NCBI GenBank assembly: GCA_014860745.1
Contig: JACZJC010000076.1
Location: forward strand, 1-64,000
Direction: 5' to 3'
DNA: 64,000 nucleotides
Origin: Anaerolineales bacterium
GTDB lineage: Bacteria; Chloroflexota; Anaerolineae; Anaerolineales; Villigracilaceae
Positions 1-64,000 of this stretch are shown here, one piece after another. The position numbers and the translations under genes were made by a program. The notes beneath the pieces were generated by a model. That model saw only the letters and a program-made list of their open reading frames with translations, was not told where the DNA came from and did no database searches. Position 1 is the first letter of the stretch. Every line of letters starts with the position of its first letter.

Positions 1-2
1 CG

Positions 3-116
3 GAATACAACGCGGTGTACACGAAGCATTTGCCGAAAATGAGGCAGATGCCATGGAAGTTGATCGGACAGGTATCGAAGGCGGCGATTCCGTATTTTAA
101 GAAAAACGATTTCTAA
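3..116 (+). CDS. C-terminal fragment of an unidentified protein
   Basis: The open frame enters from the left edge and stops with TAA at 114-116, giving 37 codons that end in lysine-rich and aromatic residues (FKKNDF). Nothing in the fragment identifies a family. It lies on the same strand as the KAS III-like gene at 258 and may belong to the same transcription unit, but a 124-bp foldback repeat separates them. Confidence 0.55.
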   Translation, partial: EYNAVYTKHLPKMRQMPWKLIGQVSKAAIPYFKKNDF

Positions 117-117
117 T

Positions 118-241
118 GTCGTTGCGAGGAGGAGCCCCGAAGGGACGACGACGAAGCAATCTTCTCATCAACTGGAGATTGCTTCGGGCTGGGGTCTCGG
201 TACGGACTTCGTCCTACTCGACCACCAGCCCTCGCAACGAC
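118..241. repeat. 124-bp foldback (MITE-like) element, family A
   Basis: The outer arms GTCGTTGCGAGG (118-129) and CCTCGCAACGAC (230-241) are perfect inverted complements. Inside them a second pair, CGAAGCAATCT and AGATTGCTTCG, also pairs, so the whole element can fold into a long hairpin. A shorter relative with GTCATTGC...GCAATGAC arms sits at 1259-1296. It ends 16 bases before the KAS III start and contains no gene. Confidence 0.75.
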
Positions 242-257
242 ATAAATAAGGAGAATC

Positions 258-1253
258 ATGCAGGTCAACATCCCTCTCAAAATTATAGGTTTGGGAAGAT
301 ATTTACCGAAACGCATCGTGCCAAGCTCGGAGTTGGAAGCGATGTGCGGTGTGCCATCAGGCTGGGTGGAGCGGCGGAATGGCGTGCGCGAGCGCAGATG
401 GGTGACAGATGAAACATCGTCATACATGTCTGCGGAGGCGGCGCGCGAGGCGTTGGGGGAGGCCAACCTTAAACCGAATCAACTCGACCTCATCATCAAC
501 GCGTCCGGGACGGGTGAACAGGCGATTCCGGACACCGGTGTGTTGATCCAACGTCAGCTTGGGTTGGGGAAATCCGGCATTCCTGCCATGACCGTCCATA
601 CAACCTGCTTGAGTTTTGTCGCGGCAATGGATATCGCGTCAAATTTTATTTGCACAGGACGATACAAGAACATTCTCATCGCCAGCGCGGATGTGGCTTC
701 GTGCGGAATTAATCCAAAGGAACCTGAGTCTGCATCGTTGGTGGGGGATGCGGCGGCGGCGGTTGTGGTCACGCGAGCGGATGCGGGCGATGCTTCGATG
801 ATTCATCATGCTCATTTCAAGACCTTTGGCGATGGCGCGTATCTCACCACCATTATGGGCGGCGGCTCGCGGTTCCATCCGCGTTTCGCAGGACACAACC
901 CTGAAGATGACCTCTTTCACATGGATGGTCCCGCTGTGCTGAGGATGGTGCGCGGAATCGCGCATGAGTTTTTGGAGGAGTTGTATCCGGGCCTTTCGAA
1001 GAGCATGGTGGATGTGGATGTGGTCGTGCCGCATCAGGCGAGCAAGGTTGGTCTGATGATGCTGGAGCGTTTTGGCTGGAAAGAGGATAAAATCATCCAA
1101 ACCATTGAAACCCTTGGAAATTGTGTCGCAGCGTCGATTCCTGTCACGTTATATCAGGGGGTGCGTGATGGACGCATTCAGCGCGGAGATAAGGTGCTGT
1201 TGGTTGGCACGGGCGCGGGATTATCCATTGGCGGGATGGTGTTGACGTTTTAA
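258..1253 (+). CDS. 3-oxoacyl-ACP synthase III-type condensing enzyme
   Basis: A 331-residue thiolase-fold protein of the FabH/KAS III family. The catalytic triad is visible: Cys117 in HTTCLSF, His259 in PHQAS and Asn288 in GNCVAAS. The C-terminal glycine-rich GTGAGLSIG segment is also typical. The start is supported by AGGAGAA 6 bases upstream. The enzyme should condense an acyl-CoA or acyl-ACP with a malonyl or similar unit. No other fatty acid synthesis gene is nearby. The next gene encodes an ATP-grasp ligase, so a specialised role (polyketide-like, alkylresorcinol-like or head-to-head hydrocarbon condensation) is as plausible as housekeeping FabH. The family is clear; the substrate is not. 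Confidence 0.85.
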   Translation: MQVNIPLKIIGLGRYLPKRIVPSSELEAMCGVPSGWVERRNGVRERRWVTDETSSYMSAEAAREALGEANLKPNQLDLIINASGTGEQAIPDTGVLIQRQLGLGKSGIPAMTVHTTCLSFVAAMDIASNFICTGRYKNILIASADVASCGINPKEPESASLVGDAAAAVVVTRADAGDASMIHHAHFKTFGDGAYLTTIMGGGSRFHPRFAGHNPEDDLFHMDGPAVLRMVRGIAHEFLEELYPGLSKSMVDVDVVVPHQASKVGLMMLERFGWKEDKIIQTIETLGNCVAASIPVTLYQGVRDGRIQRGDKVLLVGTGAGLSIGGMVLTF

Positions 1254-1258
1254 TTATC

Positions 1259-1296
1259 GTCATTGCGAGGGCGTGTTCTTCGCCCGAAGCAATGAC
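1259..1296. repeat. Short foldback element, family A; possible terminator
   Basis: GTCATTGC-GA-GGGCG and CGCCC-GAA-GCAATGAC form a nearly perfect hairpin between the KAS III-like gene and the ATP-grasp gene. It shares its arms with the 118-241 element. It has no T-run, so termination is uncertain. Confidence 0.65.
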
Positions 1297-1304
1297 ATAA
1301 CTCT

Positions 1305-2444
1305 ATGAACATTCTCCTCACCGGCGGGCGCGCGCCCGCAACGCTGGAACTGGCTCGCGCATTTCATCGCGCGGGGCATACCGTTTTCATGGCGGAGTCT
1401 TTGCGCAAGCATTTGAGTCAGCCGTCAGTGGCGGTGAAGGCCAATTTTTTTGTACCGGCTCCCCGTCAAAACAAAGAGGCGTTTCTCACGGCGTTGAAAA
1501 ACATCATCATTGAAAATAATATCGATCTGCTCATCCCCACCTGCGAGGAAATTTTTTACGTCAGTATGGGGCGCGACAGTCTGCCGTGCTCTGTCTTCGC
1601 CGAACCGATCCAAAAATTAAACCAGCTGCACAACAAATGGAATTTCGTCGTCAACGCGATTGGGATGGACCTGTATGCGCCCGAGACGATCCTGCTCAAC
1701 AGCCGCGATGACCTGCTGCATGCGTATGCACACTGGCGTGAACTGGTGTTGAAGCCCGTCTACTCACGCTTCGCAGTACGGACCCTGGTCCTGCCTCCGC
1801 TTCAACAGGCATTATCCACACTGAAGTTTGATTCGCCGTGGATCGCGCAGGAATACATCAATGGCCGCGAGTATTGCACGTATTCCGTCTGCCACAATGG
1901 AGTTATCCATGCGCATACAACCTATCCTTCGCGCTTTACGGCGGGATTGGGCGCAGCCGTTTCTTTCGAGCATGTGGAACACCCCATCATTTTCAATTGG
2001 GTGAAACGATTTGTGATGGAAAATCATTTCAGCGGGCAGATCGCCTTCGATTTCATTCAATCGGCGAACGGCCGATTATTTGCACTGGAATGCAACCCCC
2101 GCGCGACGAGCGGCGTGCATTTGCTGGCGTCGCATCCTCAATTCGTGGAGTCGTTCATCAACCCGCAGCCCGGATGCATCACCCCCGCGGATAAATCCAC
2201 CCACATGCTTTCCACCGCCATGCTGATCTATGCCCTGCCTGCCGCAATAAAAAAGGGTCGGTTTCTGGATTGGCTGAAAACCTTCTTCACCAGCAATGAT
2301 GTGATCCTGGATTTTAAAGACCCCCTGCCGTTTCTTTTGCAGTTCCGGAGCATCTTTGCCTATCTGGCGCTGGCGCGGAGGGAGGGGATTTCGCCGCTGG
2401 GGGCATCCACCTTCGATATTGAGTGGAACGGGACAACAAAATAA
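1305..2444 (+). CDS. ATP-grasp domain carboxylate-amine/thiol ligase
   Basis: 379 residues. The N-terminus (LLTGGRAPATLELARAFH) looks like the pre-ATP-grasp Rossmann-type domain. LVLKPVYS, WIAQEYINGREYC and FDFIQ...FALECNPRATSG match the nucleotide-binding lysine, the adenine-binding strand and the metal-binding Glu/Asn motif of carbamoyl-phosphate-synthase-like ATP-grasp proteins. Such enzymes activate a carboxylate as an acyl phosphate and ligate it to a nucleophile. It lies 51 bases after the KAS III-like gene on the same strand, so the two may act on the same acyl product. No clear ribosome binding site precedes the ATG. The substrate is unknown. Confidence 0.75.
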   Translation: MNILLTGGRAPATLELARAFHRAGHTVFMAESLRKHLSQPSVAVKANFFVPAPRQNKEAFLTALKNIIIENNIDLLIPTCEEIFYVSMGRDSLPCSVFAEPIQKLNQLHNKWNFVVNAIGMDLYAPETILLNSRDDLLHAYAHWRELVLKPVYSRFAVRTLVLPPLQQALSTLKFDSPWIAQEYINGREYCTYSVCHNGVIHAHTTYPSRFTAGLGAAVSFEHVEHPIIFNWVKRFVMENHFSGQIAFDFIQSANGRLFALECNPRATSGVHLLASHPQFVESFINPQPGCITPADKSTHMLSTAMLIYALPAAIKKGRFLDWLKTFFTSNDVILDFKDPLPFLLQFRSIFAYLALARREGISPLGASTFDIEWNGTTK

Positions 2445-2517
2445 CAAGGATAAAATTCCATTCGCGTGAAATGAACGCTGGAAACACGAATTCTCCGCTT
2501 CCATTGGTTATGAATCC

Positions 2518-2526
2518 TGCTACAAT
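2518..2526 (+). promoter_or_regulatory. Extended -10 promoter element
   Basis: TGCTACAAT reads as an extended -10 (TG-N-TACAAT) 93 bases upstream of the FAD oxidoreductase gene, in a 174-base non-coding gap. No convincing -35 was found. Confidence 0.45.
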
Positions 2527-2618
2527 TCACTGCAACATCGCAGAAAATCAATAACATCTTCAGTCAACCTCCCTTTGTGAGCCTTCATACATTTCGTGGT
2601 TAAGAAAAGGAATCCCCC

Positions 2619-3788
2619 ATGACTCAATCCTATAATGCCATCGTCATCGGAGCGGGCGTAATGGGTGCAAGCATCGCCTTTCACCTCGCCGAGCGCGGAC
2701 TCAAACCCGCCATCCTGGAACGTAAGACTGTTGCCTCAGGGGCCACCGGTTACTCCAGCGGACTCGTCCGTATGCACTACGACCTCGCCGTGGAGGCAGA
2801 ACTGACTTTTGTCAGTTATAAAAATTACTACAGCAATTGGAAGGAACGCGTCGGCGGTGAGTGCGGCTTCATCAACACCGGCTTCTTGAAAATCGTCAAG
2901 CGCGAGTATGAAGAAAAACTCCGCGGCAATGTCGCCAACCAGCAGCGCATCGGCATCAACACCTCGATTATCCCGGCCGCGGAGGTGAATCAACTTTTCC
3001 CCGACCTCGTCACCGACCAGTTCGACTTCGCCGCCTACGAACCCGATTCAGGCTATGCCGACGCCACCCTCACCACCAATTCGTTCATCGAGTCCGCAAA
3101 ACGCAACGGTGCAACGCTGATTCAAAATTGTGAAGTTACTGCTGTCCACACGTCAGGCGGACGCGTGACAGGCGTCAGCACCACACAAGGGGAATTCGAC
3201 GCGCCCATCGTCATCAACGCAGCCGGGAGGTGGGCAAAGCAAGTCGCGAGCCTCGCAGGAATCGAAGTCCCGCTTGAAACGTGGACTCACGATGTCGCCT
3301 TTCTGCATCGTCCGCCGTCGCTTGGCAGATTCCCCGCGGTGATCGACGATATCGCCAATTGCTACTTCCGCCCCGAGGGCAGTGCACTCATCCTGGCCGC
3401 CAGCGAAGACGATTCTCTGCGCAACGAAACCCCCGAAGCCGACGAACAAACGCCCTCCCCCTCATTCCTCGAAAATCTCATAGACAACATGGTCAGGCGT
3501 ATACCCAAGATCGAAGAGAGCGGCTTGCAGTCGATCCATGTGGGACGCGACGGGCTGACCCCCGATCAGCGCGCCATCTATAGCGCCTCGGGGCTTGACG
3601 GGTTCTACCTTGCCTGTGGATTGAGCGGCACCGGCTTCAAGACCTCCCCCGCCGCGGGCGCAAGTATGGTGGAGTTGATATTGGACGGCAAACCCAAGAC
3701 TGTCGACATCACTCCCTTCCGCTTCGAGCGCTTCGCCGAAGGAAAACTCCTCGAAGGTGAATACGGATATGGAAATCTCTGGAGATAG
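2619..3788 (+). CDS. FAD-dependent oxidoreductase, DAO family (sarcosine oxidase beta-like)
   Basis: 389 residues beginning with a dinucleotide-binding motif (IVIGAGVMGASIAFHLAERG) and an acidic strand end (LERK), followed by the SGATGYSSGLVR segment typical of the D-amino-acid oxidase/sarcosine oxidase family. The GLDGFYLACGLSGTGFKTSPAAG region near the C-terminus is the second FAD-binding stretch. The family oxidises secondary or primary amines of amino acids. AAGGAA lies 7 bases before the ATG. A cupin gene follows after 12 bases, suggesting one operon for a small amine or carboxylate substrate. Confidence 0.82.
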   Translation: MTQSYNAIVIGAGVMGASIAFHLAERGLKPAILERKTVASGATGYSSGLVRMHYDLAVEAELTFVSYKNYYSNWKERVGGECGFINTGFLKIVKREYEEKLRGNVANQQRIGINTSIIPAAEVNQLFPDLVTDQFDFAAYEPDSGYADATLTTNSFIESAKRNGATLIQNCEVTAVHTSGGRVTGVSTTQGEFDAPIVINAAGRWAKQVASLAGIEVPLETWTHDVAFLHRPPSLGRFPAVIDDIANCYFRPEGSALILAASEDDSLRNETPEADEQTPSPSFLENLIDNMVRRIPKIEESGLQSIHVGRDGLTPDQRAIYSASGLDGFYLACGLSGTGFKTSPAAGASMVELILDGKPKTVDITPFRFERFAEGKLLEGEYGYGNLWR

Positions 3789-3800
3789 GGAGCAACCCAC

Positions 3801-4385
3801 TTGATACGAGCAGGGTTTACCTTTGAACATCCCGCCACCAAAACCAAAACAGTGGTTTTGGAAAGCGATGCAGAGACAAACGGAATGGGCTGGCTGTTGG
3901 AGGTCACCCGCACCTCCAAGCTCGGCTCCGATCTGGGGGAACATCTCCACCAAACATGGACAGAAACCTTCGAGATCATCAAAGGCACCGCCAAATACAA
4001 ACTCGATGGAATCGAAAGAATTGCGAAAGCGGGCGAGTCCTTTGTTGTGGAACCCGGTCACTTCCACCTCCACCCGTGGAACGCCACCGACGAAGAGTTG
4101 GTCTATCGTCAGCGCGACCACTTTGCAAAACCCAGTCCCGCCGCAGTGCAGGACATCCTTGGCATCTTTGCCACGCGGACCGGCATGGCGCTGGATCGTA
4201 CCCGGCCTAAAAAGGGAGTTGCCAAACTATTCCAAGAGGCAGTGACCGTCCGAACGGCCATCAAACACGGGAATTACATGGCGAGTCCATCCATGGTTGC
4301 GCAGAAAATACTTGGCTCCACACTGGGTTTGCTTGGTGAAATATTGGGATACAGGGCAGTCTATCCGAAATATGTTGGGGAATAA
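3801..4385 (+). CDS. Cupin-domain protein
   Basis: 194 residues. The central part (GEHLHQTWTETFEIIKGTAKYKLDG, then VEPGHFHLHPWNAT) has the two cupin motifs with histidines suited to bind a metal. The rest, ending in a hydrophobic LGSTLGLLGEILGY stretch, is not recognised. The likely start is TTG at 3801, with GGGAG 8 bases upstream. It lies 12 bases after the FAD oxidoreductase and is probably translated from the same mRNA. The role is unknown; it could be a dioxygenase, isomerase or binding protein. Confidence 0.7.
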   Translation: MIRAGFTFEHPATKTKTVVLESDAETNGMGWLLEVTRTSKLGSDLGEHLHQTWTETFEIIKGTAKYKLDGIERIAKAGESFVVEPGHFHLHPWNATDEELVYRQRDHFAKPSPAAVQDILGIFATRTGMALDRTRPKKGVAKLFQEAVTVRTAIKHGNYMASPSMVAQKILGSTLGLLGEILGYRAVYPKYVGE

Positions 4386-4400
4386 ATGGATTAGTCTGTA

Positions 4401-4640
4401 ACGGAAAAGAAAAATACGCCCAACCTTGAGCGTATTTTCAACGGAGCGGGTGGAGTTCGAATACCATCCCCTCAATGGGGGCACGCGAACGGAAAAGAAA
4501 AATACGCCCAGCCTTGAGCGTATTTTCAGCGGAGAGGGCGGAGTTTGAATACCATCCCCTCAATGGGGGCACGCGAACGGAAAAGAAAAATACGCCCAAC
4601 CTTGAGCGTATTTTCAGCGGAGAGGGCGGGATTCGAACCC
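4401..4640 (-). repeat. 88-bp tandem array derived from the tRNA-Ser 3' end
   Basis: The words ACGGAAAAGA start at 4401, 4489 and 4577, an exact 88-bp period. Each unit (read on the minus strand) holds a copy of the tRNA T-arm and acceptor 3' half, ending CCGCCCTCTCCG or a near variant, the tRNA's own terminator hairpin, and a small CCCCATTGAGGGG hairpin. The third unit merges with the functional tRNA. The copies differ by a few substitutions. Confidence 0.85.
4587..4614 (-). terminator. Rho-independent terminator of tRNA-Ser(GCU)
   Basis: AAAATACGC and GCGTATTTT form a hairpin just downstream of the tRNA 3' end; on the minus strand it is followed by TTTTTCTTTT. Two further copies lie in the tandem array to the left. 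Confidence 0.7.
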
Positions 4641-4704
4641 GCGACCGGTTTAACCCGGCACTCACTTAGCAGGCGAGCCCATTCAGCCACTCTGGCACCT
4701 CCCC
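4618..4704 (-). tRNA. tRNA-Ser(GCU)
   Basis: The minus strand folds as a class II tRNA. The acceptor arms GGGGAGG and CCTCTCC pair with one G-U, the anticodon loop CTGCTAA gives GCU, there is a long variable arm, and the T-arm contains GGTTCGAATCC. The discriminator is G, as usual for serine. CCA is not encoded. Confidence 0.9.
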
Positions 4705-4723
4705 AATACAAGTTACGAAGGGT

Positions 4724-4751
4724 ATTGTAATCGTAAATCCCATGTCGTCAA
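4724..4751 (-). promoter_or_regulatory. Promoter of tRNA-Ser(GCU)
   Basis: On the minus strand TTGACG (4751-4746) is followed after 16 bases by TACAAT (4729-4724), about 20 bases before the tRNA 5' end. It lies between the two tRNA-Ser genes. Confidence 0.6.
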
Positions 4752-4761
4752 CACTTGCCAG

Positions 4762-4846
4762 CGGAGGGAGTGGGATTCGAACCCACGTTGGTGTGACCCA
4801 AACATGTTTTCAAGACATGCGCCTTCAGCCGCTCGGCCATCCCTCC
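4762..4846 (-). tRNA. tRNA-Ser(UGA)
   Basis: Minus-strand class II tRNA. Acceptor GGAGGGA pairs with TCCCTCC, the anticodon loop CTTGAAA gives UGA, the variable arm is long, and the T-arm contains GGTTCGAATCC. The discriminator is G and CCA is not encoded. About 60 bases separate it from tRNA-Ser(GCU). Confidence 0.92.
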
Positions 4847-5004
4847 AGATTCATCCCGAGGATTTTCGGGGGTGCGAGCGGGATTTTACCATACTCCCGC
4901 CCTGCGCCGTTTGCCGTGCGGCCTGCAAGTTTGGCGATGAATGGATGCATTAAAAGCAAAAGCAGCGCCCGCCCTGCGCCGCTTTATATCTTCCGTCTTC
5001 TATA

Positions 5005-6183
5005 CTAGATCACACCCAATTTCTTTCCCACAGTCTTGAACGCCTCCAGGCCTTGATTCAAATCATCCTTCGAATGCGCGGCAGAGATCATCACGCGAAT
5101 CCGTGCCTTGCCCTGTGGAACGGTCGGGAAACCGATCGACATGGCAAACACGCCCGCTTCGAACAACTCGCGGCTGAACTGCTGTGCCAGCGGCGCTTCA
5201 CCGAGCATGATGGGCGTGATGGGAGTCTCGCTCACACCAGTATTGAATCCGAGATTCTTCATTTCTGCTTTGAAGTACTTGGCGTTCTCCCAAAGTTTAT
5301 CCACAAGCTGAGTGGAATCTTCGAGCAGATCCACCGCCGCGAGACATGCCGCCGTGTCCGGGACAGTCATCGCGGAGGAGAACAGGAACGGGCGTCCGCG
5401 CTGACGCAGCCACTCGATGATGACCGATTTCCCAGCCACGACTCCGCCCACTACACCGAAGGCTTTGGAAAAAGTACCCACCTCAACATCCACTTTGCCG
5501 TGCAGGCCAAAATGATCCACGATTCCGCGTCCGCCATTGCCGAGCACACCCTCACCATGCGCGTCATCCACCATCAACAAAATATCGTACTTCTTCGCCA
5601 CTTCATAAATATCGGGCAGCGGCGCAATATCCCCGTCCATGCTGAAGACACCGTCGGTGATGATCAACGCGCGGCGGAACTGACTCAAATTTGCCTTGAT
5701 CTGTTCCTCCAGCGATTTCACATCATTATGCTCATACGCAACGATCTTCGCGCCGGACAAACGGCAGCCATCGATGATGGATGCATGATTCAATCGGTCT
5801 GAAAAAATCACATCCTCTTTCCCAACCAGCGCCGGCACGGTCGCCAAATTCGCCGTGAAACCGCTTTGAAACGTAATCGTTGCTTCCGCGCCTTTGAATT
5901 CCGCAAGGCGTTTTTCCAATTCCACATGCAGGGTCATCGTCCCTGCAATCGAGCGGACGGCGGCGGGGCCCACGCCCATTTCATCAGTCGCTTTTTTGGC
6001 GGCCGCCGTCAACGTGGGATGGTTCGCCAATCCCAAATAATTGTTCGAGCAAAAATTCAACACCTTCTTCCCGTCCACGATCAGCCACGCGCCCTGCGGC
6101 GAACCAATGGTACGGATGTTATTGTACAGTCCCTGCGATTTCAGGCCATCGATCTCTTGCTGGATCCAATCGGTCTTCGACAT
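5005..6183 (-). CDS. kbl: Glycine C-acetyltransferase (2-amino-3-ketobutyrate CoA ligase)
   Basis: 392 residues of the alpha-oxoamine synthase family of PLP enzymes. Visible landmarks are [13 protein letters not shown] near the N-terminus, the glycine-rich substrate loop around residues 70-82 ([13 protein letters not shown]), [10 protein letters not shown] around 206-215 and the PLP lysine Lys240 in GTFSKAFG. The family includes KBL, BioF and serine palmitoyltransferase; length, N-terminus and [15 protein letters not shown] near the end favour KBL, which cleaves 2-amino-3-ketobutyrate to glycine and acetyl-CoA. The start is supported by AAGGAGATAAAC before the ATG. No threonine dehydrogenase partner is adjacent. 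Confidence 0.85.
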
Positions 6184-6212
6184 GTTTATCTCCTTGTTGG
6201 AAATGCAATTTG

Positions 6213-6218
6213 ATTATA
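6213..6218 (-). promoter_or_regulatory. -10 box of kbl
   Basis: TATAAT on the minus strand, 29 bases before the kbl ATG and upstream of its ribosome binding site, so this is an ordinary leadered transcript. Confidence 0.5.
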
Positions 6219-6249
6219 GCGATTTCCCCATGCGCGATGTGTCATGAAT

Positions 6250-7869
6250 CTATTTGTCACTTATCACTTCCGCCAGCAGACCCAGCTCGGCCAACGCCGC
6301 CATCACTTTTTCGATGGCTCCACTTTTGACGACCACTGCCGTCGGACTTAATAATTCGCCCAAAAATTTCCCTGCCTTCGAGCTGCGCATCTCTTCCATA
6401 ACCTCCGGCCTGCTGACTCTTAGCACAAGCAGACTCTCCACCCGGGCTTCTGCGCCGTGTGAGTCCCAGCGTTTTAGCGCCTTCACCATTGCAGGCGGGA
6501 CGCTGCCGTTTGTATACTTAACTAAAAGCGCAAGCAATTGCTCTGCTTTCAATCCCTGTTCACCCGCGCGCCGCAGAGATTGTGCACTGACGGAGTAAAG
6601 ATAATCATCTCCTTTTTCACTATCCCAATCACAAAACCGTGAAATTTGATAGCGAACTGCGCGCGAGAAATAGCGGGAGATGGTGATTCTTCCATTGGAG
6701 GAAACATTCAATTTTCCGTCAAAAGTCGAAGGTCGAAGGTCTCTTGACTTTTGACCTTCGACTTTTGACTCGATTACTCGAAACGCCGTAAACTCCTTGC
6801 CTTCTTCTGGCGAAGCAAGATCAACTGCGCCCATCCAATGCAGCACATGGATAAAATATTTCACCAATGCGCCATCCACCGCATCCCAATAGGCAAAGCC
6901 GCGCAGGAACTGGCCGTCCGATTCGCGTTTGATGAACCAGGAATCATAATCACCGGCGGGGCGTTGATAATCGGGGTATTTTTCCTTGACAGCTTTGAGA
7001 AGGGCGGGGATGCTCCACCATTTCCCCTGCGGAATATCATTAACCAAATTCATCAAGAATTCGCGGGTTACTTGCGGCTGGTTCTTCCACTCGCCTTCAC
7101 AGATGAGCCCCGGCATCAGGCGCAGCTCATCGAAAGTATCCGAAGCAAGCCACGCTTTATTAAGCAGCATCAATGCTTCTGGGCGGGAGGCTTCCAGGAA
7201 TTTTTTGACCGATTCCGTTTGCGGAGAATCTTTCTTAATAAGTTTTGCTGTTGTTAATAGTTCAACCAACTTCGGGTCGGGTGTGAAACCTGCCTTGCCC
7301 ATTCGCAATGCGGCAAGGCAGGTTGCCGCATCATCGAGCACATGGTCGGTGGCGGGGATTTCACGGGCTTTTTCCACCGGTGTAGCGGGGCGGCCCAGCG
7401 GCTCGTTTTTCTTCAAGGGCAGGGCATGTTGCATCCCCGCTTCAACGATGATTTCAAACAAGTCATCGGGGATGAAGACGAATTCCTGCAAGCCTTTGTC
7501 CGTTTCAAAAAATGCCCTTGCGATCAATGCTCGATAAAAGAGAAGTTCAGATGTGGAAGTTGGTTTGAGGTGCGGATGTTCCCGGTCTCGTTTGCCTGGA
7601 CCCATCTCGCGAATCTCGCCGTGCTTGCGGGCGAAGGCCGGCCATTCCATTTTGCCGTCGGATTCTATAAGAGCGGTCAGCGCAGAACGGGCTTCAGCGG
7701 GGAGAATGTCGATCGTTTCAGTAACAGCTTCCAGATCCAGCAAGGAGGCGGCGAGTTCTTCAATGGCGGAATCTGAGTCGATGGATTCCAATTCGAGTCC
7801 CCAGAATCCGGCCACGATGCGGAGATGTCCCAGGTCATGTTTTTGCAGGGAAGCGGAAAGGTCCGGCAT
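6250..7869 (-). CDS. Hypothetical protein, possible XPB/Ssl2-like helicase-associated fold
   Basis: 539 residues, largely helical and acidic, without membrane segments or a signal peptide. The C-terminal stretch (LLSPTAVVVKSGAIEKVMAALAELGLLAEV) resembles the end of the XPB/Ssl2 N-terminal-like domain seen in large uncharacterised proteins of Chloroflexota and Actinobacteria. No helicase motifs are present. A palindromic phrase at 6718-6772 is translated in frame around two thirds of the way along. On the minus strand TAGAAT ends exactly 6 bases before the ATG with no ribosome binding site, so the mRNA is probably leaderless. Function unknown. Confidence 0.5.
   Translation of the reverse strand: MPDLSASLQKHDLGHLRIVAGFWGLELESIDSDSAIEELAASLLDLEAVTETIDILPAEARSALTALIESDGKMEWPAFARKHGEIREMGPGKRDREHPHLKPTSTSELLFYRALIARAFFETDKGLQEFVFIPDDLFEIIVEAGMQHALPLKKNEPLGRPATPVEKAREIPATDHVLDDAATCLAALRMGKAGFTPDPKLVELLTTAKLIKKDSPQTESVKKFLEASRPEALMLLNKAWLASDTFDELRLMPGLICEGEWKNQPQVTREFLMNLVNDIPQGKWWSIPALLKAVKEKYPDYQRPAGDYDSWFIKRESDGQFLRGFAYWDAVDGALVKYFIHVLHWMGAVDLASPEEGKEFTAFRVIESKVEGQKSRDLRPSTFDGKLNVSSNGRITISRYFSRAVRYQISRFCDWDSEKGDDYLYSVSAQSLRRAGEQGLKAEQLLALLVKYTNGSVPPAMVKALKRWDSHGAEARVESLLVLRVSRPEVMEEMRSSKAGKFLGELLSPTAVVVKSGAIEKVMAALAELGLLAEVISDK
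6718..6772. repeat. Palindromic phrase inside a coding sequence
   Basis: AAAAGTCGAAGGTC and GACCTTCGACTTTT form inverted arms within the 6250-7869 gene and are read through in frame. The 19-mer GACTTTTGACCTTCGACTT also occurs inside mutL. Confidence 0.65.
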
Positions 7870-7875
7870 GGTTCG

Positions 7876-7881
7876 ATTCTA
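7876..7881 (-). promoter_or_regulatory. -10 box for a leaderless start
   Basis: The minus strand reads TAGAAT, then 6 bases, then the ATG at 7869. No Shine-Dalgarno sequence lies between them. Confidence 0.5.
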
Positions 7882-7990
7882 TCATCCCTCGCGCGGGCGG
7901 GGAACTTTACCGAATTGTGTATCGTCATGCATTGGTTTGTGTTCTAGCAATTGCTGTAAAACTCTATTTCTTTAGACAAGGAGAGCAATA

Positions 7991-8491
7991 ATGGTATTCG
8001 CGGTTGTACGTTTTCTTCACATCATCGCTGGGATCGTCTGGGCGGGAGGGGCCATCCTGATGAATCTGGTAGTGGGTCCGGCCATCGGCGCGACGGGCGA
8101 CACAGGCAGGCAATTCGCCGGTCATCTGATGACGAAGACCAGCCTTTCAAAGGTCATGCTTGGGTCCGGGATGGTGACGGTGCTGGCTGGCACGTATTTG
8201 TATGGAGTTAACTCCAACTGGTTTAGCTCGGGCTGGATGCAATCCGGCCAGGGAATTGGATTCGGCATTGGGGCGTTGGCCGGCATTATTGCGCTGGTCT
8301 TTGGATTCATGATCGGCAATACCAATGGCGCACTGACGGCGCTTGGCGCTCAGATTCAGGGCAAGCCCACAGATGAGCAAATGGCAAAGATGGGAATGCT
8401 TCGTAAGCGGCAGGTGCTTGTTACCACTGTGAACACAATCGCCACCATTATTTCGATTGCGATGATGGCGTCTGCGCGGTTTTTGGGATAA
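7991..8491 (+). CDS. Four-helix integral membrane protein (CopD/DUF2269-like)
   Basis: 166 residues with four predicted membrane segments: residues about 5-27, 50-72, 84-108 and 140-163. The first contains HIIAGIVWAGG, a histidine-bearing helix that recalls CopD-like and DUF2269 membrane proteins. AAGGAG lies 7 bases before the ATG. It is flanked by an unrelated minus-strand gene upstream and a shared terminator downstream, so it is probably monocistronic. The precise function is unknown. Confidence 0.6.
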   Translation: MVFAVVRFLHIIAGIVWAGGAILMNLVVGPAIGATGDTGRQFAGHLMTKTSLSKVMLGSGMVTVLAGTYLYGVNSNWFSSGWMQSGQGIGFGIGALAGIIALVFGFMIGNTNGALTALGAQIQGKPTDEQMAKMGMLRKRQVLVTTVNTIATIISIAMMASARFLG

Positions 8492-8507
8492 ATTCCAGTT
8501 AAGCAAT

Positions 8508-8541
8508 AAAATCGGCTGAACTTGTTTCAGCCGATTTTTTG
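8508..8541. terminator. Bidirectional terminator between convergent genes
   Basis: AAAATCGGCTGAA and TTCAGCCGATTTTTT form a strong hairpin with A and T runs on both sides. It serves the membrane protein gene on the plus strand and the lipid-kinase gene on the minus strand. Confidence 0.85.
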
Positions 8542-8543
8542 TT

Positions 8544-9491
8544 TTAACCTCGCACGACCCTCAATGCCTGCGGAAGTATCTCAAAACTGACTTTTTTGAG
8601 GTTGCTCCCAAAGCTCGTGAAGATTTCCCCGTCGGCATGGATGTAGAGCGGGAGATCGGAGGTAAGGGTAAATTTTTTGAACTCGCCCATGCGGACCTGC
8701 CGGAAGCGCATATGCGTGCCTTTCATGAACTCCGGCACGAGGCGAAACATCATGGCGCGCGAAACCTTGTTGACGATGACGTATTCCATTTTGCCGTCGT
8801 TGTTCTTCGAATCGGGAGATAGCATGAATCCGCCGCCTTCGCGCGGACCGTTGCACAAGGTGACCATGAGCGTATTACCCTCCCATGCTTCGCTGTCGGT
8901 TTCTATTTTTACTTTGGCGGGGTTGTGATTCAAGAGGATGGTCTGGATGACGGCGGTGAGGTACATCAGGAAGCCTTTGACAATGGGCAATTTATGCGAG
9001 CGGATGGTGACAACCGCGTCGAAGCCGATGCCAAGGGTGTTGTCGAAATGTTCCCGATTGCCGTGCTGATCGGTCATCAATCCGATATCCACCGCTTCCA
9101 CCTGTTCCGCCTTGAGCATGTGGGCCAGCGCATGCGCTGATTTTTTTGTGATTCCGATGGAATAAGCAAAGTCATTGCCGGAACCGATGGGAACAACGCC
9201 CATCACGGGACGCCTCTCCGCAGGAATTTGCATGAGACCGTTCATTACTTCGTGGGCGGTGCCGTCACCGCCCATGGCAATGACCAGGTCGCAGCCTTCC
9301 GCAGCGGCTTGTTTGGCCAGCTCAACGGCATGGGTGGGATAGACCGTCCCGCTCCAGGTGAGTTCCCCCTGAAATTCCCGCGCGATCGGGCGCAGGTCGT
9401 TGGCAACTTTCCAGCCACGCCCCATATCGGCCATGGGGTTGAGGATGAGTTTTACTTTTCGGGGCTGGAAGGGTGAACGTGTCGATATCAT
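8544..9491 (-). CDS. Diacylglycerol/lipid kinase family protein
   Basis: 315 residues from the preferred ATG at 9491, which has GGAG 6 bases upstream; a frame extension to 9539 lacks such a site. KVKLILNPMADMGRG is the first nucleotide-binding strand, and AMGGDGTAHEVMNGL with GVVPIGSGNDFAYSIG are the signature motifs of the DAGK catalytic (LCB5/YegS/DgkB) family, which phosphorylates diacylglycerol or related lipids at the membrane face. The C-terminal half (LYIHADGEIF) matches the family's beta-rich domain. It is followed by a shared terminator. The exact lipid is not predictable. Confidence 0.85.
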   Translation of the reverse strand: MISTRSPFQPRKVKLILNPMADMGRGWKVANDLRPIAREFQGELTWSGTVYPTHAVELAKQAAAEGCDLVIAMGGDGTAHEVMNGLMQIPAERRPVMGVVPIGSGNDFAYSIGITKKSAHALAHMLKAEQVEAVDIGLMTDQHGNREHFDNTLGIGFDAVVTIRSHKLPIVKGFLMYLTAVIQTILLNHNPAKVKIETDSEAWEGNTLMVTLCNGPREGGGFMLSPDSKNNDGKMEYVIVNKVSRAMMFRLVPEFMKGTHMRFRQVRMGEFKKFTLTSDLPLYIHADGEIFTSFGSNLKKVSFEILPQALRVVRG

Positions 9492-9619
9492 GTCGACTCC
9501 TGAAATTGAATTTGTAAGGATATAACCCCGCTCTTCCAATTTTGGTTGCAGGGAGAATATAAATTTCCCGGCTGCCTGTTATGGATGCTATCGATCTTTC
9601 TCCTGCCAGCCCATTCTTT

Positions 9620-10879
9620 TTACGGAACGGGAAGGAGTGTTGAATCCAACGGCCCGGTGGCGCTTTTTGCGATGACAAATTTTCCGCGGAAATATTTCTT
9701 GGCATGATACAGGGCCGCGTCTGCGGCGCGCAGCAGGTCGCCGGCATTGTGGGAATGTATGGGATAAACGGCAATACCGGCGGTAAGACCCAATTGGATG
9801 GGCACACTGCCCAAAACCGGGTAACTGTATTCCTTCATAAGGTCAAGGATCTTTTTGGTCACTATCTCCGCCACATCCAGGCCGGTATCTCGCATGATCA
9901 AGGTCAGCTCATCGCCGCCGTAGCGGGCCAGGAAATCGGTCGAGCGCATCTTTTCGGCAAGATAATTAAAGACATCCGAGAGAACCTCATCGCCAACGCT
10001 GTGTCCCAGATTGTCATTAACGCTTTTGAACCCATCCAGGTCCATCATGACAACGGAAAACTTCGAGTTCATGCGCCTGGCATAGCGCATTTCCTCTTGC
10101 AAGCGCTCGTCCAATGCGCGGCGGTTTGGCAGGCCGGTCACGCTGTCGGTATTCGCAAGTTCGGTCAACCCTTTATGGGCATTCCCGTTGGAGATCGCCA
10201 CGGCCGCCTGGTCGGCCAGCAGGCCAATGAGGCGCAATTCCGATTTGGTGAAGCCTCCCGTGATCGACCGCGAGATGTTCATCACCCCCACAATGGAATT
10301 GCTGAATTTTAGCGGTACCCCAATAATTGAACCGATCCAATCCGTGGGGGATTCCTTATATAAAGGGTGGTTTTGGATGTTCTCAACCATGATGGGCATT
10401 CCATTATTCGCCACCAGATAGGTGAGCCCATTCACACGCGGCAAAGCCACCGGTTTATTGCTGACTCCATCAGAGTTTAACGAAGCTCCAAATTCCAGCT
10501 TCCCCTGGGAATATAAAAAAATGTGGGCGGCGCGCGAATTCTTGATCAACTTCATCGCTTCGGTCACCACAGTATCAAGCACGGTTTGCAGGTCCAGGCT
10601 GGAAGTCAGATTCAGACTGATGCGTTTCAAGGCATCCAATTCATCCGCCTGCTGCTTGACCAGAGTCATCAGCGAATGTTTGGAAATGATCTCCTGGGTG
10701 AAACTACTGACCTGGTTTTCTTTTTCTTGTGGATTGGGGAATGCGCCGGCGGCCTCAACTAAAACCTGGATGAGTTTGAGTATTCCCTCTTTCTCCTCAG
10801 GCGCAATCGATGTGTCTTGATCGATAATCTCCCATGCACGACGGAAAACATCTTTCCATTCTCGCTTTTTCTTTTCCAT
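9620..10879 (-). CDS. GAF-GGDEF diguanylate cyclase
   Basis: 419 residues from the ATG at 10879 (preceded by AAGGG); another ATG at 10900 gives seven more residues. An N-terminal helical region is followed by a GAF domain (from LNLTSSLDLQTVLDTVV to DQAAVAIS) and a GGDEF domain with MDLDGFKSVND metal and substrate residues and RYGGDEL as the signature. The last residue is Leu instead of Phe, a tolerated variation. RSTD lies five residues before it and is an intact inhibitory I-site. The enzyme should make cyclic di-GMP from GTP in response to a cytosolic signal. Confidence 0.85.
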   Translation of the reverse strand: MEKKKREWKDVFRRAWEIIDQDTSIAPEEKEGILKLIQVLVEAAGAFPNPQEKENQVSSFTQEIISKHSLMTLVKQQADELDALKRISLNLTSSLDLQTVLDTVVTEAMKLIKNSRAAHIFLYSQGKLEFGASLNSDGVSNKPVALPRVNGLTYLVANNGMPIMVENIQNHPLYKESPTDWIGSIIGVPLKFSNSIVGVMNISRSITGGFTKSELRLIGLLADQAAVAISNGNAHKGLTELANTDSVTGLPNRRALDERLQEEMRYARRMNSKFSVVMMDLDGFKSVNDNLGHSVGDEVLSDVFNYLAEKMRSTDFLARYGGDELTLIMRDTGLDVAEIVTKKILDLMKEYSYPVLGSVPIQLGLTAGIAVYPIHSHNAGDLLRAADAALYHAKKYFRGKFVIAKSATGPLDSTLLPVP

Positions 10880-10970
10880 ATCACCCTTTGTAACATCCAT
10901 CTCAATTGAAGCAAGCCTCCGTTTGTACTATCGCCTGGCACATGCAATACTAAACCGTTATGCAAAATTT

Positions 10971-11007
10971 GTGAGTAATGTTATAACCCTGGTTTAGAAA
11001 TACTCAC
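10971..11007. promoter_or_regulatory. Inverted repeat in a divergent promoter region
   Basis: GTGAGTA (10971-10977) and TACTCAC (11001-11007) are perfect inverted arms between the divergent cyclase and SDR genes. The spacing suggests a dimeric regulator site, but no regulator is known. Confidence 0.4.
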
Positions 11008-11094
11008 GGAAGTTGACTTATTATAACGGTTATTTTCGTCCTTATTTGGACTGTGTTAGAATGACATTCTCATATTGATTTAACGAGGTACTTC

Positions 11095-11886
11095 GTGTCC
11101 GACTCACCCAAGCCTGCTCCCGCCACCCCATTGAATCCCCGCCGCTGCGGCATTATCGTCGGCGCATCCGATGGGATCGGCGCGGCCCTTGCCAGAAAAA
11201 TGATCAAAGAGGGGTTCACCCTTGCACTTGTTTCCCGTCAAAAAGATAAACTAAATGCCTTATGCGGGGAGATCAATTCTTCGTTGAACGCAATGCGCGC
11301 CCTCGCTTATCCACATGATGTAACGAACTACAATGAAATCCCCACTCTGCTCCGCAAAATTGTAGCGGATCTCGGCGGGCTGGATACGTTCGTCTTCATG
11401 GCCGGGATTAACCTGCCGCCCGGCGGCGTGGAAAAATATAATTTCGAAAACGACCACAAAATGGTCGAAGTTAATCTCATCGGCGGGATGGCCTGGCTTA
11501 CCCCGGTGGCTGAGATGTTCCAACATGCCAAAGCGGGGCAAATTGTCGGCATCAGCTCCGTGGCCGGGGACCGCGGACGAATCGGCAATCCCGGTTACAA
11601 CACATCAAAGGCAGGGCTGGCCACCTATCTCGAAGCGCTGCGTAACCGGCTCACCCGTCATGGCGTGAACGTCTTGACCGTGAAACCCGGCTTCGTAAAA
11701 ACAGAAATGCTCAAAGCCGCGCAGGGCGCAACTCCCTTTGTCATCACTCCCGAAAAAGCCGCGGACGATATTTATAATGCCATGCGCAGGCGCAAACAAC
11801 TCATCTACACCGCTTCCCTGTGGCGCTGGATCATGCTCCTCATCCAGCACATCCCATCGGTGATCTTCCGCCGAATGTCATTCTAA
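11095..11886 (+). CDS. Short-chain dehydrogenase, DprE2-like
   Basis: 263 residues. The cofactor motif GASDGIGAALA lies near residue 25, NxAG-like FMAGIN follows, and the catalytic Ser-Tyr-Lys are seen as ISSVAG and YNTSKAG, so this is a classical NAD(P)-dependent SDR. The start is GTG at 11095 with ACGAGG upstream. A C-terminal hydrophobic helix (LWRWIMLLIQHIP) may associate it with the membrane, as in DprE2-type enzymes. The next gene, 52 bases on, is an FAD oxidase similar to DprE1. Together they could epimerise a polyprenyl-linked sugar by oxidation followed by reduction. Confidence 0.75.
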   Translation: MSDSPKPAPATPLNPRRCGIIVGASDGIGAALARKMIKEGFTLALVSRQKDKLNALCGEINSSLNAMRALAYPHDVTNYNEIPTLLRKIVADLGGLDTFVFMAGINLPPGGVEKYNFENDHKMVEVNLIGGMAWLTPVAEMFQHAKAGQIVGISSVAGDRGRIGNPGYNTSKAGLATYLEALRNRLTRHGVNVLTVKPGFVKTEMLKAAQGATPFVITPEKAADDIYNAMRRRKQLIYTASLWRWIMLLIQHIPSVIFRRMSF

Positions 11887-11896
11887 ATCATCACCA

Positions 11897-11927
11897 GACC
11901 CTAAAGGTTTTAAAAACCTTTAGGGTC
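11897..11927. repeat. Short palindromic intergenic hairpin
   Basis: GACCCTAAAGGTTTT and AAAACCTTTAGGGTC are perfect inverted complements in the gap between the DprE2-like and DprE1-like genes. It lacks a clear T-run and could act as a weak terminator or RNA-processing site. Confidence 0.6.
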
Positions 11928-11938
11928 TTACGATAACC

Positions 11939-13336
11939 ATGCAAAATACCTTCACCCAACTCGAAAACTTCGGACATTCGCTCAGCGCCCAGTCGTATCT
12001 CATTCAACCCAAATCTGCCGAGGATATTTATTCGGCTTTCAAGCTCGCAAAGAAGATCGGGCTGACAGTTACCGCGCGGGGAGCGGGGCGCAGTTACAAC
12101 GACGCCGCATTAAACGGCGGCGGCATTCTGCTGGATATGTCAGCGATGAATCAGATTCTTGAGTGGGACCAGGTCACAGGTCGGGTACGATGCGAGCCGG
12201 GCGTCACATTGGAAAAACTATGGCAGCATATCGAGCCGCAAGGTTGGTGGCCGCCTGTCGTCTCTGGCACGATGAAGACAACGCTGGGTGGATGCCTTGC
12301 CGCGAACATCCACGGCAAAAATAATTTCAAGATGGGCACCATCGGCGAGCATGTGCTTGAGTTCACTGCGGTTCTGCCCACGGGCGCGGAGATCACCTGC
12401 ACTCCGAAAAAGAATGCGGATCTGTTTTACGCGATGATCGGCGGGTACGGGATGCTGGGAATCTTTACGTCCATTACCTTGCAGATGAAACGCATCCACT
12501 CCGGACTTTTGACTGTGGACGCATTCCCCGTGCAGAATCTGCACCGACACCTCTCCAGCCTGCAGGACGACGCTCCCAATTACGATTACATCGTCGGCTG
12601 GTTGGAAACCTTTGCGGGCGGCTCATCCCTCGGGCGCGGACAGATCCATGCGGCACGTTACCTGCACGAAGGCGAGGATAAGAATCCGCAGGATACGATG
12701 AAGGTCTCCAATCAGGTATTGCCTTCGCGCATCTTTGGTGTTTTTCCAAAGGGATTACTGCACTACTTCATGTCGCCTTTCATGATTAATTTGGGCGTGT
12801 GGGGAGTCAACACCGGGAAATATATTGCATCGCTTCGCAGGCACACCTTCCGCCAGTCCCACGCGGCGTTTCATTTTCTTTTGGATTATGTTCCCAACTG
12901 GGAACTCTCCTATGGTCGTAGCGGGTTGATCCAATATCAATCCTTCCTCCCGAAAGAGACCGCCGAAGCCGCGTGGACGGAAATCCTGCAACTCTCGCAC
13001 AAGAACGGCCTGCCTTCTTATCTCGGCGTGACAAAACGCCACCGCTCGGATAAATTCCTGCTCACTCACGCCGTGGACGGTTTCTCGCTGGCGATGGATT
13101 TCAAAGTGACCGATGGCGGCCGCGCCAAAATGCGCGCGATGTTACAGGAATTCGACAAGATCGTCCTCGTAAATCGCGGCAGGTTCTATTTTGCCAAGAA
13201 CAGCGAAACCACAGCCGAGACCGCTCTCGCGTTTTATGGAAAAGACATTGTGGATAAATTCAAGAAATTGAAAAAGCGCTGCGACCCGAACGGATTACTT
13301 GAATCAGATCTGTACCGCAGAGTATTTGGAGAATAA
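11939..13336 (+). CDS. FAD-binding oxidoreductase, DprE1-like
   Basis: 465 residues of the vanillyl-alcohol oxidase/PCMH FAD fold. ARGAGRSYNDAALNGGGILLD matches the GRSYGD...NGG pyrophosphate loop of DprE1 and alditol oxidases. SGTMKTTLGGCLAANIHGKN and MGTIGEHV form the second FAD-binding part, and GRFYFAKNSETT near the C-terminus belongs to the cap domain. DprE1 oxidises the 2'-OH of decaprenylphosphoryl ribose before DprE2 reduces it, giving the arabinose donor. The adjacent SDR supports such a pair here, but the sugar substrate is inference. Confidence 0.75.
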   Translation: MQNTFTQLENFGHSLSAQSYLIQPKSAEDIYSAFKLAKKIGLTVTARGAGRSYNDAALNGGGILLDMSAMNQILEWDQVTGRVRCEPGVTLEKLWQHIEPQGWWPPVVSGTMKTTLGGCLAANIHGKNNFKMGTIGEHVLEFTAVLPTGAEITCTPKKNADLFYAMIGGYGMLGIFTSITLQMKRIHSGLLTVDAFPVQNLHRHLSSLQDDAPNYDYIVGWLETFAGGSSLGRGQIHAARYLHEGEDKNPQDTMKVSNQVLPSRIFGVFPKGLLHYFMSPFMINLGVWGVNTGKYIASLRRHTFRQSHAAFHFLLDYVPNWELSYGRSGLIQYQSFLPKETAEAAWTEILQLSHKNGLPSYLGVTKRHRSDKFLLTHAVDGFSLAMDFKVTDGGRAKMRAMLQEFDKIVLVNRGRFYFAKNSETTAETALAFYGKDIVDKFKKLKKRCDPNGLLESDLYRRVFGE

Positions 13337-13342
13337 TATTGC

Positions 13343-13370
13343 AGGGGCGGGGTTCATCCCGCCCCTCTTT
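13343..13370 (+). terminator. GC-rich terminator after the DprE1-like gene
   Basis: AGGGGCGGG and CCCGCCCCT pair around a GTTCAT loop and are followed by CTTT. It lies between the oxidase stop and the lipB start. Confidence 0.55.
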
Positions 13371-13381
13371 GATTTAATACC

Positions 13382-14092
13382 ATGAATTTTATTGTTGAAG
13401 ACCTCGGCTTGATCGAATACGAACGCGCCTGGAAATTACAGGACGAATACGCTGCGGAGATTGCAGAAGGGAAACGCCCGCCGACCCTGCTTTTGCTGGA
13501 ACATCCCCATGTGTACACATTTGGAAGGAAAGGCCGTGCCGAGAATTTGCTGTGGGGCGAGGAGCAGTTAAGGCAAAAGGGGATTTCCACTTACTGGGTC
13601 GATCGCGGTGGAGATGTAACGTATCACGGCCCGGGACAATTGGTGGGCTATCCGCTTCTCCCGCTCGGAAAAGTAAATACAGACAATAAACTTTCTGAAG
13701 CCGATTATGTCGGTTACGTCCGCAAATTGGAGAAGATGCTGATCGTGGCGATGGCGAATTTCGGCATTGTGACAGGCCAACGGCCCGGGTTGAGCGGGGT
13801 GTGGATCCAGCCGGATGTGCATTCAAGATGTGCGCGTTGTAAGCCCGAAGATAAAAAGAAGCCCGCCAAACTCGCGGCCATCGGCATAAAAGTGGATGTG
13901 CATGGCATCTCCCGCCATGGCTTTGCTTTGAACGTGAACCCGGACATGGAATATTGGGACGGCATTATCGCCTGCGGTTTGCAAAATGAGCCCATCGTTT
14001 CGCTCACGGACCTGGCTGACCCCGCACCTTCGATGAAGGATGTGAAGGAAAAAGTCGCATCCGCGTTTCGCGAAGTGTTTGAAAGCCAATAA
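13382..14092 (+). CDS. lipB: Lipoyl(octanoyl) transferase
   Basis: 236 residues. LLLEHPHVYTFGRKG, DRGGDVTYHGPGQLVGYP (residues 74-91), the lysine in KLAAIGIKV (Lys163) and the cysteine in IIACGL (Cys198) are the substrate loop and Lys/Cys catalytic pair of LipB, which transfers octanoyl from ACP to lipoyl domains. Between the GLSGVWI strand and the catalytic lysine there is an insertion of about 20 residues (142-162), charged and containing a CARC (CxxC) motif, which the E. coli-type enzyme lacks. A shared terminator follows. lipA is not in the window. Confidence 0.92.
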   Translation: MNFIVEDLGLIEYERAWKLQDEYAAEIAEGKRPPTLLLLEHPHVYTFGRKGRAENLLWGEEQLRQKGISTYWVDRGGDVTYHGPGQLVGYPLLPLGKVNTDNKLSEADYVGYVRKLEKMLIVAMANFGIVTGQRPGLSGVWIQPDVHSRCARCKPEDKKKPAKLAAIGIKVDVHGISRHGFALNVNPDMEYWDGIIACGLQNEPIVSLTDLADPAPSMKDVKEKVASAFREVFESQ

Positions 14093-14123
14093 AAAAATCT
14101 CCCGCAAAATTCGGGAGATTTTT
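14093..14123. terminator. Bidirectional terminator, lipB / GGDEF gene
   Basis: AAAAATCTCCCG and CGGGAGATTTTT form a symmetric hairpin between two convergent genes; it overlaps the last bases of the minus-strand gene. Confidence 0.85.
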
Positions 14124-15090
14124 ATTCAGCAATTGCCCAGCCATCGCGCCCGTCACTTTTTGCTTTATACATGGCATTGTCCGCGCGGTTGAGCAGGGTA
14201 TCCCACGTATCCGCCCCAAATTGGAACTGCGCCACGCCAATACTTAACGTGATGTTCACATCATGTCCTTTGACGTGCACCACGGTTTCCCGCACCCGTT
14301 TGCAGAGCCGGTCCGCCTGCTCCGCGGCGGCATTGGAGTCTGAACTCGGCAGGATGATCAGGAACTCTTCGCCGCCATACCGCCCCACCACATCCGGGTG
14401 ACGGACGCTCTCGCGCAATTGGCTGGCAACCTGCCTTAAGACCTCATCCCCAATGGAATGACCATGGCTGTCATTCACAGCTTTGAAATTATCCACATCG
14501 ACTATCGAAACGGAGAGCATGGATCGATACCGTTCCGCCCGCAGCACCTCGCCCTGCAATTCCCTGATGATCGTGCGGCGGTTGGGCAAAAACGTGAGCG
14601 GGTCCACCTGGGCCACTTCGCTGGCCTGCACCATCACCGCTTCCATTTCGATCTGCTTGTTGCGCGCGATCTTTTTGGTGAACTCGCTCTCGGTGCGGAA
14701 TAATTTCACCTGCCGGTTCAGGCGTTCGATCATTTCCTGCAATGCTATATCCGATTCCATGCGCTCGGCTATGAACAGAATCTGTCCATTTCGAATCGGG
14801 ATGAATATGCAATCGTAAAGATTGGCGGGGGTTGTTCCATCCAATGCAAAATACGCCGTCCAATGTTCGAGTTGTCCGCTCGTCAGGCGGGCGTGCAGGG
14901 CGTCCTCCTCTGTTTTGGAAAATAAATCATTCAATTTCACGGAAGGGACAGGTTTTTTTTGGCAGGATTCAAAAGCCGCGTTCCACGAAACCAGTGTACC
15001 GTCGCTTTCCACAAGCGCCACCCTGGCATGAATGGTTTCAAAGATTGCTTCTACATCCTCGCTTGTAATGATTTCCACCAGCTTTTTCAT
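14122..15090 (-). CDS. PAS-like sensor plus GGDEF diguanylate cyclase
   Basis: 322 residues, no membrane segment. The first ~120 residues (FETIHARVALVESDGTLVSWNAAFE, then FIPIRNGQILFIAER) look like a PAS fold. A coiled helix (130-160) leads to the GGDEF domain with DPLTFLPNRR, VDVDNFKAVND and the signature RYGGEEF. RHPD five residues upstream is an intact I-site, so product inhibition is expected. It should be an active c-di-GMP synthase. On the minus strand TAAAAT ends exactly 6 bases before the ATG with no ribosome binding site, suggesting a leaderless mRNA. Confidence 0.85.
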   Translation of the reverse strand: MKKLVEIITSEDVEAIFETIHARVALVESDGTLVSWNAAFESCQKKPVPSVKLNDLFSKTEEDALHARLTSGQLEHWTAYFALDGTTPANLYDCIFIPIRNGQILFIAERMESDIALQEMIERLNRQVKLFRTESEFTKKIARNKQIEMEAVMVQASEVAQVDPLTFLPNRRTIIRELQGEVLRAERYRSMLSVSIVDVDNFKAVNDSHGHSIGDEVLRQVASQLRESVRHPDVVGRYGGEEFLIILPSSDSNAAAEQADRLCKRVRETVVHVKGHDVNITLSIGVAQFQFGADTWDTLLNRADNAMYKAKSDGRDGWAIAE

Positions 15091-15096
15091 AAGAAT

Positions 15097-15102
15097 ATTT
15101 TA
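15097..15102 (-). promoter_or_regulatory. -10 box for a leaderless start
   Basis: The minus strand reads TAAAAT, six bases, then the ATG of the PAS-GGDEF gene at 15090. Confidence 0.5.
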
Positions 15103-15174
15103 GCGTATCCGCTCCGGATTTATTTTGACCTTACAAAACTAGTAACCCCCACCTTGCATATTTTAGAAGTGGAA

Positions 15175-16944
15175 TTATCTCGCCCCTTTTCTCCCAAACT
15201 GACGTTCCAGCAGATCCACCGACAAATGGATCATCGTCGGCCGGCCATGCGGACAGGTACGCGGCGAATGGCAGGCTTCCAAATCATTCAGCAGACTCCT
15301 CTGCTCCTCGGATGTGAGCGCCTGCCCGGCCTTGACCGCCAGCCTCTTGCAGACTCGCGCCGCAAGTTTCGCTTCCACCTCCGCCTGAAGCGGACTCTCG
15401 TCCTCTTCAAAATCCTCCACCAACGCCCTCAGCGCGGATGCGGGGTCGCCGCCTGAAAATAAAACCGGCATGGCACGCACCTGGAAGGTATTCGTGCCGA
15501 ACTCCTCCACTTCAAAACCGAAATGATTCAAGAAGGGCAATTGACCGGTCAGCGTTTTCGCGGATTGCGGCGGCAGTGTGACAACTTCCGGGGAAAGCAG
15601 CGCCTGCGATGGAATACTCTTGCTTTCATGCTGGGCCATCAACTTCTCGAACAGCACCCGCTCATGCGCGGCATGTTGATCGATGAGATAAAGTCCATCG
15701 GGACCTTCTGCAACGAGATACGTTGAGCCGATCTGCCCGATGAGACGGAGCAAAGGGATGCCGGTTGAGAACGACTTTTGACCTTCGACTTGTGACATGT
15801 CACTGTTTGCTGGCGTCTGGTCACTGTCCACGGTCTGTGGTCTATCGTCCATCGTCGAAGACTCATCATGCGCAATCGACCAATCGATACCCACCTCCCT
15901 CGGCTCCGATGGTACAGAACGCGTCCCCCACAACTGCGGCGAAACAGACGGAACGGGTGTGTATGCCAGCAAAGCCTTGCGCGTCGAACGCTGCACAAAA
16001 CTAAAGATCTTATCCTGGCTTCGAAAACGCACCTCCGCTTTGGTCGGATGCACATTCACATCCACATCTTCAGGAGCCATCTCCAAAAACAAAGCCGTGA
16101 GCGGATAGCGCCCCACCATCAACAAGGTGTGATACGCCTGCAAGAGCGCCGAATTCAACGAGATTTCCTGCACCCAGCGGCCATTGATGAAGAAGGTAAT
16201 CTCCCTGCGATTCGAACGCGTCAATGATGTAGGGCTGATAAAACCAGATAACGACATGCCATCTTCGGTTGCCATCACCTCCAGCATTTGTTTGGCCACA
16301 TCCACGCCATACAAGGCTGCGAGAATGGCGCGCCTGTCCCCGTCCCCGGCCGTTTGCAATGTGACTTGTTTTCCGTCCGTCACTTTGAAACGCACATTGG
16401 GATACGCCAGCGCATAGCGTGTGATTAATGAATCAATGGCGCGGCGTTCGGTCACATCGCTTTTCAAAAATTTCAAACGCGCGGGCACGTTGTAAAAAAG
16501 GTTTTCCACGCGCACCCCTGTCCCCAGCGGTGCGCCCACTTTTTCAACCTTGCTGGAAACACCCCCAGCCACCTTCAGGCGCGCGCCTTCCGTGGCAGAG
16601 TCCGCGCGTGAAGTGATGGTCATGTGCGAGACGGAACCGATCGAAGCCAGTGCTTCGCCTCGGAAACCCAACGTCTGGATGTGGAACAGGTCTTCGGACT
16701 GAACCAGTTTCGAGGTCGCATGACGCGAGGCGGCCAGTTCCAATTCGACTGCGGGGATGCCGTGCCCATCATCCGCCACTTCGATCAGTGTCCGTCCCGC
16801 ATCCACAATCGAAATGGAAATATTTTTCGCGCCCGCATCCAGTGAATTTTCGGCAAGTTCTTTCACAACCGAAGCGGGTCGTTCCACCACTTCGCCGGCA
16901 GCAATTTGAGAGGAGACCTCGGAGGAAAGCAATCGAATGGGCAT
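15175..16944 (-). CDS. mutL: DNA mismatch repair protein MutL (endonuclease type)
   Basis: 589 residues from the ATG at 16944; a TTG-started extension to 16965 is unlikely. GHKL ATPase motifs are clear: AGEVVERP, ELAENSLDAGA, ADDGHGIP, TSK and GFRGEALASIG. The C-terminal domain has DQHAAHERVLFEK, fitting the DQHA(X)2E(X)4E metal-dependent endonuclease motif, and CPHGRP. This is the nicking form found in bacteria without MutH. The linker between the domains (about residues 360-392) is encoded by a low-complexity palindromic phrase at 15772-15862. The promoter is a palindromic -10 shared with the divergent HAD gene. Confidence 0.95.
   Translation of the reverse strand: MPIRLLSSEVSSQIAAGEVVERPASVVKELAENSLDAGAKNISISIVDAGRTLIEVADDGHGIPAVELELAASRHATSKLVQSEDLFHIQTLGFRGEALASIGSVSHMTITSRADSATEGARLKVAGGVSSKVEKVGAPLGTGVRVENLFYNVPARLKFLKSDVTERRAIDSLITRYALAYPNVRFKVTDGKQVTLQTAGDGDRRAILAALYGVDVAKQMLEVMATEDGMSLSGFISPTSLTRSNRREITFFINGRWVQEISLNSALLQAYHTLLMVGRYPLTALFLEMAPEDVDVNVHPTKAEVRFRSQDKIFSFVQRSTRKALLAYTPVPSVSPQLWGTRSVPSEPREVGIDWSIAHDESSTMDDRPQTVDSDQTPANSDMSQVEGQKSFSTGIPLLRLIGQIGSTYLVAEGPDGLYLIDQHAAHERVLFEKLMAQHESKSIPSQALLSPEVVTLPPQSAKTLTGQLPFLNHFGFEVEEFGTNTFQVRAMPVLFSGGDPASALRALVEDFEEDESPLQAEVEAKLAARVCKRLAVKAGQALTSEEQRSLLNDLEACHSPRTCPHGRPTMIHLSVDLLERQFGRKGAR
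15772..15862. repeat. Low-complexity phrase within the mutL linker
   Basis: Short words such as GACTTTTGACCTTCGACTT, GTGACATGTCAC and GGTCACTGTCCACGG follow one another in the inter-domain linker of mutL. The first 19-mer is identical to part of the phrase at 6718-6772, so both seem to derive from one dispersed repeat family. Confidence 0.6.
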
Positions 16945-16950
16945 GGCGCG

Positions 16951-16958
16951 ATTATAAT
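16951..16958. promoter_or_regulatory. Palindromic bidirectional -10 element
   Basis: ATTATAAT is its own reverse complement. Six bases (16945-16950) separate it from the mutL ATG on the minus strand and six bases (16959-16964) from the HAD ATG on the plus strand. Each strand therefore has TATAAT at the distance where transcription would begin at the start codon itself. Confidence 0.75.
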
Positions 16959-16964
16959 CTCCCA

Positions 16965-17600
16965 ATGCGATTCACCACCATTTTCTTCGACCTCGACGAC
17001 ACCCTTTATCCGCCTGAAAGCGGTTTGTGGAAAGCCATCAAGGAGCGCATGAACAATTACATGCGCGACCGCATGGATATCCCGGAGCATGAAATACCGA
17101 TCCTGCGTGAAAAATATTTTATGCAATATGGCACCACCATGCGCGGTTTGCAGGCCAACCACAACATCGATTCGGATGATTTCCTCACCTATGTGCACGA
17201 CCTGCCGCTGAAGGAGTATCTGACTCCCAATCCGACTCTACGCTCGGTCCTCGCTTCGCTCCCGACCCGCAACCTGATCTTTACAAACGCAGACATTAAC
17301 CACGCGAAGAGAGTGCTGGCCGCGCTCGAGCTGAACGACCTTTTTGACACCATCGTGGATGTCAACACTGTCGCTCCATACTGCAAGCCAATGCCGGAGT
17401 CGTTTCAGATCGCGATGAAAATCGCCGGCGAATCAGACCCGTCGAAATGTGTGATGATTGACGACCTCCATCGCACCACCCGCGCTGCGCGCGAAGCGGG
17501 CCTCTTCAGCATTTTGTGCAATCCCTCTCACGTCAATGGCGACGCGGATGCGCACCTGACAGATTGGGCTGAATTGAAAGGTATTTTGGAAAGTGTCTGA
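16965..17600 (+). CDS. HAD-family pyrimidine 5'-nucleotidase-like hydrolase
   Basis: 211 residues from ATG 16965. FFDLDDTLY gives the nucleophile Asp9 and general acid Asp11, IFTNAD is motif II, a lysine in YCKPMPE is motif III and VMIDDLHRTTRAA is motif IV. The helical cap after motif I and the overall length match the SDT1/PPHN-type pyrimidine 5'-nucleotidases, which remove phosphate from UMP or similar. Upstream in-frame codons run antiparallel through mutL and are not coding. The mRNA is probably leaderless. Confidence 0.8.
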   Translation: MRFTTIFFDLDDTLYPPESGLWKAIKERMNNYMRDRMDIPEHEIPILREKYFMQYGTTMRGLQANHNIDSDDFLTYVHDLPLKEYLTPNPTLRSVLASLPTRNLIFTNADINHAKRVLAALELNDLFDTIVDVNTVAPYCKPMPESFQIAMKIAGESDPSKCVMIDDLHRTTRAAREAGLFSILCNPSHVNGDADAHLTDWAELKGILESV

Positions 17601-17603
17601 AAC

Positions 17604-17663
17604 GTAGGGACACAGCGAGTCGATTCATAGCTTTGACCATAAACCTTTTCGCTGCGTCCCTAC
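17604..17663. repeat. Foldback element, family B (copy 1)
   Basis: GTAGGGACACAGCGA and its near complement CGCTGCGTCCCTAC enclose about 30 bases of variable sequence. The same arms occur at 23698-23760. Confidence 0.75.
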
Positions 17664-17715
17664 AAACCAGTATCTAAAATTAAGTTTTCAGGCACTCTCT
17701 TGGAAAGGCAATAAA

Positions 17716-17958
17716 ATGGAAGAAAACAAGGTCCTGATTGGCGCGTTGATTTTTATTGTCATGATCGTTGGCGCGAATTTCATTATGTACGCCATTGCGC
17801 GCGGCGCGACCCGTTCCAGCCAAAAAGGATTTTTGGAGACGTTAAGCCAGTCCCTGAACGCCTCGCCAAAAAAGAAGGATGAGTCGATGGACGAACTGCG
17901 CCAAAAGATCCAGGAACTGGAGAAAAGTAAGAAAGACCCGGCGGAGGATTCTGAATAA
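17716..17958 (+). CDS. Small single-pass membrane protein
   Basis: 80 residues. One hydrophobic helix (about residues 6-27, VLIGALIFIVMIVGANFIMYAIA) is followed by a basic patch and a charged, coiled-coil-like tail ending in KSKKDPAEDSE. GGAAAGG lies 6 bases before the ATG. The topology suggests a membrane anchor with a cytosolic tail. It precedes the S41 protease by about 100 bases. No family was recognised. Confidence 0.6.
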   Translation: MEENKVLIGALIFIVMIVGANFIMYAIARGATRSSQKGFLETLSQSLNASPKKKDESMDELRQKIQELEKSKKDPAEDSE

Positions 17959-18060
17959 CCAGGGAGCATCCGCTTCTTACGAAAATCGTATATGGAATTC
18001 AGCAAACTTTAATCCCTGAATGGTATCGTTTGGGGTACCAAATCCAAATTGGAGACTACC

Positions 18061-19320
18061 GTGAATAAAACGTTAAAAATTATTTTGCTTATCCTGGTCG
18101 TGGCTGTGATTGGGCTCGGCTCGTTCGCAGGCGGATTTGTCACCGGGCACCTCATGCCGTTTGCAAATTTGCCCGGCCTGCAGAACCCAACCACCTTTAC
18201 TTCACCCACCACCTCCCCGGACCAGCAATCCGCCACGCCGGAAGAGCTTCAAACCCTCTTTGCCCCATTCTGGGAGGCGTGGACCCTCGTCCATGAAAAT
18301 TATGTAGACCAGCCGGTGGATGATATCGCCCTCATGCGCGGCGCCATCACCGGCATGATGCAAGCCCTTGGCGATGAACATTCCTCTTATATGGACCCTC
18401 AAAATTATAAGGATGCGAATGCCAGCCTCGACGGTTCGTATGAGGGCATAGGCGCGTATGTGGATACGACCACCGTATTCCTTACCATCATCAGCCCGAT
18501 CCCCGGCTCTCCCGCCGAACGTGCGGGTCTTTTGCCCGGCGACCAGGTGGTAGCCATCGACGGTGAGGATATGACCGGCATCACAGCAGAAGCCGCGCGT
18601 TTGAGAGTGCTCGGCCCGGCCGGAACGAAAGTCCGCCTGACCATTCTGCGCAAAGGCGAAGCGGATTTGATCGAATTCGACATCACCCGCGAAAAGATTA
18701 CAGTTGCATCCTCTTCCGGTAAAATGCTCGAAAACGATATAGCCTATATTCAAGTAACCACCTTTGGTACGAACACCACCCCGGAACTTCTCGCCACTCT
18801 GGATGAATTAATGGCAAAAAACCCCAAAGGCATCATTCTTGACCTGCGCTACAATGGCGGTGGATTCCTCTCCACTTCGGTGGAGGTTGCTTCTCAATTC
18901 ATCGGCGAAGGCGTTGTGCTCTATGAAGAGTATGGCAACGGAACCCGCACAACCTATGAGGTAATCCCTGGCGGCCTCGCAACCGATGTAAATATTCCGA
19001 TGGTGGTGCTCGTCAACGAAGGTTCAGCCTCGGCTTCTGAAATTGTCGCCGGCGCATTGCAGGACCTTGGTCGCGCCAAACTGGTGGGCGTGGTTTCCTA
19101 TGGAAAAGGCTCCGTCCAAAATTGGGTTCCGCTTTCCGGAGATAATGGCGCAGTCCGTATCACCATAGCCAAATGGCTGACCCCAAATGAAAAGACCATT
19201 AATAAAGTCGGCCTCACCCCGGACTACGAAGTGGAATTGACCGATGAAGACCGTATCGCCGGGCTCGACCCCCAGCTCGATAAAGCTGTGGAAGTATTAC
19301 TGGAAATGATCGGAAAGTAA
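18061..19320 (+). CDS. C-terminal processing peptidase, S41 family
   Basis: 419 residues from the GTG at 18061, supported by GGAG 6 bases upstream; an in-frame TTG at 18049 lies inside that signal. An N-terminal hydrophobic segment (LKIILLILVVAVIGLGSFAGGF) is a signal or anchor. A PDZ domain follows (GSYEGIGAYVD to LRKGEADLIEF), then the S41 core with LDLRYNGGGFL, the serine in NEGSASASEI and the lysine in SYGKGSVQ. This Ser-Lys protease trims or degrades extracytoplasmic proteins. The YugP-like metalloprotease gene follows after 15 bases, making a likely two-gene envelope quality-control operon. Confidence 0.92.
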   Translation: MNKTLKIILLILVVAVIGLGSFAGGFVTGHLMPFANLPGLQNPTTFTSPTTSPDQQSATPEELQTLFAPFWEAWTLVHENYVDQPVDDIALMRGAITGMMQALGDEHSSYMDPQNYKDANASLDGSYEGIGAYVDTTTVFLTIISPIPGSPAERAGLLPGDQVVAIDGEDMTGITAEAARLRVLGPAGTKVRLTILRKGEADLIEFDITREKITVASSSGKMLENDIAYIQVTTFGTNTTPELLATLDELMAKNPKGIILDLRYNGGGFLSTSVEVASQFIGEGVVLYEEYGNGTRTTYEVIPGGLATDVNIPMVVLVNEGSASASEIVAGALQDLGRAKLVGVVSYGKGSVQNWVPLSGDNGAVRITIAKWLTPNEKTINKVGLTPDYEVELTDEDRIAGLDPQLDKAVEVLLEMIGK

Positions 19321-19335
19321 ATCAAGGAGAAAAAA

Positions 19336-20025
19336 ATGTTCTTCAGCCCAAGCTATCTAATCTATATGATCCCCGCCTTCATTCTCATGGCGCTCACGTC
19401 ATGGTATGTAAAGGCGGCCTACAACAAATGGAGCCGCGTCCCCGCGCAGAGCCGGTTGACCGGCGCCCAGGCCGCCCAGAGATTAATCTCCACTGGCGGC
19501 ATATACGGCGTGCAGGTTCAAGGTGTGGCCGGGAATTTGACGGACCACTATGACCCGCGCAACAAGACGCTTTTTCTTTCGCCGGGTGTCGCCAATGGAG
19601 CCTCGGTGGCTTCCATGGCCATCGCCGCTCACGAACTCGGACACGCCATGCAGGATGCGGAGGATTATCTCCCGCTGCGGTTCCGCTCCGCGCTGGTGCC
19701 CGTCGTCAACATCGGCTCGAACCTCGGCTGGTTCCTGATCATGATCGGGCTCTTCCTGCGCTTTACGGAACTGGCCTGGCTCGGCGTGTTGATCTTCGCC
19801 GGCGGCGCCGTCTTTGCACTCGCCACATTACCTGTGGAATTCAACGCCTCTTCCCGCGCGAAGCAGCTGCTTGCCCAAACCGGCATCATCCAAACGGACG
19901 CGGAAATGCGCGGTGTCAACAGTGTGCTCAATGCCGCCGCCCTTACCTACGTGGCCGGCCTCGTCACCGCCATCCTGCAATTGCTGTATTACGTCTCCCT
20001 CGTCGGCGGCGGCAGGCGCAGGTAA
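19336..20025 (+). CDS. YugP-like zinc metallopeptidase
   Basis: 229 residues. HELGHAMQ (His99, Glu100, His103) is a zinc-protease motif placed in a membrane protein with an N-terminal helix, paired helices around 130-170 and a C-terminal helix, as in YugP/DUF2927-unrelated membrane proteases of Firmicutes and Chloroflexota. PVEFNASSRAKQLL after the helices is conserved in the family. AAGGAG lies 8 bases before the ATG. It is cotranscribed with the S41 protease and ends at a terminator. Confidence 0.85.
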   Translation: MFFSPSYLIYMIPAFILMALTSWYVKAAYNKWSRVPAQSRLTGAQAAQRLISTGGIYGVQVQGVAGNLTDHYDPRNKTLFLSPGVANGASVASMAIAAHELGHAMQDAEDYLPLRFRSALVPVVNIGSNLGWFLIMIGLFLRFTELAWLGVLIFAGGAVFALATLPVEFNASSRAKQLLAQTGIIQTDAEMRGVNSVLNAAALTYVAGLVTAILQLLYYVSLVGGGRRR

Positions 20026-20056
20026 TCGAAACGGATTTTCAAGCTTGAGATTCTCG

Positions 20057-20086
20057 AGAGCGGGTGAAAGCCCGCTCTTTTTTTAT
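20057..20086 (+). terminator. Terminator after the YugP-like gene
   Basis: AGAGCGGG and CCCGCTCT pair around TGAAAG and are followed by TTTTTTT. The -10 box of the next gene starts four bases later. Confidence 0.85.
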
Positions 20087-20089
20087 GTG

Positions 20090-20095
20090 TATAAT
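20090..20095 (+). promoter_or_regulatory. -10 box for a leaderless start
   Basis: TATAAT, then seven bases (CCCTGAA), then ATG at 20103. No ribosome binding site fits between them. Confidence 0.6.
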
Positions 20096-20102
20096 CCCTG
20101 AA

Positions 20103-21125
20103 ATGAAAAAATTAGTCCTCGTTGTTGTTCTCTTCCTCGGCATTGCAGTGGTGGCGATCAGCTTAAGCGAATTGGAAACGATCCTGCTGACCCTGCGGAA
20201 GGCGCACCTGGAATTTTTCATCCTGGCCATCCTGATTCAATTGTTATGGTTTCTCGGCATAGCCCGCATGTATCAGTCCATTTTTCATTTACTCGGAGTC
20301 CACGAGGGCATATTGACCTTAAGTCGCATTGCCACAGCGGCGAACTTTATCAATGTGGTGGCACCAACTGCCGGCGTGGGAGGAATCGCACTCTTCGCTT
20401 CCGAAGCGCGCCGGCGCGGGCATCCTGCCGGCAAGGTAACCGTTGCCGCTGCCTTATTCCTGCTGCTCGACCAGGCCGCGTTTCTTGTCATCCTTTCCCT
20501 CGGGTTGATCGTACTCGTCCGCCGCAATGACCTGGACGCCGGTGAAATTTCCGCTTCGTTTTTTCTGCTTTGCATTGCGGTCACATATGCAATCGTTCTC
20601 TACATCGGCTACCGCTCGGAGGAAAAACTGGGGAATCTGCTTGCAAAAATGGCGCGGGGAATTAACCGCCTGGTGAAGTTATTTCGCAAACGTGAATATC
20701 TCAGTGAAATTCGCGCGCGCGAATTCGCGCATGAAGTTTCCGAAGGCTTTGCGGGGCTGACCGAAAAGCCATCCAGTTTGGTGCGGCCGGTCATGTGGGG
20801 AATTTTCAACAAGGGGCTTTTGATGCTCATCCTGGTCAGTGCCTTCCTATCGTTCGAAGTCCCCTTTTCGACCGGCACCATCATTGCGGGATTTTCGCTT
20901 GCCTATCTTTTCCTGATCGTTTCGCCCACCCCATCGGGCATTGGCGTGGTGGAAGGCTTGATGCCGATTGCGCTGGCTTCCCTGAACGTGAACTGGAGTC
21001 AGGCGGTTGTGATCACTCTTTCCTATCGCACCGTCACGTTTTGGGTTCCCTTCGGTGTGGGCGCGTGGGCTTTTCGCTCCCTGCATACAGACGGCGAGGA
21101 ACCTTCAGCGCGGGCGGCGCAATGA
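20103..21125 (+). CDS. Polytopic membrane protein, lysylphosphatidylglycerol synthase/flippase TM family (YbhN-like)
   Basis: 340 residues from ATG 20103. About eight hydrophobic helices are seen. NFINVVAPTAGVGGIALFASEARRRG and LFLIVSPTPSGIGVVEGLM are the two re-entrant, glycine/proline-rich signatures of the LPG synthase TM region (UPF0104/YbhN/AglD) family, whose members move or modify lipids. No aminoacyl-transfer domain is fused, so it is not MprF itself. A terminator precedes it and an in-box leaderless promoter drives it. The helicase gene starts 8 bases after its stop, so both are cotranscribed. Confidence 0.8.
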   Translation: MKKLVLVVVLFLGIAVVAISLSELETILLTLRKAHLEFFILAILIQLLWFLGIARMYQSIFHLLGVHEGILTLSRIATAANFINVVAPTAGVGGIALFASEARRRGHPAGKVTVAAALFLLLDQAAFLVILSLGLIVLVRRNDLDAGEISASFFLLCIAVTYAIVLYIGYRSEEKLGNLLAKMARGINRLVKLFRKREYLSEIRAREFAHEVSEGFAGLTEKPSSLVRPVMWGIFNKGLLMLILVSAFLSFEVPFSTGTIIAGFSLAYLFLIVSPTPSGIGVVEGLMPIALASLNVNWSQAVVITLSYRTVTFWVPFGVGAWAFRSLHTDGEEPSARAAQ

Positions 21126-21133
21126 ACTGAACC

Positions 21134-23692
21134 ATGCTTTCCTCTTTATTTGATTTGTGGAAGCAGGACCCGGAGACCGCGCCGAATTTCGCCGCCTGGC
21201 GGACAACTCCCGCGCGCGCCGCGCAGACGCATCCCCTCCCGACCGATCTGCCTGCCCCGCTTCGAGAGACATTATCCACCCGCAACATTCACTCGCTATA
21301 TTCCCATCAACTCGGCGCATGGAATCAAACTCGTGCCGGAAAAAATATCATTCTTGCCACAGGCACCGCCAGCGGAAAGACTCTCGCCTACAACCTGCCC
21401 GTGCTTGCATCCATGCTCCAAAACCATGAAGCGCGCGCTCTTTATCTTTTCCCAACCAAAGCCCTTGCGCAGGATCAACTTTCCACTCTCTCAAACCTGA
21501 AACCTGACACCTGGAACCTGACACCTGCCATCTACGACGGCGACACTTCCCAATCTCAACGTCCCGCCATTCGCAGAAATGCCCGCATTGTTCTCTCCAA
21601 CCCGGATATGCTTCACACCGGCATTCTCCCGCATCACGCCAACTGGAGCGATTTCTTCTCAAACCTGAAATTCGTCGTCATTGACGAGGCTCATACTTAT
21701 CGCGGAGTCTTCGGCTCGCATGTGGCCAACGTCATTCGCAGGTTGAAACGGGTTGCGAATTTCTACGGGGCGAAACCTCAATTCATCCTCGCTTCGGCCA
21801 CCATCGGGAATCCGAAAGAGCTTGCCGAAAAACTGATCGAAGAACCCGTGGAATTAATTGACAACGACGGCTCCTCGCGCGGCGAACGTCACTTCATCAT
21901 CTACAACCCGCCCGTCACTGACGCTGCTCTTGGCCTGCGAAAAAGCGCCCTGCTGGAAAGTGTGCGGCTGGCGAATCACCTTCTGGCGCGGAATATTCAA
22001 TCTGTTGTCTTTGCGCGGACGAGGAGAAGTGTGGAGATGATTCTCACATACCTTCAAGGTGGAAATCAAAACGCGATATTCGATACTAGAAAATCGAATA
22101 ACGAATTGTCAAATATCGGCTCTTCAATCCGCGGTTATCGCAGCGGCTACCTCCCCGCACAACGCCGCGAAATCGAGCAGGGACTGCGCGATGGCTCGGT
22201 CAAAACCGTGGTTGCCACCACGGCCCTTGAACTCGGAATCGATATCGGCGGACTCGGCGCGGCGATCCTGGTCGGGTATCCGGGAACGATCGCCAGCGCA
22301 AGGCAGCAATCAGGGCGGGCGGGACGCGGCGATGATCCCGCTGTGTCGGTGCTGGTCGCGTCGCCCAATCCGCTCGATCAATTCTTGGCGCATCATCCCG
22401 ATTATTTTTTCGGCAGGTCGCCCGAACAGGCCCTGGTGAATCCGAATCACCTGCTGGTATTGCTTGAGCATTTGCGCTGTGCGATGTTCGAACTTCCTTT
22501 TCAGCAGGGCGAGTCGTTCGGTTCGTTGTCATGGGAGTTGATCAAGGAGTATCTCCACTTTCTACTTTCCAATAACGAGGCGCATTTTTCCAACTCGAAG
22601 TATTACTGGATGCAGGATGCCTATCCCGCCGCAAATATTTCACTGCGATCCGCATCGCCTCAAAGTTTTATTTTACAAGCCACCACAGCCGATGGACGAC
22701 CGTCTACGATCGGTACGGTGGACGGCGAATCCGCTTCATGGATGATCCATCCCGGCGCGATCTACATGCACGAAGCCCAGCAGTATTTTGTGCAGGAACT
22801 CGATCTTGAAAATCACGTCGCCCAGCTCGTGCCTGTCGGTTTGGATTACTACACCGAAGCTCAACAACAGTCAGATATCCAGATACTTTCAGTCAATGAA
22901 GGGTCTGTAGCAAAGGGATGTGAAAAAGGCTATGGCGAAATTCAAGTCACAACGCAGGTGGTTGGCTTTCGCAAGATTCGCTGGTTTACGAATGAAAATC
23001 TGGGACAGGAACCGCTGGATATGCCTCCCTCCCAATTGCAGACGACCGGCTACTGGTTGACTCTCGCCGAAGCGACTCTCTCGCATCTGCGCGAGGCTGG
23101 TACCTGGTCCAACGACCCAAACGACTACGGACCCGAATGGCCGAAGATCAGGCTCGCCGTCCGAAAACGGGACCAGTTCAAATGTCAGGTGTGCGGCGCG
23201 GTGGAGACTGCACGCGAACATGATGTGCATCACAAAACTCCGTTCCGCGCTTTCATCCAAAATGGAGTCATCCAACGCGAGCAGGCCAATCGTTTGGAAA
23301 ATCTCACCACGCTTTGCAGCGGATGCCACAAGAAAGTGGAACAGAACGTACGCATCCGCAGCGGGCTGGCCGGGCTGGGATTCGTACTCGGCAACCTCGC
23401 GCCTTTGTTTTTGATGTGCGACCCACGCGACCTCGGTATCTATTCCGAGCCTGCGTGGCCTGCCGTCGATGGAAAGCCGTCTGTCGTTCTGTATGACCTT
23501 GTGCCGGCCGGCATCGGCTTCAGCCAGCGGTTATTTGAAATCCACGACGAATTGATCCAGCGCGCGTTTGAGCTGGTGAGCCAATGTGAGTGCGAAGATG
23601 GCTGTCCTTCCTGTGTGGGGCCCGGCGGGGAAAATGGTCATGGAGGCAGGCAGGAAACGCTGGCGATATTGAAGGAAATATCGCTTTCATAA
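21134..23692 (+). CDS. MrfA/YprA-like DEAH helicase with an embedded HNH domain
   Basis: 852 residues. The superfamily 2 motifs are LATGTASGKT (about 73-82, Walker A), VIDEAHTYRGVFGSHV (DEAH) and LELGIDIGG...QQSGRAGRG (motifs V and VI). The C-terminal DUF1998-type region ends in CECEDGCPSC, a four-cysteine metal site. This matches MrfA (YprA), a 3'-5' helicase linked to mitomycin-type damage repair. Between residues about 673 and 735, VRKRDQFKCQVCG, HDVHHKTPF and NLTTLCSGCHKK form a complete HNH nuclease-like module, which standard MrfA proteins lack. A CCTGACACCTGGAACCTGAC-type phrase is translated near residue 125. Confidence 0.85.
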   Translation: MLSSLFDLWKQDPETAPNFAAWRTTPARAAQTHPLPTDLPAPLRETLSTRNIHSLYSHQLGAWNQTRAGKNIILATGTASGKTLAYNLPVLASMLQNHEARALYLFPTKALAQDQLSTLSNLKPDTWNLTPAIYDGDTSQSQRPAIRRNARIVLSNPDMLHTGILPHHANWSDFFSNLKFVVIDEAHTYRGVFGSHVANVIRRLKRVANFYGAKPQFILASATIGNPKELAEKLIEEPVELIDNDGSSRGERHFIIYNPPVTDAALGLRKSALLESVRLANHLLARNIQSVVFARTRRSVEMILTYLQGGNQNAIFDTRKSNNELSNIGSSIRGYRSGYLPAQRREIEQGLRDGSVKTVVATTALELGIDIGGLGAAILVGYPGTIASARQQSGRAGRGDDPAVSVLVASPNPLDQFLAHHPDYFFGRSPEQALVNPNHLLVLLEHLRCAMFELPFQQGESFGSLSWELIKEYLHFLLSNNEAHFSNSKYYWMQDAYPAANISLRSASPQSFILQATTADGRPSTIGTVDGESASWMIHPGAIYMHEAQQYFVQELDLENHVAQLVPVGLDYYTEAQQQSDIQILSVNEGSVAKGCEKGYGEIQVTTQVVGFRKIRWFTNENLGQEPLDMPPSQLQTTGYWLTLAEATLSHLREAGTWSNDPNDYGPEWPKIRLAVRKRDQFKCQVCGAVETAREHDVHHKTPFRAFIQNGVIQREQANRLENLTTLCSGCHKKVEQNVRIRSGLAGLGFVLGNLAPLFLMCDPRDLGIYSEPAWPAVDGKPSVVLYDLVPAGIGFSQRLFEIHDELIQRAFELVSQCECEDGCPSCVGPGGENGHGGRQETLAILKEISLS
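21494..21529. repeat. Translated low-complexity phrase in the helicase gene
   Basis: AAACCTGA, AACCTGACACCTG and GAACCTGACACCTG follow one another within the open frame and add a non-conserved NLKPDTWNLTPA stretch between helicase motifs. Confidence 0.5.
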
Positions 23693-23697
23693 CTACA

Positions 23698-23760
23698 TTG
23701 TAGGGACACAGCGGTCTTTTTATGATTGTGACGATGGTTCGTCCTGCTGTGTCCCTACAA
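23698..23760. repeat. Foldback element, family B (copy 2)
   Basis: TTGTAGGGACACAGC and GCTGTGTCCCTACAA are perfect inverted arms, shared with 17604-17663. It fills the gap between the helicase and ChrB-C genes. Confidence 0.8.
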
Positions 23761-23779
23761 CATAAAAAAGGAAAATACA

Positions 23780-24229
23780 ATGAAATGGATCACCCGCTCT
23801 CACGTTCATGTGGACCGAGTCGCCTGTCCCTGGCTGATTACCCGCTTTATTGATAACGAAGCCGAATTCTTGTTTGTCCCTGCAAATCAAATCGAAAAAG
23901 TTGCAAAGGAAACAGGCGCTATCCCGTTCGATGCGCCCGGTGTTGAATTGGGTCACGTGGATGGGCGTTGTTCATTTGAGTCCATCATCGTCAAATATGG
24001 TTTGAAGGAACCCGGCTTGCTTCGCCTCGCAAAGATCGTCCATGCCGCGGATGTGGCCGAAGATATTGATACCGATCCCATCGCCCGCGGACTCGAAGCG
24101 ATTGCCTCCGGTTACAGCCTGCGTTTCCCCGAAGACATGGAAAACCTCGAACATCAATTTGAAGTGTATGACGCCTTGTATGCATGGTGCAGGCTGGATG
24201 CCGTAACGTCCGGCGTGAACCCCGGATAA
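23780..24229 (+). CDS. ChrB C-terminal-domain protein
   Basis: 149 residues matching the C-terminal (enzymatic) half of chromate-resistance protein ChrB: VHVDRVACPWLITRFID, AEFLFVP and GRCSFESIIVKYGL are the conserved stretches. Stand-alone ChrB-C proteins occur without chromate transporters, as here. AAAGGAAA lies upstream of the ATG. The histidine-kinase gene starts 4 bases after its stop, so it may share an operon with the two-component system. A role in chromate or redox stress is inference. Confidence 0.75.
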   Translation: MKWITRSHVHVDRVACPWLITRFIDNEAEFLFVPANQIEKVAKETGAIPFDAPGVELGHVDGRCSFESIIVKYGLKEPGLLRLAKIVHAADVAEDIDTDPIARGLEAIASGYSLRFPEDMENLEHQFEVYDALYAWCRLDAVTSGVNPG

Positions 24230-24233
24230 CTTT

Positions 24234-25628
24234 ATGATCACCCTCTCTGAATTTTTCGAGCTCAACCGCGAGATCATCCTGTTCGTTTATGGCTTGGTAT
24301 TTTTCCTCTTGGGCTTTGCAATTATTTTGCAAACGCGCAAATCTTCACGGCTGGATCTGGCCCGTAACTTGCGCTGGCTGGCAGCATTCGGCATTACACA
24401 TGGCTTTTATGAATGGGGCGACTTGTTCATTCCCATTCAGGGGGAATATTTGGGCGAAGCCACCATGCGGATTCTATATTTTGTTCACAAGGTTTTGCTG
24501 GCGGTTTCATTTGTCTGTCTTTTTGAATTTGGGGCGGCTGTGTTTCCCTCCGGCAAAAAGGCGCGTGGACTTCATTGGCACTCCATTGCGGTCTTTATTT
24601 TATGGGTGTTGCTCGTCTTTTTCTTTTTTCCCGGTGATCCGATTGATCGCGAATGGAGACGGAACGCCAACGCCCTGGCGCGGTATTTCATCGGCTTTCC
24701 CGGCGGGATGCTCGCCGCGTACGGCTTACGAAAGCATACCCTTCAGCGGATTCGTCCCTTGAATGTGCCGAAGATCGTGCAAATGTTTCGAATTGCCGGG
24801 CTTTCATTGGGGGTATATGCAGTGGTCGGCGGGCTGGTCGTGCCCCGGGTTGGTTTTTTCCCGGGTACCATCGTCAATACGGATACCTTTACAGAACTGG
24901 TCGGTGCGCCGCCGCTTGTCTTCCGTTCCCTGGTGGGGATGATCATCGCCTTTACGATCATCCGCGCGCTGGAAATATTCGACCTGGAAACCGAACGCAG
25001 GATCGAACAATTGGAACAAAAACAGATCATCAATGCCGAACACGAGCGGCTCGCCCGCAACCTGCACGATGGCGCGATCCAGAAAGTTTACACAGCCGGC
25101 CTGCTGGTGGTATCGGCGGAGAAAATTGCCGAACCTGAAAGCGAACTGGATAAGCGACTCAAGCGCGCCGTGGCCGCACTCAGCGATTCAATCGTGGACT
25201 TGAGGCGGAATCTGTCCGAACTGCATTCCCACACCCCGGTAACTCAAGAGTCCCTGCCCGAGTTGCTGCAAAAGATTGCTAAAAACCCAAACTACAATAC
25301 AATGGTGGACATTTCCATTCAAATGGACCTGCCCGATGGGAAATCCATCTCGGCGGTGCGGGCGGGTCATGTCTATGCCATTGTGAATGAAGCGATGGCA
25401 AACGTGGTGCGTCATGCAAAAGCAGCAAAGGTGAATATCCTTGCAAACGATGCTGGTGATTTTCTGAAAATCCAGGTTCGGGATGATGGTGTGGGTATGA
25501 AGCCCAATGCGACTAACGGATATGGGTTAAGGAATATGCGCGACCGCGCGCGTTTGTTGAACGGCAATATCGAGTTTGAAAACAACAGAGGGCTTGTTGT
25601 TAACCTTGTCCTTCCATGGAAAGATTAG
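24234..25628 (+). CDS. Membrane-bound sensor histidine kinase, NarL/HisKA_3 type
   Basis: 464 residues. Seven or so membrane helices occupy residues 1-255, with no recognised extracellular domain. A short coiled helix leads to LARNLHDGAIQKV, whose His278 is the phosphorylation site of the HisKA_3 class. The ATPase domain has NEAMANVVRHAKA (N box), VRDDGVGM (G1) and GYGLRNMRDRARLLNG (G2). The response regulator begins at the next base after its stop codon, so the pair is translationally coupled. The helical sensor portion suggests a membrane-borne or small hydrophobic signal. Confidence 0.9.
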   Translation: MITLSEFFELNREIILFVYGLVFFLLGFAIILQTRKSSRLDLARNLRWLAAFGITHGFYEWGDLFIPIQGEYLGEATMRILYFVHKVLLAVSFVCLFEFGAAVFPSGKKARGLHWHSIAVFILWVLLVFFFFPGDPIDREWRRNANALARYFIGFPGGMLAAYGLRKHTLQRIRPLNVPKIVQMFRIAGLSLGVYAVVGGLVVPRVGFFPGTIVNTDTFTELVGAPPLVFRSLVGMIIAFTIIRALEIFDLETERRIEQLEQKQIINAEHERLARNLHDGAIQKVYTAGLLVVSAEKIAEPESELDKRLKRAVAALSDSIVDLRRNLSELHSHTPVTQESLPELLQKIAKNPNYNTMVDISIQMDLPDGKSISAVRAGHVYAIVNEAMANVVRHAKAAKVNILANDAGDFLKIQVRDDGVGMKPNATNGYGLRNMRDRARLLNGNIEFENNRGLVVNLVLPWKD

Positions 25629-26291
25629 ATGAAAAAAATTCGCATCCTGCTTGTGGACGACCACGATATTGTCCGCCTCGGCCTAATGACCCTGCTCAAC
25701 GATCAAACGGATATGGAGGTGATCGGTGAGGCCAGCACCGCCGGTGAGGCTGTGAAAGCGGCGGAAAAATTAAACCCGGATGTTGTATTAATGGATATCC
25801 GTCTGCCGGGCGAAGGCGGCATTGAAGCGACAAGGCAGGTTACATCGCAATTTCCAAACATAAAAGTGGTGATGCTTACTTCCTTTGCAGATGATGAATT
25901 GGTGATGCGTGCCATCAATGCGGGAGCGGTTGGGTATGTGCTGAAACAAGTCGGGAATGAAGAGTTGATTCGGGCGATTCAAGCTGCAGCGAGGGGCGAA
26001 GCGGTACTCGATCCCTCCACAACGGCGCGCTTGTTGACACGAGTCCGCGAAGCGGAGCGAAAAGCGGAGGAGGATGCGTTTCGCGATATATCTGACCGCG
26101 AAATGGATGTGCTGCTGCACCTTGCAAAGGGCAGGACGAATGCCGAGATTGGAAGGCTGTTGAATTTGAGTGAGAAGACGGTGGGGAATTATGTGGGCAA
26201 TATGTTCGAGAAATTGCATTTGAATAACCGCATCGAGCTTGCGGCTTATGCGTATGAACATCACTTGTTCGAGAGGATGGGCAGGGAATAA
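25629..26291 (+). CDS. NarL/FixJ-type response regulator
   Basis: 220 residues. The receiver has Asp10-Asp11, the phosphoacceptor Asp56 in LMDIRLPG, a threonine in VVMLTSFAD and a lysine in YVLKQV. The C-terminal LuxR-type helix-turn-helix is seen as REMDVLLHLAKGRTNAEIGRLLNLSEKTVGNYVGNMFEKL. It should be phosphorylated by the kinase encoded immediately upstream. A strong terminator follows. The neighbouring haem-type lipoprotein and MFS genes are conceivable targets, but no binding site could be identified. Confidence 0.93.
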   Translation: MKKIRILLVDDHDIVRLGLMTLLNDQTDMEVIGEASTAGEAVKAAEKLNPDVVLMDIRLPGEGGIEATRQVTSQFPNIKVVMLTSFADDELVMRAINAGAVGYVLKQVGNEELIRAIQAAARGEAVLDPSTTARLLTRVREAERKAEEDAFRDISDREMDVLLHLAKGRTNAEIGRLLNLSEKTVGNYVGNMFEKLHLNNRIELAAYAYEHHLFERMGRE

Positions 26292-26297
26292 TATCGT

Positions 26298-26328
26298 CCC
26301 CCGCAGTCTAAACTGCGGGGGATTTTTT
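26298..26328 (+). terminator. Terminator after the response regulator gene
   Basis: CCCCCGCAGT and ACTGCGGGGG pair around CTAA, followed by ATTTTTTA. Confidence 0.88.
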
Positions 26329-26349
26329 ACTCAATCAAAAGGAGAAGTT

Positions 26350-27507
26350 TTATTGAGGTTTGAAAACGAGGAAGGAAGGCGCGGTTTGTGTTGCATGGCG
26401 CACCTGCGCATTCTCGAAGACTGCCACGCCGAAGTAGTAGGAGGCGGCAAGGTCGGTGAACTGCACATCGAATTCAGAGCCGGTATCGAGCGCGCGGCCA
26501 AATTCAATCGTCCATACGCCATCGGCCCATACCCAGCCGGCAGAGATATTGCCGCGGTCGCCGACAATTTCAGATTTCACAATGCCGGGGATATAGGAAC
26601 CGACAGGCATTGCATCGAGATCTTCCTGGGTCAGCGCCACTTTTTCGCTGTCAAGGATGTAACCGGGCGCGCCAGTCGTCATGTCGATATTGGGGGAGGT
26701 AAAGCCGGGCCTGGTCTTGTCTGGGACGGTCTTGGTAGAATCGGCCGGGTCGGGCATGGTGGCAAAGTTATCTGCATAACCGCCGCCGTCTTTCGGGTCG
26801 CTCTTGCGGCCGGCTTCCTTGGCTGTTTCAGCATTGAACTGTGTCCAGTCAAGATATTGGTCATCAATTTGATTCAGGTTGCGGATCGATTTCCAATGCC
26901 AAATGTCGCCCAGTTGGCCTTCGCCGGGAGTGTATTTATTTCCGTAAGGCTTCAGATCCGGGTTTTCACCGTCATGGCAGGCGGTGTAACAGCCTTTGGT
27001 CTCGAACTTTTCGATGCTGTTGTTGATCGGCCAGATCATCGAGAATTTGTCTTCGTAAACAGTATTGTTATCGCCGCCTTTATCATCCGGGTCTTTAATT
27101 TGCTTCCACGTGCCGTCTTCCTGCTTCTGCCACGGAGAGCGGAACCAGGATTCGGTGGGATCCTCGTAGCTCAAGAGGAAGTACACACTGTCAGCAGTAT
27201 AAACAGACTTAATATTGACCTTGGTCTCGTAACCGCCAAAACCGCCGTCCACATCAACAACGAAATCTTCGGCATCCGCCCAGTAGGCTTCATCAGCAAC
27301 GCCGTCGAGGGTGGGGGCCGCGTCCACAAAACTGGCTACCAGGGCGCCTTTTGGGGCATCCCACATTGGCGCAGGGGCCTCAGTGGGGGCGGGCGGTTCG
27401 GTTGCAACTAGTGGCGCTTCCGTTGCCACCGGAGCTGGCGTGCCGCAAGCTGAAAGGATCAGCGAGGCCAGCACGATCAGGGAGAAAACGTACATAATTT
27501 TTTTCAT
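26350..27507 (-). CDS. Lipoprotein with an ethylbenzene-dehydrogenase-type haem-binding domain
   Basis: 385 residues from ATG 27507, chosen because GAGGAG lies 7 bases upstream; the frame runs on to 27588. The signal peptide ends in a lipobox, LILSAC, with Cys21 as the lipidated residue, then a Pro/Ala/Glu-rich linker. APTLDGVADEAYWADAEDF, VYFLLSYEDPTESW and WTIEFGRALDTG fit the DOMON-like gamma-subunit (EB_dh) fold, which holds haem b. KGCYTACHDG (Cys173, Cys177, His178) is a CxxxCH motif, one residue longer than the usual haem c CxxCH. It is probably an extracellular electron carrier or redox sensor. Confidence 0.75.
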   Translation of the reverse strand: MKKIMYVFSLIVLASLILSACGTPAPVATEAPLVATEPPAPTEAPAPMWDAPKGALVASFVDAAPTLDGVADEAYWADAEDFVVDVDGGFGGYETKVNIKSVYTADSVYFLLSYEDPTESWFRSPWQKQEDGTWKQIKDPDDKGGDNNTVYEDKFSMIWPINNSIEKFETKGCYTACHDGENPDLKPYGNKYTPGEGQLGDIWHWKSIRNLNQIDDQYLDWTQFNAETAKEAGRKSDPKDGGGYADNFATMPDPADSTKTVPDKTRPGFTSPNIDMTTGAPGYILDSEKVALTQEDLDAMPVGSYIPGIVKSEIVGDRGNISAGWVWADGVWTIEFGRALDTGSEFDVQFTDLAASYYFGVAVFENAQVRHATQTAPSFLVFKPQ

Positions 27508-27685
27508 GGTGAACTCCTCATTAATATTTTTGGAACGGTAGTTTTTCAAAATATCTTTTCTTTCATTGATAAGTTTATGTATCTTCATGGTTGGGGGGTA
27601 GAGGCATCCTCCCCTAATTCGATAGGGGAGTTTATGCAGTTTTTTGATTTCATCGCCACAGGTGATTTTTCCAGGATTTCAGGTC

Positions 27686-27691
27686 TATAAT
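27686..27691 (+). promoter_or_regulatory. -10 box for a leaderless start
   Basis: TATAAT, then six bases (TCGCAC), then ATG at 27698, which begins the MFS gene. Confidence 0.65.
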
Positions 27692-27697
27692 TCGCAC

Positions 27698-28918
27698 ATG
27701 ACCCATCGGAAAGACATAACCCTGCTCTTCACAACCCGCATCATCCGCCTGTTTTGTTACGGATTTCTCTCGGTGATTCTCGTGCTGTATCTCGCGGAGA
27801 CGGGGCTCACCGAAAAACAGATCGGCCTGCTCTTTACCCTCACCCTTGCAGGCGATGCTGGCATTTCACTCTGGCTCACCACCCATGCCGATGGATTCGG
27901 GCGCAAACGCACATTATTGATCGGAGCACTGCTGATGCTGGGCGCGGGCATCATTTTCATTCTCACCAACAACATCATCATCCTCATGGCCGCCGCCATC
28001 ATCGGTGTCATCAGCCCCAGCGGCAATGAGATCGGCCCCTTCCTTTCCGTGGAGCAGGCAGGACTCACACAGCTTGTCTCAAACGAATCGCGCACAAACA
28101 CCTTCGCATGGTACAACCTCGTCGGCTCGTTCTCCACGGCAAGCGGCGCGCTGGCCGGCGGCTGGCTGGCGCAGCTCTTGCAGTCCAACAGCTTGAGCGC
28201 ACTGGAAGCATACCGTTCCATTTTGATGGGTTATGCAGCCGGAGGCCTGCTGCTGGCGATCTTGTTCCTGGCCGTTTCCCCCGCCATCGAAGTCACAAAC
28301 TCCAAACCGGAAGTCGACGTCAAAAAGATGTTCGGCCTGCATCGTTCGCAAAAGGTGGTCGTCAAACTCAGCATGTTGTTCGCGCTGGACGCCTTCGCAG
28401 GCGGCCTGATCGTGCAAAGCATGATCGCGTATTGGTTCCATGTAAAATTCGGGGTTGAGTCGGGAGTGCTTGGCAGCATCTTCTTCTTTGCCAATGTGCT
28501 TGCGGGCATCTCCGCTCTGCTTGCGGTGAAAATTGCGGAAAAAATCGGCCTGATCAATACGATGGTCTTCACCCACATCCCATCCAACATCCTGTTGATG
28601 CTCGTGCCGTTGATGCCGTCCCTGCCCCTCGCCATCGGACTTCTGCTCCTGCGCTTCAGCATCTCCCAAATGGACGTGCCCACGCGTCAATCCTACACGA
28701 TGGCTGTTGTGGCTCCAGACGAACGGTCCGCCGCTGCGGGAGTCACCGCCATTGCACGCTCTGTCGGCGCGGCTGTTTCCCCCTCGCTGACAGGTATCTT
28801 CTTCAGCATCCCCGTTTTATTCAGCGTGCCTTTTTTCCTCGCAGGTGGATTGAAGATAATTTACGACCTCTTACTTTTCAGGGAATTCCGTTCCGTCAGA
28901 CCGCCGGAAGAAAAATAA
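27698..28918 (+). CDS. MFS transporter
   Basis: 406 residues from ATG 27698; longer in-frame starts lie upstream of the -10 box and cannot be used. Twelve membrane helices can be placed. The loop between helices 2 and 3 reads THADGFGRKRTLLIG, the major facilitator signature, and VPTRQSYTMAVVAPDERSAAAGVT precedes helix 11. The protein resembles the drug-efflux or uncharacterised MFS_1 type. The substrate is unknown. The neighbouring lipoprotein gene is divergent, and a cupin gene follows 18 bases after the stop. Confidence 0.82.
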   Translation: MTHRKDITLLFTTRIIRLFCYGFLSVILVLYLAETGLTEKQIGLLFTLTLAGDAGISLWLTTHADGFGRKRTLLIGALLMLGAGIIFILTNNIIILMAAAIIGVISPSGNEIGPFLSVEQAGLTQLVSNESRTNTFAWYNLVGSFSTASGALAGGWLAQLLQSNSLSALEAYRSILMGYAAGGLLLAILFLAVSPAIEVTNSKPEVDVKKMFGLHRSQKVVVKLSMLFALDAFAGGLIVQSMIAYWFHVKFGVESGVLGSIFFFANVLAGISALLAVKIAEKIGLINTMVFTHIPSNILLMLVPLMPSLPLAIGLLLLRFSISQMDVPTRQSYTMAVVAPDERSAAAGVTAIARSVGAAVSPSLTGIFFSIPVLFSVPFFLAGGLKIIYDLLLFREFRSVRPPEEK

Positions 28919-28936
28919 ATAATAATCGGAGAAACC

Positions 28937-29260
28937 ATGTCCACTGCACCAAAATCACAAGTTATGCTTCTCGCTGAAATGGTTGACTATCAGGAAGGTT
29001 CGGTCGTCAGCCGCCAGATCACCAAGGCCGAGGCCGGCAATGTTACATTGTTCGCCTTCGACAAGGAACAAGGCCTAAGCGAACACACCGCTCCATACGA
29101 TGCGCTCGTTCACATCCTTGAAGGCGAAGCGGAGGTGACCATTTCCGGCCAGCCGTTTCGGTTGAAGATGGGCGATGCGATCATCATGCCGGCAAATGAG
29201 CCCCATGCTTTGAAGGCGATCCAAAAATTCAAGATGCTGTTGACGATGATCCGCGCGTAA
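28937..29260 (+). CDS. Small single-cupin protein
   Basis: 107 residues, the normal size for a one-domain cupin. EHTAPYDALVHILEGEAEVTISGQ and GDAIIMPANEPHALKAI are the two cupin motifs, with a possible metal site formed by His and Glu of the first and His of the second. CGGAGAAACC precedes the ATG. It is probably cotranscribed with the MFS gene. No specific enzymatic role can be assigned. Confidence 0.8.
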   Translation: MSTAPKSQVMLLAEMVDYQEGSVVSRQITKAEAGNVTLFAFDKEQGLSEHTAPYDALVHILEGEAEVTISGQPFRLKMGDAIIMPANEPHALKAIQKFKMLLTMIRA

Positions 29261-29271
29261 AGCAGGGAACC

Positions 29272-29319
29272 GTACCGCGAGATTTATCTCGCAGGGGAAC
29301 GACATGAATGTCGCCGTAC
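29272..29319. repeat. Double-hairpin intergenic palindrome between convergent genes
   Basis: Outer GTAC ends enclose GCGAGAT-ATCTCGC and CGACAT-ATGTCG hairpins. It lies in the 61-base gap between the cupin gene and surE and may end transcription from both sides, although no T-run follows. Confidence 0.55.
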
Positions 29320-29321
29320 TT

Positions 29322-30131
29322 TTATTTCCGCAAATATCTCTCAAACTCATTCAGATCCACCCGTGCGGTCATGTCCAGGTTGATGGGTGTGACCGCCACC
29401 ATTTTTTTCTTCCGCAAAACGAACACATCTGTATTTTCCTGTTCGTTTTCCATGTTATTTTCTAGTCTATACCCGATCGAGCCGGGCACATCCCAGGATT
29501 CCCGATTGGCGGCGACCGGTTCATAATATCGGTGGCGGGAAAGCCTGGCCATCTGCCACCCGGTTTCCGGCGTGGCATGCCGCGGCACTTCCACTTTCAG
29601 CAAGTCCACGCCCTCGAATGATTCCTTTTCCAAAATCAGTCCGGCAAAGTAGGCGGTAAAATACCCTGCCACTTTGAAATCCACTTCATCCGAATGGGTA
29701 AGGTGATGATGTGTATCCGTTTCCAGCGAGACCGCCAAAGCCGGGTAACCGAGAGAAGCGGCTTCCATGGCCGCGCCCACGGTGCCGGAGATGGTAATTC
29801 CCAAACCCACATTTTCTCCGTAATTGATTCCAGACACGATGAGATCCGGCTTGTGCGGGACGATCTCCAAAATACCGTGCAGGACGGCCTGAGCCGGGGA
29901 ACCGCCCACCGCATACACGCTCCATTCCTGACCGTTGACCTGCACCTGTTCCTTGCGAATGATCCCATCTGACGTGCTGGGCAGGCTGCGTCCCATACCG
30001 GTGGATTGTTCACGCGGCGCAACGACGGTCACATAGCCGATCTTCGAGAGTTCGCTTGCCGCCGCCCACAAGCCGGGCGAGCGAATGCCGTCATCGTTTG
30101 TTAAAAGGATGTGTGGTTTTTTCTTTTTCAT
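29322..30131 (-). CDS. surE: 5'/3'-nucleotidase SurE
   Basis: 269 residues from ATG 30131; the longer frame to 30227 overlaps tRNA-Arg and is rejected. ILLTNDDGIRSPGL (Asp13-Asp14 bind the metal), VAPREQSTGMG, SGINYGENVG and SGTVGAAMEA are the SurE signature. The enzyme removes phosphate from nucleoside 5'- and 3'-monophosphates. On the minus strand TATAAT ends nine bases before the ATG, which leaves a leader of only two or three bases. Confidence 0.93.
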   Translation of the reverse strand: MKKKKPHILLTNDDGIRSPGLWAAASELSKIGYVTVVAPREQSTGMGRSLPSTSDGIIRKEQVQVNGQEWSVYAVGGSPAQAVLHGILEIVPHKPDLIVSGINYGENVGLGITISGTVGAAMEAASLGYPALAVSLETDTHHHLTHSDEVDFKVAGYFTAYFAGLILEKESFEGVDLLKVEVPRHATPETGWQMARLSRHRYYEPVAANRESWDVPGSIGYRLENNMENEQENTDVFVLRKKKMVAVTPINLDMTARVDLNEFERYLRK

Positions 30132-30182
30132 AAGGATTCCATTATAAACAAAAAGAAGCGGAGGGTTCCGCTTCTTTTGTAG

Positions 30183-30259
30183 TGGTGCTCTCGGCAGGAC
30201 TCGAACCTGCGACCTATTGCTCCGCAAGCAAGCGCTCTAATCCACTGAGCTACGAGAGC
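30183..30259 (-). tRNA. tRNA-Arg(GCG)
   Basis: Minus-strand cloverleaf with acceptor GCTCTCG/CGAGAGC, D-arm GCTC/GAGC, anticodon loop TTGCGGA giving GCG, and T-arm GCAGG-TTCGAGT-CCTGC. CCA is encoded at 30183-30185. The first anticodon-stem pair is a C-U mismatch. GCG is unusual; most bacteria read CGU/CGC/CGA with an A34 tRNA converted to inosine. Confidence 0.8.
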
Positions 30260-30277
30260 ATTGATTAGGCGGGTGGT

Positions 30278-30306
30278 ATTTTACTTGAATGCAGGGTGAA
30301 GGTCAA
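30278..30306 (-). promoter_or_regulatory. Promoter of tRNA-Arg
   Basis: On the minus strand TTGACC (30306-30301), 17 bases, then TAAAAT (30283-30278), about 18 bases before the tRNA. Confidence 0.6.
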
Positions 30307-30311
30307 GGTGC

Positions 30312-30340
30312 TTGACTGAGATGGGGCATCACAGTAAAAT
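30312..30340 (+). promoter_or_regulatory. Promoter of tRNA-Gly
   Basis: TTGACT (30312-30317), 17 bases, then TAAAAT (30335-30340), nine bases before the tRNA 5' end. Only five bases separate its -35 from that of the divergent tRNA-Arg promoter. Confidence 0.6.
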
Positions 30341-30349
30341 CAGGCTCTC

Positions 30350-30421
30350 GCGGGAGTCGCCAAGTGGTAAGGCATCAGCCTTCCAAGCTGATATTCGTGG
30401 GTTCGAATCCCATCTCCCGCT
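30350..30421 (+). tRNA. tRNA-Gly(UCC)
   Basis: Acceptor GCGGGAG/CTCCCGC, anticodon loop CTTCCAA giving UCC, T-arm GTGGG-TTCGAAT-CCCAT, discriminator U. CCA is not encoded. Confidence 0.92.
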
Positions 30422-30424
30422 CTG

Positions 30425-30492
30425 TTCAGCGGTTAGCAATTAGCGTTTAGCAAAATTTTGGATAAAACGCTGACTGCTAATCGCTACTTGCT
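30425..30492. repeat. Low-complexity GGTTAGCAATTAGC-type phrase
   Basis: Near-repeats of TTAGC (AGCGGTTAGCAATTAGCGTTTAGC) are followed by their rough inverse (AACGCTGACTGCTAATCGCTA), filling the gap between tRNA-Gly and tRNA-Ile. Confidence 0.5.
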
Positions 30493-30496
30493 ATCA

Positions 30497-30569
30497 GGGC
30501 CCGTGGCGCAGTGGTTAGCGCAGGCGACTCATAATCGCTTGGTCGCAGGTTCGAATCCTGCCGGGCCCA
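30497..30569 (+). tRNA. tRNA-Ile2(CAU), lysidine type
   Basis: Acceptor GGGCCCG/CGGGCCC, anticodon loop CTCATAA giving CAU, T-arm GCAGG-TTCGAAT-CCTGC, discriminator A; CCA is not encoded. The anticodon arm AGGCGACTCATAATCGCTT closely resembles E. coli tRNA-Ile2 and differs from elongator and initiator tRNA-Met, so C34 is expected to be converted to lysidine by TilS. Elongator Met remains the alternative. Confidence 0.8.
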
Positions 30570-30571
30570 CA

Positions 30572-30731
30572 ATTTGATCTGCACGCCCCATCGAGGGATA
30601 ATCCGAATCCTGCCGGGCCTACACCTTTTGGTCTCACGCCCCATCGAGGGATAATCCGAATTCTGCAGGGCCCACACATTTTGGTCTCACGCCCCATCGA
30701 GGGATAATCCGAATTCTGCAGGGCCCACACG
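30572..30731 (+). repeat. 53-bp tandem array derived from the tRNA-Ile2 3' end
   Basis: The word CACGCCCCATCGAGGG starts at 30582, 30635 and 30688, an exact 53-bp period. Each unit contains a CCCATCGAGGG hairpin followed by a copy of the tRNA T-loop and acceptor 3' half (CGAATCCTGCCGGGCC or a variant with TTCTGCAGGGCC). The design matches the tRNA-Ser array at 4401-4640. Confidence 0.88.
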
Positions 30732-30738
30732 TTTGCGG

Positions 30739-30769
30739 AAAAAATACCCGTCAGAAGCGGGTATTTTTT
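30739..30769 (+). terminator. Terminator of the tRNA-Gly/tRNA-Ile transcript
   Basis: AAAAAATACCCG and CGGGTATTTTTT form a hairpin with a T-run right after the tandem array, so the array is transcribed with the tRNA. Confidence 0.85.
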
Positions 30770-30808
30770 ATTTGGTGAATCAACTGTCCCGTTGGAATGA
30801 GGCGAGGG

Positions 30809-31516
30809 TTATGGGGTGCAGGTAACAGGGAAGGTCACTTGTTCCACTTGTTCATTGGGGGTGAGAATCAGTAGTTTTGCCCAATAATCTCCGGGGGCAT
30901 TGATCTGATAGTATTCATTGATCACCTGCGTGCCGGCCTCCTCAAAGATCATCGCACCTTCGTTCGATGAAACCCCGGTGCTGAGTTCCCATTTCCAGGT
31001 TAATAAAGTGGGGCCGCTGGCGGTGATCTGCGCTTCGAAAAAGACCGTCTGGGGGAATTGATCGCAGGCGACTACGATGCGGTTCGGTTCCACGCGCAAG
31101 TCGACTTTAGTGATGGTGACGAAAGGCGGCTGCGCCACTGACAGTTGGCTGGCGTCTCCTTGCGCTTCCGTAACTTCCGCAGAAACCCAGCAGTGACCGC
31201 CGGGGTTGCCGGGATCCTTCACATACCACCAGGTGGAGGCGTCATTACGGCCGACTGCCCGGACTATTTGACCCTGACGAAGTTCGTTGACAAGCTGATA
31301 GTCTGTGCCGGGTCCCAACCGGCAGTTGACCAGTTCGCCAGTTACACGTACCGTCAGTGTTGTAGGCGTTGAAGTTGGAGGAACGGAGGTTGCAATGGGA
31401 AGGATTGGTATGTTTGTCGATGTTGGGATGATGGTTGGCAATGATTCGATCGTGGAACGGCTGCATGCCGCCAGCAGGATAGAAACAAGGCCTGTGAGAA
31501 GGACGTAGCGCTTCAT
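30809..31516 (-). CDS. SH3b-domain lipoprotein
   Basis: 235 residues. The signal peptide ends in LLAAC with Cys18 as the lipidation site, followed by a Ser/Thr/Pro linker. Residues about 53-115 (VNCRLGPGTDYQLVNELRQGQIVRAVGRN to WWYVKDP) are a bacterial SH3 domain, which usually binds cell-wall or surface ligands. The rest is a beta-sandwich-like region seen in other Chloroflexota surface lipoproteins. AAGGAGG lies 6 bases before the ATG. It is monocistronic. Confidence 0.75.
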   Translation of the reverse strand: MKRYVLLTGLVSILLAACSRSTIESLPTIIPTSTNIPILPIATSVPPTSTPTTLTVRVTGELVNCRLGPGTDYQLVNELRQGQIVRAVGRNDASTWWYVKDPGNPGGHCWVSAEVTEAQGDASQLSVAQPPFVTITKVDLRVEPNRIVVACDQFPQTVFFEAQITASGPTLLTWKWELSTGVSSNEGAMIFEEAGTQVINEYYQINAPGDYWAKLLILTPNEQVEQVTFPVTCTP

Positions 31517-31707
31517 AAGTTCCTCCTTTTATCGATGAATATCATACTTCATCAGCGCTTTTCAAGAAAGACGACCCGGCAGAATTACCTGTGTGCTTAT
31601 TTACCTGTAACAGTGAATGGAACGAGTTGTTGCGGTCTTTTGAGTATTTTGGGGGCAATTGGTACCTAAGGGTGATATAAAACTGTCCATTTCAAAATGA
31701 CGGAGCC

Positions 31708-32283
31708 ATGGTTGATTTCGTTTATGAAAAAGCATATACTGATGATGTGGAATTCTTCAGGGATATTGCCAGTATTGCCCAGTCTATAACCACCATATTA
31801 GCTATCGTTGTGAGTGGTTTTTGGGGGTATTGGGTCTTTGTGAAAAACCGCCAGCAGTATCCAAGGGCAAATTTGTCCCAATCGATCACCCATCGTAAAA
31901 TCGATGGGCGGAATAGATTACTGCATGTGATCGTTATCGTGCAGAATGTCGGCGAGATCCTGCTTTGCCTCCGAACGGCGGAAACCCGCGTTCAAAAGGT
32001 GCTTCCATTGCCAAAACCGGTGGCGAAGACACTCCGTAAAGGAGACAATCCTGTTTTGAAAGGGGAGACCGAGATCAATGCCTGGCCTTTGCTGGGATGC
32101 CATGAAACAGGTTTTCAGGAGAATCTTTTTGAGATCGAACCCGGGGAAACCCAAGAGCTCCATCATGATTTTGTCATTCCGAGCGGAGTCAAGACCATTC
32201 TCGTTTATAGCTACCTGAAAAATATCAAGAAGCGAAACCGTGAGATCGGGTGGAATACAACCACCTATTATGACATCACTTAA
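31708..32283 (+). CDS. Membrane-anchored hypothetical protein
   Basis: 191 residues with one membrane helix (about 27-45, ITTILAIVVSGFWGYWVFV) near the N-terminus and a large, probably cytosolic, domain rich in beta strands (LLHVIVIVQNVGEILL, FEIEPGETQELHHDFVIP). The pattern recalls small single-pass proteins annotated as hypothetical; no family was recognised. GGAG lies upstream of the ATG. The DUF4332 gene starts 14 bases after its stop, suggesting one operon. Confidence 0.55.
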   Translation: MVDFVYEKAYTDDVEFFRDIASIAQSITTILAIVVSGFWGYWVFVKNRQQYPRANLSQSITHRKIDGRNRLLHVIVIVQNVGEILLCLRTAETRVQKVLPLPKPVAKTLRKGDNPVLKGETEINAWPLLGCHETGFQENLFEIEPGETQELHHDFVIPSGVKTILVYSYLKNIKKRNREIGWNTTTYYDIT

Positions 32284-32297
32284 AAAAAGGAGATTTT

Positions 32298-32753
32298 ATG
32301 CCACAGTCGACAAAACAAAGTCCTCCGAAACCGCCCCCAACCGGCGGAGGCGTCAGTATCAAAGCCATCGAGGGGATTGGCAATGTGTATGCGGCTAAAA
32401 TTCGCAAAGCCGGGGTGCGAACCACTTCAACCCTTTTGCAAAAAGGAAGCACGCCTAAAGACCGCAGATCGCTTGCAAAAGCTACCGGTATAACCTCCAA
32501 GTTGATCCTTGAATGGGTTAACCGCGCAGACATGTTCCGGGTGAAAGGCATCGGCACACAGTACTCGGATCTGCTCGAAGCCGCGGGGGTGGATACGGTC
32601 GTCGAGCTTTCAAAACGCAAGCCCGAGGCATTGTTCACATCCCTTGCAAGAGCGAATGCGCAGAAAAACCTGGTCAACCAGCTGCCGGGGTTAAGCCAGG
32701 TGGAAGCCTGGGTGAAACATGCCAAGTCGTTGAAGCGGGTGGTGAAATACTAA
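32298..32753 (+). CDS. DUF4332 (helix-hairpin-helix) protein
   Basis: 151 residues. After a proline-rich start, IKAIEGIGNVYAAKIRKAGVRTTSTLL and FRVKGIGTQYSDLLEAAGVDTVVEL are two helix-hairpin-helix units, and LSQVEAWVKHAKSLKRVVKY is the conserved end of DUF4332 proteins. The domain resembles DNA-binding HhH folds and is found alone or in envelope-linked proteins. AAGGAG lies 6 bases before the ATG. The gene ends at a strong terminator. Confidence 0.8.
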   Translation: MPQSTKQSPPKPPPTGGGVSIKAIEGIGNVYAAKIRKAGVRTTSTLLQKGSTPKDRRSLAKATGITSKLILEWVNRADMFRVKGIGTQYSDLLEAAGVDTVVELSKRKPEALFTSLARANAQKNLVNQLPGLSQVEAWVKHAKSLKRVVKY

Positions 32754-32756
32754 AAT

Positions 32757-32791
32757 AAAAACTTCCGATACCAAAAGTATCGGAAGTTTTT
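32757..32791 (+). terminator. Terminator after the DUF4332 gene
   Basis: ACTTCCGATAC and GTATCGGAAGT pair around CAAAA, flanked by A and T runs, so it could act in both directions. Confidence 0.9.
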
Positions 32792-32865
32792 AATGCCATT
32801 GGAAATTAAGAGCCGCTTTCCAGCCGGCCTGGTTGAGTTGTCTTAATCGCACGGCGTTCAGCAGT

Positions 32866-34338
32866 TCAACCTGCAATGCTCATATATGGTTTGAGAGCCT
32901 CGATGATGGTCTGCATAAATTGCCATTGGTTGTATGCCAGAAGGATCAGAAAGAGCAGGAATCCAGCTTGAAAGAAGCGGTTCTCGCGAACAGGGGCAAG
33001 CCCGAATGCCACAAAAAATATGACCGCGTAGGCCCAATCTGGTGAATAAAGAAACAGTTCCTGACCATAATCAATGTGAAGAATAAAATTAAACGCGATG
33101 CATAGTGCGAAAGCGATCGGCAGGTCCACCTTTCGAGTGCGAACCAGGTTCCAGATGACCGATGACCCTGCAACCAGGAGAATGGCTACCCAGACAATGA
33201 CGAGGAATTGCCCCAAACCGTCATAGCCGCTATGAGAGAATGTGCCGGGCACGATTTTATAAAAATTGAATTCCGGGATGTAACTGCCTACTTCGTCGCG
33301 GAGCACAAAAACATCCGGTGCGATTACCGTATAAAGGGAGAAAGTCCGCACGAGCTGAATGATGCGCCCAATAATTCTCCATGTGGGCAATTTTGAAAGT
33401 CCGGTAAAGAATTTAAACTCATTCTCCACGCTGGATGGGAGTAAAAATAATTTGCTAGCCGGATAAACCGCGGTATGGAGAAAACTAAGGATGATGGATA
33501 TCGAAAGCGCCCATGCGATGAAGCGGAAAATATCCCTCCAGCGCGGGCGAAAGACAATATACCCTACGCAGTTCTGAATAAAATTCGTTAACGTTATGCC
33601 AAAGGTCATGACACTGGCGAACACCACTGAAGCTGTTGATGATGGATTGGTTTGGAGGAGGTAATAAAATAAAATCATGGACAAGGCCGAAAAGATATAG
33701 GTCTCCACCACCGAACCAAATACCAAATGCGATGTGCTTAACCCAAGCAATGCGGCTATTAAAAAAGCGTAGGTACTGTTCTGAAAGCGATGTTTTACGA
33801 ACAGCCATGCCAAAAACACACACAACCCTCCCGCAAAGGTATTCAAAATAATCGCGGAGAGGGGCGGAGAATTTGTGATCAAGTTAAGCAGCCAGCCAAA
33901 CGGGCGAAAGATAAAATATGTAAAAGGATGCGGCCCCCGCATTTCAAAATCCTTTACATCCGGTGCGGAAATGCGTCTGATCCATGAAGCGACGTCGGCA
34001 TCGAATAAATTATCAACCTGGGCGACACTTATTTGTTTAAGTTGCATGCCGTAAGCCAGGTAAATGCCAAAAAACAACAGTCCCAGCAAAATTCCCGGCA
34101 GGTTATCGAGGAGGGGATACTTCCACGGGATGGGAGCGGCGGCGCGTTCCCCACTTAAGGTTGTCTTTTTGTTTAGGATCGAAAAAAATATAAATGCCAG
34201 GGGTCCTGCCAAGAAAAACATCAAAAGCGCCTGGTCAAGCGGGGGGCGCTCCAGCAGCCCAAGAAAGCAGGCATTGAAACCGGCCGCCAGAGCCAGGGCG
34301 GGAAGTCCGGCAAGGATGAACCGGGTCATTTTATTCAT
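32866..34338 (-). CDS. Polytopic membrane protein, GT-C glycosyltransferase-like
   Basis: 490 residues with about eleven membrane helices. FDADVASW in the first large loop places an acidic pair where GT-C enzymes hold their catalytic or metal-binding Asp. No other GT-C family signature is complete. Its first eight bases overlap the end of the GT87-like gene upstream, so the two are coupled. It is the last gene of the minus-strand envelope cluster. The acceptor glycan is unknown. Confidence 0.55.
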   Translation of the reverse strand: MNKMTRFILAGLPALALAAGFNACFLGLLERPPLDQALLMFFLAGPLAFIFFSILNKKTTLSGERAAAPIPWKYPLLDNLPGILLGLLFFGIYLAYGMQLKQISVAQVDNLFDADVASWIRRISAPDVKDFEMRGPHPFTYFIFRPFGWLLNLITNSPPLSAIILNTFAGGLCVFLAWLFVKHRFQNSTYAFLIAALLGLSTSHLVFGSVVETYIFSALSMILFYYLLQTNPSSTASVVFASVMTFGITLTNFIQNCVGYIVFRPRWRDIFRFIAWALSISIILSFLHTAVYPASKLFLLPSSVENEFKFFTGLSKLPTWRIIGRIIQLVRTFSLYTVIAPDVFVLRDEVGSYIPEFNFYKIVPGTFSHSGYDGLGQFLVIVWVAILLVAGSSVIWNLVRTRKVDLPIAFALCIAFNFILHIDYGQELFLYSPDWAYAVIFFVAFGLAPVRENRFFQAGFLLFLILLAYNQWQFMQTIIEALKPYMSIAG

Positions 34339-35623
34339 CGCGAAATCGTACCATGGATGCTCGCGGACGGGATAGCCGCCAAGCCTTTATCCAGGTGATC
34401 AAAAGATATAAATATAAAAGGAGGCCGCCAGCAAAGTGAGGGGAAAGAAACAGTGGTTGACCAGTTTGCTCAAAAAGCGCGAGCGTTAATTTTATTGGAG
34501 TGGTAAGGAGCACCAGGCTGAATCCGAGTAAAACATTTATCCATAATTTATTTGGTCGCAGCTTCTCATCCGCCATGCAAAATGCCGCCGGTATCAAAAG
34601 CAGCATGAAATAATGCGTCCATGAAATGGGGCTGGTCAAAAGGGAACAGACAAGAACAATAAAGAACTCCAAAATAAACATAGCCGGGTTTTGTGATGAT
34701 TTCCCGCCCAGGAACAAAATGACAAGGACCGGCGCATAAATCAAAAGCAGGGTTATATTCGAAACCCATGTAAATTGAACAGTAGGGTTCAATGGATCCC
34801 AGCCTAAATTTCCAGGCATGAACTCGCGGGCTAAAAAGCCGATGGCCGATTGGTTGTTGTAGGCAGCGATTGGATGCCCTGCAAAGGAAAGGATGCATCT
34901 CTCCAGCCAGATGCTGTTGAGAGAAAAAGGCACAAGCCATAACGACAGACCCAACACCAACCCGAAAACCAAAAGCCCGCCGCCAACCACGCGCCAGCGC
35001 CGGCGGATGAAGAAATATCCTGCGGGCAAGATCAATGGAATTTTTAATAAACCGTTTATTCCAAGAAGGATTCCGGTCAGACACTCCCGTCCCTGCTTGA
35101 ACCACCAAATCAAGATGAGGACACTCAGCGTGATGATGTGGGTCACGTTTCCCAGCCAGACGCTATAGTCCAGCGGGCCATTAACCGCGAGAAGGGACAG
35201 GAAGATCCAACGCGGCCATCCCTTCAAGTTTGCGGATTTCACCAGCCAGTATGCCAGCGGAAGAATGGATACGTACCCGATCAGGAAAAAGAGGGGGCCT
35301 GCTATTTCCTTCGGAAGGTTGGCAAACGGGACAAAAAGGTAAGCCAGCAGTGGAAAATTGACATATCCATAACAACTTTCATCATATAACACGTCCGTGT
35401 TGCGGAAAATTTTCCGCCCGCTATGATAATACCCTTTGAAAAAATCATACCAATACTGGTCGTGAGAGGCATACCAGCCAACCGCCAAAAGGATAACGAC
35501 GCTCATGGCCCACCAGGCCCAGCGCATCCAGGGTTTTGCAAGGCGATTCTCCAGGAGGAAATAAAGCCCGGCCAGAAGAACTGGCAAAATCAAATAAGGG
35601 GCATATGGTGAGTAATATGGCAT
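34331..35623 (-). CDS. GT87-like (DUF2029) polyprenyl-sugar-dependent glycosyltransferase
   Basis: 430 residues with about eleven helices. VWLGNVTHI, GLLKIPLILP, AAYNNQSAIGFLAREF and LTSPISWTHYFML are the conserved loops of the DUF2029/GT87 family, which includes mycobacterial PimE, a mannosyltransferase using polyprenyl-phosphate mannose. TAAAAT ends six bases before the ATG on the minus strand, in an 18-base gap after the larger GT-C gene, so it may also have its own leaderless transcript. Confidence 0.75.
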   Translation of the reverse strand: MPYYSPYAPYLILPVLLAGLYFLLENRLAKPWMRWAWWAMSVVILLAVGWYASHDQYWYDFFKGYYHSGRKIFRNTDVLYDESCYGYVNFPLLAYLFVPFANLPKEIAGPLFFLIGYVSILPLAYWLVKSANLKGWPRWIFLSLLAVNGPLDYSVWLGNVTHIITLSVLILIWWFKQGRECLTGILLGINGLLKIPLILPAGYFFIRRRWRVVGGGLLVFGLVLGLSLWLVPFSLNSIWLERCILSFAGHPIAAYNNQSAIGFLAREFMPGNLGWDPLNPTVQFTWVSNITLLLIYAPVLVILFLGGKSSQNPAMFILEFFIVLVCSLLTSPISWTHYFMLLLIPAAFCMADEKLRPNKLWINVLLGFSLVLLTTPIKLTLALFEQTGQPLFLSPHFAGGLLLYLYLLITWIKAWRLSRPRASMVRFRDE

Positions 35624-35641
35624 ATTTATATTTTAACAACT

Positions 35642-38122
35642 TTACGGACAGGTAAGAGGCTGCTGTGGTTCCTGTAGTATGAGCTGTTCCCCATTTCCCG
35701 TTTGAATAAATACAGCCAGGGCAGAGACATAGGCACCGTCGGCGCAGCCGATAACCGAAACCTCGGAGGCGTGGGGGAAAAATTCGGGAGGCTTTTGGCG
35801 GGGAAAAACGATTTGTATATCTCCATCATTGATCAGCCAGAAATGTAAGTACCGGAAGTCTTCGGGCATGTCCGCCAGGTAAATTCCCCCCTCCGGTTTG
35901 AAATAACGGGGGTACAACGCAATACCGGAAATAAAAACCGCATTTTTATGCTCAAGAAATTTTGAGAATTGTTCGGATGTAAGAACGTTTTCTTCAAGCA
36001 AGACGGTTTGAGCTTTGTCTGCTACTAAATTGAATTTCCTTTCAGAAATCAAGCGCTCGGCGAGGGGCAGCGAAATTGCCATCAAAAATAAAATCAAAAA
36101 TATGGATGGGTAAATGGAAAATGCCTTCGCAGGCGGAGAAGAATCTTTATCGGTTGGATGATATTCGATTGCCTGACCAAATTTGGGGAAGAGGGAAGCG
36201 AGCGCAATACAATAATAAACCAGGATAATCCAATCCACCGGGAGCGCGAATCTCCATCCCGACGTGCGGGCAATCGCATTCCCGGCCTGGTAAACCACAA
36301 AGACTAATAACGGATACCAGCCCGCTTGTTTGTTGTTTTTTTGCGCAAGGCTGATTCCAAATGCAAGGATGGAAAGATTGCCCAACAGAGAGAGCAGGCT
36401 GGCGGGAGTCAATGCTCCGTTCCATACATCCCAAAACGGATTTTGATCGACGAGACTCTCCGGCGAGTTGGTGGAAAATAGCGGGGCAATATACACTGCG
36501 CTCGTAGCAAGGCTGTGCAGGAAATGATTGGCGATGAAATAAGCCGCATCTCCGGGATGCCCGGCGATAAAGGAGAAAATCTCGTGGGTGAGCCGGTCTG
36601 AAAATTCTGAAGCGGTTTCCCCGGAGACCGGCTGCGGATATTCTATGGGATGCAATGAATAATTGCGAGCCATCAGTATTTTTTCGCCGGGGTCGCCAAG
36701 TGTAAGCTCGCCGCTGACATTCCAATTTCGCCATACCCATGGCAGAGTGACCAGCGCAAACCCAATAAGAATAAACGCCGGGCTGACAAGCAGGGGCTTC
36801 CTTATCTTTTGTGGAAACAGAGCAAAAAAAAGAATCAACGGCAGAAGAATCAGGGATTGTGCGCGTACCATGGCAGTTAACCCCAGCAGTGCACCCGCAA
36901 TCAACAACAGCCAACGGTCAGGTTTTGGTCTTTTGAAAAGAAGTATGCATGCATACACAAACGCCACGATCCCGAGGGTGGCAGTCAGGTCGCTCATGAT
37001 TAATTTGGCATGTGCCGCGACGATCCGACCCGATAGCTCGATGGCATTTGTCTCGCGCAAAATGAAAAGCCCGCCCGCCATAAAACCGGCCAGGCGGTTC
37101 GACAGCCTGGTAGTCAGTAAATATATGAAGCAGGGAATCAGAGCAAGGAATAGAATTTGAACAAAGACTGTTTCATTATAGCCAACCCCGCCAATCGTAT
37201 GGAACAGGGCGACGAGGCCAACGTACAAAGGTCTGCGGACCAATGCGTTCGTAAACCCCACTCCGTTGGTTAGGTGGTAGGACATCCTGTCAAAAAAGGC
37301 CGCATCGGAGTAGGGATAGTATTCATAATTCGGGGCGGACTGGGCCGGGGCGAAATGGGAGGGGCTTATGGTTTGATTCGACCAAAGCAGCACAGCCAGC
37401 CCCCAAAACAAAAGAAAGATACAAACATCCAGAATGGAAAGCCAGCGAGGGAAATTACTTTTAATCCTTATCCTGATGATGGAAATTAATAAAGCCAGCA
37501 GGAAGCCGATGGAAAAAACGAGATTCACCTGGGCAAATGTCAGCGGCGTTCCCGCGGGACCCCAATTAAGTCCAACGTTATCTTCAGTGAATCCAATTTT
37601 TGTGAAGGAAATAAAAATCGCTATGCAGGCAAACGCGCCAGTGATAAAAAGAAAAGTTTTCCAGATGGGTTTGAACGACTCCTTGAATGGCCAGGCTTCG
37701 AGATGCGGGAGCAAGACTACAATTCCAAGCTCCATGCACACCAGCGACCCAAGCAGTGCAAGCGGGGCAAGCCGGAGATAGGCCGCCTCACTTATGAGAG
37801 GAGTTATCGATTCCTTGTATAGAAATGCGACCCACGCCGTTAGAGAAATGGCAAACAAAAGTAAGGATAAGAGATCGCTTGATTTGAACCTTTTGATTCG
37901 TTCGGTTAATCCTTCCGCCTCTTCGCTGGATTTATATCGAAAAAAAACGACGACACTGGAAACAACAACTGCCAAAATCCCGGCCAGGGAAATCAGCCGA
38001 AAGGGGGACAAATTCAGGAAGCCGTTTTGAGCTTCTCCGGGAAGCGCCGCCAGATATGCAAATGCGGATAATCCGCCTGCAATTGTCAGGGCGGAAAAGA
38101 TGCGCAGGGTTTTATATATCAT
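35642..38122 (-). CDS. ArnT/PMT-like GT-C glycosyltransferase
   Basis: 826 residues: about fifteen membrane helices, then a C-terminal globular domain from residue 690. YPYSDAAFFDRMSYHLTNG is the first periplasmic loop, with the Asp residues expected of GT39/GT83-type enzymes (D-x-x-x-[FY]). LTATLGIVAFVY and LGLTAMVRAQSLILLPLILFF match the family's later helices. It should transfer a lipid-linked sugar on the outer face of the membrane. The next gene on the strand is the GT87-like one. Confidence 0.7.
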   Translation of the reverse strand: MIYKTLRIFSALTIAGGLSAFAYLAALPGEAQNGFLNLSPFRLISLAGILAVVVSSVVVFFRYKSSEEAEGLTERIKRFKSSDLLSLLLFAISLTAWVAFLYKESITPLISEAAYLRLAPLALLGSLVCMELGIVVLLPHLEAWPFKESFKPIWKTFLFITGAFACIAIFISFTKIGFTEDNVGLNWGPAGTPLTFAQVNLVFSIGFLLALLISIIRIRIKSNFPRWLSILDVCIFLLFWGLAVLLWSNQTISPSHFAPAQSAPNYEYYPYSDAAFFDRMSYHLTNGVGFTNALVRRPLYVGLVALFHTIGGVGYNETVFVQILFLALIPCFIYLLTTRLSNRLAGFMAGGLFILRETNAIELSGRIVAAHAKLIMSDLTATLGIVAFVYACILLFKRPKPDRWLLLIAGALLGLTAMVRAQSLILLPLILFFALFPQKIRKPLLVSPAFILIGFALVTLPWVWRNWNVSGELTLGDPGEKILMARNYSLHPIEYPQPVSGETASEFSDRLTHEIFSFIAGHPGDAAYFIANHFLHSLATSAVYIAPLFSTNSPESLVDQNPFWDVWNGALTPASLLSLLGNLSILAFGISLAQKNNKQAGWYPLLVFVVYQAGNAIARTSGWRFALPVDWIILVYYCIALASLFPKFGQAIEYHPTDKDSSPPAKAFSIYPSIFLILFLMAISLPLAERLISERKFNLVADKAQTVLLEENVLTSEQFSKFLEHKNAVFISGIALYPRYFKPEGGIYLADMPEDFRYLHFWLINDGDIQIVFPRQKPPEFFPHASEVSVIGCADGAYVSALAVFIQTGNGEQLILQEPQQPLTCP

Positions 38123-38217
38123 CCCTGCATCACGTCATTGCTGGCGAAGTAAATTCTTGAATGGTTGTTCACGGGTATCTTCTTTTCTTTATCCAGTTCG
38201 GCATGAACCTGTTAACT

Positions 38218-39747
38218 TTACGATAATTTTCGATTCGCCTCATCCATTGCCAGGAATAATTCGCTCCTCATTTCGGAAATAATCGAAGAAAATCTAGGCT
38301 TCGAGTATTTATCCTGCAATTCCTCGGGATCCTCCTTGAGATCGTAAAACTCGAAGTAGTCCTGATATTTATGGATATATCCGGAATAATAGATCAGCTT
38401 GTAATTCCCCTTGATGATCGAATAGGTGGCTTTTGTAAACGGCTTGTGGGCAGGACTTTCCTTTGCATCCATCGTGATAATGGCGCGGTTCGAATCTCCG
38501 ATTCCGCCCAGGCCGGGCAGCAGAGTCCCCTCACAAGAGGCAGGGATTTCCATTCCTGTCAGGCCTAGTATTGTGGGCAGTAGGTCAATATTGCTGGTGG
38601 GAGCCGGAAAATCCTGGCGCGTCTGATTGCCCGGAACAAGAACGAGGAGCGGGATTCGGATCACAGGATCATAAAGCATCGGCGTAGTATGACCAACCGT
38701 ACCCCGTTCAAACATTTCACCGTGGTCTGAAGTAATTATAAAATACGTATTATCCAGAACTCCGCGGCTTTTCAGGGATGCGACAAGGCGGCCAATTTCC
38801 ATATCAATATTGGCAATAAAAGCGTCATAACGATTGCGCTCGTTATCAAGGCTTGGCTGAGTGGTGCCGTCGGAGAGCACATGGTCACGTTTTGCCATTG
38901 GTTTGTAACCGTCATCGTCGAATCTCCCGGCAAAATCCTTATGCGGATTATAAGGATCATGCGGCGGGAAAATGTGAAAATAGGAAAAGTATGGCGACTC
39001 GTGTTCATCCAATTCTAATATTGTGCTTGAGATTCCGTCGAAGAGATCCTCCATAGTGAATACATTATCGTAAAATTGAGCAACTGGAAAACCGGCAGGA
39101 TAATTTTCTGAAGAAACAGCATTGATCTTAAACTTATAATACAGGCCAAAAATGAAGCTCAACAGGAGCGATTTGCGGTAATAGAACATTTCTTCAAGCG
39201 AATGGAAGGCGATTACCGGGTCTTTTTGGAATTTCTTGTAAATTGCTCCGCCATTCACTGAGCCGAATTGAGATGCTGGGAGCAGGGAATTGATATCAGA
39301 TGAAAACTGGTGAAGCAGGTCAGCAGCCCAATAATTCTGGGAAAATGCCAGTTTAAAATATTCATTTCCTAATAGCCGAAATATGTTGTGTTCTATAGAT
39401 TTTTTTCCCACAACTCCTGCGAGGTTGATTGCCTGGTGGGTCCAGGGTCTTAAGCCCGTCAGTAGCGACGAAGTCCCCGGGACCGTGAAATTTCCACTGG
39501 AAAAATGATTGTGATAGACAAAAGCCTGTTCAGCCAGTTTTTCGAGATTTGGCGTTGTTTTGCGCGAATAACCATAGATCGATAAATTTCGTGCTGTCAT
39601 CGCGTCGCAGACAAGTACGACGATATTCGGCAATTTCCCGTCATATTTATTCAACCGAGCAGGTTTTGGAATCAAGGTGGAGACGAGCCCTCCCCCAAAG
39701 ATACTCCAACCTAACTTGAGAAAATCACGTCTTGAAAACTTTCTCAT
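38218..39747 (-). CDS. Tat-exported sulfatase/phosphotransferase-superfamily enzyme
   Basis: 509 residues. SRRDFLKLGW with a following hydrophobic stretch is a twin-arginine signal. PNIVVLVCDAMTARNLSIYGY carries the first metal Asp (Asp48), ITSDHGEMFE the second metal pair, and GHTTPMLYDPVIRIPL follows, as in alkaline-phosphatase-superfamily sulfatases. The nucleophile motif reads TVPGTSSLLTG (88-98), not C/S-x-P-S-R, so formylglycine activation is unlikely; it is closer to phosphoethanolamine or phosphoglycerol transferases with a threonine. It starts 3 bases after the upstream membrane gene. An envelope glycan-modifying role fits its neighbours. Confidence 0.75.
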   Translation of the reverse strand: MRKFSRRDFLKLGWSIFGGGLVSTLIPKPARLNKYDGKLPNIVVLVCDAMTARNLSIYGYSRKTTPNLEKLAEQAFVYHNHFSSGNFTVPGTSSLLTGLRPWTHQAINLAGVVGKKSIEHNIFRLLGNEYFKLAFSQNYWAADLLHQFSSDINSLLPASQFGSVNGGAIYKKFQKDPVIAFHSLEEMFYYRKSLLLSFIFGLYYKFKINAVSSENYPAGFPVAQFYDNVFTMEDLFDGISSTILELDEHESPYFSYFHIFPPHDPYNPHKDFAGRFDDDGYKPMAKRDHVLSDGTTQPSLDNERNRYDAFIANIDMEIGRLVASLKSRGVLDNTYFIITSDHGEMFERGTVGHTTPMLYDPVIRIPLLVLVPGNQTRQDFPAPTSNIDLLPTILGLTGMEIPASCEGTLLPGLGGIGDSNRAIITMDAKESPAHKPFTKATYSIIKGNYKLIYYSGYIHKYQDYFEFYDLKEDPEELQDKYSKPRFSSIISEMRSELFLAMDEANRKLS

Positions 39748-39750
39748 TTC

Positions 39751-40281
39751 TTATCCTAAATTCCTGACAATAATTATGACTATCGAGGCAAAGGAGATAG
39801 GCAGGTAAATATATAAAAAAACTATAAAACGATCCGCCATGAGTCTCACAAATCTTTCAACAATCTTGATCGACTCACCAATTGCCAGGAGAACAAATGT
39901 AATCACAAAAAACATGCCCCATTTATTGATATTTGCCAGCGCCTCTCCCATCGGGGTCTGCGTATAATAATACATTATGAAGCCAAGAAAGGTTATTGTA
40001 AGAATCGTCCCACGGAGAACAAACTTAATCCCAAATATTTTTTGCGGCAGGATAAAGCTAAGCATCAATAAACTGGAAATCAACAGCAGGCTTTCCAAAA
40101 AGGCGCCTGCCATTACATAGGCAAACAGGCTAAGAATATCCGCGACGCCAAAGTACAATGCCCAGTTGTTAATGGCAACCTCAATTGTGGTGACGATCGC
40201 CCAGGAAAACAGGATCGTTACGCCCACAGAATAAACCGGGGTGATTTGTTCTATTTTCGGGAGCCTATTTAATAAAGCCAA
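39751..40281 (-). CDS. Five-helix membrane protein of unknown function
   Basis: 176 residues with five predicted membrane helices (about 18-38, 42-75, 88-105, 118-140, 150-172). The start is TTG at 40281 with TGGAGAA upstream. It is the first gene of the minus-strand envelope cluster and lies 3 bases before the Tat-exported enzyme gene, which suggests that the products cooperate. No family was recognised. Confidence 0.55.
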   Translation of the reverse strand: MALLNRLPKIEQITPVYSVGVTILFSWAIVTTIEVAINNWALYFGVADILSLFAYVMAGAFLESLLLISSLLMLSFILPQKIFGIKFVLRGTILTITFLGFIMYYYTQTPMGEALANINKWGMFFVITFVLLAIGESIKIVERFVRLMADRFIVFLYIYLPISFASIVIIIVRNLG

Positions 40282-40334
40282 GGGTTCTCCAGTTCAGTCG
40301 TATATTTTGATTTTATCATCTTCAATTTCCAGCT

Positions 40335-42359
40335 TTATTCCTGCATCTTCTCCCATTCCGCCAGTTTGACATCCATTTCCTTCTGCACGCGCTCGTATTC
40401 TTTCCCTAATACAGCAACTTCTTTCGTATTCACCAGCGGACTCTCCAACTGTGCGCCGAGATTCGCAAGCGTGGATTCAAGTTCAGCGATCTTGTTCTCC
40501 AACTCCTGCAACTGCGCCATCTTTCTTCTTTCCTCTTTCATACTAGAACCTTTGGGTTTCTTTCCCTCGTTACTCGTCCCTCGTCTCTCGTCACTTGCCC
40601 CTTGCGCCGCCATAAAAGCCAGATACTCCTTGTGTTCGCGTTCTGCTCTCAATTGGGAATAGGTTCCATTGAACGCAGTGAGATGTGCATCTTCGGCATC
40701 GATCTCCCAAATTTGGGTGGCGACGGCATCCACCAGATAGCGGTCGTGGGTGATGAGCAGGATCGTACCTTTGTAATCATCCAGCACGGACTCCAATACT
40801 TCCTGCGAGGGAATATCGAGGTGATTTGTGGGTTCATCGAGCAGGAGGAAGTTCGTATCCTGCAAGGCGAGTTTTGCCAGGGCCAATCGACCGCGCTCGC
40901 CGCCGGAGAGCATTTCCACTTTTTTGTAGACATCATCACCGCTGAAAAGATATTTGCCAAGATAATCGCGGGTCTGCCCCGGCAGCCAATGCGGCATGAC
41001 CGAGTCTATTTCCTGCAGGACGGTTCGGTTCGGGTCCAGACCTTCATGTGCCTGCGCGAAGTAGCCGATCTGCAAGCTGGAACCCAGAGTCACCTCACCG
41101 GCCAACGGTTCAAGTTGACCAAGAATCGTTTTCAGGAAGGTCGTTTTCCCTGCACCATTCGGGCCGATCAATGCGGCGCAGTCCTGCCTGCGTAGTTCAA
41201 TGTCCGGCGCTTTGAATAATAATTTTTCAGGGATGCCGGGTTCGGCGCGATAGCCCACCTGCAAATCCTTGGTGCGGATCACCAGATCGCCGGAACGCTT
41301 TTCAGAACCGAGGCGCAAATGCAAATGCGGCAGCACACGCACAGGCGACCGCAGCGCGCGCACGCGCCGCTCCGCTTCCTCCACACCAAAATTGGATGTG
41401 GTCACGCTGACTTCACTGGCTGTCTCGCTCCATTTTTGGTTCAATGCGGCTTCAAAACCGATCTGCTCCACGGCCTGTACAAGGCGCGAGAGCCGCTTCA
41501 ACTTGCCTTTGGCTTGCAGCGTGTTCTGTCCCGAAATATTACGCTTGATGTATTCAACTTCCTTGAGGAGTTTTTCCTTCTCACTCTCGAAGATCTCCTG
41601 CCTGCGATTGATCCGTTCTTCGCGCTGTTTCAAATACGCGCTGTAATTCCCGTGATACAACTCGAACGCACCGGGCAGCATTTCCAAGATCACGTTGCTG
41701 GCTTTATCCAAAAAATAACGGTCGTGCGAAACGATAACCGCCGCGCCCTCCCATTGACTCAAATATCCTTCGAGCCATTCAACGGCGCGAATGTCGAGGT
41801 GATTGGTCGGTTCATCGAGCAGAAGCAGGTCCGGGTCAGAGAGAAGGAGGCGTGCCAAAAAGGCGCGGGTGCGTTGTCCGCCGGAAAGATGATCGAGCGA
41901 GAGGCTGTAATCCTCCGCATCGAATCCCAAACCTGTGAGCACCTGACGGATGCGCGTTTCATAGGTGTATCCGCCGCGCCGCTCGAAATCCTCCTGCAAT
42001 TTCCCATACCGCTCGATGGCATCCGGGTCGGTCGCCATGAGGCCTTCGAGCCTGTGCAGTTCCTCCTGCTGTTTGATCAATTCATCGAAGACGGAATGAC
42101 ACGCGTCCCAAAGTGTGCCGCTCATTTTGAAATCGGCCTCCTGCGACAAATATCCGCTTCGGACTCCGCGTGAGCGGGATACAGTTCCCGTCGAAGCTTC
42201 ATCCTCGCCGACAAGGATACGGAGGAGGGTGGTTTTGCCAACGCCGTTCGGACCAACCAGCCCGATGCGTGCACCCTTGTCGATGCTGAAGGTGAGGTTG
42301 GCGAAGAGGTCGAATGCGCCAAATGATTTGGTGAGGGAGTTTACGGTGAGGAGTGACAT
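40335..42359 (-). CDS. ABC-F family ATPase
   Basis: 674 residues with two soluble ABC domains and no membrane segments. The first has GPNGVGKTT (36-44), LSGGQRTRAFLARLL and LLLDEPTNHLD; the second has GPNGAGKTT, LSGGERGRLALAKL and LLLDEPTNHLD. Between them lies the charged P-site tRNA interaction motif linker (coiled coil, about 240-310). A C-terminal coiled coil is typical of the Uup/YdiF branch. Such proteins act on ribosomes or give antibiotic protection. The segment before the C-terminal coil (GASDERRGTSNEGKKPKGSS) is encoded by a low-complexity phrase. Confidence 0.92.
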   Translation of the reverse strand: MSLLTVNSLTKSFGAFDLFANLTFSIDKGARIGLVGPNGVGKTTLLRILVGEDEASTGTVSRSRGVRSGYLSQEADFKMSGTLWDACHSVFDELIKQQEELHRLEGLMATDPDAIERYGKLQEDFERRGGYTYETRIRQVLTGLGFDAEDYSLSLDHLSGGQRTRAFLARLLLSDPDLLLLDEPTNHLDIRAVEWLEGYLSQWEGAAVIVSHDRYFLDKASNVILEMLPGAFELYHGNYSAYLKQREERINRRQEIFESEKEKLLKEVEYIKRNISGQNTLQAKGKLKRLSRLVQAVEQIGFEAALNQKWSETASEVSVTTSNFGVEEAERRVRALRSPVRVLPHLHLRLGSEKRSGDLVIRTKDLQVGYRAEPGIPEKLLFKAPDIELRRQDCAALIGPNGAGKTTFLKTILGQLEPLAGEVTLGSSLQIGYFAQAHEGLDPNRTVLQEIDSVMPHWLPGQTRDYLGKYLFSGDDVYKKVEMLSGGERGRLALAKLALQDTNFLLLDEPTNHLDIPSQEVLESVLDDYKGTILLITHDRYLVDAVATQIWEIDAEDAHLTAFNGTYSQLRAEREHKEYLAFMAAQGASDERRGTSNEGKKPKGSSMKEERRKMAQLQELENKIAELESTLANLGAQLESPLVNTKEVAVLGKEYERVQKEMDVKLAEWEKMQE
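40562..40603. repeat. Translated low-complexity phrase in the ABC-F gene
   Basis: TCGTTACTCGTCCCTCGTCTCTCGTCACTTG contains near-repeats of (C)TCGT and encodes a hydrophilic stretch just before the C-terminal coiled coil. Confidence 0.5.
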
Positions 42360-42391
42360 GGTTTCCAGCTTTTTCGATTTGAACGCCCGGT

Positions 42392-42397
42392 ATTATA
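42392..42397 (-). promoter_or_regulatory. -10 box of the ABC-F gene
   Basis: TATAAT on the minus strand, 32 bases before the ATG, which has GGAAA upstream; an ordinary leadered transcript. Confidence 0.45.
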
Positions 42398-42448
42398 CGC
42401 TAACCCGCTGTTCGCTCCTGTCCTTGACAGGGCACTTTGTAGTCCCCA

Positions 42449-42490
42449 AAATCCGCCAATTTTCATTATCTTTGCAAAACTGGCGGATTT
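42449..42490. terminator. Inverted repeat at the left edge of the signalling locus
   Basis: AAATCCGCCA (42449-42458) and TGGCGGATTT (42481-42490) pair across 22 bases. It lies between the AT-rich locus and the ABC-F gene and could end minus-strand transcription arriving from 42597. The loop is long for a terminator. Confidence 0.45.
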
Positions 42491-42596
42491 ACAATGCTTT
42501 CAAATATCGTTTATTTTACTCCTTCGAGGAGACTGTAAGCTATAGTTATTTATAACAGCTTATTTCTTATTGTTCATCTTTTCTATCATAAACGGT

Positions 42597-43178
42597 CTAG
42601 GATTTCTTTGCTTCGTGATACTGTTGCCGTAAACCATCCCAAGGTATTGGAGCTTCATTCAGATGGCCAAAGTCCTCTCTCTGCGCCCGCTCAAGTTGAC
42701 GAGAGATTTCGATTTGCTGTTTCCGCCAGACAGGATTCTGCCATACATCGGTTTTTTTCACCTGCGCCTGGGATGTAATCAATAGGCTACGTCCAAACTG
42801 AATCATTAGAATTACAAATCCAACTCCAAAGCAAAAGGCTACAAATACACCCGCGCCTACCCATAAATAACTAGATAATCGAGCCAATTCCAATTCTTGG
42901 GCAGCTTTTTGTTCCTGGAACTGTAATTCTTTTACGGCTTGTTCCTGTTGGGCAAGAAGCTGCTGATTTACTGATAGTTGATAGGCTTCAAGATCAATAG
43001 CATTTTTCTGAGCCTGCAATTCGTTTTGCTGCTTAATAGCTTCTGCTTTAGCGCTATTGGTGATGAAGTTTGTTATATCAGAACCAGTAAGTACCAAGCC
43101 AACTAGGATGCCAATAGCTACTAAAATCAGGATTACTTTGGCTAATCCTTCAAAAGGGGAATTATTGGGTGGAAACAT
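42597..43178 (-). CDS. Two-helix membrane protein with a coiled coil
   Basis: 193 residues. A first membrane helix (11-32) is followed by a long coiled coil rich in Gln and Glu (40-100), a second helix (about 104-130) and a basic cytosolic tail with WQNPVWRKQQIEISRQL. AAAGGAGG lies 8 bases before the ATG. It follows the AT-rich kinase/receiver operon on the same strand but sits 219 bases away beyond a terminator, so it has its own promoter. Its TM-coil-TM layout suggests a membrane scaffold. No family was recognised. Confidence 0.6.
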   Translation of the reverse strand: MFPPNNSPFEGLAKVILILVAIGILVGLVLTGSDITNFITNSAKAEAIKQQNELQAQKNAIDLEAYQLSVNQQLLAQQEQAVKELQFQEQKAAQELELARLSSYLWVGAGVFVAFCFGVGFVILMIQFGRSLLITSQAQVKKTDVWQNPVWRKQQIEISRQLERAQREDFGHLNEAPIPWDGLRQQYHEAKKS

Positions 43179-43267
43179 GGTGTGCCTCCTTTACAAATAT
43201 TCGATACCCGGAATAACTCTTGCACATACTTGATGGTGTTCTTTGTTTCAGTTGCATCATACTTCAA

Positions 43268-43296
43268 CAAAAAGCCGACCATGTGATGGTCAGCTT
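43268..43296 (-). terminator. Terminator of the kinase/receiver operon
   Basis: On the minus strand AGCTGACCAT and ATGGTCGGCT form a hairpin followed by TTTTTG, about 100 bases after the last receiver gene. Confidence 0.75.
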
Positions 43297-43397
43297 CCAA
43301 TTAAGTTCCATACTATCAGTAAATTCTCTATAGATACTCACCTCTCTGTGACATTTTGCATCTCAACATAACAAAGTATTGACAACAATATTACATG

Positions 43398-45365
43398 CTA
43401 CTCTTCTAGCTCCCCACTCGCTTGTAAGCGATATCCTCTTTCCCGTACCGTGAGAATATAACGAGGGCGTTTCGGGTCAGGTTCAATCTCTTCTCGCAGA
43501 CGGCGGATTTCTTGCCGAATACGTTGATTCTGGCTGAAATCCGCGGCATCGTATTTTTCGCTATAGGCGTTTTCCACAATTGTACGATTGCTCACCGCCT
43601 GCCCTTCACGCTCATAGAGGCAACGGAGGAGTTTCAGACGCAACCCCGTCAAAGTAGTGACTCGGTGTTCTCCAATCCAGACTCTCCCATCCTCTTCCAG
43701 ACGTAAGCGCCCCTCGGGTTGGGAGGTGTCTGTCACAGTACCTAATCGTTTTGCCAACATGGCCGCTCCGAGCAGTAAATGGGCGCCTCGCTGGTTATCC
43801 ACTTGGGTTGATAAGACTCCTGGGTCATAGCGGGCTATCGCTCCAACTGTCCAAGCGAGCAGGCCAGCGTAATATGGCAACGGGTCTGATCCTGTTTCTA
43901 TGCTTGCCTGCCGTCGAATTTGTTCGATTAATTCAATGTTCATGCGAAGTTCAGGAATAACATTCCCTTGATCCAGTTTTTCATCAAGTTGGGCTGATTT
44001 CACAAGACATTCTTCAAACTCCAGACAAGCAAGCAAATCTGGTGCTTGGTTGCTATCAAAGCGGATAATTGCTTCTAGACATACATAATCCCACCATTGG
44101 GGTGCCTGATTGGCGTGCAAGAAATCAGTTAACCATGTTCGCCGTTCCGAATCTACCAACACATTGTCTGCTGTAAGTATGCCTGGTGAGACTCGACAAA
44201 CCACTGGCGCATCATATTGAACTAACGGAGCATATACTATCGCAAGAGGATCAGGAAAGGACTGTGCTGCTTGGTGAGGAAAATTAAAGATTATTTGGTC
44301 TTTATTACGCTTGACTTCTATAGCGCCAAGTGTGCGCACTGACTGTATCAGTGATTCTACACGCTGCTCAACATTGACGCGAGGCAAACTCTCCTCATTC
44401 AGGTCTACCCACTGACGGTAAATAGACATCAGATCGTCCGATCCTTGCACCATTTGGCCATGTGAATGCCAAGCCTTAAGAACATTTCCCAACATATTCG
44501 TGAAAGCTGCTTTGAGTGGTTCTTTTTTGCCCAATTGTAGGAGATCATGTAAGGTCTGCACTGTTTCAATATTTGCTCCAGGCAAACCGTAAAGAAGAGC
44601 ACTAAAATTCATTGTTTCTGAATAGTCTCGCAATTGGGTTCCTTGAGCTACCTCTGGGGTCAGCTTTTCCATTTGCAACTTTTCCAATGTCAACAATTTC
44701 CGATCCCCACAAATCAGGATACGGAGGTCAGTTACGCCATCATGAGACAGAGTCATAACTGGCAGGGAAAACCGCTGACGATTGTGCCAAAGTAATCGAC
44801 CAAATCGGATCAACTTGAATTTATAGAAAAGCTGACGAACTAGATCTTCCAATTCACTCGCCCTGTGTATCAGGATGTCAATTGACAAATCAGGCTGCAT
44901 CAGATTGACTAGGTGGGGAAAGGATAAGGGTTCTCGCGGATCCCATTGAATACCAAGATCCCAATTGATGCGTACAAATTGGGCGAAGGCGTCGTCCACT
45001 GCATCAATCATTGCCTGATACTCGTCTTTTTTGGAAATGAAATTCACCGCTGGTGGCAAGCCTTCAAGCACAGGTCCAAGAGCTTCCTTTACTGCCTCTA
45101 CAGTGGGATAGCTGGTCAGAATAATTTTAGGAATTGAACGATAAGCTGGGTCTTTGGCCAGGGTCAAGCCGGATACATCCTTCTCATCGTCATCATTCTG
45201 CATACGTATATCAAGTATGGCGAGATGAAAATATGCTTCGGTTAGCAATCGTTTTGCTTCTATAAAGGTGAAAGCTTTCTGTACCCGATATCCTTGTTTC
45301 TCTAAAAATTCAGCTCGAGTAATCAGAAAATCAGGAGTATTATCGGCAAAAAGGATTTGTTTCAT
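43398..45365 (-). CDS. Receiver / kinase-like pseudo-enzyme / winged-helix regulator
   Basis: 655 residues in three parts. Residues 1-128 are a receiver (Asp8, phosphoacceptor Asp52, Thr84, Lys112) with an acidic NDDDEKD insertion after Asp52. Residues about 165-435 look like an aminoglycoside-phosphotransferase/kinase fold: ILTADNVLVDSERRTWLTDF aligns with the HGDxxxxNILVD...WxIDF catalytic and metal loops, and WWDYVCLE follows. The HGD histidine and Asp appear as Pro and Ile, so catalysis is probably lost. Residues 555-648 are an OmpR/PhoB-type DNA-binding winged helix (LRCLYEREGQAV, RIRQEIRRLREEIE, TVRERGYRL). It starts 7 bases after the membrane receiver and ends the operon. Confidence 0.8.
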   Translation of the reverse strand: MKQILFADNTPDFLITRAEFLEKQGYRVQKAFTFIEAKRLLTEAYFHLAILDIRMQNDDDEKDVSGLTLAKDPAYRSIPKIILTSYPTVEAVKEALGPVLEGLPPAVNFISKKDEYQAMIDAVDDAFAQFVRINWDLGIQWDPREPLSFPHLVNLMQPDLSIDILIHRASELEDLVRQLFYKFKLIRFGRLLWHNRQRFSLPVMTLSHDGVTDLRILICGDRKLLTLEKLQMEKLTPEVAQGTQLRDYSETMNFSALLYGLPGANIETVQTLHDLLQLGKKEPLKAAFTNMLGNVLKAWHSHGQMVQGSDDLMSIYRQWVDLNEESLPRVNVEQRVESLIQSVRTLGAIEVKRNKDQIIFNFPHQAAQSFPDPLAIVYAPLVQYDAPVVCRVSPGILTADNVLVDSERRTWLTDFLHANQAPQWWDYVCLEAIIRFDSNQAPDLLACLEFEECLVKSAQLDEKLDQGNVIPELRMNIELIEQIRRQASIETGSDPLPYYAGLLAWTVGAIARYDPGVLSTQVDNQRGAHLLLGAAMLAKRLGTVTDTSQPEGRLRLEEDGRVWIGEHRVTTLTGLRLKLLRCLYEREGQAVSNRTIVENAYSEKYDAADFSQNQRIRQEIRRLREEIEPDPKRPRYILTVRERGYRLQASGELEE

Positions 45366-45372
45366 ATTCTGC

Positions 45373-46224
45373 TCAATCGCTTTCTGACGGAGTAACTGTC
45401 AATGCTTTTGAATTATGTTGCGCTTTATGATCCCGGAACCCAAACCAATATATTCTTGCTGTTTCTATGACTTTCTCTTTGCTCGTTTCGCGTCTCTCCG
45501 ATGACGTGATTTCATCACATGATGCCAGGAGATTCTCGAAACGTCTTGTCTGCAAGGATTCGGTATGATATTGATCCATTCGCTTGTTGGCAACATCTAC
45601 TCGTTTAAAAAATAAATAGCTCACGGCCTCAGTAACAACACCACCTATTGCACTTACAATGCCAATTGCTTGAATTCCCCACAATGTCAAGGCAGTTCCC
45701 ACAAAGATAATAATAATCCCCATAACAGCGACACTTAGGGATGCCCAATAATTCATTCGGGATTGTTGACGGGCATCAAGATAATCTGTTTTAAGCTGAT
45801 CGGTGATCTCATCCATGGTTTTTTGTAACCAAACACTGCCAAACTCCAAAGCTCTTTGGACTGCACGCAACATGGCCTCTGGGCCTTCCTGTTTGGCAAT
45901 AAAATCAACAGCAGCAGGTAATCCCTCCAGTTGAGGTCTCAGTATATTGCGTACATATTCATAGCTCGGGAATTGTGTCATCATAATCTTCGGCAGCGTT
46001 GGGGTACCTTCTTTTGCAAGGATTAAGCCGCTGGTATCTTTCTCATCGTCATCATCTTCAAGGCGAATATCGATAATCGCAAGATCAATGTTCCCGAATT
46101 CAAGTGCTCTTCTAGCTTCTTCGAGATTTAGAGCAGGTACAACTCGGTACCCCTGTTTTTCTAAGTACTCGCGACGGGTATTTAAAAAATCCTTGTCGTT
46201 ATCTGCAAAAAGAATGGTTATCAT
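45373..46224 (-). CDS. Receiver fused to a two-helix membrane domain (TRADD-N-associated 2TM-like)
   Basis: 283 residues. Residues 1-128 are a receiver paralogous to that of the next gene (Asp8, Asp52, Lys111 and the same DDDDEKD insertion). After a linker, two membrane helices (about 160-181 and 185-206) and the flanking VVTEAVSYLFFKRVDVANKRMDQYH match, from memory, the two-helix domain that accompanies TRADD-N-like modules in predicted cyanobacterial conflict systems. The C-terminus is charged. TAGGAGATA precedes the ATG. A phosphorylation-responsive membrane protein of this type is not one I know as characterised. Confidence 0.7.
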   Translation of the reverse strand: MITILFADNDKDFLNTRREYLEKQGYRVVPALNLEEARRALEFGNIDLAIIDIRLEDDDDEKDTSGLILAKEGTPTLPKIMMTQFPSYEYVRNILRPQLEGLPAAVDFIAKQEGPEAMLRAVQRALEFGSVWLQKTMDEITDQLKTDYLDARQQSRMNYWASLSVAVMGIIIIFVGTALTLWGIQAIGIVSAIGGVVTEAVSYLFFKRVDVANKRMDQYHTESLQTRRFENLLASCDEITSSERRETSKEKVIETARIYWFGFRDHKAQHNSKALTVTPSESD

Positions 46225-46242
46225 AAAGTATCTCCTAAACTT

Positions 46243-46623
46243 TTATTGATGCCTAGATGGTGATTTCTTGGCTAGGGCATCTTTCAATATTGAAGCATAC
46301 TCTCGTTCGCTCAATGACTTTTTTATATAGTCTATAACTCCAGCTTGCAAGGCCTCGCGAGCTCGTCGCCAAGTGGGCGAGGCAGTAAGGACGAGAATGC
46401 GTGCTTGTGGTTGCTGGGCATGTATTCGGGAGACTAGGAGTATCTCGTTGTCAATATAGCTTGTATCTACTATGATTACATCATACTCTTGCTGAAGGAT
46501 TTGTTGCATGGCATTCTTTTCTGGCAGCACCAATAACTCACCAAGATGCATCAGCGTATTCTCCAGATTTGTAAACGAAGGGGTATTCTCTCGATACCCA
46601 ATCAATAAAATATTAATTTGCAC
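46243..46623 (-). CDS. Stand-alone receiver with a degenerate acidic pocket
   Basis: 126 residues. The CheY fold is clear: VIIVDTSYID holds the phosphoacceptor Asp53, ILVLTAS the conserved Thr80 and DYIKKSL Lys101. The acidic pair that binds magnesium is missing, since the first strand reads LLIGYREN. It may be phosphorylated poorly or act as a phosphorylation-independent adaptor. The start is GTG with AAGGAG upstream. It lies 20 bases after the giant kinase and 18 bases before the membrane receiver. Confidence 0.8.
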   Translation of the reverse strand: MQINILLIGYRENTPSFTNLENTLMHLGELLVLPEKNAMQQILQQEYDVIIVDTSYIDNEILLVSRIHAQQPQARILVLTASPTWRRAREALQAGVIDYIKKSLSEREYASILKDALAKKSPSRHQ

Positions 46624-46643
46624 GGGTGTAATGCTCCTTGACG

Positions 46644-49600
46644 TTAAACTTCAAGCGGAAGCCGGATAAACATTGTAGTACCTGCCAAGCTAGTGGAAAA
46701 TATCCCGATTTCCCCACCATAAACTTGCACAATAACTTGTGCCATCAAGAGACCTACGCCCAACCCATGAGAACCTTGTGGCTTTTTGATTGGATTCAAG
46801 AAGAGTTCTGGAATTTCTTCCTTTGGGATACCTTTCCCGTTATCGTGTATGAATATCTCAACTTGGTTACCCTTCCGGCAAGTCTCAATAACAATCTGTT
46901 TCTGACCTGAATTAACCTCAACATAAACGGCATTATCTATCAAGATATCCAGAGCCCGGCGTAACCATTCTGAACTAACCCGAACAGTCAAACTATTATC
47001 AAGTTTCAGGTCTAATCGGAGTACACTTAATTTGTAAGGCTCGTTCTCCCAAAGCTGCTTAACTCGTTCTTGAATCAAACTATTAAGGGATATAGAATCA
47101 ACACCTTCTTCTGAAGAAAGTGGTGGGGTAATCGGTTTCTCCTCAATTTGGCGAGCCAAACGTTGGATCATAGACAGCCGTTCAAGAATATGTGAATAAC
47201 CAGTTGGTAGTGTTGCCTTTGTCAAGTCTGCACGGAGGTGATCAATTTGTTCTACTATTGTGCGTGCATGCTTATCACTTGAGTGACGCCAAGCACTACT
47301 TGCCATCCCCATCCAAGCCAACGCAGTGCGAGAGCCTACTATGCCTTTTGTCTGTTCCAACTCTTTGTACTGCCGAGCATTTTCGATGGCGTTGGACAGT
47401 TGGTCGGCTAAGATTTGAAGTATATCCTTATCCGCTTCTGTGAATGCGCCTGCCTTGATACTTTGAACATCCAACACACCAATGACTCGGTCATGCACAG
47501 TAAGAGGAAGCGCCATCTCAGAACGAGTATTCGGTAGATAAGGGTTATTAAAGAACTCAGAATCCTCACCAACATTGAGGGCTATTCGAGGCTTCCCGCT
47601 CTGCGCTACAAAGCCAACAATACCGACATTAACTTCCAGTTTATATCCTTGTTTAAGCATATTTTGGCCATCCTCAGACGAGGCTGCTTGAAGAACTGCA
47701 TACTGACCTTTAGTATCTAGTAGAAAGATTCCGGCATGATAGAAGGCGAAACGCTCAGAGATTAGTCGTACAGTTGAATTGAGAAGCTCTCCGATATTAA
47801 GAGTGGCAGTAGCATCACGAGCTACTTTGGATGCTGTATCTAGTTGTAGGGCACGATACTCGATCTCGGTGAATAAACGAGCCTTTTCAAGAACGATAGC
47901 CGCCTGTGCAGCTAGTGCCTCCAACGCACGCTGATCTTCTTCGTCGAACACCATATAATCTTGATGTTCAACATTGATAACCCCAATGACTCTATTGCCA
48001 ATTATGATTGGCACAGCCAACTCAGAATGGGTTTGGGGATTCCCCCCAATATAATCCGAATCTCTTGTCACATCATCTACTAATTGAGATTGCTTTGTCC
48101 TAACTGCTCGGCCGGTAACGCCATTTTTTTTGTCTTTTTCTAAGCTAATTTCACCCGCTTGTGCTTGCAGTTGAGGTAACCACTTCTGTGGGTAAGCAGC
48201 TTTGATACTCAGTTTGTTTTCCTCTACAATTGCAAGATCGCTGAAAGTTGCTTGTTCGCCAACACGACCAGTGAAAAGCCATGCTTGCTCTGCAATACGA
48301 TTCAGAATTTCATCAAGGGCCAAGGTGCTGGAAAAGGCCTCACTAGCCTCGTAAAAGGTTTGTAAATATGCCGTTCTTTTAGCTATCTCATCATGCAACT
48401 GAGCAGCGCGAATCGCCACAGCAGCTTGGTGAGCAAATAACTCAATGTCGTCAACCTCCTCGCCAACAAATCGATGAAGTGTGCGGTAGTTCACAAACAA
48501 GACTCCAACTCGTTGTTCTGCTACAAGTAATGGGATTGCAACACATGAGGCGATGTGTTCGTCTTTGGCAAAACGACGATCTCGAAAGAGTGGATCTCGT
48601 TTGATATTGTCAACAATATAAGGCTTATCATTCTGTAACATTCTATAAACAATCGAGTCTTGAAGTACTTTTCCTGCTCTGGAAGCAGCTTCAATATTAT
48701 AGACATCTACTATGGTAGGTGGATGTTCCAATCTACCTGAAAATTGGTTGTAAACATATAGAAGGACCGCATCACAAAATAGCACACTCTTCAAACCTTC
48801 TACGACAGTTTTTAATGTCTGCTGTAGGTTGTTTAGCACGCTCGCTTTGGCAATTATTCTAGTGGTGTTATGTACCCTATTTACCTGCTGTAATAATCTC
48901 GCTTTCTTCAAGGCAAGAGCTGCATGATAAGCAAAAGCTTCGAGGGTTGATTTGTCTGCTTCTTCAAATTGCTGTGGGTACTGGTAATTTATATACAATA
49001 TACCAAGGGTCTCGCCGCCCGTTTTCAAGGCAATTCCTTGATAGGATTGCACACCTAATTTTTTCCGAAACCCACCAGACGAAATATTTAAATGGGAATA
49101 GTTCGTGGCACTATTTACATCAGTTACTTGTAAGTAACTTTGTTCGATCAGAATAGAAGCGACCCCATCCGGACCAGGTTCATCTTCTCTTAATTTTTCC
49201 AGTAAATCTGGAGCGATTCCTTCCGCCACCAGTTCTGAAGGAATAAACACCCCTCGATCGTTATCATAGGGCCAAAGAACGGTCGTGTTCGCTTGTAAAA
49301 CTTCGCGCGCACTTTGTACAATTTGTTTCAAAACTTCTTGGACATCATCAACGCCGGCTAATTTTTGTGCTGCTAGGTGGAGATGTTTCAATTCTTTCAT
49401 CCGCCGATCATTGTCATAGGCAATTGCAACTTGATTTACATAAAAATTCAGAGCATTCACTTCTGGGGGGAAGAATTGATGTGGTTTTTCGAAAAATATC
49501 CACATTGCACCGATAACTTGGCCTCTCAAAAGAAGGGGAAAACAACCTGCAGCTCCAATACCTTCTTTACTCATCTGTTGATAAAGAGATGCTGTCTCCT

Positions 49601-51587
49601 TGTGTGTGTCATTGATAAGAATGGGTTCATTGTTTATCAACATAGAAGTACTAAATGTACTCCTGCGATTTTCATCGATTGTCAGGCGTTCAGGCTGACC
49701 TTCTTTATTTGTTAAAATGATATTCGCCCATTTTGCACCAACTGCAACGCATGCTCTTTCAATAATATCTTTTAGAATATCCTGTGGTTCTTGTAAAGAT
49801 AAGATGCTACTGCTAGCGTCATATAGAGACTTTAGATACTGGTCTTGTGTAATAGCCCAAAATGCGCTGCTCAATTGACCACGCAGGGTCTCATAAACCA
49901 TCCCATCCTTTGGTCCTGCCTCAAATATAGCGATTCCCAATTGATTATTATCGAAATAGAGAGGCTTTACAATCCAAATGTATGAGCCTCCCTGTGGAAT
50001 AACATTCTTGGGTACTAATTGACGAGATGAAAAATGTTGCTCACCGAGTTTTGATTCGATATGCCCATCCTTATATGCCATGACCAGTCGCCTCTGTTCA
50101 AGTGGCGTTGCGGGATTCTCATATAAAGAAATGTAACAGCTAGAAATTTTCAATCGTTGCAGCCCATCTGTTAAGATAGTTATCAACTCATCCACATTTG
50201 AGATAGTAACCAAAGCCTGATTAATTTCACTCAATATCACGTACCATTGTTCCGACTGCAATCTGCGATATCCTTCTGCTCTTCGGGTTCTTTCGGTAAT
50301 CATTACCCGGCCTTGTTGAAAGATATCCTCAATAAAAAATAATTTTTGATCTTCACTGATGTGGGGCAATATATTCCGGCGGATTAAGGAAATAACCTCC
50401 TGCCACAAAGACACATCACCATCTGTCAGTGTCACCTGACGCAGAATTGTATCTAGGGCTGCCAAGAAGGTGCCTGTTCGCTCTCCTATTAACTCGGTAT
50501 AAAAAGCATTTAATAATTGTTGTACCTGGTCAGGAATGGTATCGGTAGAGAGATTTGGTATCTTTTCCCGAATCTCAACTAAAATCCTTTCACGGCTTGC
50601 AGCGAGGGCAGTCTTAATTGTTGTACCTGCTTTTGTTATCAACCCTGTTTTGGCTCGTTCAACTGCTGGATCCAAACACCCACATGACTCTCGGATTTTC
50701 ACCTCTGTAGACAGTTTTTTTTTCTCTAGAAATTTTTCTTTACCTAATAAAGCAAACAACATATCTGTTGCTTGCTTACCTTGTTGATATGCTGGATAGT
50801 GCACTGTGGTAAGTGATGGTGTAACGTCTCTTGCCCCATCTATATTATCGAATCCTACTATCGCTAACTTCCCAGGTATATCTATGTTACGTTGTTGAAG
50901 AGCTTGAAAGGCACCAAGCGCCATATTATCATTTGCTGCTACCAGAACATCAAGTTTCGCTTTTTGCACATCTAGCAGAGTGTCAACCGCAGATACCCCC
51001 GAAGGCAACATAAAATCACCGAATACAACAAGGTTTTCGTCGAACGGAATGCCTTGTTCAGCCAACACATTTTTGTAGATCCGATATCTTTGTTCTGCAT
51101 CTGGATTGTCTTTCGGTCCACGAATAAACCCAATACGACGGTGTCTATGATGCTGAATTAGATGGGAAAGCAGTTCACGCATACCCTTCTCGTTATCTAC
51201 TATTATGGATGGGATATTTTGTAGCGACATGACAGTCGTTACGATTGGTAAAGGGCTGAATTGCTCGACAAAATTCCTAAATTCCTCTCGGTTTATAAAA
51301 CTCCCCAGAGTCCCGCTAATAATCAAACCATCGACATTATTTATACTTGCAAGATTATAAACACTGTTTTGTAAGCTCTCGAATTCGTTTAGATGTGAAT
51401 CGCTGAGTGTTCCACCCGCAAAGCAGAGCAAGTTGGCACCTCGTTCCTGAACTGCACCAGCCACACCAGACAATACTTCAGCTTGATATCCGCCCTTGCC
51501 CACAGCAGTCTCAAGTAATAGGCCAATTGTTGGATGTTGTTTCGATCGACCGATTGGTTTTCTTACTTCAACGAATTCATTTTTCAT
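46644..51587 (-). CDS. LacI-type sensor / multi-GAF / histidine kinase
   Basis: 1647 residues with no signal peptide or membrane helix. Residues about 15-305 are a LacI/GalR-type sugar-binding fold (SGVAGAVQERGANLL, GLIISGTL, IGFIRGP, ANDNMALGAFQAL, IVGFDNIDGARDVTPSLTTV) lacking the helix-turn-helix, and end in ESCGC (300-304). A helical region follows, then about six GAF domains (445-585, 590-725, 735-897, 905-1063, 1078-1235, 1248-1405). WRHSSDKH holds the likely phosphohistidine His1435, then come LIDNAV (Asn1552), HDNGKG and GLGVGL of the ATPase. It heads the operon of three receivers; CAAGG precedes the ATG. Confidence 0.85.
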   Translation of the reverse strand: MKNEFVEVRKPIGRSKQHPTIGLLLETAVGKGGYQAEVLSGVAGAVQERGANLLCFAGGTLSDSHLNEFESLQNSVYNLASINNVDGLIISGTLGSFINREEFRNFVEQFSPLPIVTTVMSLQNIPSIIVDNEKGMRELLSHLIQHHRHRRIGFIRGPKDNPDAEQRYRIYKNVLAEQGIPFDENLVVFGDFMLPSGVSAVDTLLDVQKAKLDVLVAANDNMALGAFQALQQRNIDIPGKLAIVGFDNIDGARDVTPSLTTVHYPAYQQGKQATDMLFALLGKEKFLEKKKLSTEVKIRESCGCLDPAVERAKTGLITKAGTTIKTALAASRERILVEIREKIPNLSTDTIPDQVQQLLNAFYTELIGERTGTFLAALDTILRQVTLTDGDVSLWQEVISLIRRNILPHISEDQKLFFIEDIFQQGRVMITERTRRAEGYRRLQSEQWYVILSEINQALVTISNVDELITILTDGLQRLKISSCYISLYENPATPLEQRRLVMAYKDGHIESKLGEQHFSSRQLVPKNVIPQGGSYIWIVKPLYFDNNQLGIAIFEAGPKDGMVYETLRGQLSSAFWAITQDQYLKSLYDASSSILSLQEPQDILKDIIERACVAVGAKWANIILTNKEGQPERLTIDENRRSTFSTSMLINNEPILINDTHKETASLYQQMSKEGIGAAGCFPLLLRGQVIGAMWIFFEKPHQFFPPEVNALNFYVNQVAIAYDNDRRMKELKHLHLAAQKLAGVDDVQEVLKQIVQSAREVLQANTTVLWPYDNDRGVFIPSELVAEGIAPDLLEKLREDEPGPDGVASILIEQSYLQVTDVNSATNYSHLNISSGGFRKKLGVQSYQGIALKTGGETLGILYINYQYPQQFEEADKSTLEAFAYHAALALKKARLLQQVNRVHNTTRIIAKASVLNNLQQTLKTVVEGLKSVLFCDAVLLYVYNQFSGRLEHPPTIVDVYNIEAASRAGKVLQDSIVYRMLQNDKPYIVDNIKRDPLFRDRRFAKDEHIASCVAIPLLVAEQRVGVLFVNYRTLHRFVGEEVDDIELFAHQAAVAIRAAQLHDEIAKRTAYLQTFYEASEAFSSTLALDEILNRIAEQAWLFTGRVGEQATFSDLAIVEENKLSIKAAYPQKWLPQLQAQAGEISLEKDKKNGVTGRAVRTKQSQLVDDVTRDSDYIGGNPQTHSELAVPIIIGNRVIGVINVEHQDYMVFDEEDQRALEALAAQAAIVLEKARLFTEIEYRALQLDTASKVARDATATLNIGELLNSTVRLISERFAFYHAGIFLLDTKGQYAVLQAASSEDGQNMLKQGYKLEVNVGIVGFVAQSGKPRIALNVGEDSEFFNNPYLPNTRSEMALPLTVHDRVIGVLDVQSIKAGAFTEADKDILQILADQLSNAIENARQYKELEQTKGIVGSRTALAWMGMASSAWRHSSDKHARTIVEQIDHLRADLTKATLPTGYSHILERLSMIQRLARQIEEKPITPPLSSEEGVDSISLNSLIQERVKQLWENEPYKLSVLRLDLKLDNSLTVRVSSEWLRRALDILIDNAVYVEVNSGQKQIVIETCRKGNQVEIFIHDNGKGIPKEEIPELFLNPIKKPQGSHGLGVGLLMAQVIVQVYGGEIGIFSTSLAGTTMFIRLPLEV

Positions 51588-51704
51588 TAGATAACCTTGA
51601 TGATTTGTTAGTTATTTTCATAAACTGAGACATGAAACTAAAAGTCAATAGGATAAGAAATATTTGTAATATACCACTTCAAAATCGCAGTTATGTTACA
51701 TCTG

Positions 51705-51722
51705 TGTGACGTTAAAGTCACA
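51705..51722. promoter_or_regulatory. Perfect TGTGAC-N6-GTCACA palindrome upstream of the kinase operon
   Basis: TGTGAC and GTCACA flank GTTAAA in the 261-base AT-rich gap upstream of the kinase gene, 118 bases before its ATG. The arms resemble a CRP/FNR half-site, but the central spacing is two bases longer. It may equally be the site of the winged-helix regulator encoded in the operon. The rest of the gap holds nothing I recognise. Confidence 0.5.
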
Positions 51723-51848
51723 AGCAATCTTAGACAGCAATATTGTCGAAGTGCAGGCATATTCAAAGCTCAATTTGGATGATTCTATACAAAGTTCAAT
51801 TATCTTAACCAGATCACTACCCCTTGGTCTCAAATTGTTCAGGCGGTT

Positions 51849-52691
51849 TCATTTCTCTTCATCGGTATCAATGTGACCCGGCTTCTCCTTGCCCAACTCC
51901 AGTGAACGTTGATACGCCGCCCACACCGCGCGGGAGATGGCCGTGCGGAAGCCCGCTTTCTCCAAATAATACAGCGCCTCGGCAGACGTGCCGCCCGGCG
52001 ACGTGACTTGATTCCGCAAAGTGGCGGGATGCCTGCTTGCACCCTGATAATAGGAAGCGGAACCTTTGATGGTCTGCAAAACCAATTGCTCGGCGATGCG
52101 GCGGGGGAATCCCATGTGCACACCAGCATCGATCAAGGCTTCGGTGAAGAGGAAAACATAAGCAGGACCGGAACCCGATAACGCAGTAGCCATATCGAGA
52201 TAGGATTCGTCCTCCACAAAAACTTCTTCGCCCAAGGCGCCAAGGATGGCACGAGTCATTTCCTGCTGTTCTTCTGTCACTTCTTTGGATGCAGTCCAGA
52301 CTGTGATGCCTTCGCCAATTTGACCGGGCGTATTCGGCATCGAGCGGACAATGGCTTTGTGTTTCAACCCCGTGCTGATCTTCTTGATGGTCGCGCCCGC
52401 GATGATAGACAAGACCAGCGCATCGGGTCGAATCCCTTTGAGACCCTTCATCACTTCGGTGAGCCGCTGCGGTTTGACCGAGAGCACCACCACATCCGCT
52501 TCATGGATGGTGAAGGCGTTATCTGTAGAAACCTTGATGCCATATTTTTTATGCAGTTCCCCGCCGCGTTCTTCACGCGGACCGCTGGCTGTGATATTTT
52601 TTGCGTCCGCAAGTTTTTTGCGCAACAAGCCTGCGATCATGGCCTCCGCCATCACGCCGGGACCGATGAAAGCAATTTTCTTTTTAAGCAT
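51849..52691 (-). CDS. proC: Pyrroline-5-carboxylate reductase
   Basis: 280 residues. IAFIGPGVMAEAMIAGLL is the NAD(P) site, VVLSVKPQ and MPNTPGQIGEG the middle motifs and MATALSGSGPAYVF with TSPGGTSAEALYYLE the C-terminal dimer and active-site signature of ProC, which performs the last step of proline synthesis. AGGAGA lies 5 bases before the ATG. It is the last gene of the minus-strand yebC-ruvC-ruvA-DUF402-proC run. The C-terminal tail (GKEKPGHIDTDEEK) is an extension of low conservation. Confidence 0.95.
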   Translation of the reverse strand: MLKKKIAFIGPGVMAEAMIAGLLRKKLADAKNITASGPREERGGELHKKYGIKVSTDNAFTIHEADVVVLSVKPQRLTEVMKGLKGIRPDALVLSIIAGATIKKISTGLKHKAIVRSMPNTPGQIGEGITVWTASKEVTEEQQEMTRAILGALGEEVFVEDESYLDMATALSGSGPAYVFLFTEALIDAGVHMGFPRRIAEQLVLQTIKGSASYYQGASRHPATLRNQVTSPGGTSAEALYYLEKAGFRTAISRAVWAAYQRSLELGKEKPGHIDTDEEK

Positions 52692-52752
52692 GGAGGTCTC
52701 CTGAAAGGATGAAGGGTGAGGGATGAAAGAAGAAAGAAATGGGAAAATGTTT

Positions 52753-53244
52753 TTATGGGAAAACAGGGACGGGTCTTGCCTTCCAATTTTCCGCCAGTTC
52801 GAGCGCTTCGCGAGCCGCGGCGTACATTTTCTGCTGAAATTCCTGAGAATACCTGTATTTTACGACGGCTTCAGCAAATTCTTCTTCATCCACAAGACGG
52901 GCTTGGCCGGGGAAAACTTTTGAAACGTCCAACTCGTGATCTTTGAAGCTCATGCCGCCGTTTCCCAATTCGGGAGGCGACGCAATATTGAGATAAATAT
53001 GAATCAGTTCGCCGCTGGTTTCAAAAATCTCAAGCAGATTATAGAATTTATCGAACCAATAATAGGCCCGGTAATGATGCAGGATCGGATAGTCCTCGCC
53101 TTTGATGTTGAACACGGAGGAACCAGCGGGAGCTATTGTAACAATCGAGTCTGCTGTGACAGACTCGATTGTGGCAAACCAGCTTCGATAGACAGTCCCA
53201 TCCGCTTTGCAGGCGCGGACGTGGATCTGGTCGCCAGGCTTCAT
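52753..53244 (-). CDS. DUF402-family protein
   Basis: 163 residues. HHYRAYYWFDKFYNLLEIFETSGELIHIYLNIASPPEL contains the aromatic and acidic residues of DUF402 (FomD/Ntdp-like) proteins, some of which are nucleoside tri- or diphosphatases, and DHELDVSKVFPGQARLVDEEEFAEA is the second conserved half. Its first bases overlap the end of ruvA, so it is translationally coupled. A phosphatase role is inference. Confidence 0.75.
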   Translation of the reverse strand: MKPGDQIHVRACKADGTVYRSWFATIESVTADSIVTIAPAGSSVFNIKGEDYPILHHYRAYYWFDKFYNLLEIFETSGELIHIYLNIASPPELGNGGMSFKDHELDVSKVFPGQARLVDEEEFAEAVVKYRYSQEFQQKMYAAAREALELAENWKARPVPVFP

Positions 53245-53819
53245 CCTGTAAAATACCCAAGCGCCACGCGCAGTCGCTCTTCCACATCTTTGGGCGCATC
53301 CTTGGGAATGGACTGAATCGCGGCCTGCGCTTCGACTACAGAATAACCCAACGACGTGAGAGCCGCCAGCACCTCGCTGTCGTAATCGGCCAGAGCAGCC
53401 ACTTTCGCAAGTGCATCCGTCGGTTTGAGTTTATCCTTTAAATGCAGGGCGATCTTTTGCGCGGTCTTTTTCCCCACGCCGGGAACTTTGCCCAGCAACT
53501 CCCCTTCGTCGGCAAAGATAGCCCTCTGGATGGTATCAATTGTCAGCGTGGAAAGAACCGATAACGCAACCTTGGGGCCGACTCCGTCCACACCGAGCAA
53601 AATGTTAAAGAGATCCCGATCCGCCTGGGATTCGAATCCATATAACGTCAACGCATCTTCCCGCACCACGAGATGGGTGAACAGAAACATCATTTCCCCC
53701 GCCTTGGCATTCGTGCGCAAAGGCGCAGGGACAAAAACCCGCATCCCCACTCCGCCGACTTCGACGATGAGGGCGTTTTCTTCGATTTGAGAGACTTCTC
53801 CGCGAAGGGTTGCTATCAT
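53241..53819 (-). CDS. ruvA: Holliday junction DNA-binding protein RuvA
   Basis: 192 residues, normal length. MIATLRGEV and LTLYGFESQADRDLF form the N-terminal OB-fold domain. LLGVDGVGPKVALSVLS and GKVPGVGKKTAQKIALHLKDKL are the two helix-hairpin-helix motifs, and the C-terminal domain (EVLAALTSLGYSVVEAQAAI) binds RuvB. RuvA targets RuvB to Holliday junctions. AAAGAG precedes the ATG. ruvC lies upstream, separated by a toxin-antitoxin pair. ruvB is not in the window. Confidence 0.96.
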   Translation of the reverse strand: MIATLRGEVSQIEENALIVEVGGVGMRVFVPAPLRTNAKAGEMMFLFTHLVVREDALTLYGFESQADRDLFNILLGVDGVGPKVALSVLSTLTIDTIQRAIFADEGELLGKVPGVGKKTAQKIALHLKDKLKPTDALAKVAALADYDSEVLAALTSLGYSVVEAQAAIQSIPKDAPKDVEERLRVALGYFTG

Positions 53820-53837
53820 GTTTGTATCTCTTTCAGG

Positions 53838-54521
53838 TTATTTCTTCATGGTTTTATCCATGAGTTTGATGGCCCAATCCAAAAATACCTGTTTGAGGTT
53901 TTGAGGATCAAACGGTTTAAGCATTTTTACAGGCCACCGTTCGATTTCGTTGGGAAAATTTTCACTGCGATTAAGGGCAATGGCAAACCAGTAAGGATCA
54001 AAGCCTGTATCTTTTTGCGCTGCCTGTTCCAGCAATAATTCGGGCGATTCCTTTTGCAGAAGGAAGTACAAATCCACGGCGTCACGAGGTTCAGCACGCC
54101 CAAAATAGGCAAGTAATTTATCCACCCGCAGGTCTGAATAGTCATTGATATAGATGCCTTCGTTTGAAAGAACCGGCGACTCAAACCGATAGGGTGAATC
54201 AAGAGCTAGGTCTATTTTCAGACTTTCCCGCTCATTTTCCACCAACAACTCAACAAAGGTTGCAAAACGGCGGATAACCTTGAGTGAAAGTCCTTTATTC
54301 TGGCAGGCAGATTCAATTTGATAGGATATAGGCAGGATTAAATTTTCCGTGCCTGTAAAATAATCCAAGTCAAAGGAAAGACGGTGACCAAGATAATATT
54401 CTGAGAGCGCGGTTCCACCTGCCAGATAAAACTGATCCTTGTCAGGCATTCCGGCAAGGATTTCCATAAATTCTTTCTGCAGGGAAGTTAGCGTACCAAA
54501 TCCCTTAATTCCCTCTGACAT
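53838..54521 (-). CDS. AbiEii-type nucleotidyltransferase toxin
   Basis: 227 residues. FYLAGGTALSEYYLGHRLSFDLDYFT holds the GG-x-ALS and DxD (Asp51, Asp53) motifs of the nucleotidyltransferase AbiEii/AbiGii/MenA toxin family, LKIDLALD supplies a third acidic residue, and YINDYSDLRVDKLLAYFGRAEPRDAVDLYFLL is the conserved C-terminal half. Toxins of this kind block tRNA or translation in type IV systems. Its start overlaps the end of the small partner gene. Both sit between ruvC and ruvA on the same strand. Confidence 0.85.
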   Translation of the reverse strand: MSEGIKGFGTLTSLQKEFMEILAGMPDKDQFYLAGGTALSEYYLGHRLSFDLDYFTGTENLILPISYQIESACQNKGLSLKVIRRFATFVELLVENERESLKIDLALDSPYRFESPVLSNEGIYINDYSDLRVDKLLAYFGRAEPRDAVDLYFLLQKESPELLLEQAAQKDTGFDPYWFAIALNRSENFPNEIERWPVKMLKPFDPQNLKQVFLDWAIKLMDKTMKK

Positions 54522-54738
54522 TTGAGCGCTCCAAATATCGTCTCCACAAACTTTCTATTTCTTTAGGTAAATCCAACAAATCGATCTCGACCTTAATATC
54601 TTCCAGATGAAGCATGCAGATATCCTCCGCTCTGCCATGCATCAGGATTTGACGCAACAACCAGCGTTTTTGGAACGGATCACTTAGATTAACTGTATCC
54701 GTGCTCCAAACAATGTGGCGAGGTGGGTGTACGATCAT
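54505..54738 (-). CDS. Small partner (putative antitoxin) of the AbiEii-type toxin
   Basis: 77 residues. WSTDTVNLSDPFQKRWLLRQILMHGRAEDICML followed by LPKEIESLWRRYLERS resembles the short proteins (DUF6922-like) encoded directly upstream of AbiEii-type toxins. Its last 17 bases overlap the toxin frame. It has no recognisable DNA-binding motif, so an AbiEi-like repressor role is not evident. It may have its own promoter (TAATAT close upstream). Confidence 0.65.
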   Translation of the reverse strand: MIVHPPRHIVWSTDTVNLSDPFQKRWLLRQILMHGRAEDICMLHLEDIKVEIDLLDLPKEIESLWRRYLERSNVRGN

Positions 54739-54810
54739 TCCAGGAAAAATATTACCACAATCCCCCTTTGTTGTCCGACGCCTTGATTTGAAAAACTTTA
54801 AGAGTGTGCG

Positions 54811-55290
54811 TTAATATCTCGTAGTATTCAAATGCGTAATGGCAATTGCCAGAGCATCGGCGGCATCATCTGGCTTGGGGATTTTTTCCAGTTGCAGCAA
54901 TGCGCGCACCATTTCCTGCACTTGGCGTTTGTCTGCTCCGCCGTAGCCTGCCACAGCTTGTTTCACTTCGTTGGGGGTGTATTCAAAAGGCTCAATGCCC
55001 GCTTTTTGGATGCAGAGCATCACCACGCCGCGCGCCTGTCCCACGGCGAGCGCGGTTTTGACATTGCTCGAGAAGAATAATTTTTCCACGGCAGCGGTAT
55101 CAGGCTTGTATTTCTTCAATAACTTGTTGAGATCGTCGAACAACATCTCAAGCCGCGCGGACGGGGTTGCTTCTTTTGGAGTGGAGATAATGCCGTAGGA
55201 AACAGCCGCCAGTTCCCCGTCGGGCAGGAGGCGCACGAGTCCGTAACCTGTGGTGGCAGTGCCGGGGTCAATTCCGAGGGCGAGGGTCAT
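54811..55290 (-). CDS. ruvC: Crossover junction endodeoxyribonuclease RuvC
   Basis: 159 residues, normal length. Catalytic acids are Asp8 in GIDPGT, Glu69 in VEKLFF and Asp142/Asp145 in DDAADALA. RuvC resolves Holliday junctions processed by RuvAB. It is preceded by yebC, as in many bacteria, with a foldback element in the gap. The start has no clear ribosome binding site within the repeat-derived upstream region. Confidence 0.95.
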   Translation of the reverse strand: MTLALGIDPGTATTGYGLVRLLPDGELAAVSYGIISTPKEATPSARLEMLFDDLNKLLKKYKPDTAAVEKLFFSSNVKTALAVGQARGVVMLCIQKAGIEPFEYTPNEVKQAVAGYGGADKRQVQEMVRALLQLEKIPKPDDAADALAIAITHLNTTRY

Positions 55291-55297
55291 ATCTGTT

Positions 55298-55362
55298 TAA
55301 ACACAAAGGACACGAAGTACACCAAGTAAAAACCTTTGTGTCCCTTGTGCCCTTCGTGTTTA
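55298..55362. repeat. Foldback element between yebC and ruvC
   Basis: AAACACAAAGGACACGAAG on one side and CTTTGTGTCC...CTTCGTGTTT on the other form imperfect inverted arms. The sequence has the repetitive ACACAAAGG/ACACGAAG words of a dispersed family. Confidence 0.65.
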
Positions 55363-55367
55363 ATGGT

Positions 55368-56123
55368 TTAAGCGGCTTCGAGAGCAGCGAGGGCTTCGTC
55401 CGAAACTTTGACGTTGTGGAACACATCCTGCACATCGTCGAGTTCTTCAATGGCTTCCACCATCTTCATGAATTTCAACGTCGATTCCACATCGAGTTCG
55501 ATCTCCTGCTTGGCGATCATGCGCAGGCCGGCTTCATCGGGATGAACGTGAACTTGATGGAGCGCATCCGCAATGGTCTTGAAAGATTCGACAGGGCCGT
55601 AGATTTCTATCGTGTCTTCGCCGTCCACCACATCGTCCGCGCCCACCGTGATTCCAAGTTCGAATGACTTGTCAAAAGACAACTGGCTCGAGGGGTAGGC
55701 AAAATATGCTTTGCGGTCGAACTGCCAGGCAACCGCGCCCGGCTCTGCCATGTTGCCGCCATATTTGGTGAAAGCATGACGCATATCCGGCACGGTGCGG
55801 TTGCGGTTATCGGTAACACATGTGACCATGAGGGCAGAGCCGTGCGGGCCATAGCCCTCGAATGTGATCTCTTCAAAAACCGCGCTGTCCTTATCTTCAC
55901 CTGCGCCGCGTTTGATGGCGCGTTCGATATTATCTTTGGGCATGTTCTCGGCGCGGGCTTTATCCACCGCAAGCCGCAAACGGAAATTTGAATCAATATC
56001 ACTGCCGCCTTCACGGGCAGCGATCGCGAGCTCGCGGGCAAGGCGTGTAAAAATTGCGCCGCGTTTGGCATCTGCCACGCCTTTTTTGCGTTTGATGGTG
56101 GACCACTTGGAATGACCGGACAT
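55368..56123 (-). CDS. yebC: YebC/PmpR-family protein
   Basis: 251 residues from ATG 56123, which has AAGGAG 8 bases upstream; the in-frame TTG at 56138 overlaps that signal. SGHSKWSTIKRKKGVADAKRGAIFTRL is the highly conserved start, and YEGYGPHG-like FEGYGPHGSALMV with the acidic VVDGEDTIEIYG region complete the family. YebC proteins were annotated as DNA-binding regulators; a subset helps ribosomes at proline stretches. It heads the ruvC-ruvA run. Confidence 0.94.
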   Translation of the reverse strand: MSGHSKWSTIKRKKGVADAKRGAIFTRLARELAIAAREGGSDIDSNFRLRLAVDKARAENMPKDNIERAIKRGAGEDKDSAVFEEITFEGYGPHGSALMVTCVTDNRNRTVPDMRHAFTKYGGNMAEPGAVAWQFDRKAYFAYPSSQLSFDKSFELGITVGADDVVDGEDTIEIYGPVESFKTIADALHQVHVHPDEAGLRMIAKQEIELDVESTLKFMKMVEAIEELDDVQDVFHNVKVSDEALAALEAA

Positions 56124-56228
56124 CACGTTCTCCTTCAATTAAAACCACGTTAATGGGGAATTTTGCGTTGAGCGCAAAAATTATACCATGCGTGTTTCGC
56201 TGTCAAACTTTGCCGCCCCGCACAAAAA

Positions 56229-57068
56229 CTATTCGACGAAAAATCCCACACCCATGGCGCGCGGCCCGGCATGGACGACGATGGCGGGGGGCAATTCATA
56301 GATCGGGATGTTTGGAACATTGACCCGCGACTTCAATTCCGTCACAAGCAACTCCGCCTCCGGCTCAGCCTCAACCTGTAACACACACAAATGGGCATTT
56401 TCCCCGCCTTTGCATTGTTCCACTACAACCTCCACAAGCCGTGCCAGCGCGCGTTTTTTTGTCCGCTGCTGCTCAAAAGGTTCCACCTGCCCGTCCTTGA
56501 CCTGCAAAATGGGCTTGATCTCAAGCAGTTCCGCCAGCAGACGTTTCGCCCCGCCAATGCGGCCACCCTTGGCCAGGTACTCGAGCGTGTCTACAAGAAA
56601 ATAAATTTTTCCGCGCGGAATCATGTCATTGAGTTTGGCCACGATCTCATCGGCAGATTTTCCTGCCTTCGCCATGTCATCCGCAACAAGCACAAGCGAG
56701 CCGAGGTTGCACGAGATTGTGAGCGTGTCCACCACGCGGATATCCACACCGGGGAATTCCTGCGCTGCTATCTCCGCCGAGCGGACGGTGCCGCTGGCTT
56801 TACCGGTAGGCGCGACGATGATGACACTCTCTCTCTTTTTCTTCGCTTCCTCGAAAATGGGATAGTACAAGGGCGGTTCTGGAGCGGCTGTTTTCGGCAA
56901 CTCCTTCGCGGCTTTTAGCTTTTGCAGAAAAGCGGCCGTGTCTAATTCTTTGTCATCGTGAAATGACTCTTCCCCAAACATAACAACTTGCGGGATCAAC
57001 ACAATCCCGCGCTGCGCGATCAGGTCACGCGGCAGCCCGCAGGTGGTATCGGCAACGATAATGGTCAT
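56229..57068 (-). CDS. DegV-family fatty-acid-binding protein
   Basis: 279 residues. IIVADTTCGLPRDLIAQRGIVLIPQVVMFGEESFHDD is the DegV start, APTGKASGTVRSAEIAA the phosphate-loop-like lipid head site (fatty-acid carboxylate-binding), VDTLEYLAKGGRIG and KPILQVKDGQ the central signature, and VVHAGPRAMGVGF the end. DegV (FakB) proteins bind fatty acids and hand them to FakA kinase. GGGAGA precedes the ATG. No fakA gene is adjacent. Confidence 0.93.
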   Translation of the reverse strand: MTIIVADTTCGLPRDLIAQRGIVLIPQVVMFGEESFHDDKELDTAAFLQKLKAAKELPKTAAPEPPLYYPIFEEAKKKRESVIIVAPTGKASGTVRSAEIAAQEFPGVDIRVVDTLTISCNLGSLVLVADDMAKAGKSADEIVAKLNDMIPRGKIYFLVDTLEYLAKGGRIGGAKRLLAELLEIKPILQVKDGQVEPFEQQRTKKRALARLVEVVVEQCKGGENAHLCVLQVEAEPEAELLVTELKSRVNVPNIPIYELPPAIVVHAGPRAMGVGFFVE

Positions 57069-57295
57069 GAGGGTTCTCCCGGTTTACGATTTGTGATTTG
57101 ATTGTATGCCGGGTCGTGTCATGGGGGATATGTGTTTTTAATCCCTTCTTTTCATCAAATCCTTTTGTACACGGATACTTCGACACAGTGAGCGAAAGCC
57201 GAACCGTCGGTACAAGTTCAATGGGTGCTTTGCGCACGGAAAAATTAAAAAAATCCGTGATTACCCGTGCCATCCGTTAATTCCATGTACAGATT
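57069..57295. other. Non-coding gap with a dispersed-repeat phrase
   Basis: No gene or RNA was found. The segment around 57240-57280 (AAAATCCGTGATTACCCGTG then CCATCCGTTAATTCC) has the look of a degenerate dispersed phrase built from NCCGTG words. Confidence 0.4.
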
Positions 57296-58417
57296 TTACA
57301 AATCCCGCAAATACGTTCGATGTATCTTGTAAAAATCAATCCCGAAGTTTTCCATTTCCCTTTGCATGGCTTCATTTTCTACACCAATCTGCACGACTTC
57401 GGCATGTTTGAATTGACCAGACTCTTTCACTGATTTGAAAATCTCGCTGTATAGAATCGCCGTGCCGCCAGAGCCGCGGTATTCCGGGAGCAGACCGGCC
57501 CCATTGATGTTGAGCCAATCGGTGCGTTTGAGTTCGCGCAGGAGAGTCAGCCAGCCGAAGGGGAATAATTTTCCTTTGGTCTTTTGCAACGCTGCGGAAA
57601 TATCAGGATAAGCGAACAGGAAGCCGATGGGCTCATCGTTCTTCATGACGATCTTAATCAGCTTCGGGTCGGCAAACCAGAGCAGTTGATTCGCAAGTGA
57701 GTCCACTTCTTCGTCAGTCAACGGCGTGTTGCCCGATGTGCCTTGCAGGGAGTCGTTGTATAGTTCTTTGAGCTGTGGGACGAGGGAGCGTAAATCTGCG
57801 CGGGTTTTATAGCGCGCGATTCTAAGCCCACGGCGCTGGGCGATTCTTTCAGCAAGTTCGTGAATGCGTTCGGGGAATTGGATGTCCGTGCCAATATAAC
57901 CTGAAACTGATTCACCAGCTTTGGTGAATCCCTGTGCTTCGATCAAGTCCACATAATAGGCGGGGTTGTAGGGAAGGCCAAAGGCAGGACGATGCTCAAA
58001 GCCTTTGACCAGGAGGCCGAAGCCATCCAAGGGGGTGAATCCTTTAGGGCCGATCACTTTGTTCAGGCCGCGGGCGCTTGCCCAGTCTATTGCGGCGGTG
58101 AATAAACCTGTGGCCGCTTCGAGGTTGTTTTCACACTCGAAGAGATAAAAGAAGGCCGTCGTCTCGTGGTTGAATTCGTTGTAGTGGCGGTTGTCCAAAA
58201 CGGCAAGGCGGCCGATGGGACGAGTCCCTGCATAGGCGAGGAAAAAATCAGCCTGGGAATGTTTGTAGTACGGGAACTTCTTTCGGTTAAGTTTGAGGCG
58301 TTCATCCATTTGCAGGGGCGGCACCCACTGGGGAATATTCCTGTAAATGACAAACGGCAAACGGATGAAATCATCCACTTGCCGTTTGTCCTTGAGATCG
58401 AGTTGGGAGATGTTCAT
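57296..58417 (-). CDS. GNAT-like acyltransferase
   Basis: 373 residues. The N-terminal part (FIRLPFVIYRNIPQWVPPLQMDE, then FFLAYAGTRPIGRLAVLDNRHYNEF) and C-terminal part (GFLFAYPDIS, INGAGLLPEYRGSGGTAILYSEIFKS) are each GNAT-like, with the second carrying an acyl-CoA pyrophosphate-loop-like RGSGG. Such tandem-GNAT proteins are common but uncharacterised in Chloroflexota and Bacteroidota. The start codon directly abuts the T-run of the upstream MFS gene's terminator hairpin. Confidence 0.6.
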   Translation of the reverse strand: MNISQLDLKDKRQVDDFIRLPFVIYRNIPQWVPPLQMDERLKLNRKKFPYYKHSQADFFLAYAGTRPIGRLAVLDNRHYNEFNHETTAFFYLFECENNLEAATGLFTAAIDWASARGLNKVIGPKGFTPLDGFGLLVKGFEHRPAFGLPYNPAYYVDLIEAQGFTKAGESVSGYIGTDIQFPERIHELAERIAQRRGLRIARYKTRADLRSLVPQLKELYNDSLQGTSGNTPLTDEEVDSLANQLLWFADPKLIKIVMKNDEPIGFLFAYPDISAALQKTKGKLFPFGWLTLLRELKRTDWLNINGAGLLPEYRGSGGTAILYSEIFKSVKESGQFKHAEVVQIGVENEAMQREMENFGIDFYKIHRTYLRDL

Positions 58418-58445
58418 AAAAAGGCAAGGCGAAATTAATTTCGCC
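58418..58445 (-). terminator. Hairpin with T-run directly before the GNAT-like start
   Basis: On the minus strand GGCGAAATTAATTTCGCC is a perfect palindrome followed by TTGCCTTTTT, and the T-run joins the ATG at 58417. It would terminate the MFS transcript or attenuate the GNAT-like gene. Confidence 0.65.
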
Positions 58446-58453
58446 GTCCGAAA

Positions 58454-59737
58454 TCACATGGACTTTGCGCGTTCCGCCATTTGGTCGCGCAGGTGTTTTG
58501 TATCTTTATCAATGGTGAAGATCGCGCCAAGGTAGAAGAAAAAACATAGTATCCAGGCTACGGTGCAGATGAGCAGGATGGCGGTTTTCAGGTCGAACGC
58601 ATCCGCAATGAGACCGGTAATGATCGGCGCAAATGCCGCGCCTGCGTTTTCAATGAAGTATTCCGAGGCTTGCGCAGTCGAGCGGACTTCGGGCGCGGTC
58701 ACGTCATACACCGTTGCGATGACATTGGCCGAAGAAAGCGGCATGAAGATGGCGGTAAGGCACATAAAAATGAAGAACTGATTCTTTGCTTCGATGGGTG
58801 TGGTGATGGCGAGGTACATGAAAAGCGCGCCCATCAAAACACCGATGCTCGAAACGATGATGCGGCCTTTGTTCGTGAATTTGAAGGCAAAGTCACCGAG
58901 CGCGCCACCGATGAAGTACCCGCTGGCAAGGATCAGGATGACGGGAGCCATGGTAAAGAGAATCCCGTTTGCGTCGTAGCCGCGCTCTTTCTCGAGATAG
59001 GCAAAGAAGAAAAAGGTGATCACGTTCCACGGGAAGACGCCGGCAAAGCCCTGCAAAAAGATGAACCACATGGTCTTCTTTTTGAAGATTTCCTTCGCCT
59101 CGGCCCACGAGAATTTGAAGGTCTGCATTTCAGCCATATTCTCGAACTCGGGTTCTGCTTTGCCGCGCGGCATTTCCTTTACAAAAAAGAAGATCAGCAC
59201 GGCGATGACCAGCCCCAGGGAACCGGTGATATAGAACACACTTCGCCAACCGCCGATGGCCGGCGCGACCATCAAAGCCAGGATCATGCCGACAAGATAG
59301 CCGAGTGGCTGCGCAAGCTGCAGAATTCCGTAAATTTTTCCGCGCAGGCTGGGGCCGAAATAATCGGCGATCAAAGTATATAAGCCGGGGTAGGAGGAGT
59401 CATCGATGCCGGTGGAGGCGCGCGTGGCTAAAAATCCGCCAAAGGATTTGACGATGGCATTCAACCAGGTGGTGGAACCCCAAACCAACGAGGCAAAAGA
59501 AAGCAATTTTGTGCGCGAGAAGCGGTCGTATAAATATCCCCAGATCGGGTACAGGAATGTCGCCACGATCAACGCACCGGAATTCACCAGTCCCCATTGG
59601 GTGTTATCGATCTTGAAATCTTCGCTGATCTGCACTTGCAGCGAGCCGATCATCAGTTTATCGGTCTGGTGCAGGAGCATGAAAAAGAAAAATATAACAA
59701 CTACAACCCAACGGTGACGCGCTCGTTCCTGTGTCAT
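58454..59737 (-). CDS. MFS transporter
   Basis: 427 residues with twelve membrane helices. GYLYDRFSRTKLLSFASLVWG is the loop 2-3 signature, GIDDSSYPGLYTLIADYFGPSLRGKIYG and APVILILASGYFIGGALGDFAFKFTNKGR are typical of the Spinster/ExuT-like organic-anion branch. A charged MAEMQTFKFSWAEAKEIFKKKT loop sits between the two halves. GCGAGG precedes the ATG. The dihydroorotase gene is divergent. The substrate is unknown. Confidence 0.85.
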   Translation of the reverse strand: MTQERARHRWVVVVIFFFFMLLHQTDKLMIGSLQVQISEDFKIDNTQWGLVNSGALIVATFLYPIWGYLYDRFSRTKLLSFASLVWGSTTWLNAIVKSFGGFLATRASTGIDDSSYPGLYTLIADYFGPSLRGKIYGILQLAQPLGYLVGMILALMVAPAIGGWRSVFYITGSLGLVIAVLIFFFVKEMPRGKAEPEFENMAEMQTFKFSWAEAKEIFKKKTMWFIFLQGFAGVFPWNVITFFFFAYLEKERGYDANGILFTMAPVILILASGYFIGGALGDFAFKFTNKGRIIVSSIGVLMGALFMYLAITTPIEAKNQFFIFMCLTAIFMPLSSANVIATVYDVTAPEVRSTAQASEYFIENAGAAFAPIITGLIADAFDLKTAILLICTVAWILCFFFYLGAIFTIDKDTKHLRDQMAERAKSM

Positions 59738-59825
59738 GTAAACCTCGCAAAGATGAGATGCCCAAGTATCACGGGGGAGGGAGCGGGTGTCAAGTATTGG
59801 ATGGACATGTTATGCTGATTCCCTG

Positions 59826-59831
59826 TATACT
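59826..59831 (+). promoter_or_regulatory. -10 box for a leaderless start
   Basis: TATACT, then six bases (TTTCAT), then ATG at 59838, the first codon of the dihydroorotase. Confidence 0.65.
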
Positions 59832-59837
59832 TTTCAT

Positions 59838-60929
59838 ATGCTAAAACTCCCCGGCCTGATTGACCCCCACGTCCATTTGCGCGAACCCGGCGCAACACAT
59901 AAAGAAGATTTCGATACCGGCACCTCCGCCGCGCTGGCGGGCGGGTTTACGATTGTGCTGGCCATGCCCAATACAAAACCGCCAATATTCGACGCTTCGA
60001 CACTCGAACTTGCATTGGATGGCGCAAAACAAAAAGCGCGCTGTGACTATGGTCAATACATCGGCGCGGGACCGGGCAACGCGGAAATAGCCGCCTCTCT
60101 CGCAGGGACGGCTGCCGGGCTGAAGATGTATCTTGATTCCACCTTTGGGGAACTGCGCCTCGATGACATGACCCTCTGGCAGCCGCATTTCGAGAAATAC
60201 CCAAAACAATTTCCGCTTGTGGCACATTCCGAAAGCCGCACGATGGCCGCCGCAATATTATTTTCCGCACTATACGACCGTCCGATTCACATTGCACACG
60301 TTTCATTGAAGGAAGAGATTCTGCTCATCAAAGCCGCAAAAGAAAAAGGGATCAAGGTAACGTGTGAAGTCTGTCCGCATCATTTATTTCTATCGAAGGA
60401 TGATATTCCCTCACCCCCATCCCCTCTCCCTGAGGGCGAGGGGCGCAGGGGTGAGGGTAGAATGGAAGTCCGCCCGCGTTTGGCGACAAAAGAAGATGTG
60501 GATGCGCTTTGGAGAAACATGGATGTGATTGATTGTTTCGCCACTGACCACGCCCCGCACACCCTCGCAGAAAAGGATTCGGAGAATCCGCCGCCCGGAT
60601 TCCCCGGCCTTGAAACTGCATTGCCCCTGCTGTTGACCACCGTTTCCGAATCCCGACTCACGATTCCCGATCTCATTGCAAAGATGCACACCAACCCCCG
60701 CAAAATTTTTCATTTGCCCGAGCAGCCTGAAACCTGGGTGGAAGTGGATGAGAACGCAATCTATGAAATCAAAGCTTCGGAACAATTCACACGCTGCGGC
60801 TGGACTCCCTTTGAAGGCTGGAAGGTGAAAGGGAAAGTTCGTAAAGTTGTTTTGCGCGGAAAAACCGCATTTGAAGATGGGCAAATTCTGATCCAAGCCG
60901 GGTATGGACAGAATGTGAGGAGATCCTGA
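59838..60929 (+). CDS. pyrC: Dihydroorotase-like amidohydrolase with an in-frame repeat insertion
   Basis: 363 residues from ATG 59838; earlier in-frame codons lie upstream of the -10 box. LIDPHVHLREPG holds the HxH metal ligands, GLKMYLDST the region of the bridging lysine, VAHSES and IHIAHVS the further histidines and DCFATDHAPHT the catalytic Asp of type I dihydroorotases, which make or open dihydroorotate in pyrimidine synthesis. Residues about 191-207 are encoded by a GC-rich palindrome (60408-60457) absent from the normal enzyme. A related amidohydrolase function cannot be excluded. The EamA gene overlaps its stop codon. Confidence 0.85.
   Translation: MLKLPGLIDPHVHLREPGATHKEDFDTGTSAALAGGFTIVLAMPNTKPPIFDASTLELALDGAKQKARCDYGQYIGAGPGNAEIAASLAGTAAGLKMYLDSTFGELRLDDMTLWQPHFEKYPKQFPLVAHSESRTMAAAILFSALYDRPIHIAHVSLKEEILLIKAAKEKGIKVTCEVCPHHLFLSKDDIPSPPSPLPEGEGRRGEGRMEVRPRLATKEDVDALWRNMDVIDCFATDHAPHTLAEKDSENPPPGFPGLETALPLLLTTVSESRLTIPDLIAKMHTNPRKIFHLPEQPETWVEVDENAIYEIKASEQFTRCGWTPFEGWKVKGKVRKVVLRGKTAFEDGQILIQAGYGQNVRRS
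60408..60457. repeat. GC-rich palindromic repeat inserted in frame in the dihydroorotase gene
   Basis: CCCTCACCCC (60408-60417) and GGGGTGAGGG (60448-60457) are perfect inverted arms, with CCCCTC and GAGGGG nested inside. Translated, it gives a Ser/Pro then Gly/Glu/Arg stretch (PSPPSPLPEGEGRRGEG). The frame is kept on both sides. Confidence 0.8.
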
Positions 60930-61984
60930 AAACATCCACCCTTCCTTTCATCTTACAAGCCCTGCTTGCCGCAGTGTTTTTCGGCGCAAGCGCTCCTTTT
61001 GCAAAATTACTGCTTGGAGATATTTCACCTATTTATCTGGCCGCATTCCTTTACCTCGGCAGCGGGACGGGGATTTCGCTCTTGAAACTCAGTCAAAAGA
61101 TAACCCGTCCATCGCAGCAGCTGGAGGCGGGCATAAGAAAAGCGGATATTAAATGGCTGGCAGGGGCGATCATCTCCGGCGGGGTGATGGCTCCCATTGT
61201 GTTGATGGTCAGCCTGCAAAACACAGCCGCGTCCACGGCATCGTTGTTATTGAATTTTGAAGGCGTGGGCACAACACTGATCGCCCTTTTATTCTTCAAA
61301 GAAGCCATCAGCTGCCGCGCATGGATGGCAATCCTCGTCATCACGCTTGCCAGTATTTTCCTGTCCACCAATTTTTCGGAGGGTTTTGGGGTTTCCCTGG
61401 GCGCTTTGGGAGTTGTGCTGGCTTGCGTCCTCTGGGGTCTGGACAATAATCTCACACGCAACATCTCAGGCAAGGACCCGCTCGTGATCGTGGCATGGAA
61501 GGGCCTGGTGGCCGGCACGTTTTCGTTCTTTCTGGCGTTCATGCTCGGCAATTCTCCGCCTTCGTTCACTTCCATTGCGTTGACCATGGGGTTGGGCTTC
61601 ATCAGCTACGGATTGAGCACAATTCTTTTCATCCTGTCCATGCGCGGGCTGGGCGCGGCGCGGACAAGCGCCTTTTATGGCACAGCACCGCTGGCTGGGG
61701 TGCTGCTGTCCATCTTCATTTTTCGCGAATCACCCTCCATTTCGTATATCATTGCAGGGTTGTTGATGATCGGCGGAGCTCTTCTGCTTATCAACGAAGA
61801 ACACTCCCATTTTCACGCGCATACCGCCCTGATGCACGAACACAGCCATAAACATGACGATTCCGCCCACAGGCACGATACCTCCCTGGAGCGGCATTCC
61901 CACGAGCATGAACATCTCATGGAAGAACATCAGCATGATCACATGCCCGATATTCATCACAGGCATGAGCATGAGGACTCGTAA
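60926..61984 (+). CDS. EamA-family (DMT) transporter with a His-rich tail
   Basis: About 352 residues if translation begins at CTG 60926, whose last two bases are part of the upstream stop (CTGA) and which has GAGGAG three bases before it; the first GTG at 60974 would cut helix 1. Ten membrane helices form two EamA repeats (ALLAAVFFGASAPFAKLLL, LLNFEGVGTTLIALLFFKE, LSTILFILSMRGLGAARTSAFYG). The last 60 residues hold about twenty His with Asp and Glu, a likely metal-binding cytosolic tail. It may export or import a metabolite in a metal-sensitive way; this is inference. Confidence 0.8.
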   Translation: MKTSTLPFILQALLAAVFFGASAPFAKLLLGDISPIYLAAFLYLGSGTGISLLKLSQKITRPSQQLEAGIRKADIKWLAGAIISGGVMAPIVLMVSLQNTAASTASLLLNFEGVGTTLIALLFFKEAISCRAWMAILVITLASIFLSTNFSEGFGVSLGALGVVLACVLWGLDNNLTRNISGKDPLVIVAWKGLVAGTFSFFLAFMLGNSPPSFTSIALTMGLGFISYGLSTILFILSMRGLGAARTSAFYGTAPLAGVLLSIFIFRESPSISYIIAGLLMIGGALLLINEEHSHFHAHTALMHEHSHKHDDSAHRHDTSLERHSHEHEHLMEEHQHDHMPDIHHRHEHEDS

Positions 61985-62040
61985 AAATATAGTTTCGCTG
62001 AGCGGCGGCTCACACCGACATTGCGGGATGCTAATTGTTT

Positions 62041-62480
62041 ACAGACCCAATTGCTATCCGAAATATCCCATCTTTAGGCCACATTTGGGGGTATTTGTTT
62101 AGACAATATACTTTTCCAAAGCTCCAAACTGTGGATAAGTACTGCAAAACTGTGGAGAACTCCCTCTCCCTGTGGACAATAAGCCCAATTTTCGGATATT
62201 TGGTCTGACAACTTAAAAATCGCCACCCCCATATGTGGGGGTCAGTTTTTATAAAAACCAAAATATGGAAGACTCACCGAAAGCTCATTCTTTCGAAGAA
62301 TTTCTGTGGTCAAGTTATCCAGAATCTTTCCACAGCGGAGAGAATGACTGGATGCAGCTCCCAGCCGTAGGTCTGGTGGGAAGCGCGGCTCTTCATCCTG
62401 CCTGTGGGGGTGATTCTGTTTTATCCCCATTATCCACAGCCCCTACTAATATTACGAATCCATTATCATATATATATACT
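62041..62480. other. Candidate replication origin: DnaA-box cluster plus AT-rich tract
   Basis: This gene-free stretch has two perfect DnaA boxes, TGTGGATAA (62130-62138) and TTATCCACA (62430-62438). One-mismatch boxes are at 62151, 62171, 62315 and 62421, and weaker ones at 62305 and 62326. Left boxes point one way and most right boxes the other. ACCCCCATATGTGGGGGT is a perfect palindrome near 62224, and CCGAAATATCC/GGATATTTGG is an inverted pair. An AT-rich tract (62445-62480, with TATATATATA) follows the rightmost box, as a duplex-unwinding element would. No dnaA gene is in the window. Confidence 0.6.
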
Positions 62481-62482
62481 GC

Positions 62483-62511
62483 TTGAATCTGTTAAGTGAA
62501 TCTTGTACAAT
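62483..62511 (+). promoter_or_regulatory. Promoter of spoVS
   Basis: TTGAAT (62483-62488), 17 bases, then TACAAT (62506-62511); predicted leader about 40 bases. It lies directly beside the AT-rich tract. Confidence 0.65.
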
Positions 62512-62558
62512 CCACTTACACAAGTTTGTCCCCTCTTTGCCAACCCTGGGAGGTTGCC

Positions 62559-62831
62559 ATGGATATGATCAAAGTTTCAGCCAACTCCCGTACCTCTGCA
62601 GTCGCCGGGGCCATCGCCGGAGTAATTCGCGAGCACAAACGGGCGGAAGTTCAAGCCATTGGTGCGGGCGCCGTCAATCAAGCGGTCAAAGCCCTTGTGC
62701 TGGCCACCAGTTACCTCAAGAACGACGGGATCGATGTGGTCTGCGTTCCCGAGTTTGTGGATGTGGAAATCGAAGACAAGGTCCGCACGGCTATCAGACT
62801 TGTGGTTGAACCGCGCATTCCGAATCCGTAA
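62559..62831 (+). CDS. spoVS: Stage V sporulation protein S homologue
   Basis: 90 residues from ATG 62559, with GGGAGG 5 bases upstream. IKVSANSRTSAVAGAIAGVIREHKRAEVQAIGAGAVNQAVKALVLA is nearly the full SpoVS/Alba-like core, a small nucleic-acid-binding-type fold found in sporulating Firmicutes but also in non-sporulating Chloroflexota and Deinococcota. In Bacillus it affects sporulation and septation; its role elsewhere is unsettled. It flanks the candidate origin. A weak hairpin (GGAGGCTG...CAGTCTCC) follows the stop. Confidence 0.93.
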   Translation: MDMIKVSANSRTSAVAGAIAGVIREHKRAEVQAIGAGAVNQAVKALVLATSYLKNDGIDVVCVPEFVDVEIEDKVRTAIRLVVEPRIPNP

Positions 62832-62912
62832 TAAAAGGAGGCTGTCACTTCCGAGCGGCAGTCTCCTAATTCATCGACAAGCGAACACAGGGCGGCTATC
62901 ATACCGTTCGCA

Positions 62913-62942
62913 TTCACATTTTGTAAACGTGACGGGTATAAT
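62913..62942 (+). promoter_or_regulatory. Promoter of the LTD-domain gene
   Basis: TTCACA (62913-62918), 18 bases, TATAAT (62937-62942). The start codon is at 63024, giving a leader of about 75 bases. Confidence 0.6.
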
Positions 62943-63023
62943 CTTCGTAGTGGAAGGCTTCGCCTCGCGCTCCGCCGAAAGTTGATTCTGTGCGCAGGCA
63001 GTTTCCACCCCATATCCACTCTC

Positions 63024-64000
63024 ATGCAAAACTGGAATAAACTCCCGCGCCTCCTGCTTGTGGTGACCGTGCTCATCGTCCTATGCGCCGGTCTCTTCGC
63101 CCCGAAAGTGGAGCAGGTGGAGGCGAGGCCAAGTAAGTTTCCTGCTACAACCGTTGTAATTAGTGAATTTCGGACAACAGGGCCAGGTGGGGGGAATGAT
63201 GAGTTTATTGAAATTTACAACCCAACTAATGCAACAATTCCCCTTGGGGGGTTGAAACTTAGAAAATCTAGTGGCTGTGGTGGGACTCTTAGTGACATTT
63301 ACTCATTCTCTGCCGTAAACCTCTTGCCAGGGCAACATTACCTTGTTGCAAGTTCAAGCTTCTCTGGTTCTATTTCACCTGATTTCGCTTTATTAACCAG
63401 TATGGGTATTGCTGATACTGGGGGAATAGCTATTACCGATGCATTTGATGCACCAATTGATCAAGTCGGTATGTGCTCGACCACCTCTTACAAAGAACCT
63501 CCAGATGGTTCGGGCATTCTATCTCCAATGACATCGACAGATGGAACAAATAATAAAAGTTATGAACGAAATATTGGCAGTTGCAGTGACACTAACAATA
63601 ATGCACTCGATTTCAGCTTGATAAATACCAGCAACCCGCAAAATTCCTCTATTCCTGTAATTCCCTGTCTATATATAACGAATGTTGTTTCGTCTAAGCC
63701 TGATGGAATATATACCTCCGGTGAAGTAATTGATATTGATGTTACATTTGGCAACAATGTGAATGTTACGGGAAGCCCCCTCTTATTGCTGGAAACAGGG
63801 GAAACCGACCGGAATGCTTTATATGTTTCTGGCAGCGATGGCGATCCTACAATAACCTTTCGTTATACTGTTTCAAATACAGACTCTTCTTTGGATCTTG
63901 ATTATGCCTCGACGACAGCACTATCTTTAAATGGGGGAGCAATTACAGGAGCTGTTGGAAATGCTTTGCTGGATCTCCCCGCGCCAGGGACCAGTGGTTC
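63024..64000 (+). CDS. Secreted lamin-tail-domain protein, truncated by the window end
   Basis: The frame from ATG 63024 stays open to base 64000, so the C-terminus is missing; 325 codons are visible. The N-terminus (LPRLLLVVTVLIVLCAGLFAP) is a signal peptide. VVISEFRTTGPGGGNDEFIEIYNPTNATIPLGGLKLRK to about residue 170 is a lamin tail domain, common in large bacterial surface proteins. From about residue 225 (VVSSKPDGIYTSGEVIDIDVTF, VNVTGSPLLLLETG) a cadherin-like or Big-type beta-sandwich repeat begins. It is probably a long modular surface protein. Base composition is more AT-rich than in neighbours. Confidence 0.75.
   Translation, partial: MQNWNKLPRLLLVVTVLIVLCAGLFAPKVEQVEARPSKFPATTVVISEFRTTGPGGGNDEFIEIYNPTNATIPLGGLKLRKSSGCGGTLSDIYSFSAVNLLPGQHYLVASSSFSGSISPDFALLTSMGIADTGGIAITDAFDAPIDQVGMCSTTSYKEPPDGSGILSPMTSTDGTNNKSYERNIGSCSDTNNNALDFSLINTSNPQNSSIPVIPCLYITNVVSSKPDGIYTSGEVIDIDVTFGNNVNVTGSPLLLLETGETDRNALYVSGSDGDPTITFRYTVSNTDSSLDLDYASTTALSLNGGAITGAVGNALLDLPAPGTSG

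Follow-up and report, generated by a model that had tools for sequence, protein, structure and literature searches.

A histidine kinase cassette with modules of predicted conflict systems in an Anaerolineales bacterium

The cassette and its surroundings

For the present analysis we used a window of 64,000 nucleotides from an Anaerolineales bacterium (positions 1 to 64,000 of contig JACZJC010000076.1, assembly GCA_014860745.1). It contains four closely spaced minus-strand genes (Table 1), which had been described in an earlier note and could be recovered as such. The genes encode a histidine kinase (K), a pseudo-receiver (P), a receiver with a two-helix membrane domain (R3) and a receiver joined to a kinase-like domain and a winged helix (R4). 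K and P are separated by 20 bases, P and R3 by 18 and R3 and R4 by 7. The GC content of the cassette is 0.432 compared to 0.517 in the remaining window, in agreement with the AT-rich island proposed before. An invariably higher AT content of such cassettes compared to their flanks was rejected as a general rule, as 7 of 15 other cassettes (L072, L073, L077, L079, L080, L131, L132) do not show it.

Table 1. Coordinates of the cassette genes and their domains in the window
Feature	Position	Strand	Remarks
K, histidine kinase, 1647 aa	46644..51587	minus	LacI-type ligand module, GAF, HATPase_c
LacI/Peripla_BP module of K	50682..51530	minus	residues 20-302; this copy only among annotated loci
HATPase_c of K	46650..46970	minus	residues 1540-1646; Pfam
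P, pseudo-receiver, 126 aa	46243..46623	minus	Gly-Tyr in place of the acidic pair
R3, receiver and two-helix membrane domain, 283 aa	45373..46224	minus	D8-N9, D52, T83, K111
CyanoTRADDas_TM (PF20712), two-helix domain of R3	45577..45774	minus	Pfam and hydropathy
R4, receiver, TCAD9-type pseudokinase (by homology) and OmpR-type winged helix, 655 aa	43398..45365	minus	
TCAD9-type pseudokinase (by homology) of R4	43701..44969	minus	~residues 133-555; PGILTADNVLVD replaces canonical HGDLxxxNILVD
Trans_reg_C winged helix of R4	43425..43658	minus	residues 570-647; Pfam
Stretch from presumed ABC-F gene to proC	42360..51848	.	contains the cassette and a 193-aa ORF

According to Pfam, the neighbouring genes encode a protein with two ABC ATPase domains (ABC_tran twice and ABC_tran_Xtn), which we take to be ABC-F, a P5C reductase (proC), a DUF402 protein and RuvA. 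The flanks were correctly described as housekeeping genes but not as a notably gene-poor tract, since the intergenic gaps are short (261, 219 and 237 bases) and a 193-aa ORF (42597-43178, minus strand) is located in the same insertion. No Pfam family above the cut-off was found for this ORF; a coiled coil and a pair of hydrophobic segments are visible by eye. Directly past ruvA, ~2.3 kb from K, an AbiEii-type nucleotidyltransferase gene of the toxin-antitoxin type is located (53838-54521, minus strand; Pfam AbiEii, E 2.1e-12).

The cassette is absent from 10 of 14 regions of the same genus, in which the ABC-F gene lies near proC (97 to ~2,900 bases); a site was counted as empty if no match to K, R3 or R4 covered over half of the query. 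The other four regions are uninformative, either because the ABC-F gene was not found in the stretch covered (L196, L200) or because they end too soon (L207, L208). The other copy of the cassette in the genus, in genome G011, is located in different surroundings. No transposase family was detected among the five scanned ORFs. Direct repeats at the boundaries comprise 9 bases at most and were judged to be due to chance and not a mark of insertion.

The presence of a LacI-type ligand module in the kinase was confirmed (Peripla_BP_3, E 4.5e-28), whereas Pfam recognises five GAF stretches instead of the about six that were counted before. The HATPase_c domain was matched with E 1.8e-16. No HisKA-type Pfam family was found in K at E <=1; its DHp region, which is unrecognised by Pfam, contains a W-R-H motif with His 1435. 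This His is conserved in all 24 aligned kinase C-termini. K therefore has both the conserved His and the ATP-binding domain of a two-component kinase. A second copy of the LacI module was found neither by a profile search of the annotated loci nor by Pfam in five other kinases. In L035 (362-2596) and L072 (11800-14094) K is immediately preceded by another kinase, in which a receiver, a GAF match and two S1 RNA-binding stretches were found, and genes of similar size occupy this position in several further cassettes.

R3 shows a Response_reg domain (E 2.1e-9) and a match to CyanoTRADDas_TM (PF20712) with E 1e-16 and 61.2 bits (cut-off 24.3), covering profile positions 2-68 of 68. Its hydrophobic stretches are confined to residues 157-206. 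The guess that this protein carries the TRADD-N-associated 2TM domain was right, given the PF20712 match, and the family is indeed named after predicted conflict systems, to which the membrane domain had been thought to point. TRADD-N itself was not matched by Pfam among the five scanned genes. AlphaFold models of R3 and R4, each with one homologue, reached a mean pLDDT of 46 and 36 and were unusable.

Recurrence in relatives and sister cassettes

A search for R4 in 61 genomes identified full-length copies in four (the window's genome G000, G011 at 61%, G041 and G049 at 35%); within the genus, 2 of 37 genomes contain one. With an alignment of five R4 members, 32 of 396 genomes of the class were matched at 1e-25, two of which (G166, G421) match the winged helix only. 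In a sample of the phylum, 8 of 400 genomes showed an R4 match at 1e-30, including the window's genome. In all remaining seven a kinase is located 5' of the receiver-TCAD9 gene.

In total, 47 loci with R4-type genes were annotated (35 loci, L131 to L136, L170, L174, L209, L210, L211 and L100). The upstream region is cut by contig ends in nine of them (L040, L046, L078, L082, L090, L091, L094, L098, L210). Of the 38 loci whose upstream sequence is visible, 37 have a kinase upstream. The loci are not all independent because several genomes contribute more than one. The kinase is located directly 5' or separated by P and R3, and in L135 by two other ORFs. The kinase match is weak (<50 bits) in L095, L133 to L136, L174 and L209, and the kinase of L071 was found by a separate annotation outside the main gene-chain listing. 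The exception is L100, in which the receiver gene of the family is cut at the contig end and no kinase lies directly 5'.

The complete order K, P, R3 with the two-helix domain and R4 was found in the window, in L034 (located on the same contig as L009) and in L035, where K and P are fused to a single protein of 2552 aa. In L046, P, R3 with the two-helix domain and R4 are visible up to the contig end. The fixed four-gene set is the exception among the loci; the wider core consists of the kinase and receiver-TCAD9, to which P and R3 are added, the latter in some loci lacking the two-helix domain. Nevertheless, the same order recurs elsewhere, including in several families. Conserved co-occurrence had been set as the test of whether the four genes are unrelated fragments of ordinary two-component systems, which they are not, as they recur in the same order.

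R3 with the two-helix domain was also detected in L040 and L097, the match of the latter being slightly under the cut-off, and both receivers have lost the Lys. R3 lacks the two-helix domain in L036, L074, L080 and L099 and is absent from L071, L072, L073, L075, L076, L077 and L079, among others. In L169 a kinase is accompanied by a receiver that matches the two-helix profile weakly but shows no Pfam match. A separation of the R3 and R4 receivers into two clean clades was supported in part: most R3 and most R4 receivers separate in a tree of modest support, while R3 of L040 and L097 fall elsewhere. In L038 (2197-3772) a CyanoTRADDas_TM protein, in which no receiver was detected, adjoins a gene with a weak match to the kinase C-terminus and is perhaps a split version of R3.

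The divergence of the genes is correlated between loci. For R4 and K a Mantel r of 0.61 was obtained (23 loci, 0 of 2000 permutations as high), for K and P 0.86 (10 loci, 1 of 2000) and for R4 and P 0.69 (10 loci, 8 of 2000), all values being uncorrected for species phylogeny.

Sister cassettes were collected with a receiver profile, which at 1e-17 matched 54 of 396 genomes, many with ordinary receivers. L167 and L168 show the order AlaRS-like gene, K, P, receiver, receiver-SLFN_AlbA_2 and receiver-CHAT; L168 additionally contains a kinase end and a second receiver-CHAT gene. In L099 the order is AlaRS-like gene, K, P, receiver, receiver-TCAD9 and receiver-CHAT, and the last two genes overlap by one base. 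All four of the caspase-like CHAT domains contain GHG and a later Cys, presumably the CHAT dyad. Receivers at the same operon position thus tether either CHAT or Schlafen AlbA_2, which is best explained by the receiver being a putative exchangeable effector-coupling domain. The AlaRS-like core genes adjoin K on its 5' side (L167:3629-4969, L168:17550-18893, L099:4083-5423). They were identified by Pfam in L167 and L168 and by BLAST in L099 and could possibly be translation-linked sensors.

Other modules were found next to the cassettes as well. In L074 a TCAD9-bDLD1-EAD7 gene is located immediately 5' of K, and in L170 an EAD7-receiver gene, with EAD7 under the Pfam cut-off, follows receiver-TCAD9. 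In three large genomes of the phylum (L134:3200-9232, L135, L136) a SBP_bac_5 gene is located 3' of the K-REC-TCAD9 pair. A permease and an oligo_HPY ATPase were confirmed by Pfam in L134 only. This oligopeptide-transporter context looks like ordinary nutrient signalling.

Residue states of the pseudo-receiver and the pseudokinase

P of the window is a partial Response_reg domain (E 1.1e-8). As described before, it is a receiver without its acidic pair. Asp, Thr and Lys are present. A readable N-terminus was available for 17 copies, namely 16 of the 17 copies of the first alignment (L046 lacks the N-terminus) and L209, and none of them contains the complete set of phosphoryl-transfer residues. 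The acidic pair is not intact in 12 of the 16 readable copies of the first alignment; in L071 to L074 one of its two residues is kept. Conversely, P of L099, L167, L168 and one copy of L170 has kept the acidic pair but carries Ser instead of the phospho-Asp. In L035 the acidic pair is lost and the phospho-Asp is replaced by Asn, and the weak P of L209 shows Asp-Tyr at the acidic pair and Ser at the phospho-Asp. The phospho-Asp is retained in 12 of the 17 aligned copies, including the window copy. The earlier proposal of P as a phosphorylated output or buffer is unsupported, as the required residues are missing from every copy with a readable N-terminus. The fusion in L035 places P at the kinase. 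Taken with the 0 of 17 complete residue sets, this suggests that P is best read as an adaptor rather than a phosphate buffer. A profile search does not prove a restriction of P to these cassettes, since its 14 strong places were without exception profile seeds, no more than ~11 candidates were scored per genome, and the weak P of L209 was absent among the matches listed.

In contrast to P, which fails in 17 of 17 readable copies, the R4 receivers contain the acidic pair, the phospho-Asp, Thr/Ser and Lys expected of a receiver. D8, D52, T84 and K112 are present in 16 of 16 copies, and the second acidic residue is Asn in 14 and Asp in two. A mixed set of 20 receivers from R3, R4 and one receiver-CHAT protein showed the first Asp and the phospho-Asp in all 20, Thr in 19 and Ser in one, and Lys in 18. 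In R4 of the window the Response_reg match is under the Pfam cut-off (E 1.5e-5), and the winged helix is matched by Trans_reg_C with E 4.7e-14.

The middle domain of the window's R4 gave no match to TCAD9 (PF19974) at E <=10, nor was a TCAD9 match found anywhere in the window's genome. In a scan at E <=10, two out of five family members were matched, the best with 8.2e-14. Another scan covered seven R4-type proteins. Among these, the curated cut-off is passed by L036 (8.2e-14), L046 (2.1e-19), L080 (8.4e-14) and L084 (8.7e-30). L071, which is 55% identical to R4 of the window, shows E 7.6e-9, under the curated cut-off, and in L035 and L040 a match is absent at 0.001. By homology to these matching relatives (L036, L046, L080, L084, L071), the domain is classified as TCAD9-type. 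A solved-structure search with the R4 profile matched 154 sequences; among the 60 listed, only the receiver or the winged helix was aligned.

Canonical TCAD9 copies from the same genomes contain HGD in 8 of 8 aligned cases (nine loci, L130 being left out for lack of an alignable stretch). Of seven such proteins scanned with Pfam, some add AAA, protein kinase, EAD7 or bDLD1 domains. In contrast, none of the 19 copies that combine receiver, TCAD9 and winged helix has retained the catalytic Asp (window, L034, L035, L036, L040, L046, L071 to L080, L083, L131, L132; in L083 the winged-helix match reaches 20 bits and is weak), and Arg is the commonest substitute (9 of 19). This confirms the description of R4 as a kinase-like domain without catalytic Asp joined to a winged helix. 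The Asp is kept in 16 of 16 aligned cassette copies without winged helix (L084 to L089, L092 to L096, L099, L133, L134, L170, L174). Loss of the Asp therefore accompanies the fusion to a DNA-binding domain. Since the copies that lost it share descent, this may have been a single event. In L081 the Asp is kept but not the His, its end being cut by the contig, and L097 is cut before the HGD motif. Judged by these residues, the domain of R4 is a relative of TCAD9 by descent and not an active kinase. In L084, L089 and L096 a separate protein downstream carries Trans_reg_C at its end, with ATPase matches under the Pfam cut-offs. A Band_7/SPFH gene was observed 3' of R4 in L036 (13368-14318) and L079 (11427-12209).

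Proposed function, alternatives and relation to known systems

Gene order, domain identities, residue states and the occupied and empty site are observed directly; from these we infer the phosphoflow, the role of P, the membrane action and the biological purpose. We interpret the cassette as a signalling operon with several outputs, which is gated by a histidine kinase and assembled from modules of conflict systems. It would likely serve a thresholded stress, defence or cell-fate response, and we assign a probability of about 0.53 to this reading. K would sense ligands via its LacI-type and GAF domains and autophosphorylate on the conserved His. As residues and synteny suggest, K would pass phosphate on to R3 and R4, whose receivers have kept their catalytic residues in the window. 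P may dock on K without being phosphorylated and, as an adaptor or gate, set the activation threshold. Phosphorylated R4 would bind DNA through the winged helix, the dead TCAD9 domain possibly acting as a ligand- or partner-binding switch, while phosphorylated R3 would assemble and act on the membrane via the two-helix domain. In the sister cassettes, receivers would couple CHAT or Schlafen AlbA_2 effectors interchangeably. Of the earlier idea of one phosphodonor with three outputs, the kinase, the several receivers and the transcription and membrane outputs stand, but P drops out as the third output, as it is a pseudo-receiver.

A conflict or cell-fate role of the cassette seems plausible from these sequence features. 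The transporter context of L134 to L136, the PADLOC results (best match for five proteins no better than E 0.014), the optional nature of R3 and the exception L100 speak against it. Alternatively, the cassette could be a two-component system of an ordinary kind, albeit elaborate, which senses nutrients or stress and has no role in conflict or cell death. In that case, R4 would be a regulator of the OmpR family into which the relic of a kinase was inserted, and R3 would localise signalling as a membrane-anchored receiver. Such a system would agree with the LacI-type module in K, the housekeeping neighbours, the absence of a PADLOC match of use and the SBP_bac_5 genes (with oligopeptide-transporter genes in L134) after K-REC-TCAD9 in three genomes of the phylum. 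However, CyanoTRADDas_TM, CHAT, Schlafen AlbA_2, TCAD9, bDLD1 and EAD7 occur within or adjoining the cassettes, the distribution is patchy, with full-length R4 in so few genomes of the genus, and other genomes of the genus have an empty site. We consider this explanation quite possible, though not probable.

A further-reaching proposal, which we regard as tentative and rather doubtful, is a class of bacterial operons for cell fate or immunity. Their histidine kinase would be gated by a pseudo-receiver of its own and would release receiver-tethered effectors, resulting in phosphorelay-controlled programmed cell death. The effectors would be the membrane hairpin, the CHAT protease, Schlafen AlbA_2 and the pseudokinase-winged helix, and the receiver would take the adaptor role held elsewhere by effector-associated or Death-like domains.

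It is improbable that the receivers are kinase-independent, nucleotide-responsive switches and that K is coincidental. A passage of PMC8195603 proposes such switching for the receivers of iSTAND2 and TERNS3, but here all loci whose upstream sequence is visible, except one, have a kinase upstream, a fusion of kinase and P exists in one locus, and the phosphoryl-transfer residues are kept in every aligned R4 receiver. Some single-domain receivers serve as phosphate sinks. With this precedent and the phospho-Asp retained in most copies, P might be thought to drain K, but an intact acidic pair and the Asp occur together in no readable copy and the Asp has changed to Ser or Asn in the six copies described above, so that a sink appears very improbable. 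A chance neighbourhood of unrelated two-component fragments, as the lack of R3 and P in many relatives might suggest, is already contradicted by the recurring gene order in several families, the gene fusion and the correlated divergence, and can practically be dismissed.

With multi-GAF-kinase/OmpR two-component systems the cassette shares HATPase_c, the conserved His, receivers with Asp, Thr and Lys and the OmpR-type winged helix. It differs in that its DHp is unrecognised by the Pfam HisKA families, that many cassettes include an adjacent pseudo-receiver, that receiver and winged helix are separated by a pseudokinase, and that receivers are fused to a membrane domain or, in relatives, to CHAT or Schlafen AlbA_2. 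TCAD9, EAD7 and receivers are modules in common with vWA-MoxR ternary/VMAP, iSTAND and TERNS3 systems. TCAD9 and EAD7 are named as vWA-MoxR-VMAP-associated in a part of PMC10910872, and receivers occur among the effectors of these predicted conflict systems according to passages of PMC7159879 and PMC8195603. In the former, a passage on vWA-associated effectors states that no histidine kinase domains were found. The cassette, in contrast, has a histidine kinase, and no MoxR or vWA families were reported for the five scanned genes or for seven flanking genes.

Among the open-access papers listed in literature searches, none was recognised as dealing with histidine kinase cassettes with TCAD9, CyanoTRADDas_TM or receiver-CHAT, in line with the earlier note, which knew of no described system with this gene set. 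Whereas these passages of PMC7159879 and PMC8195603 present receivers without histidine kinases in predicted conflict systems, the same kinds of modules are located behind a kinase here. The combination of a giant sensor kinase with a defective receiver, a membrane protein and a pseudokinase that binds DNA, with caspase-like or Schlafen parts in sister cassettes, may represent an unreported bacterial route which places cell-fate or defence-type proteins under sensor-kinase control. Such cassettes suggest a connection of classical environmental sensing with apoptosis-like effectors that can be put to the test. In addition, they provide a natural series of kinase-like domains, from intact to dead, which are located between a receiver and a DNA-binding domain, as well as a pseudo-receiver that has been damaged by two distinct kinds of residue loss.

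Cyanobacterial TRADD-N systems have the two-helix PF20712 domain in common with R3. In contrast to these, no TRADD-N was matched in the five scanned genes, and the two-helix domain is joined to a receiver, behind a kinase and in Chloroflexota. Among plasmid records, tblastn gave no place for R4 and none covering 80% of the query for receiver-SLFN or receiver-CHAT. For R3, one place was found on a Nostoc carneum plasmid, which matches residues 134-261 with 26%.
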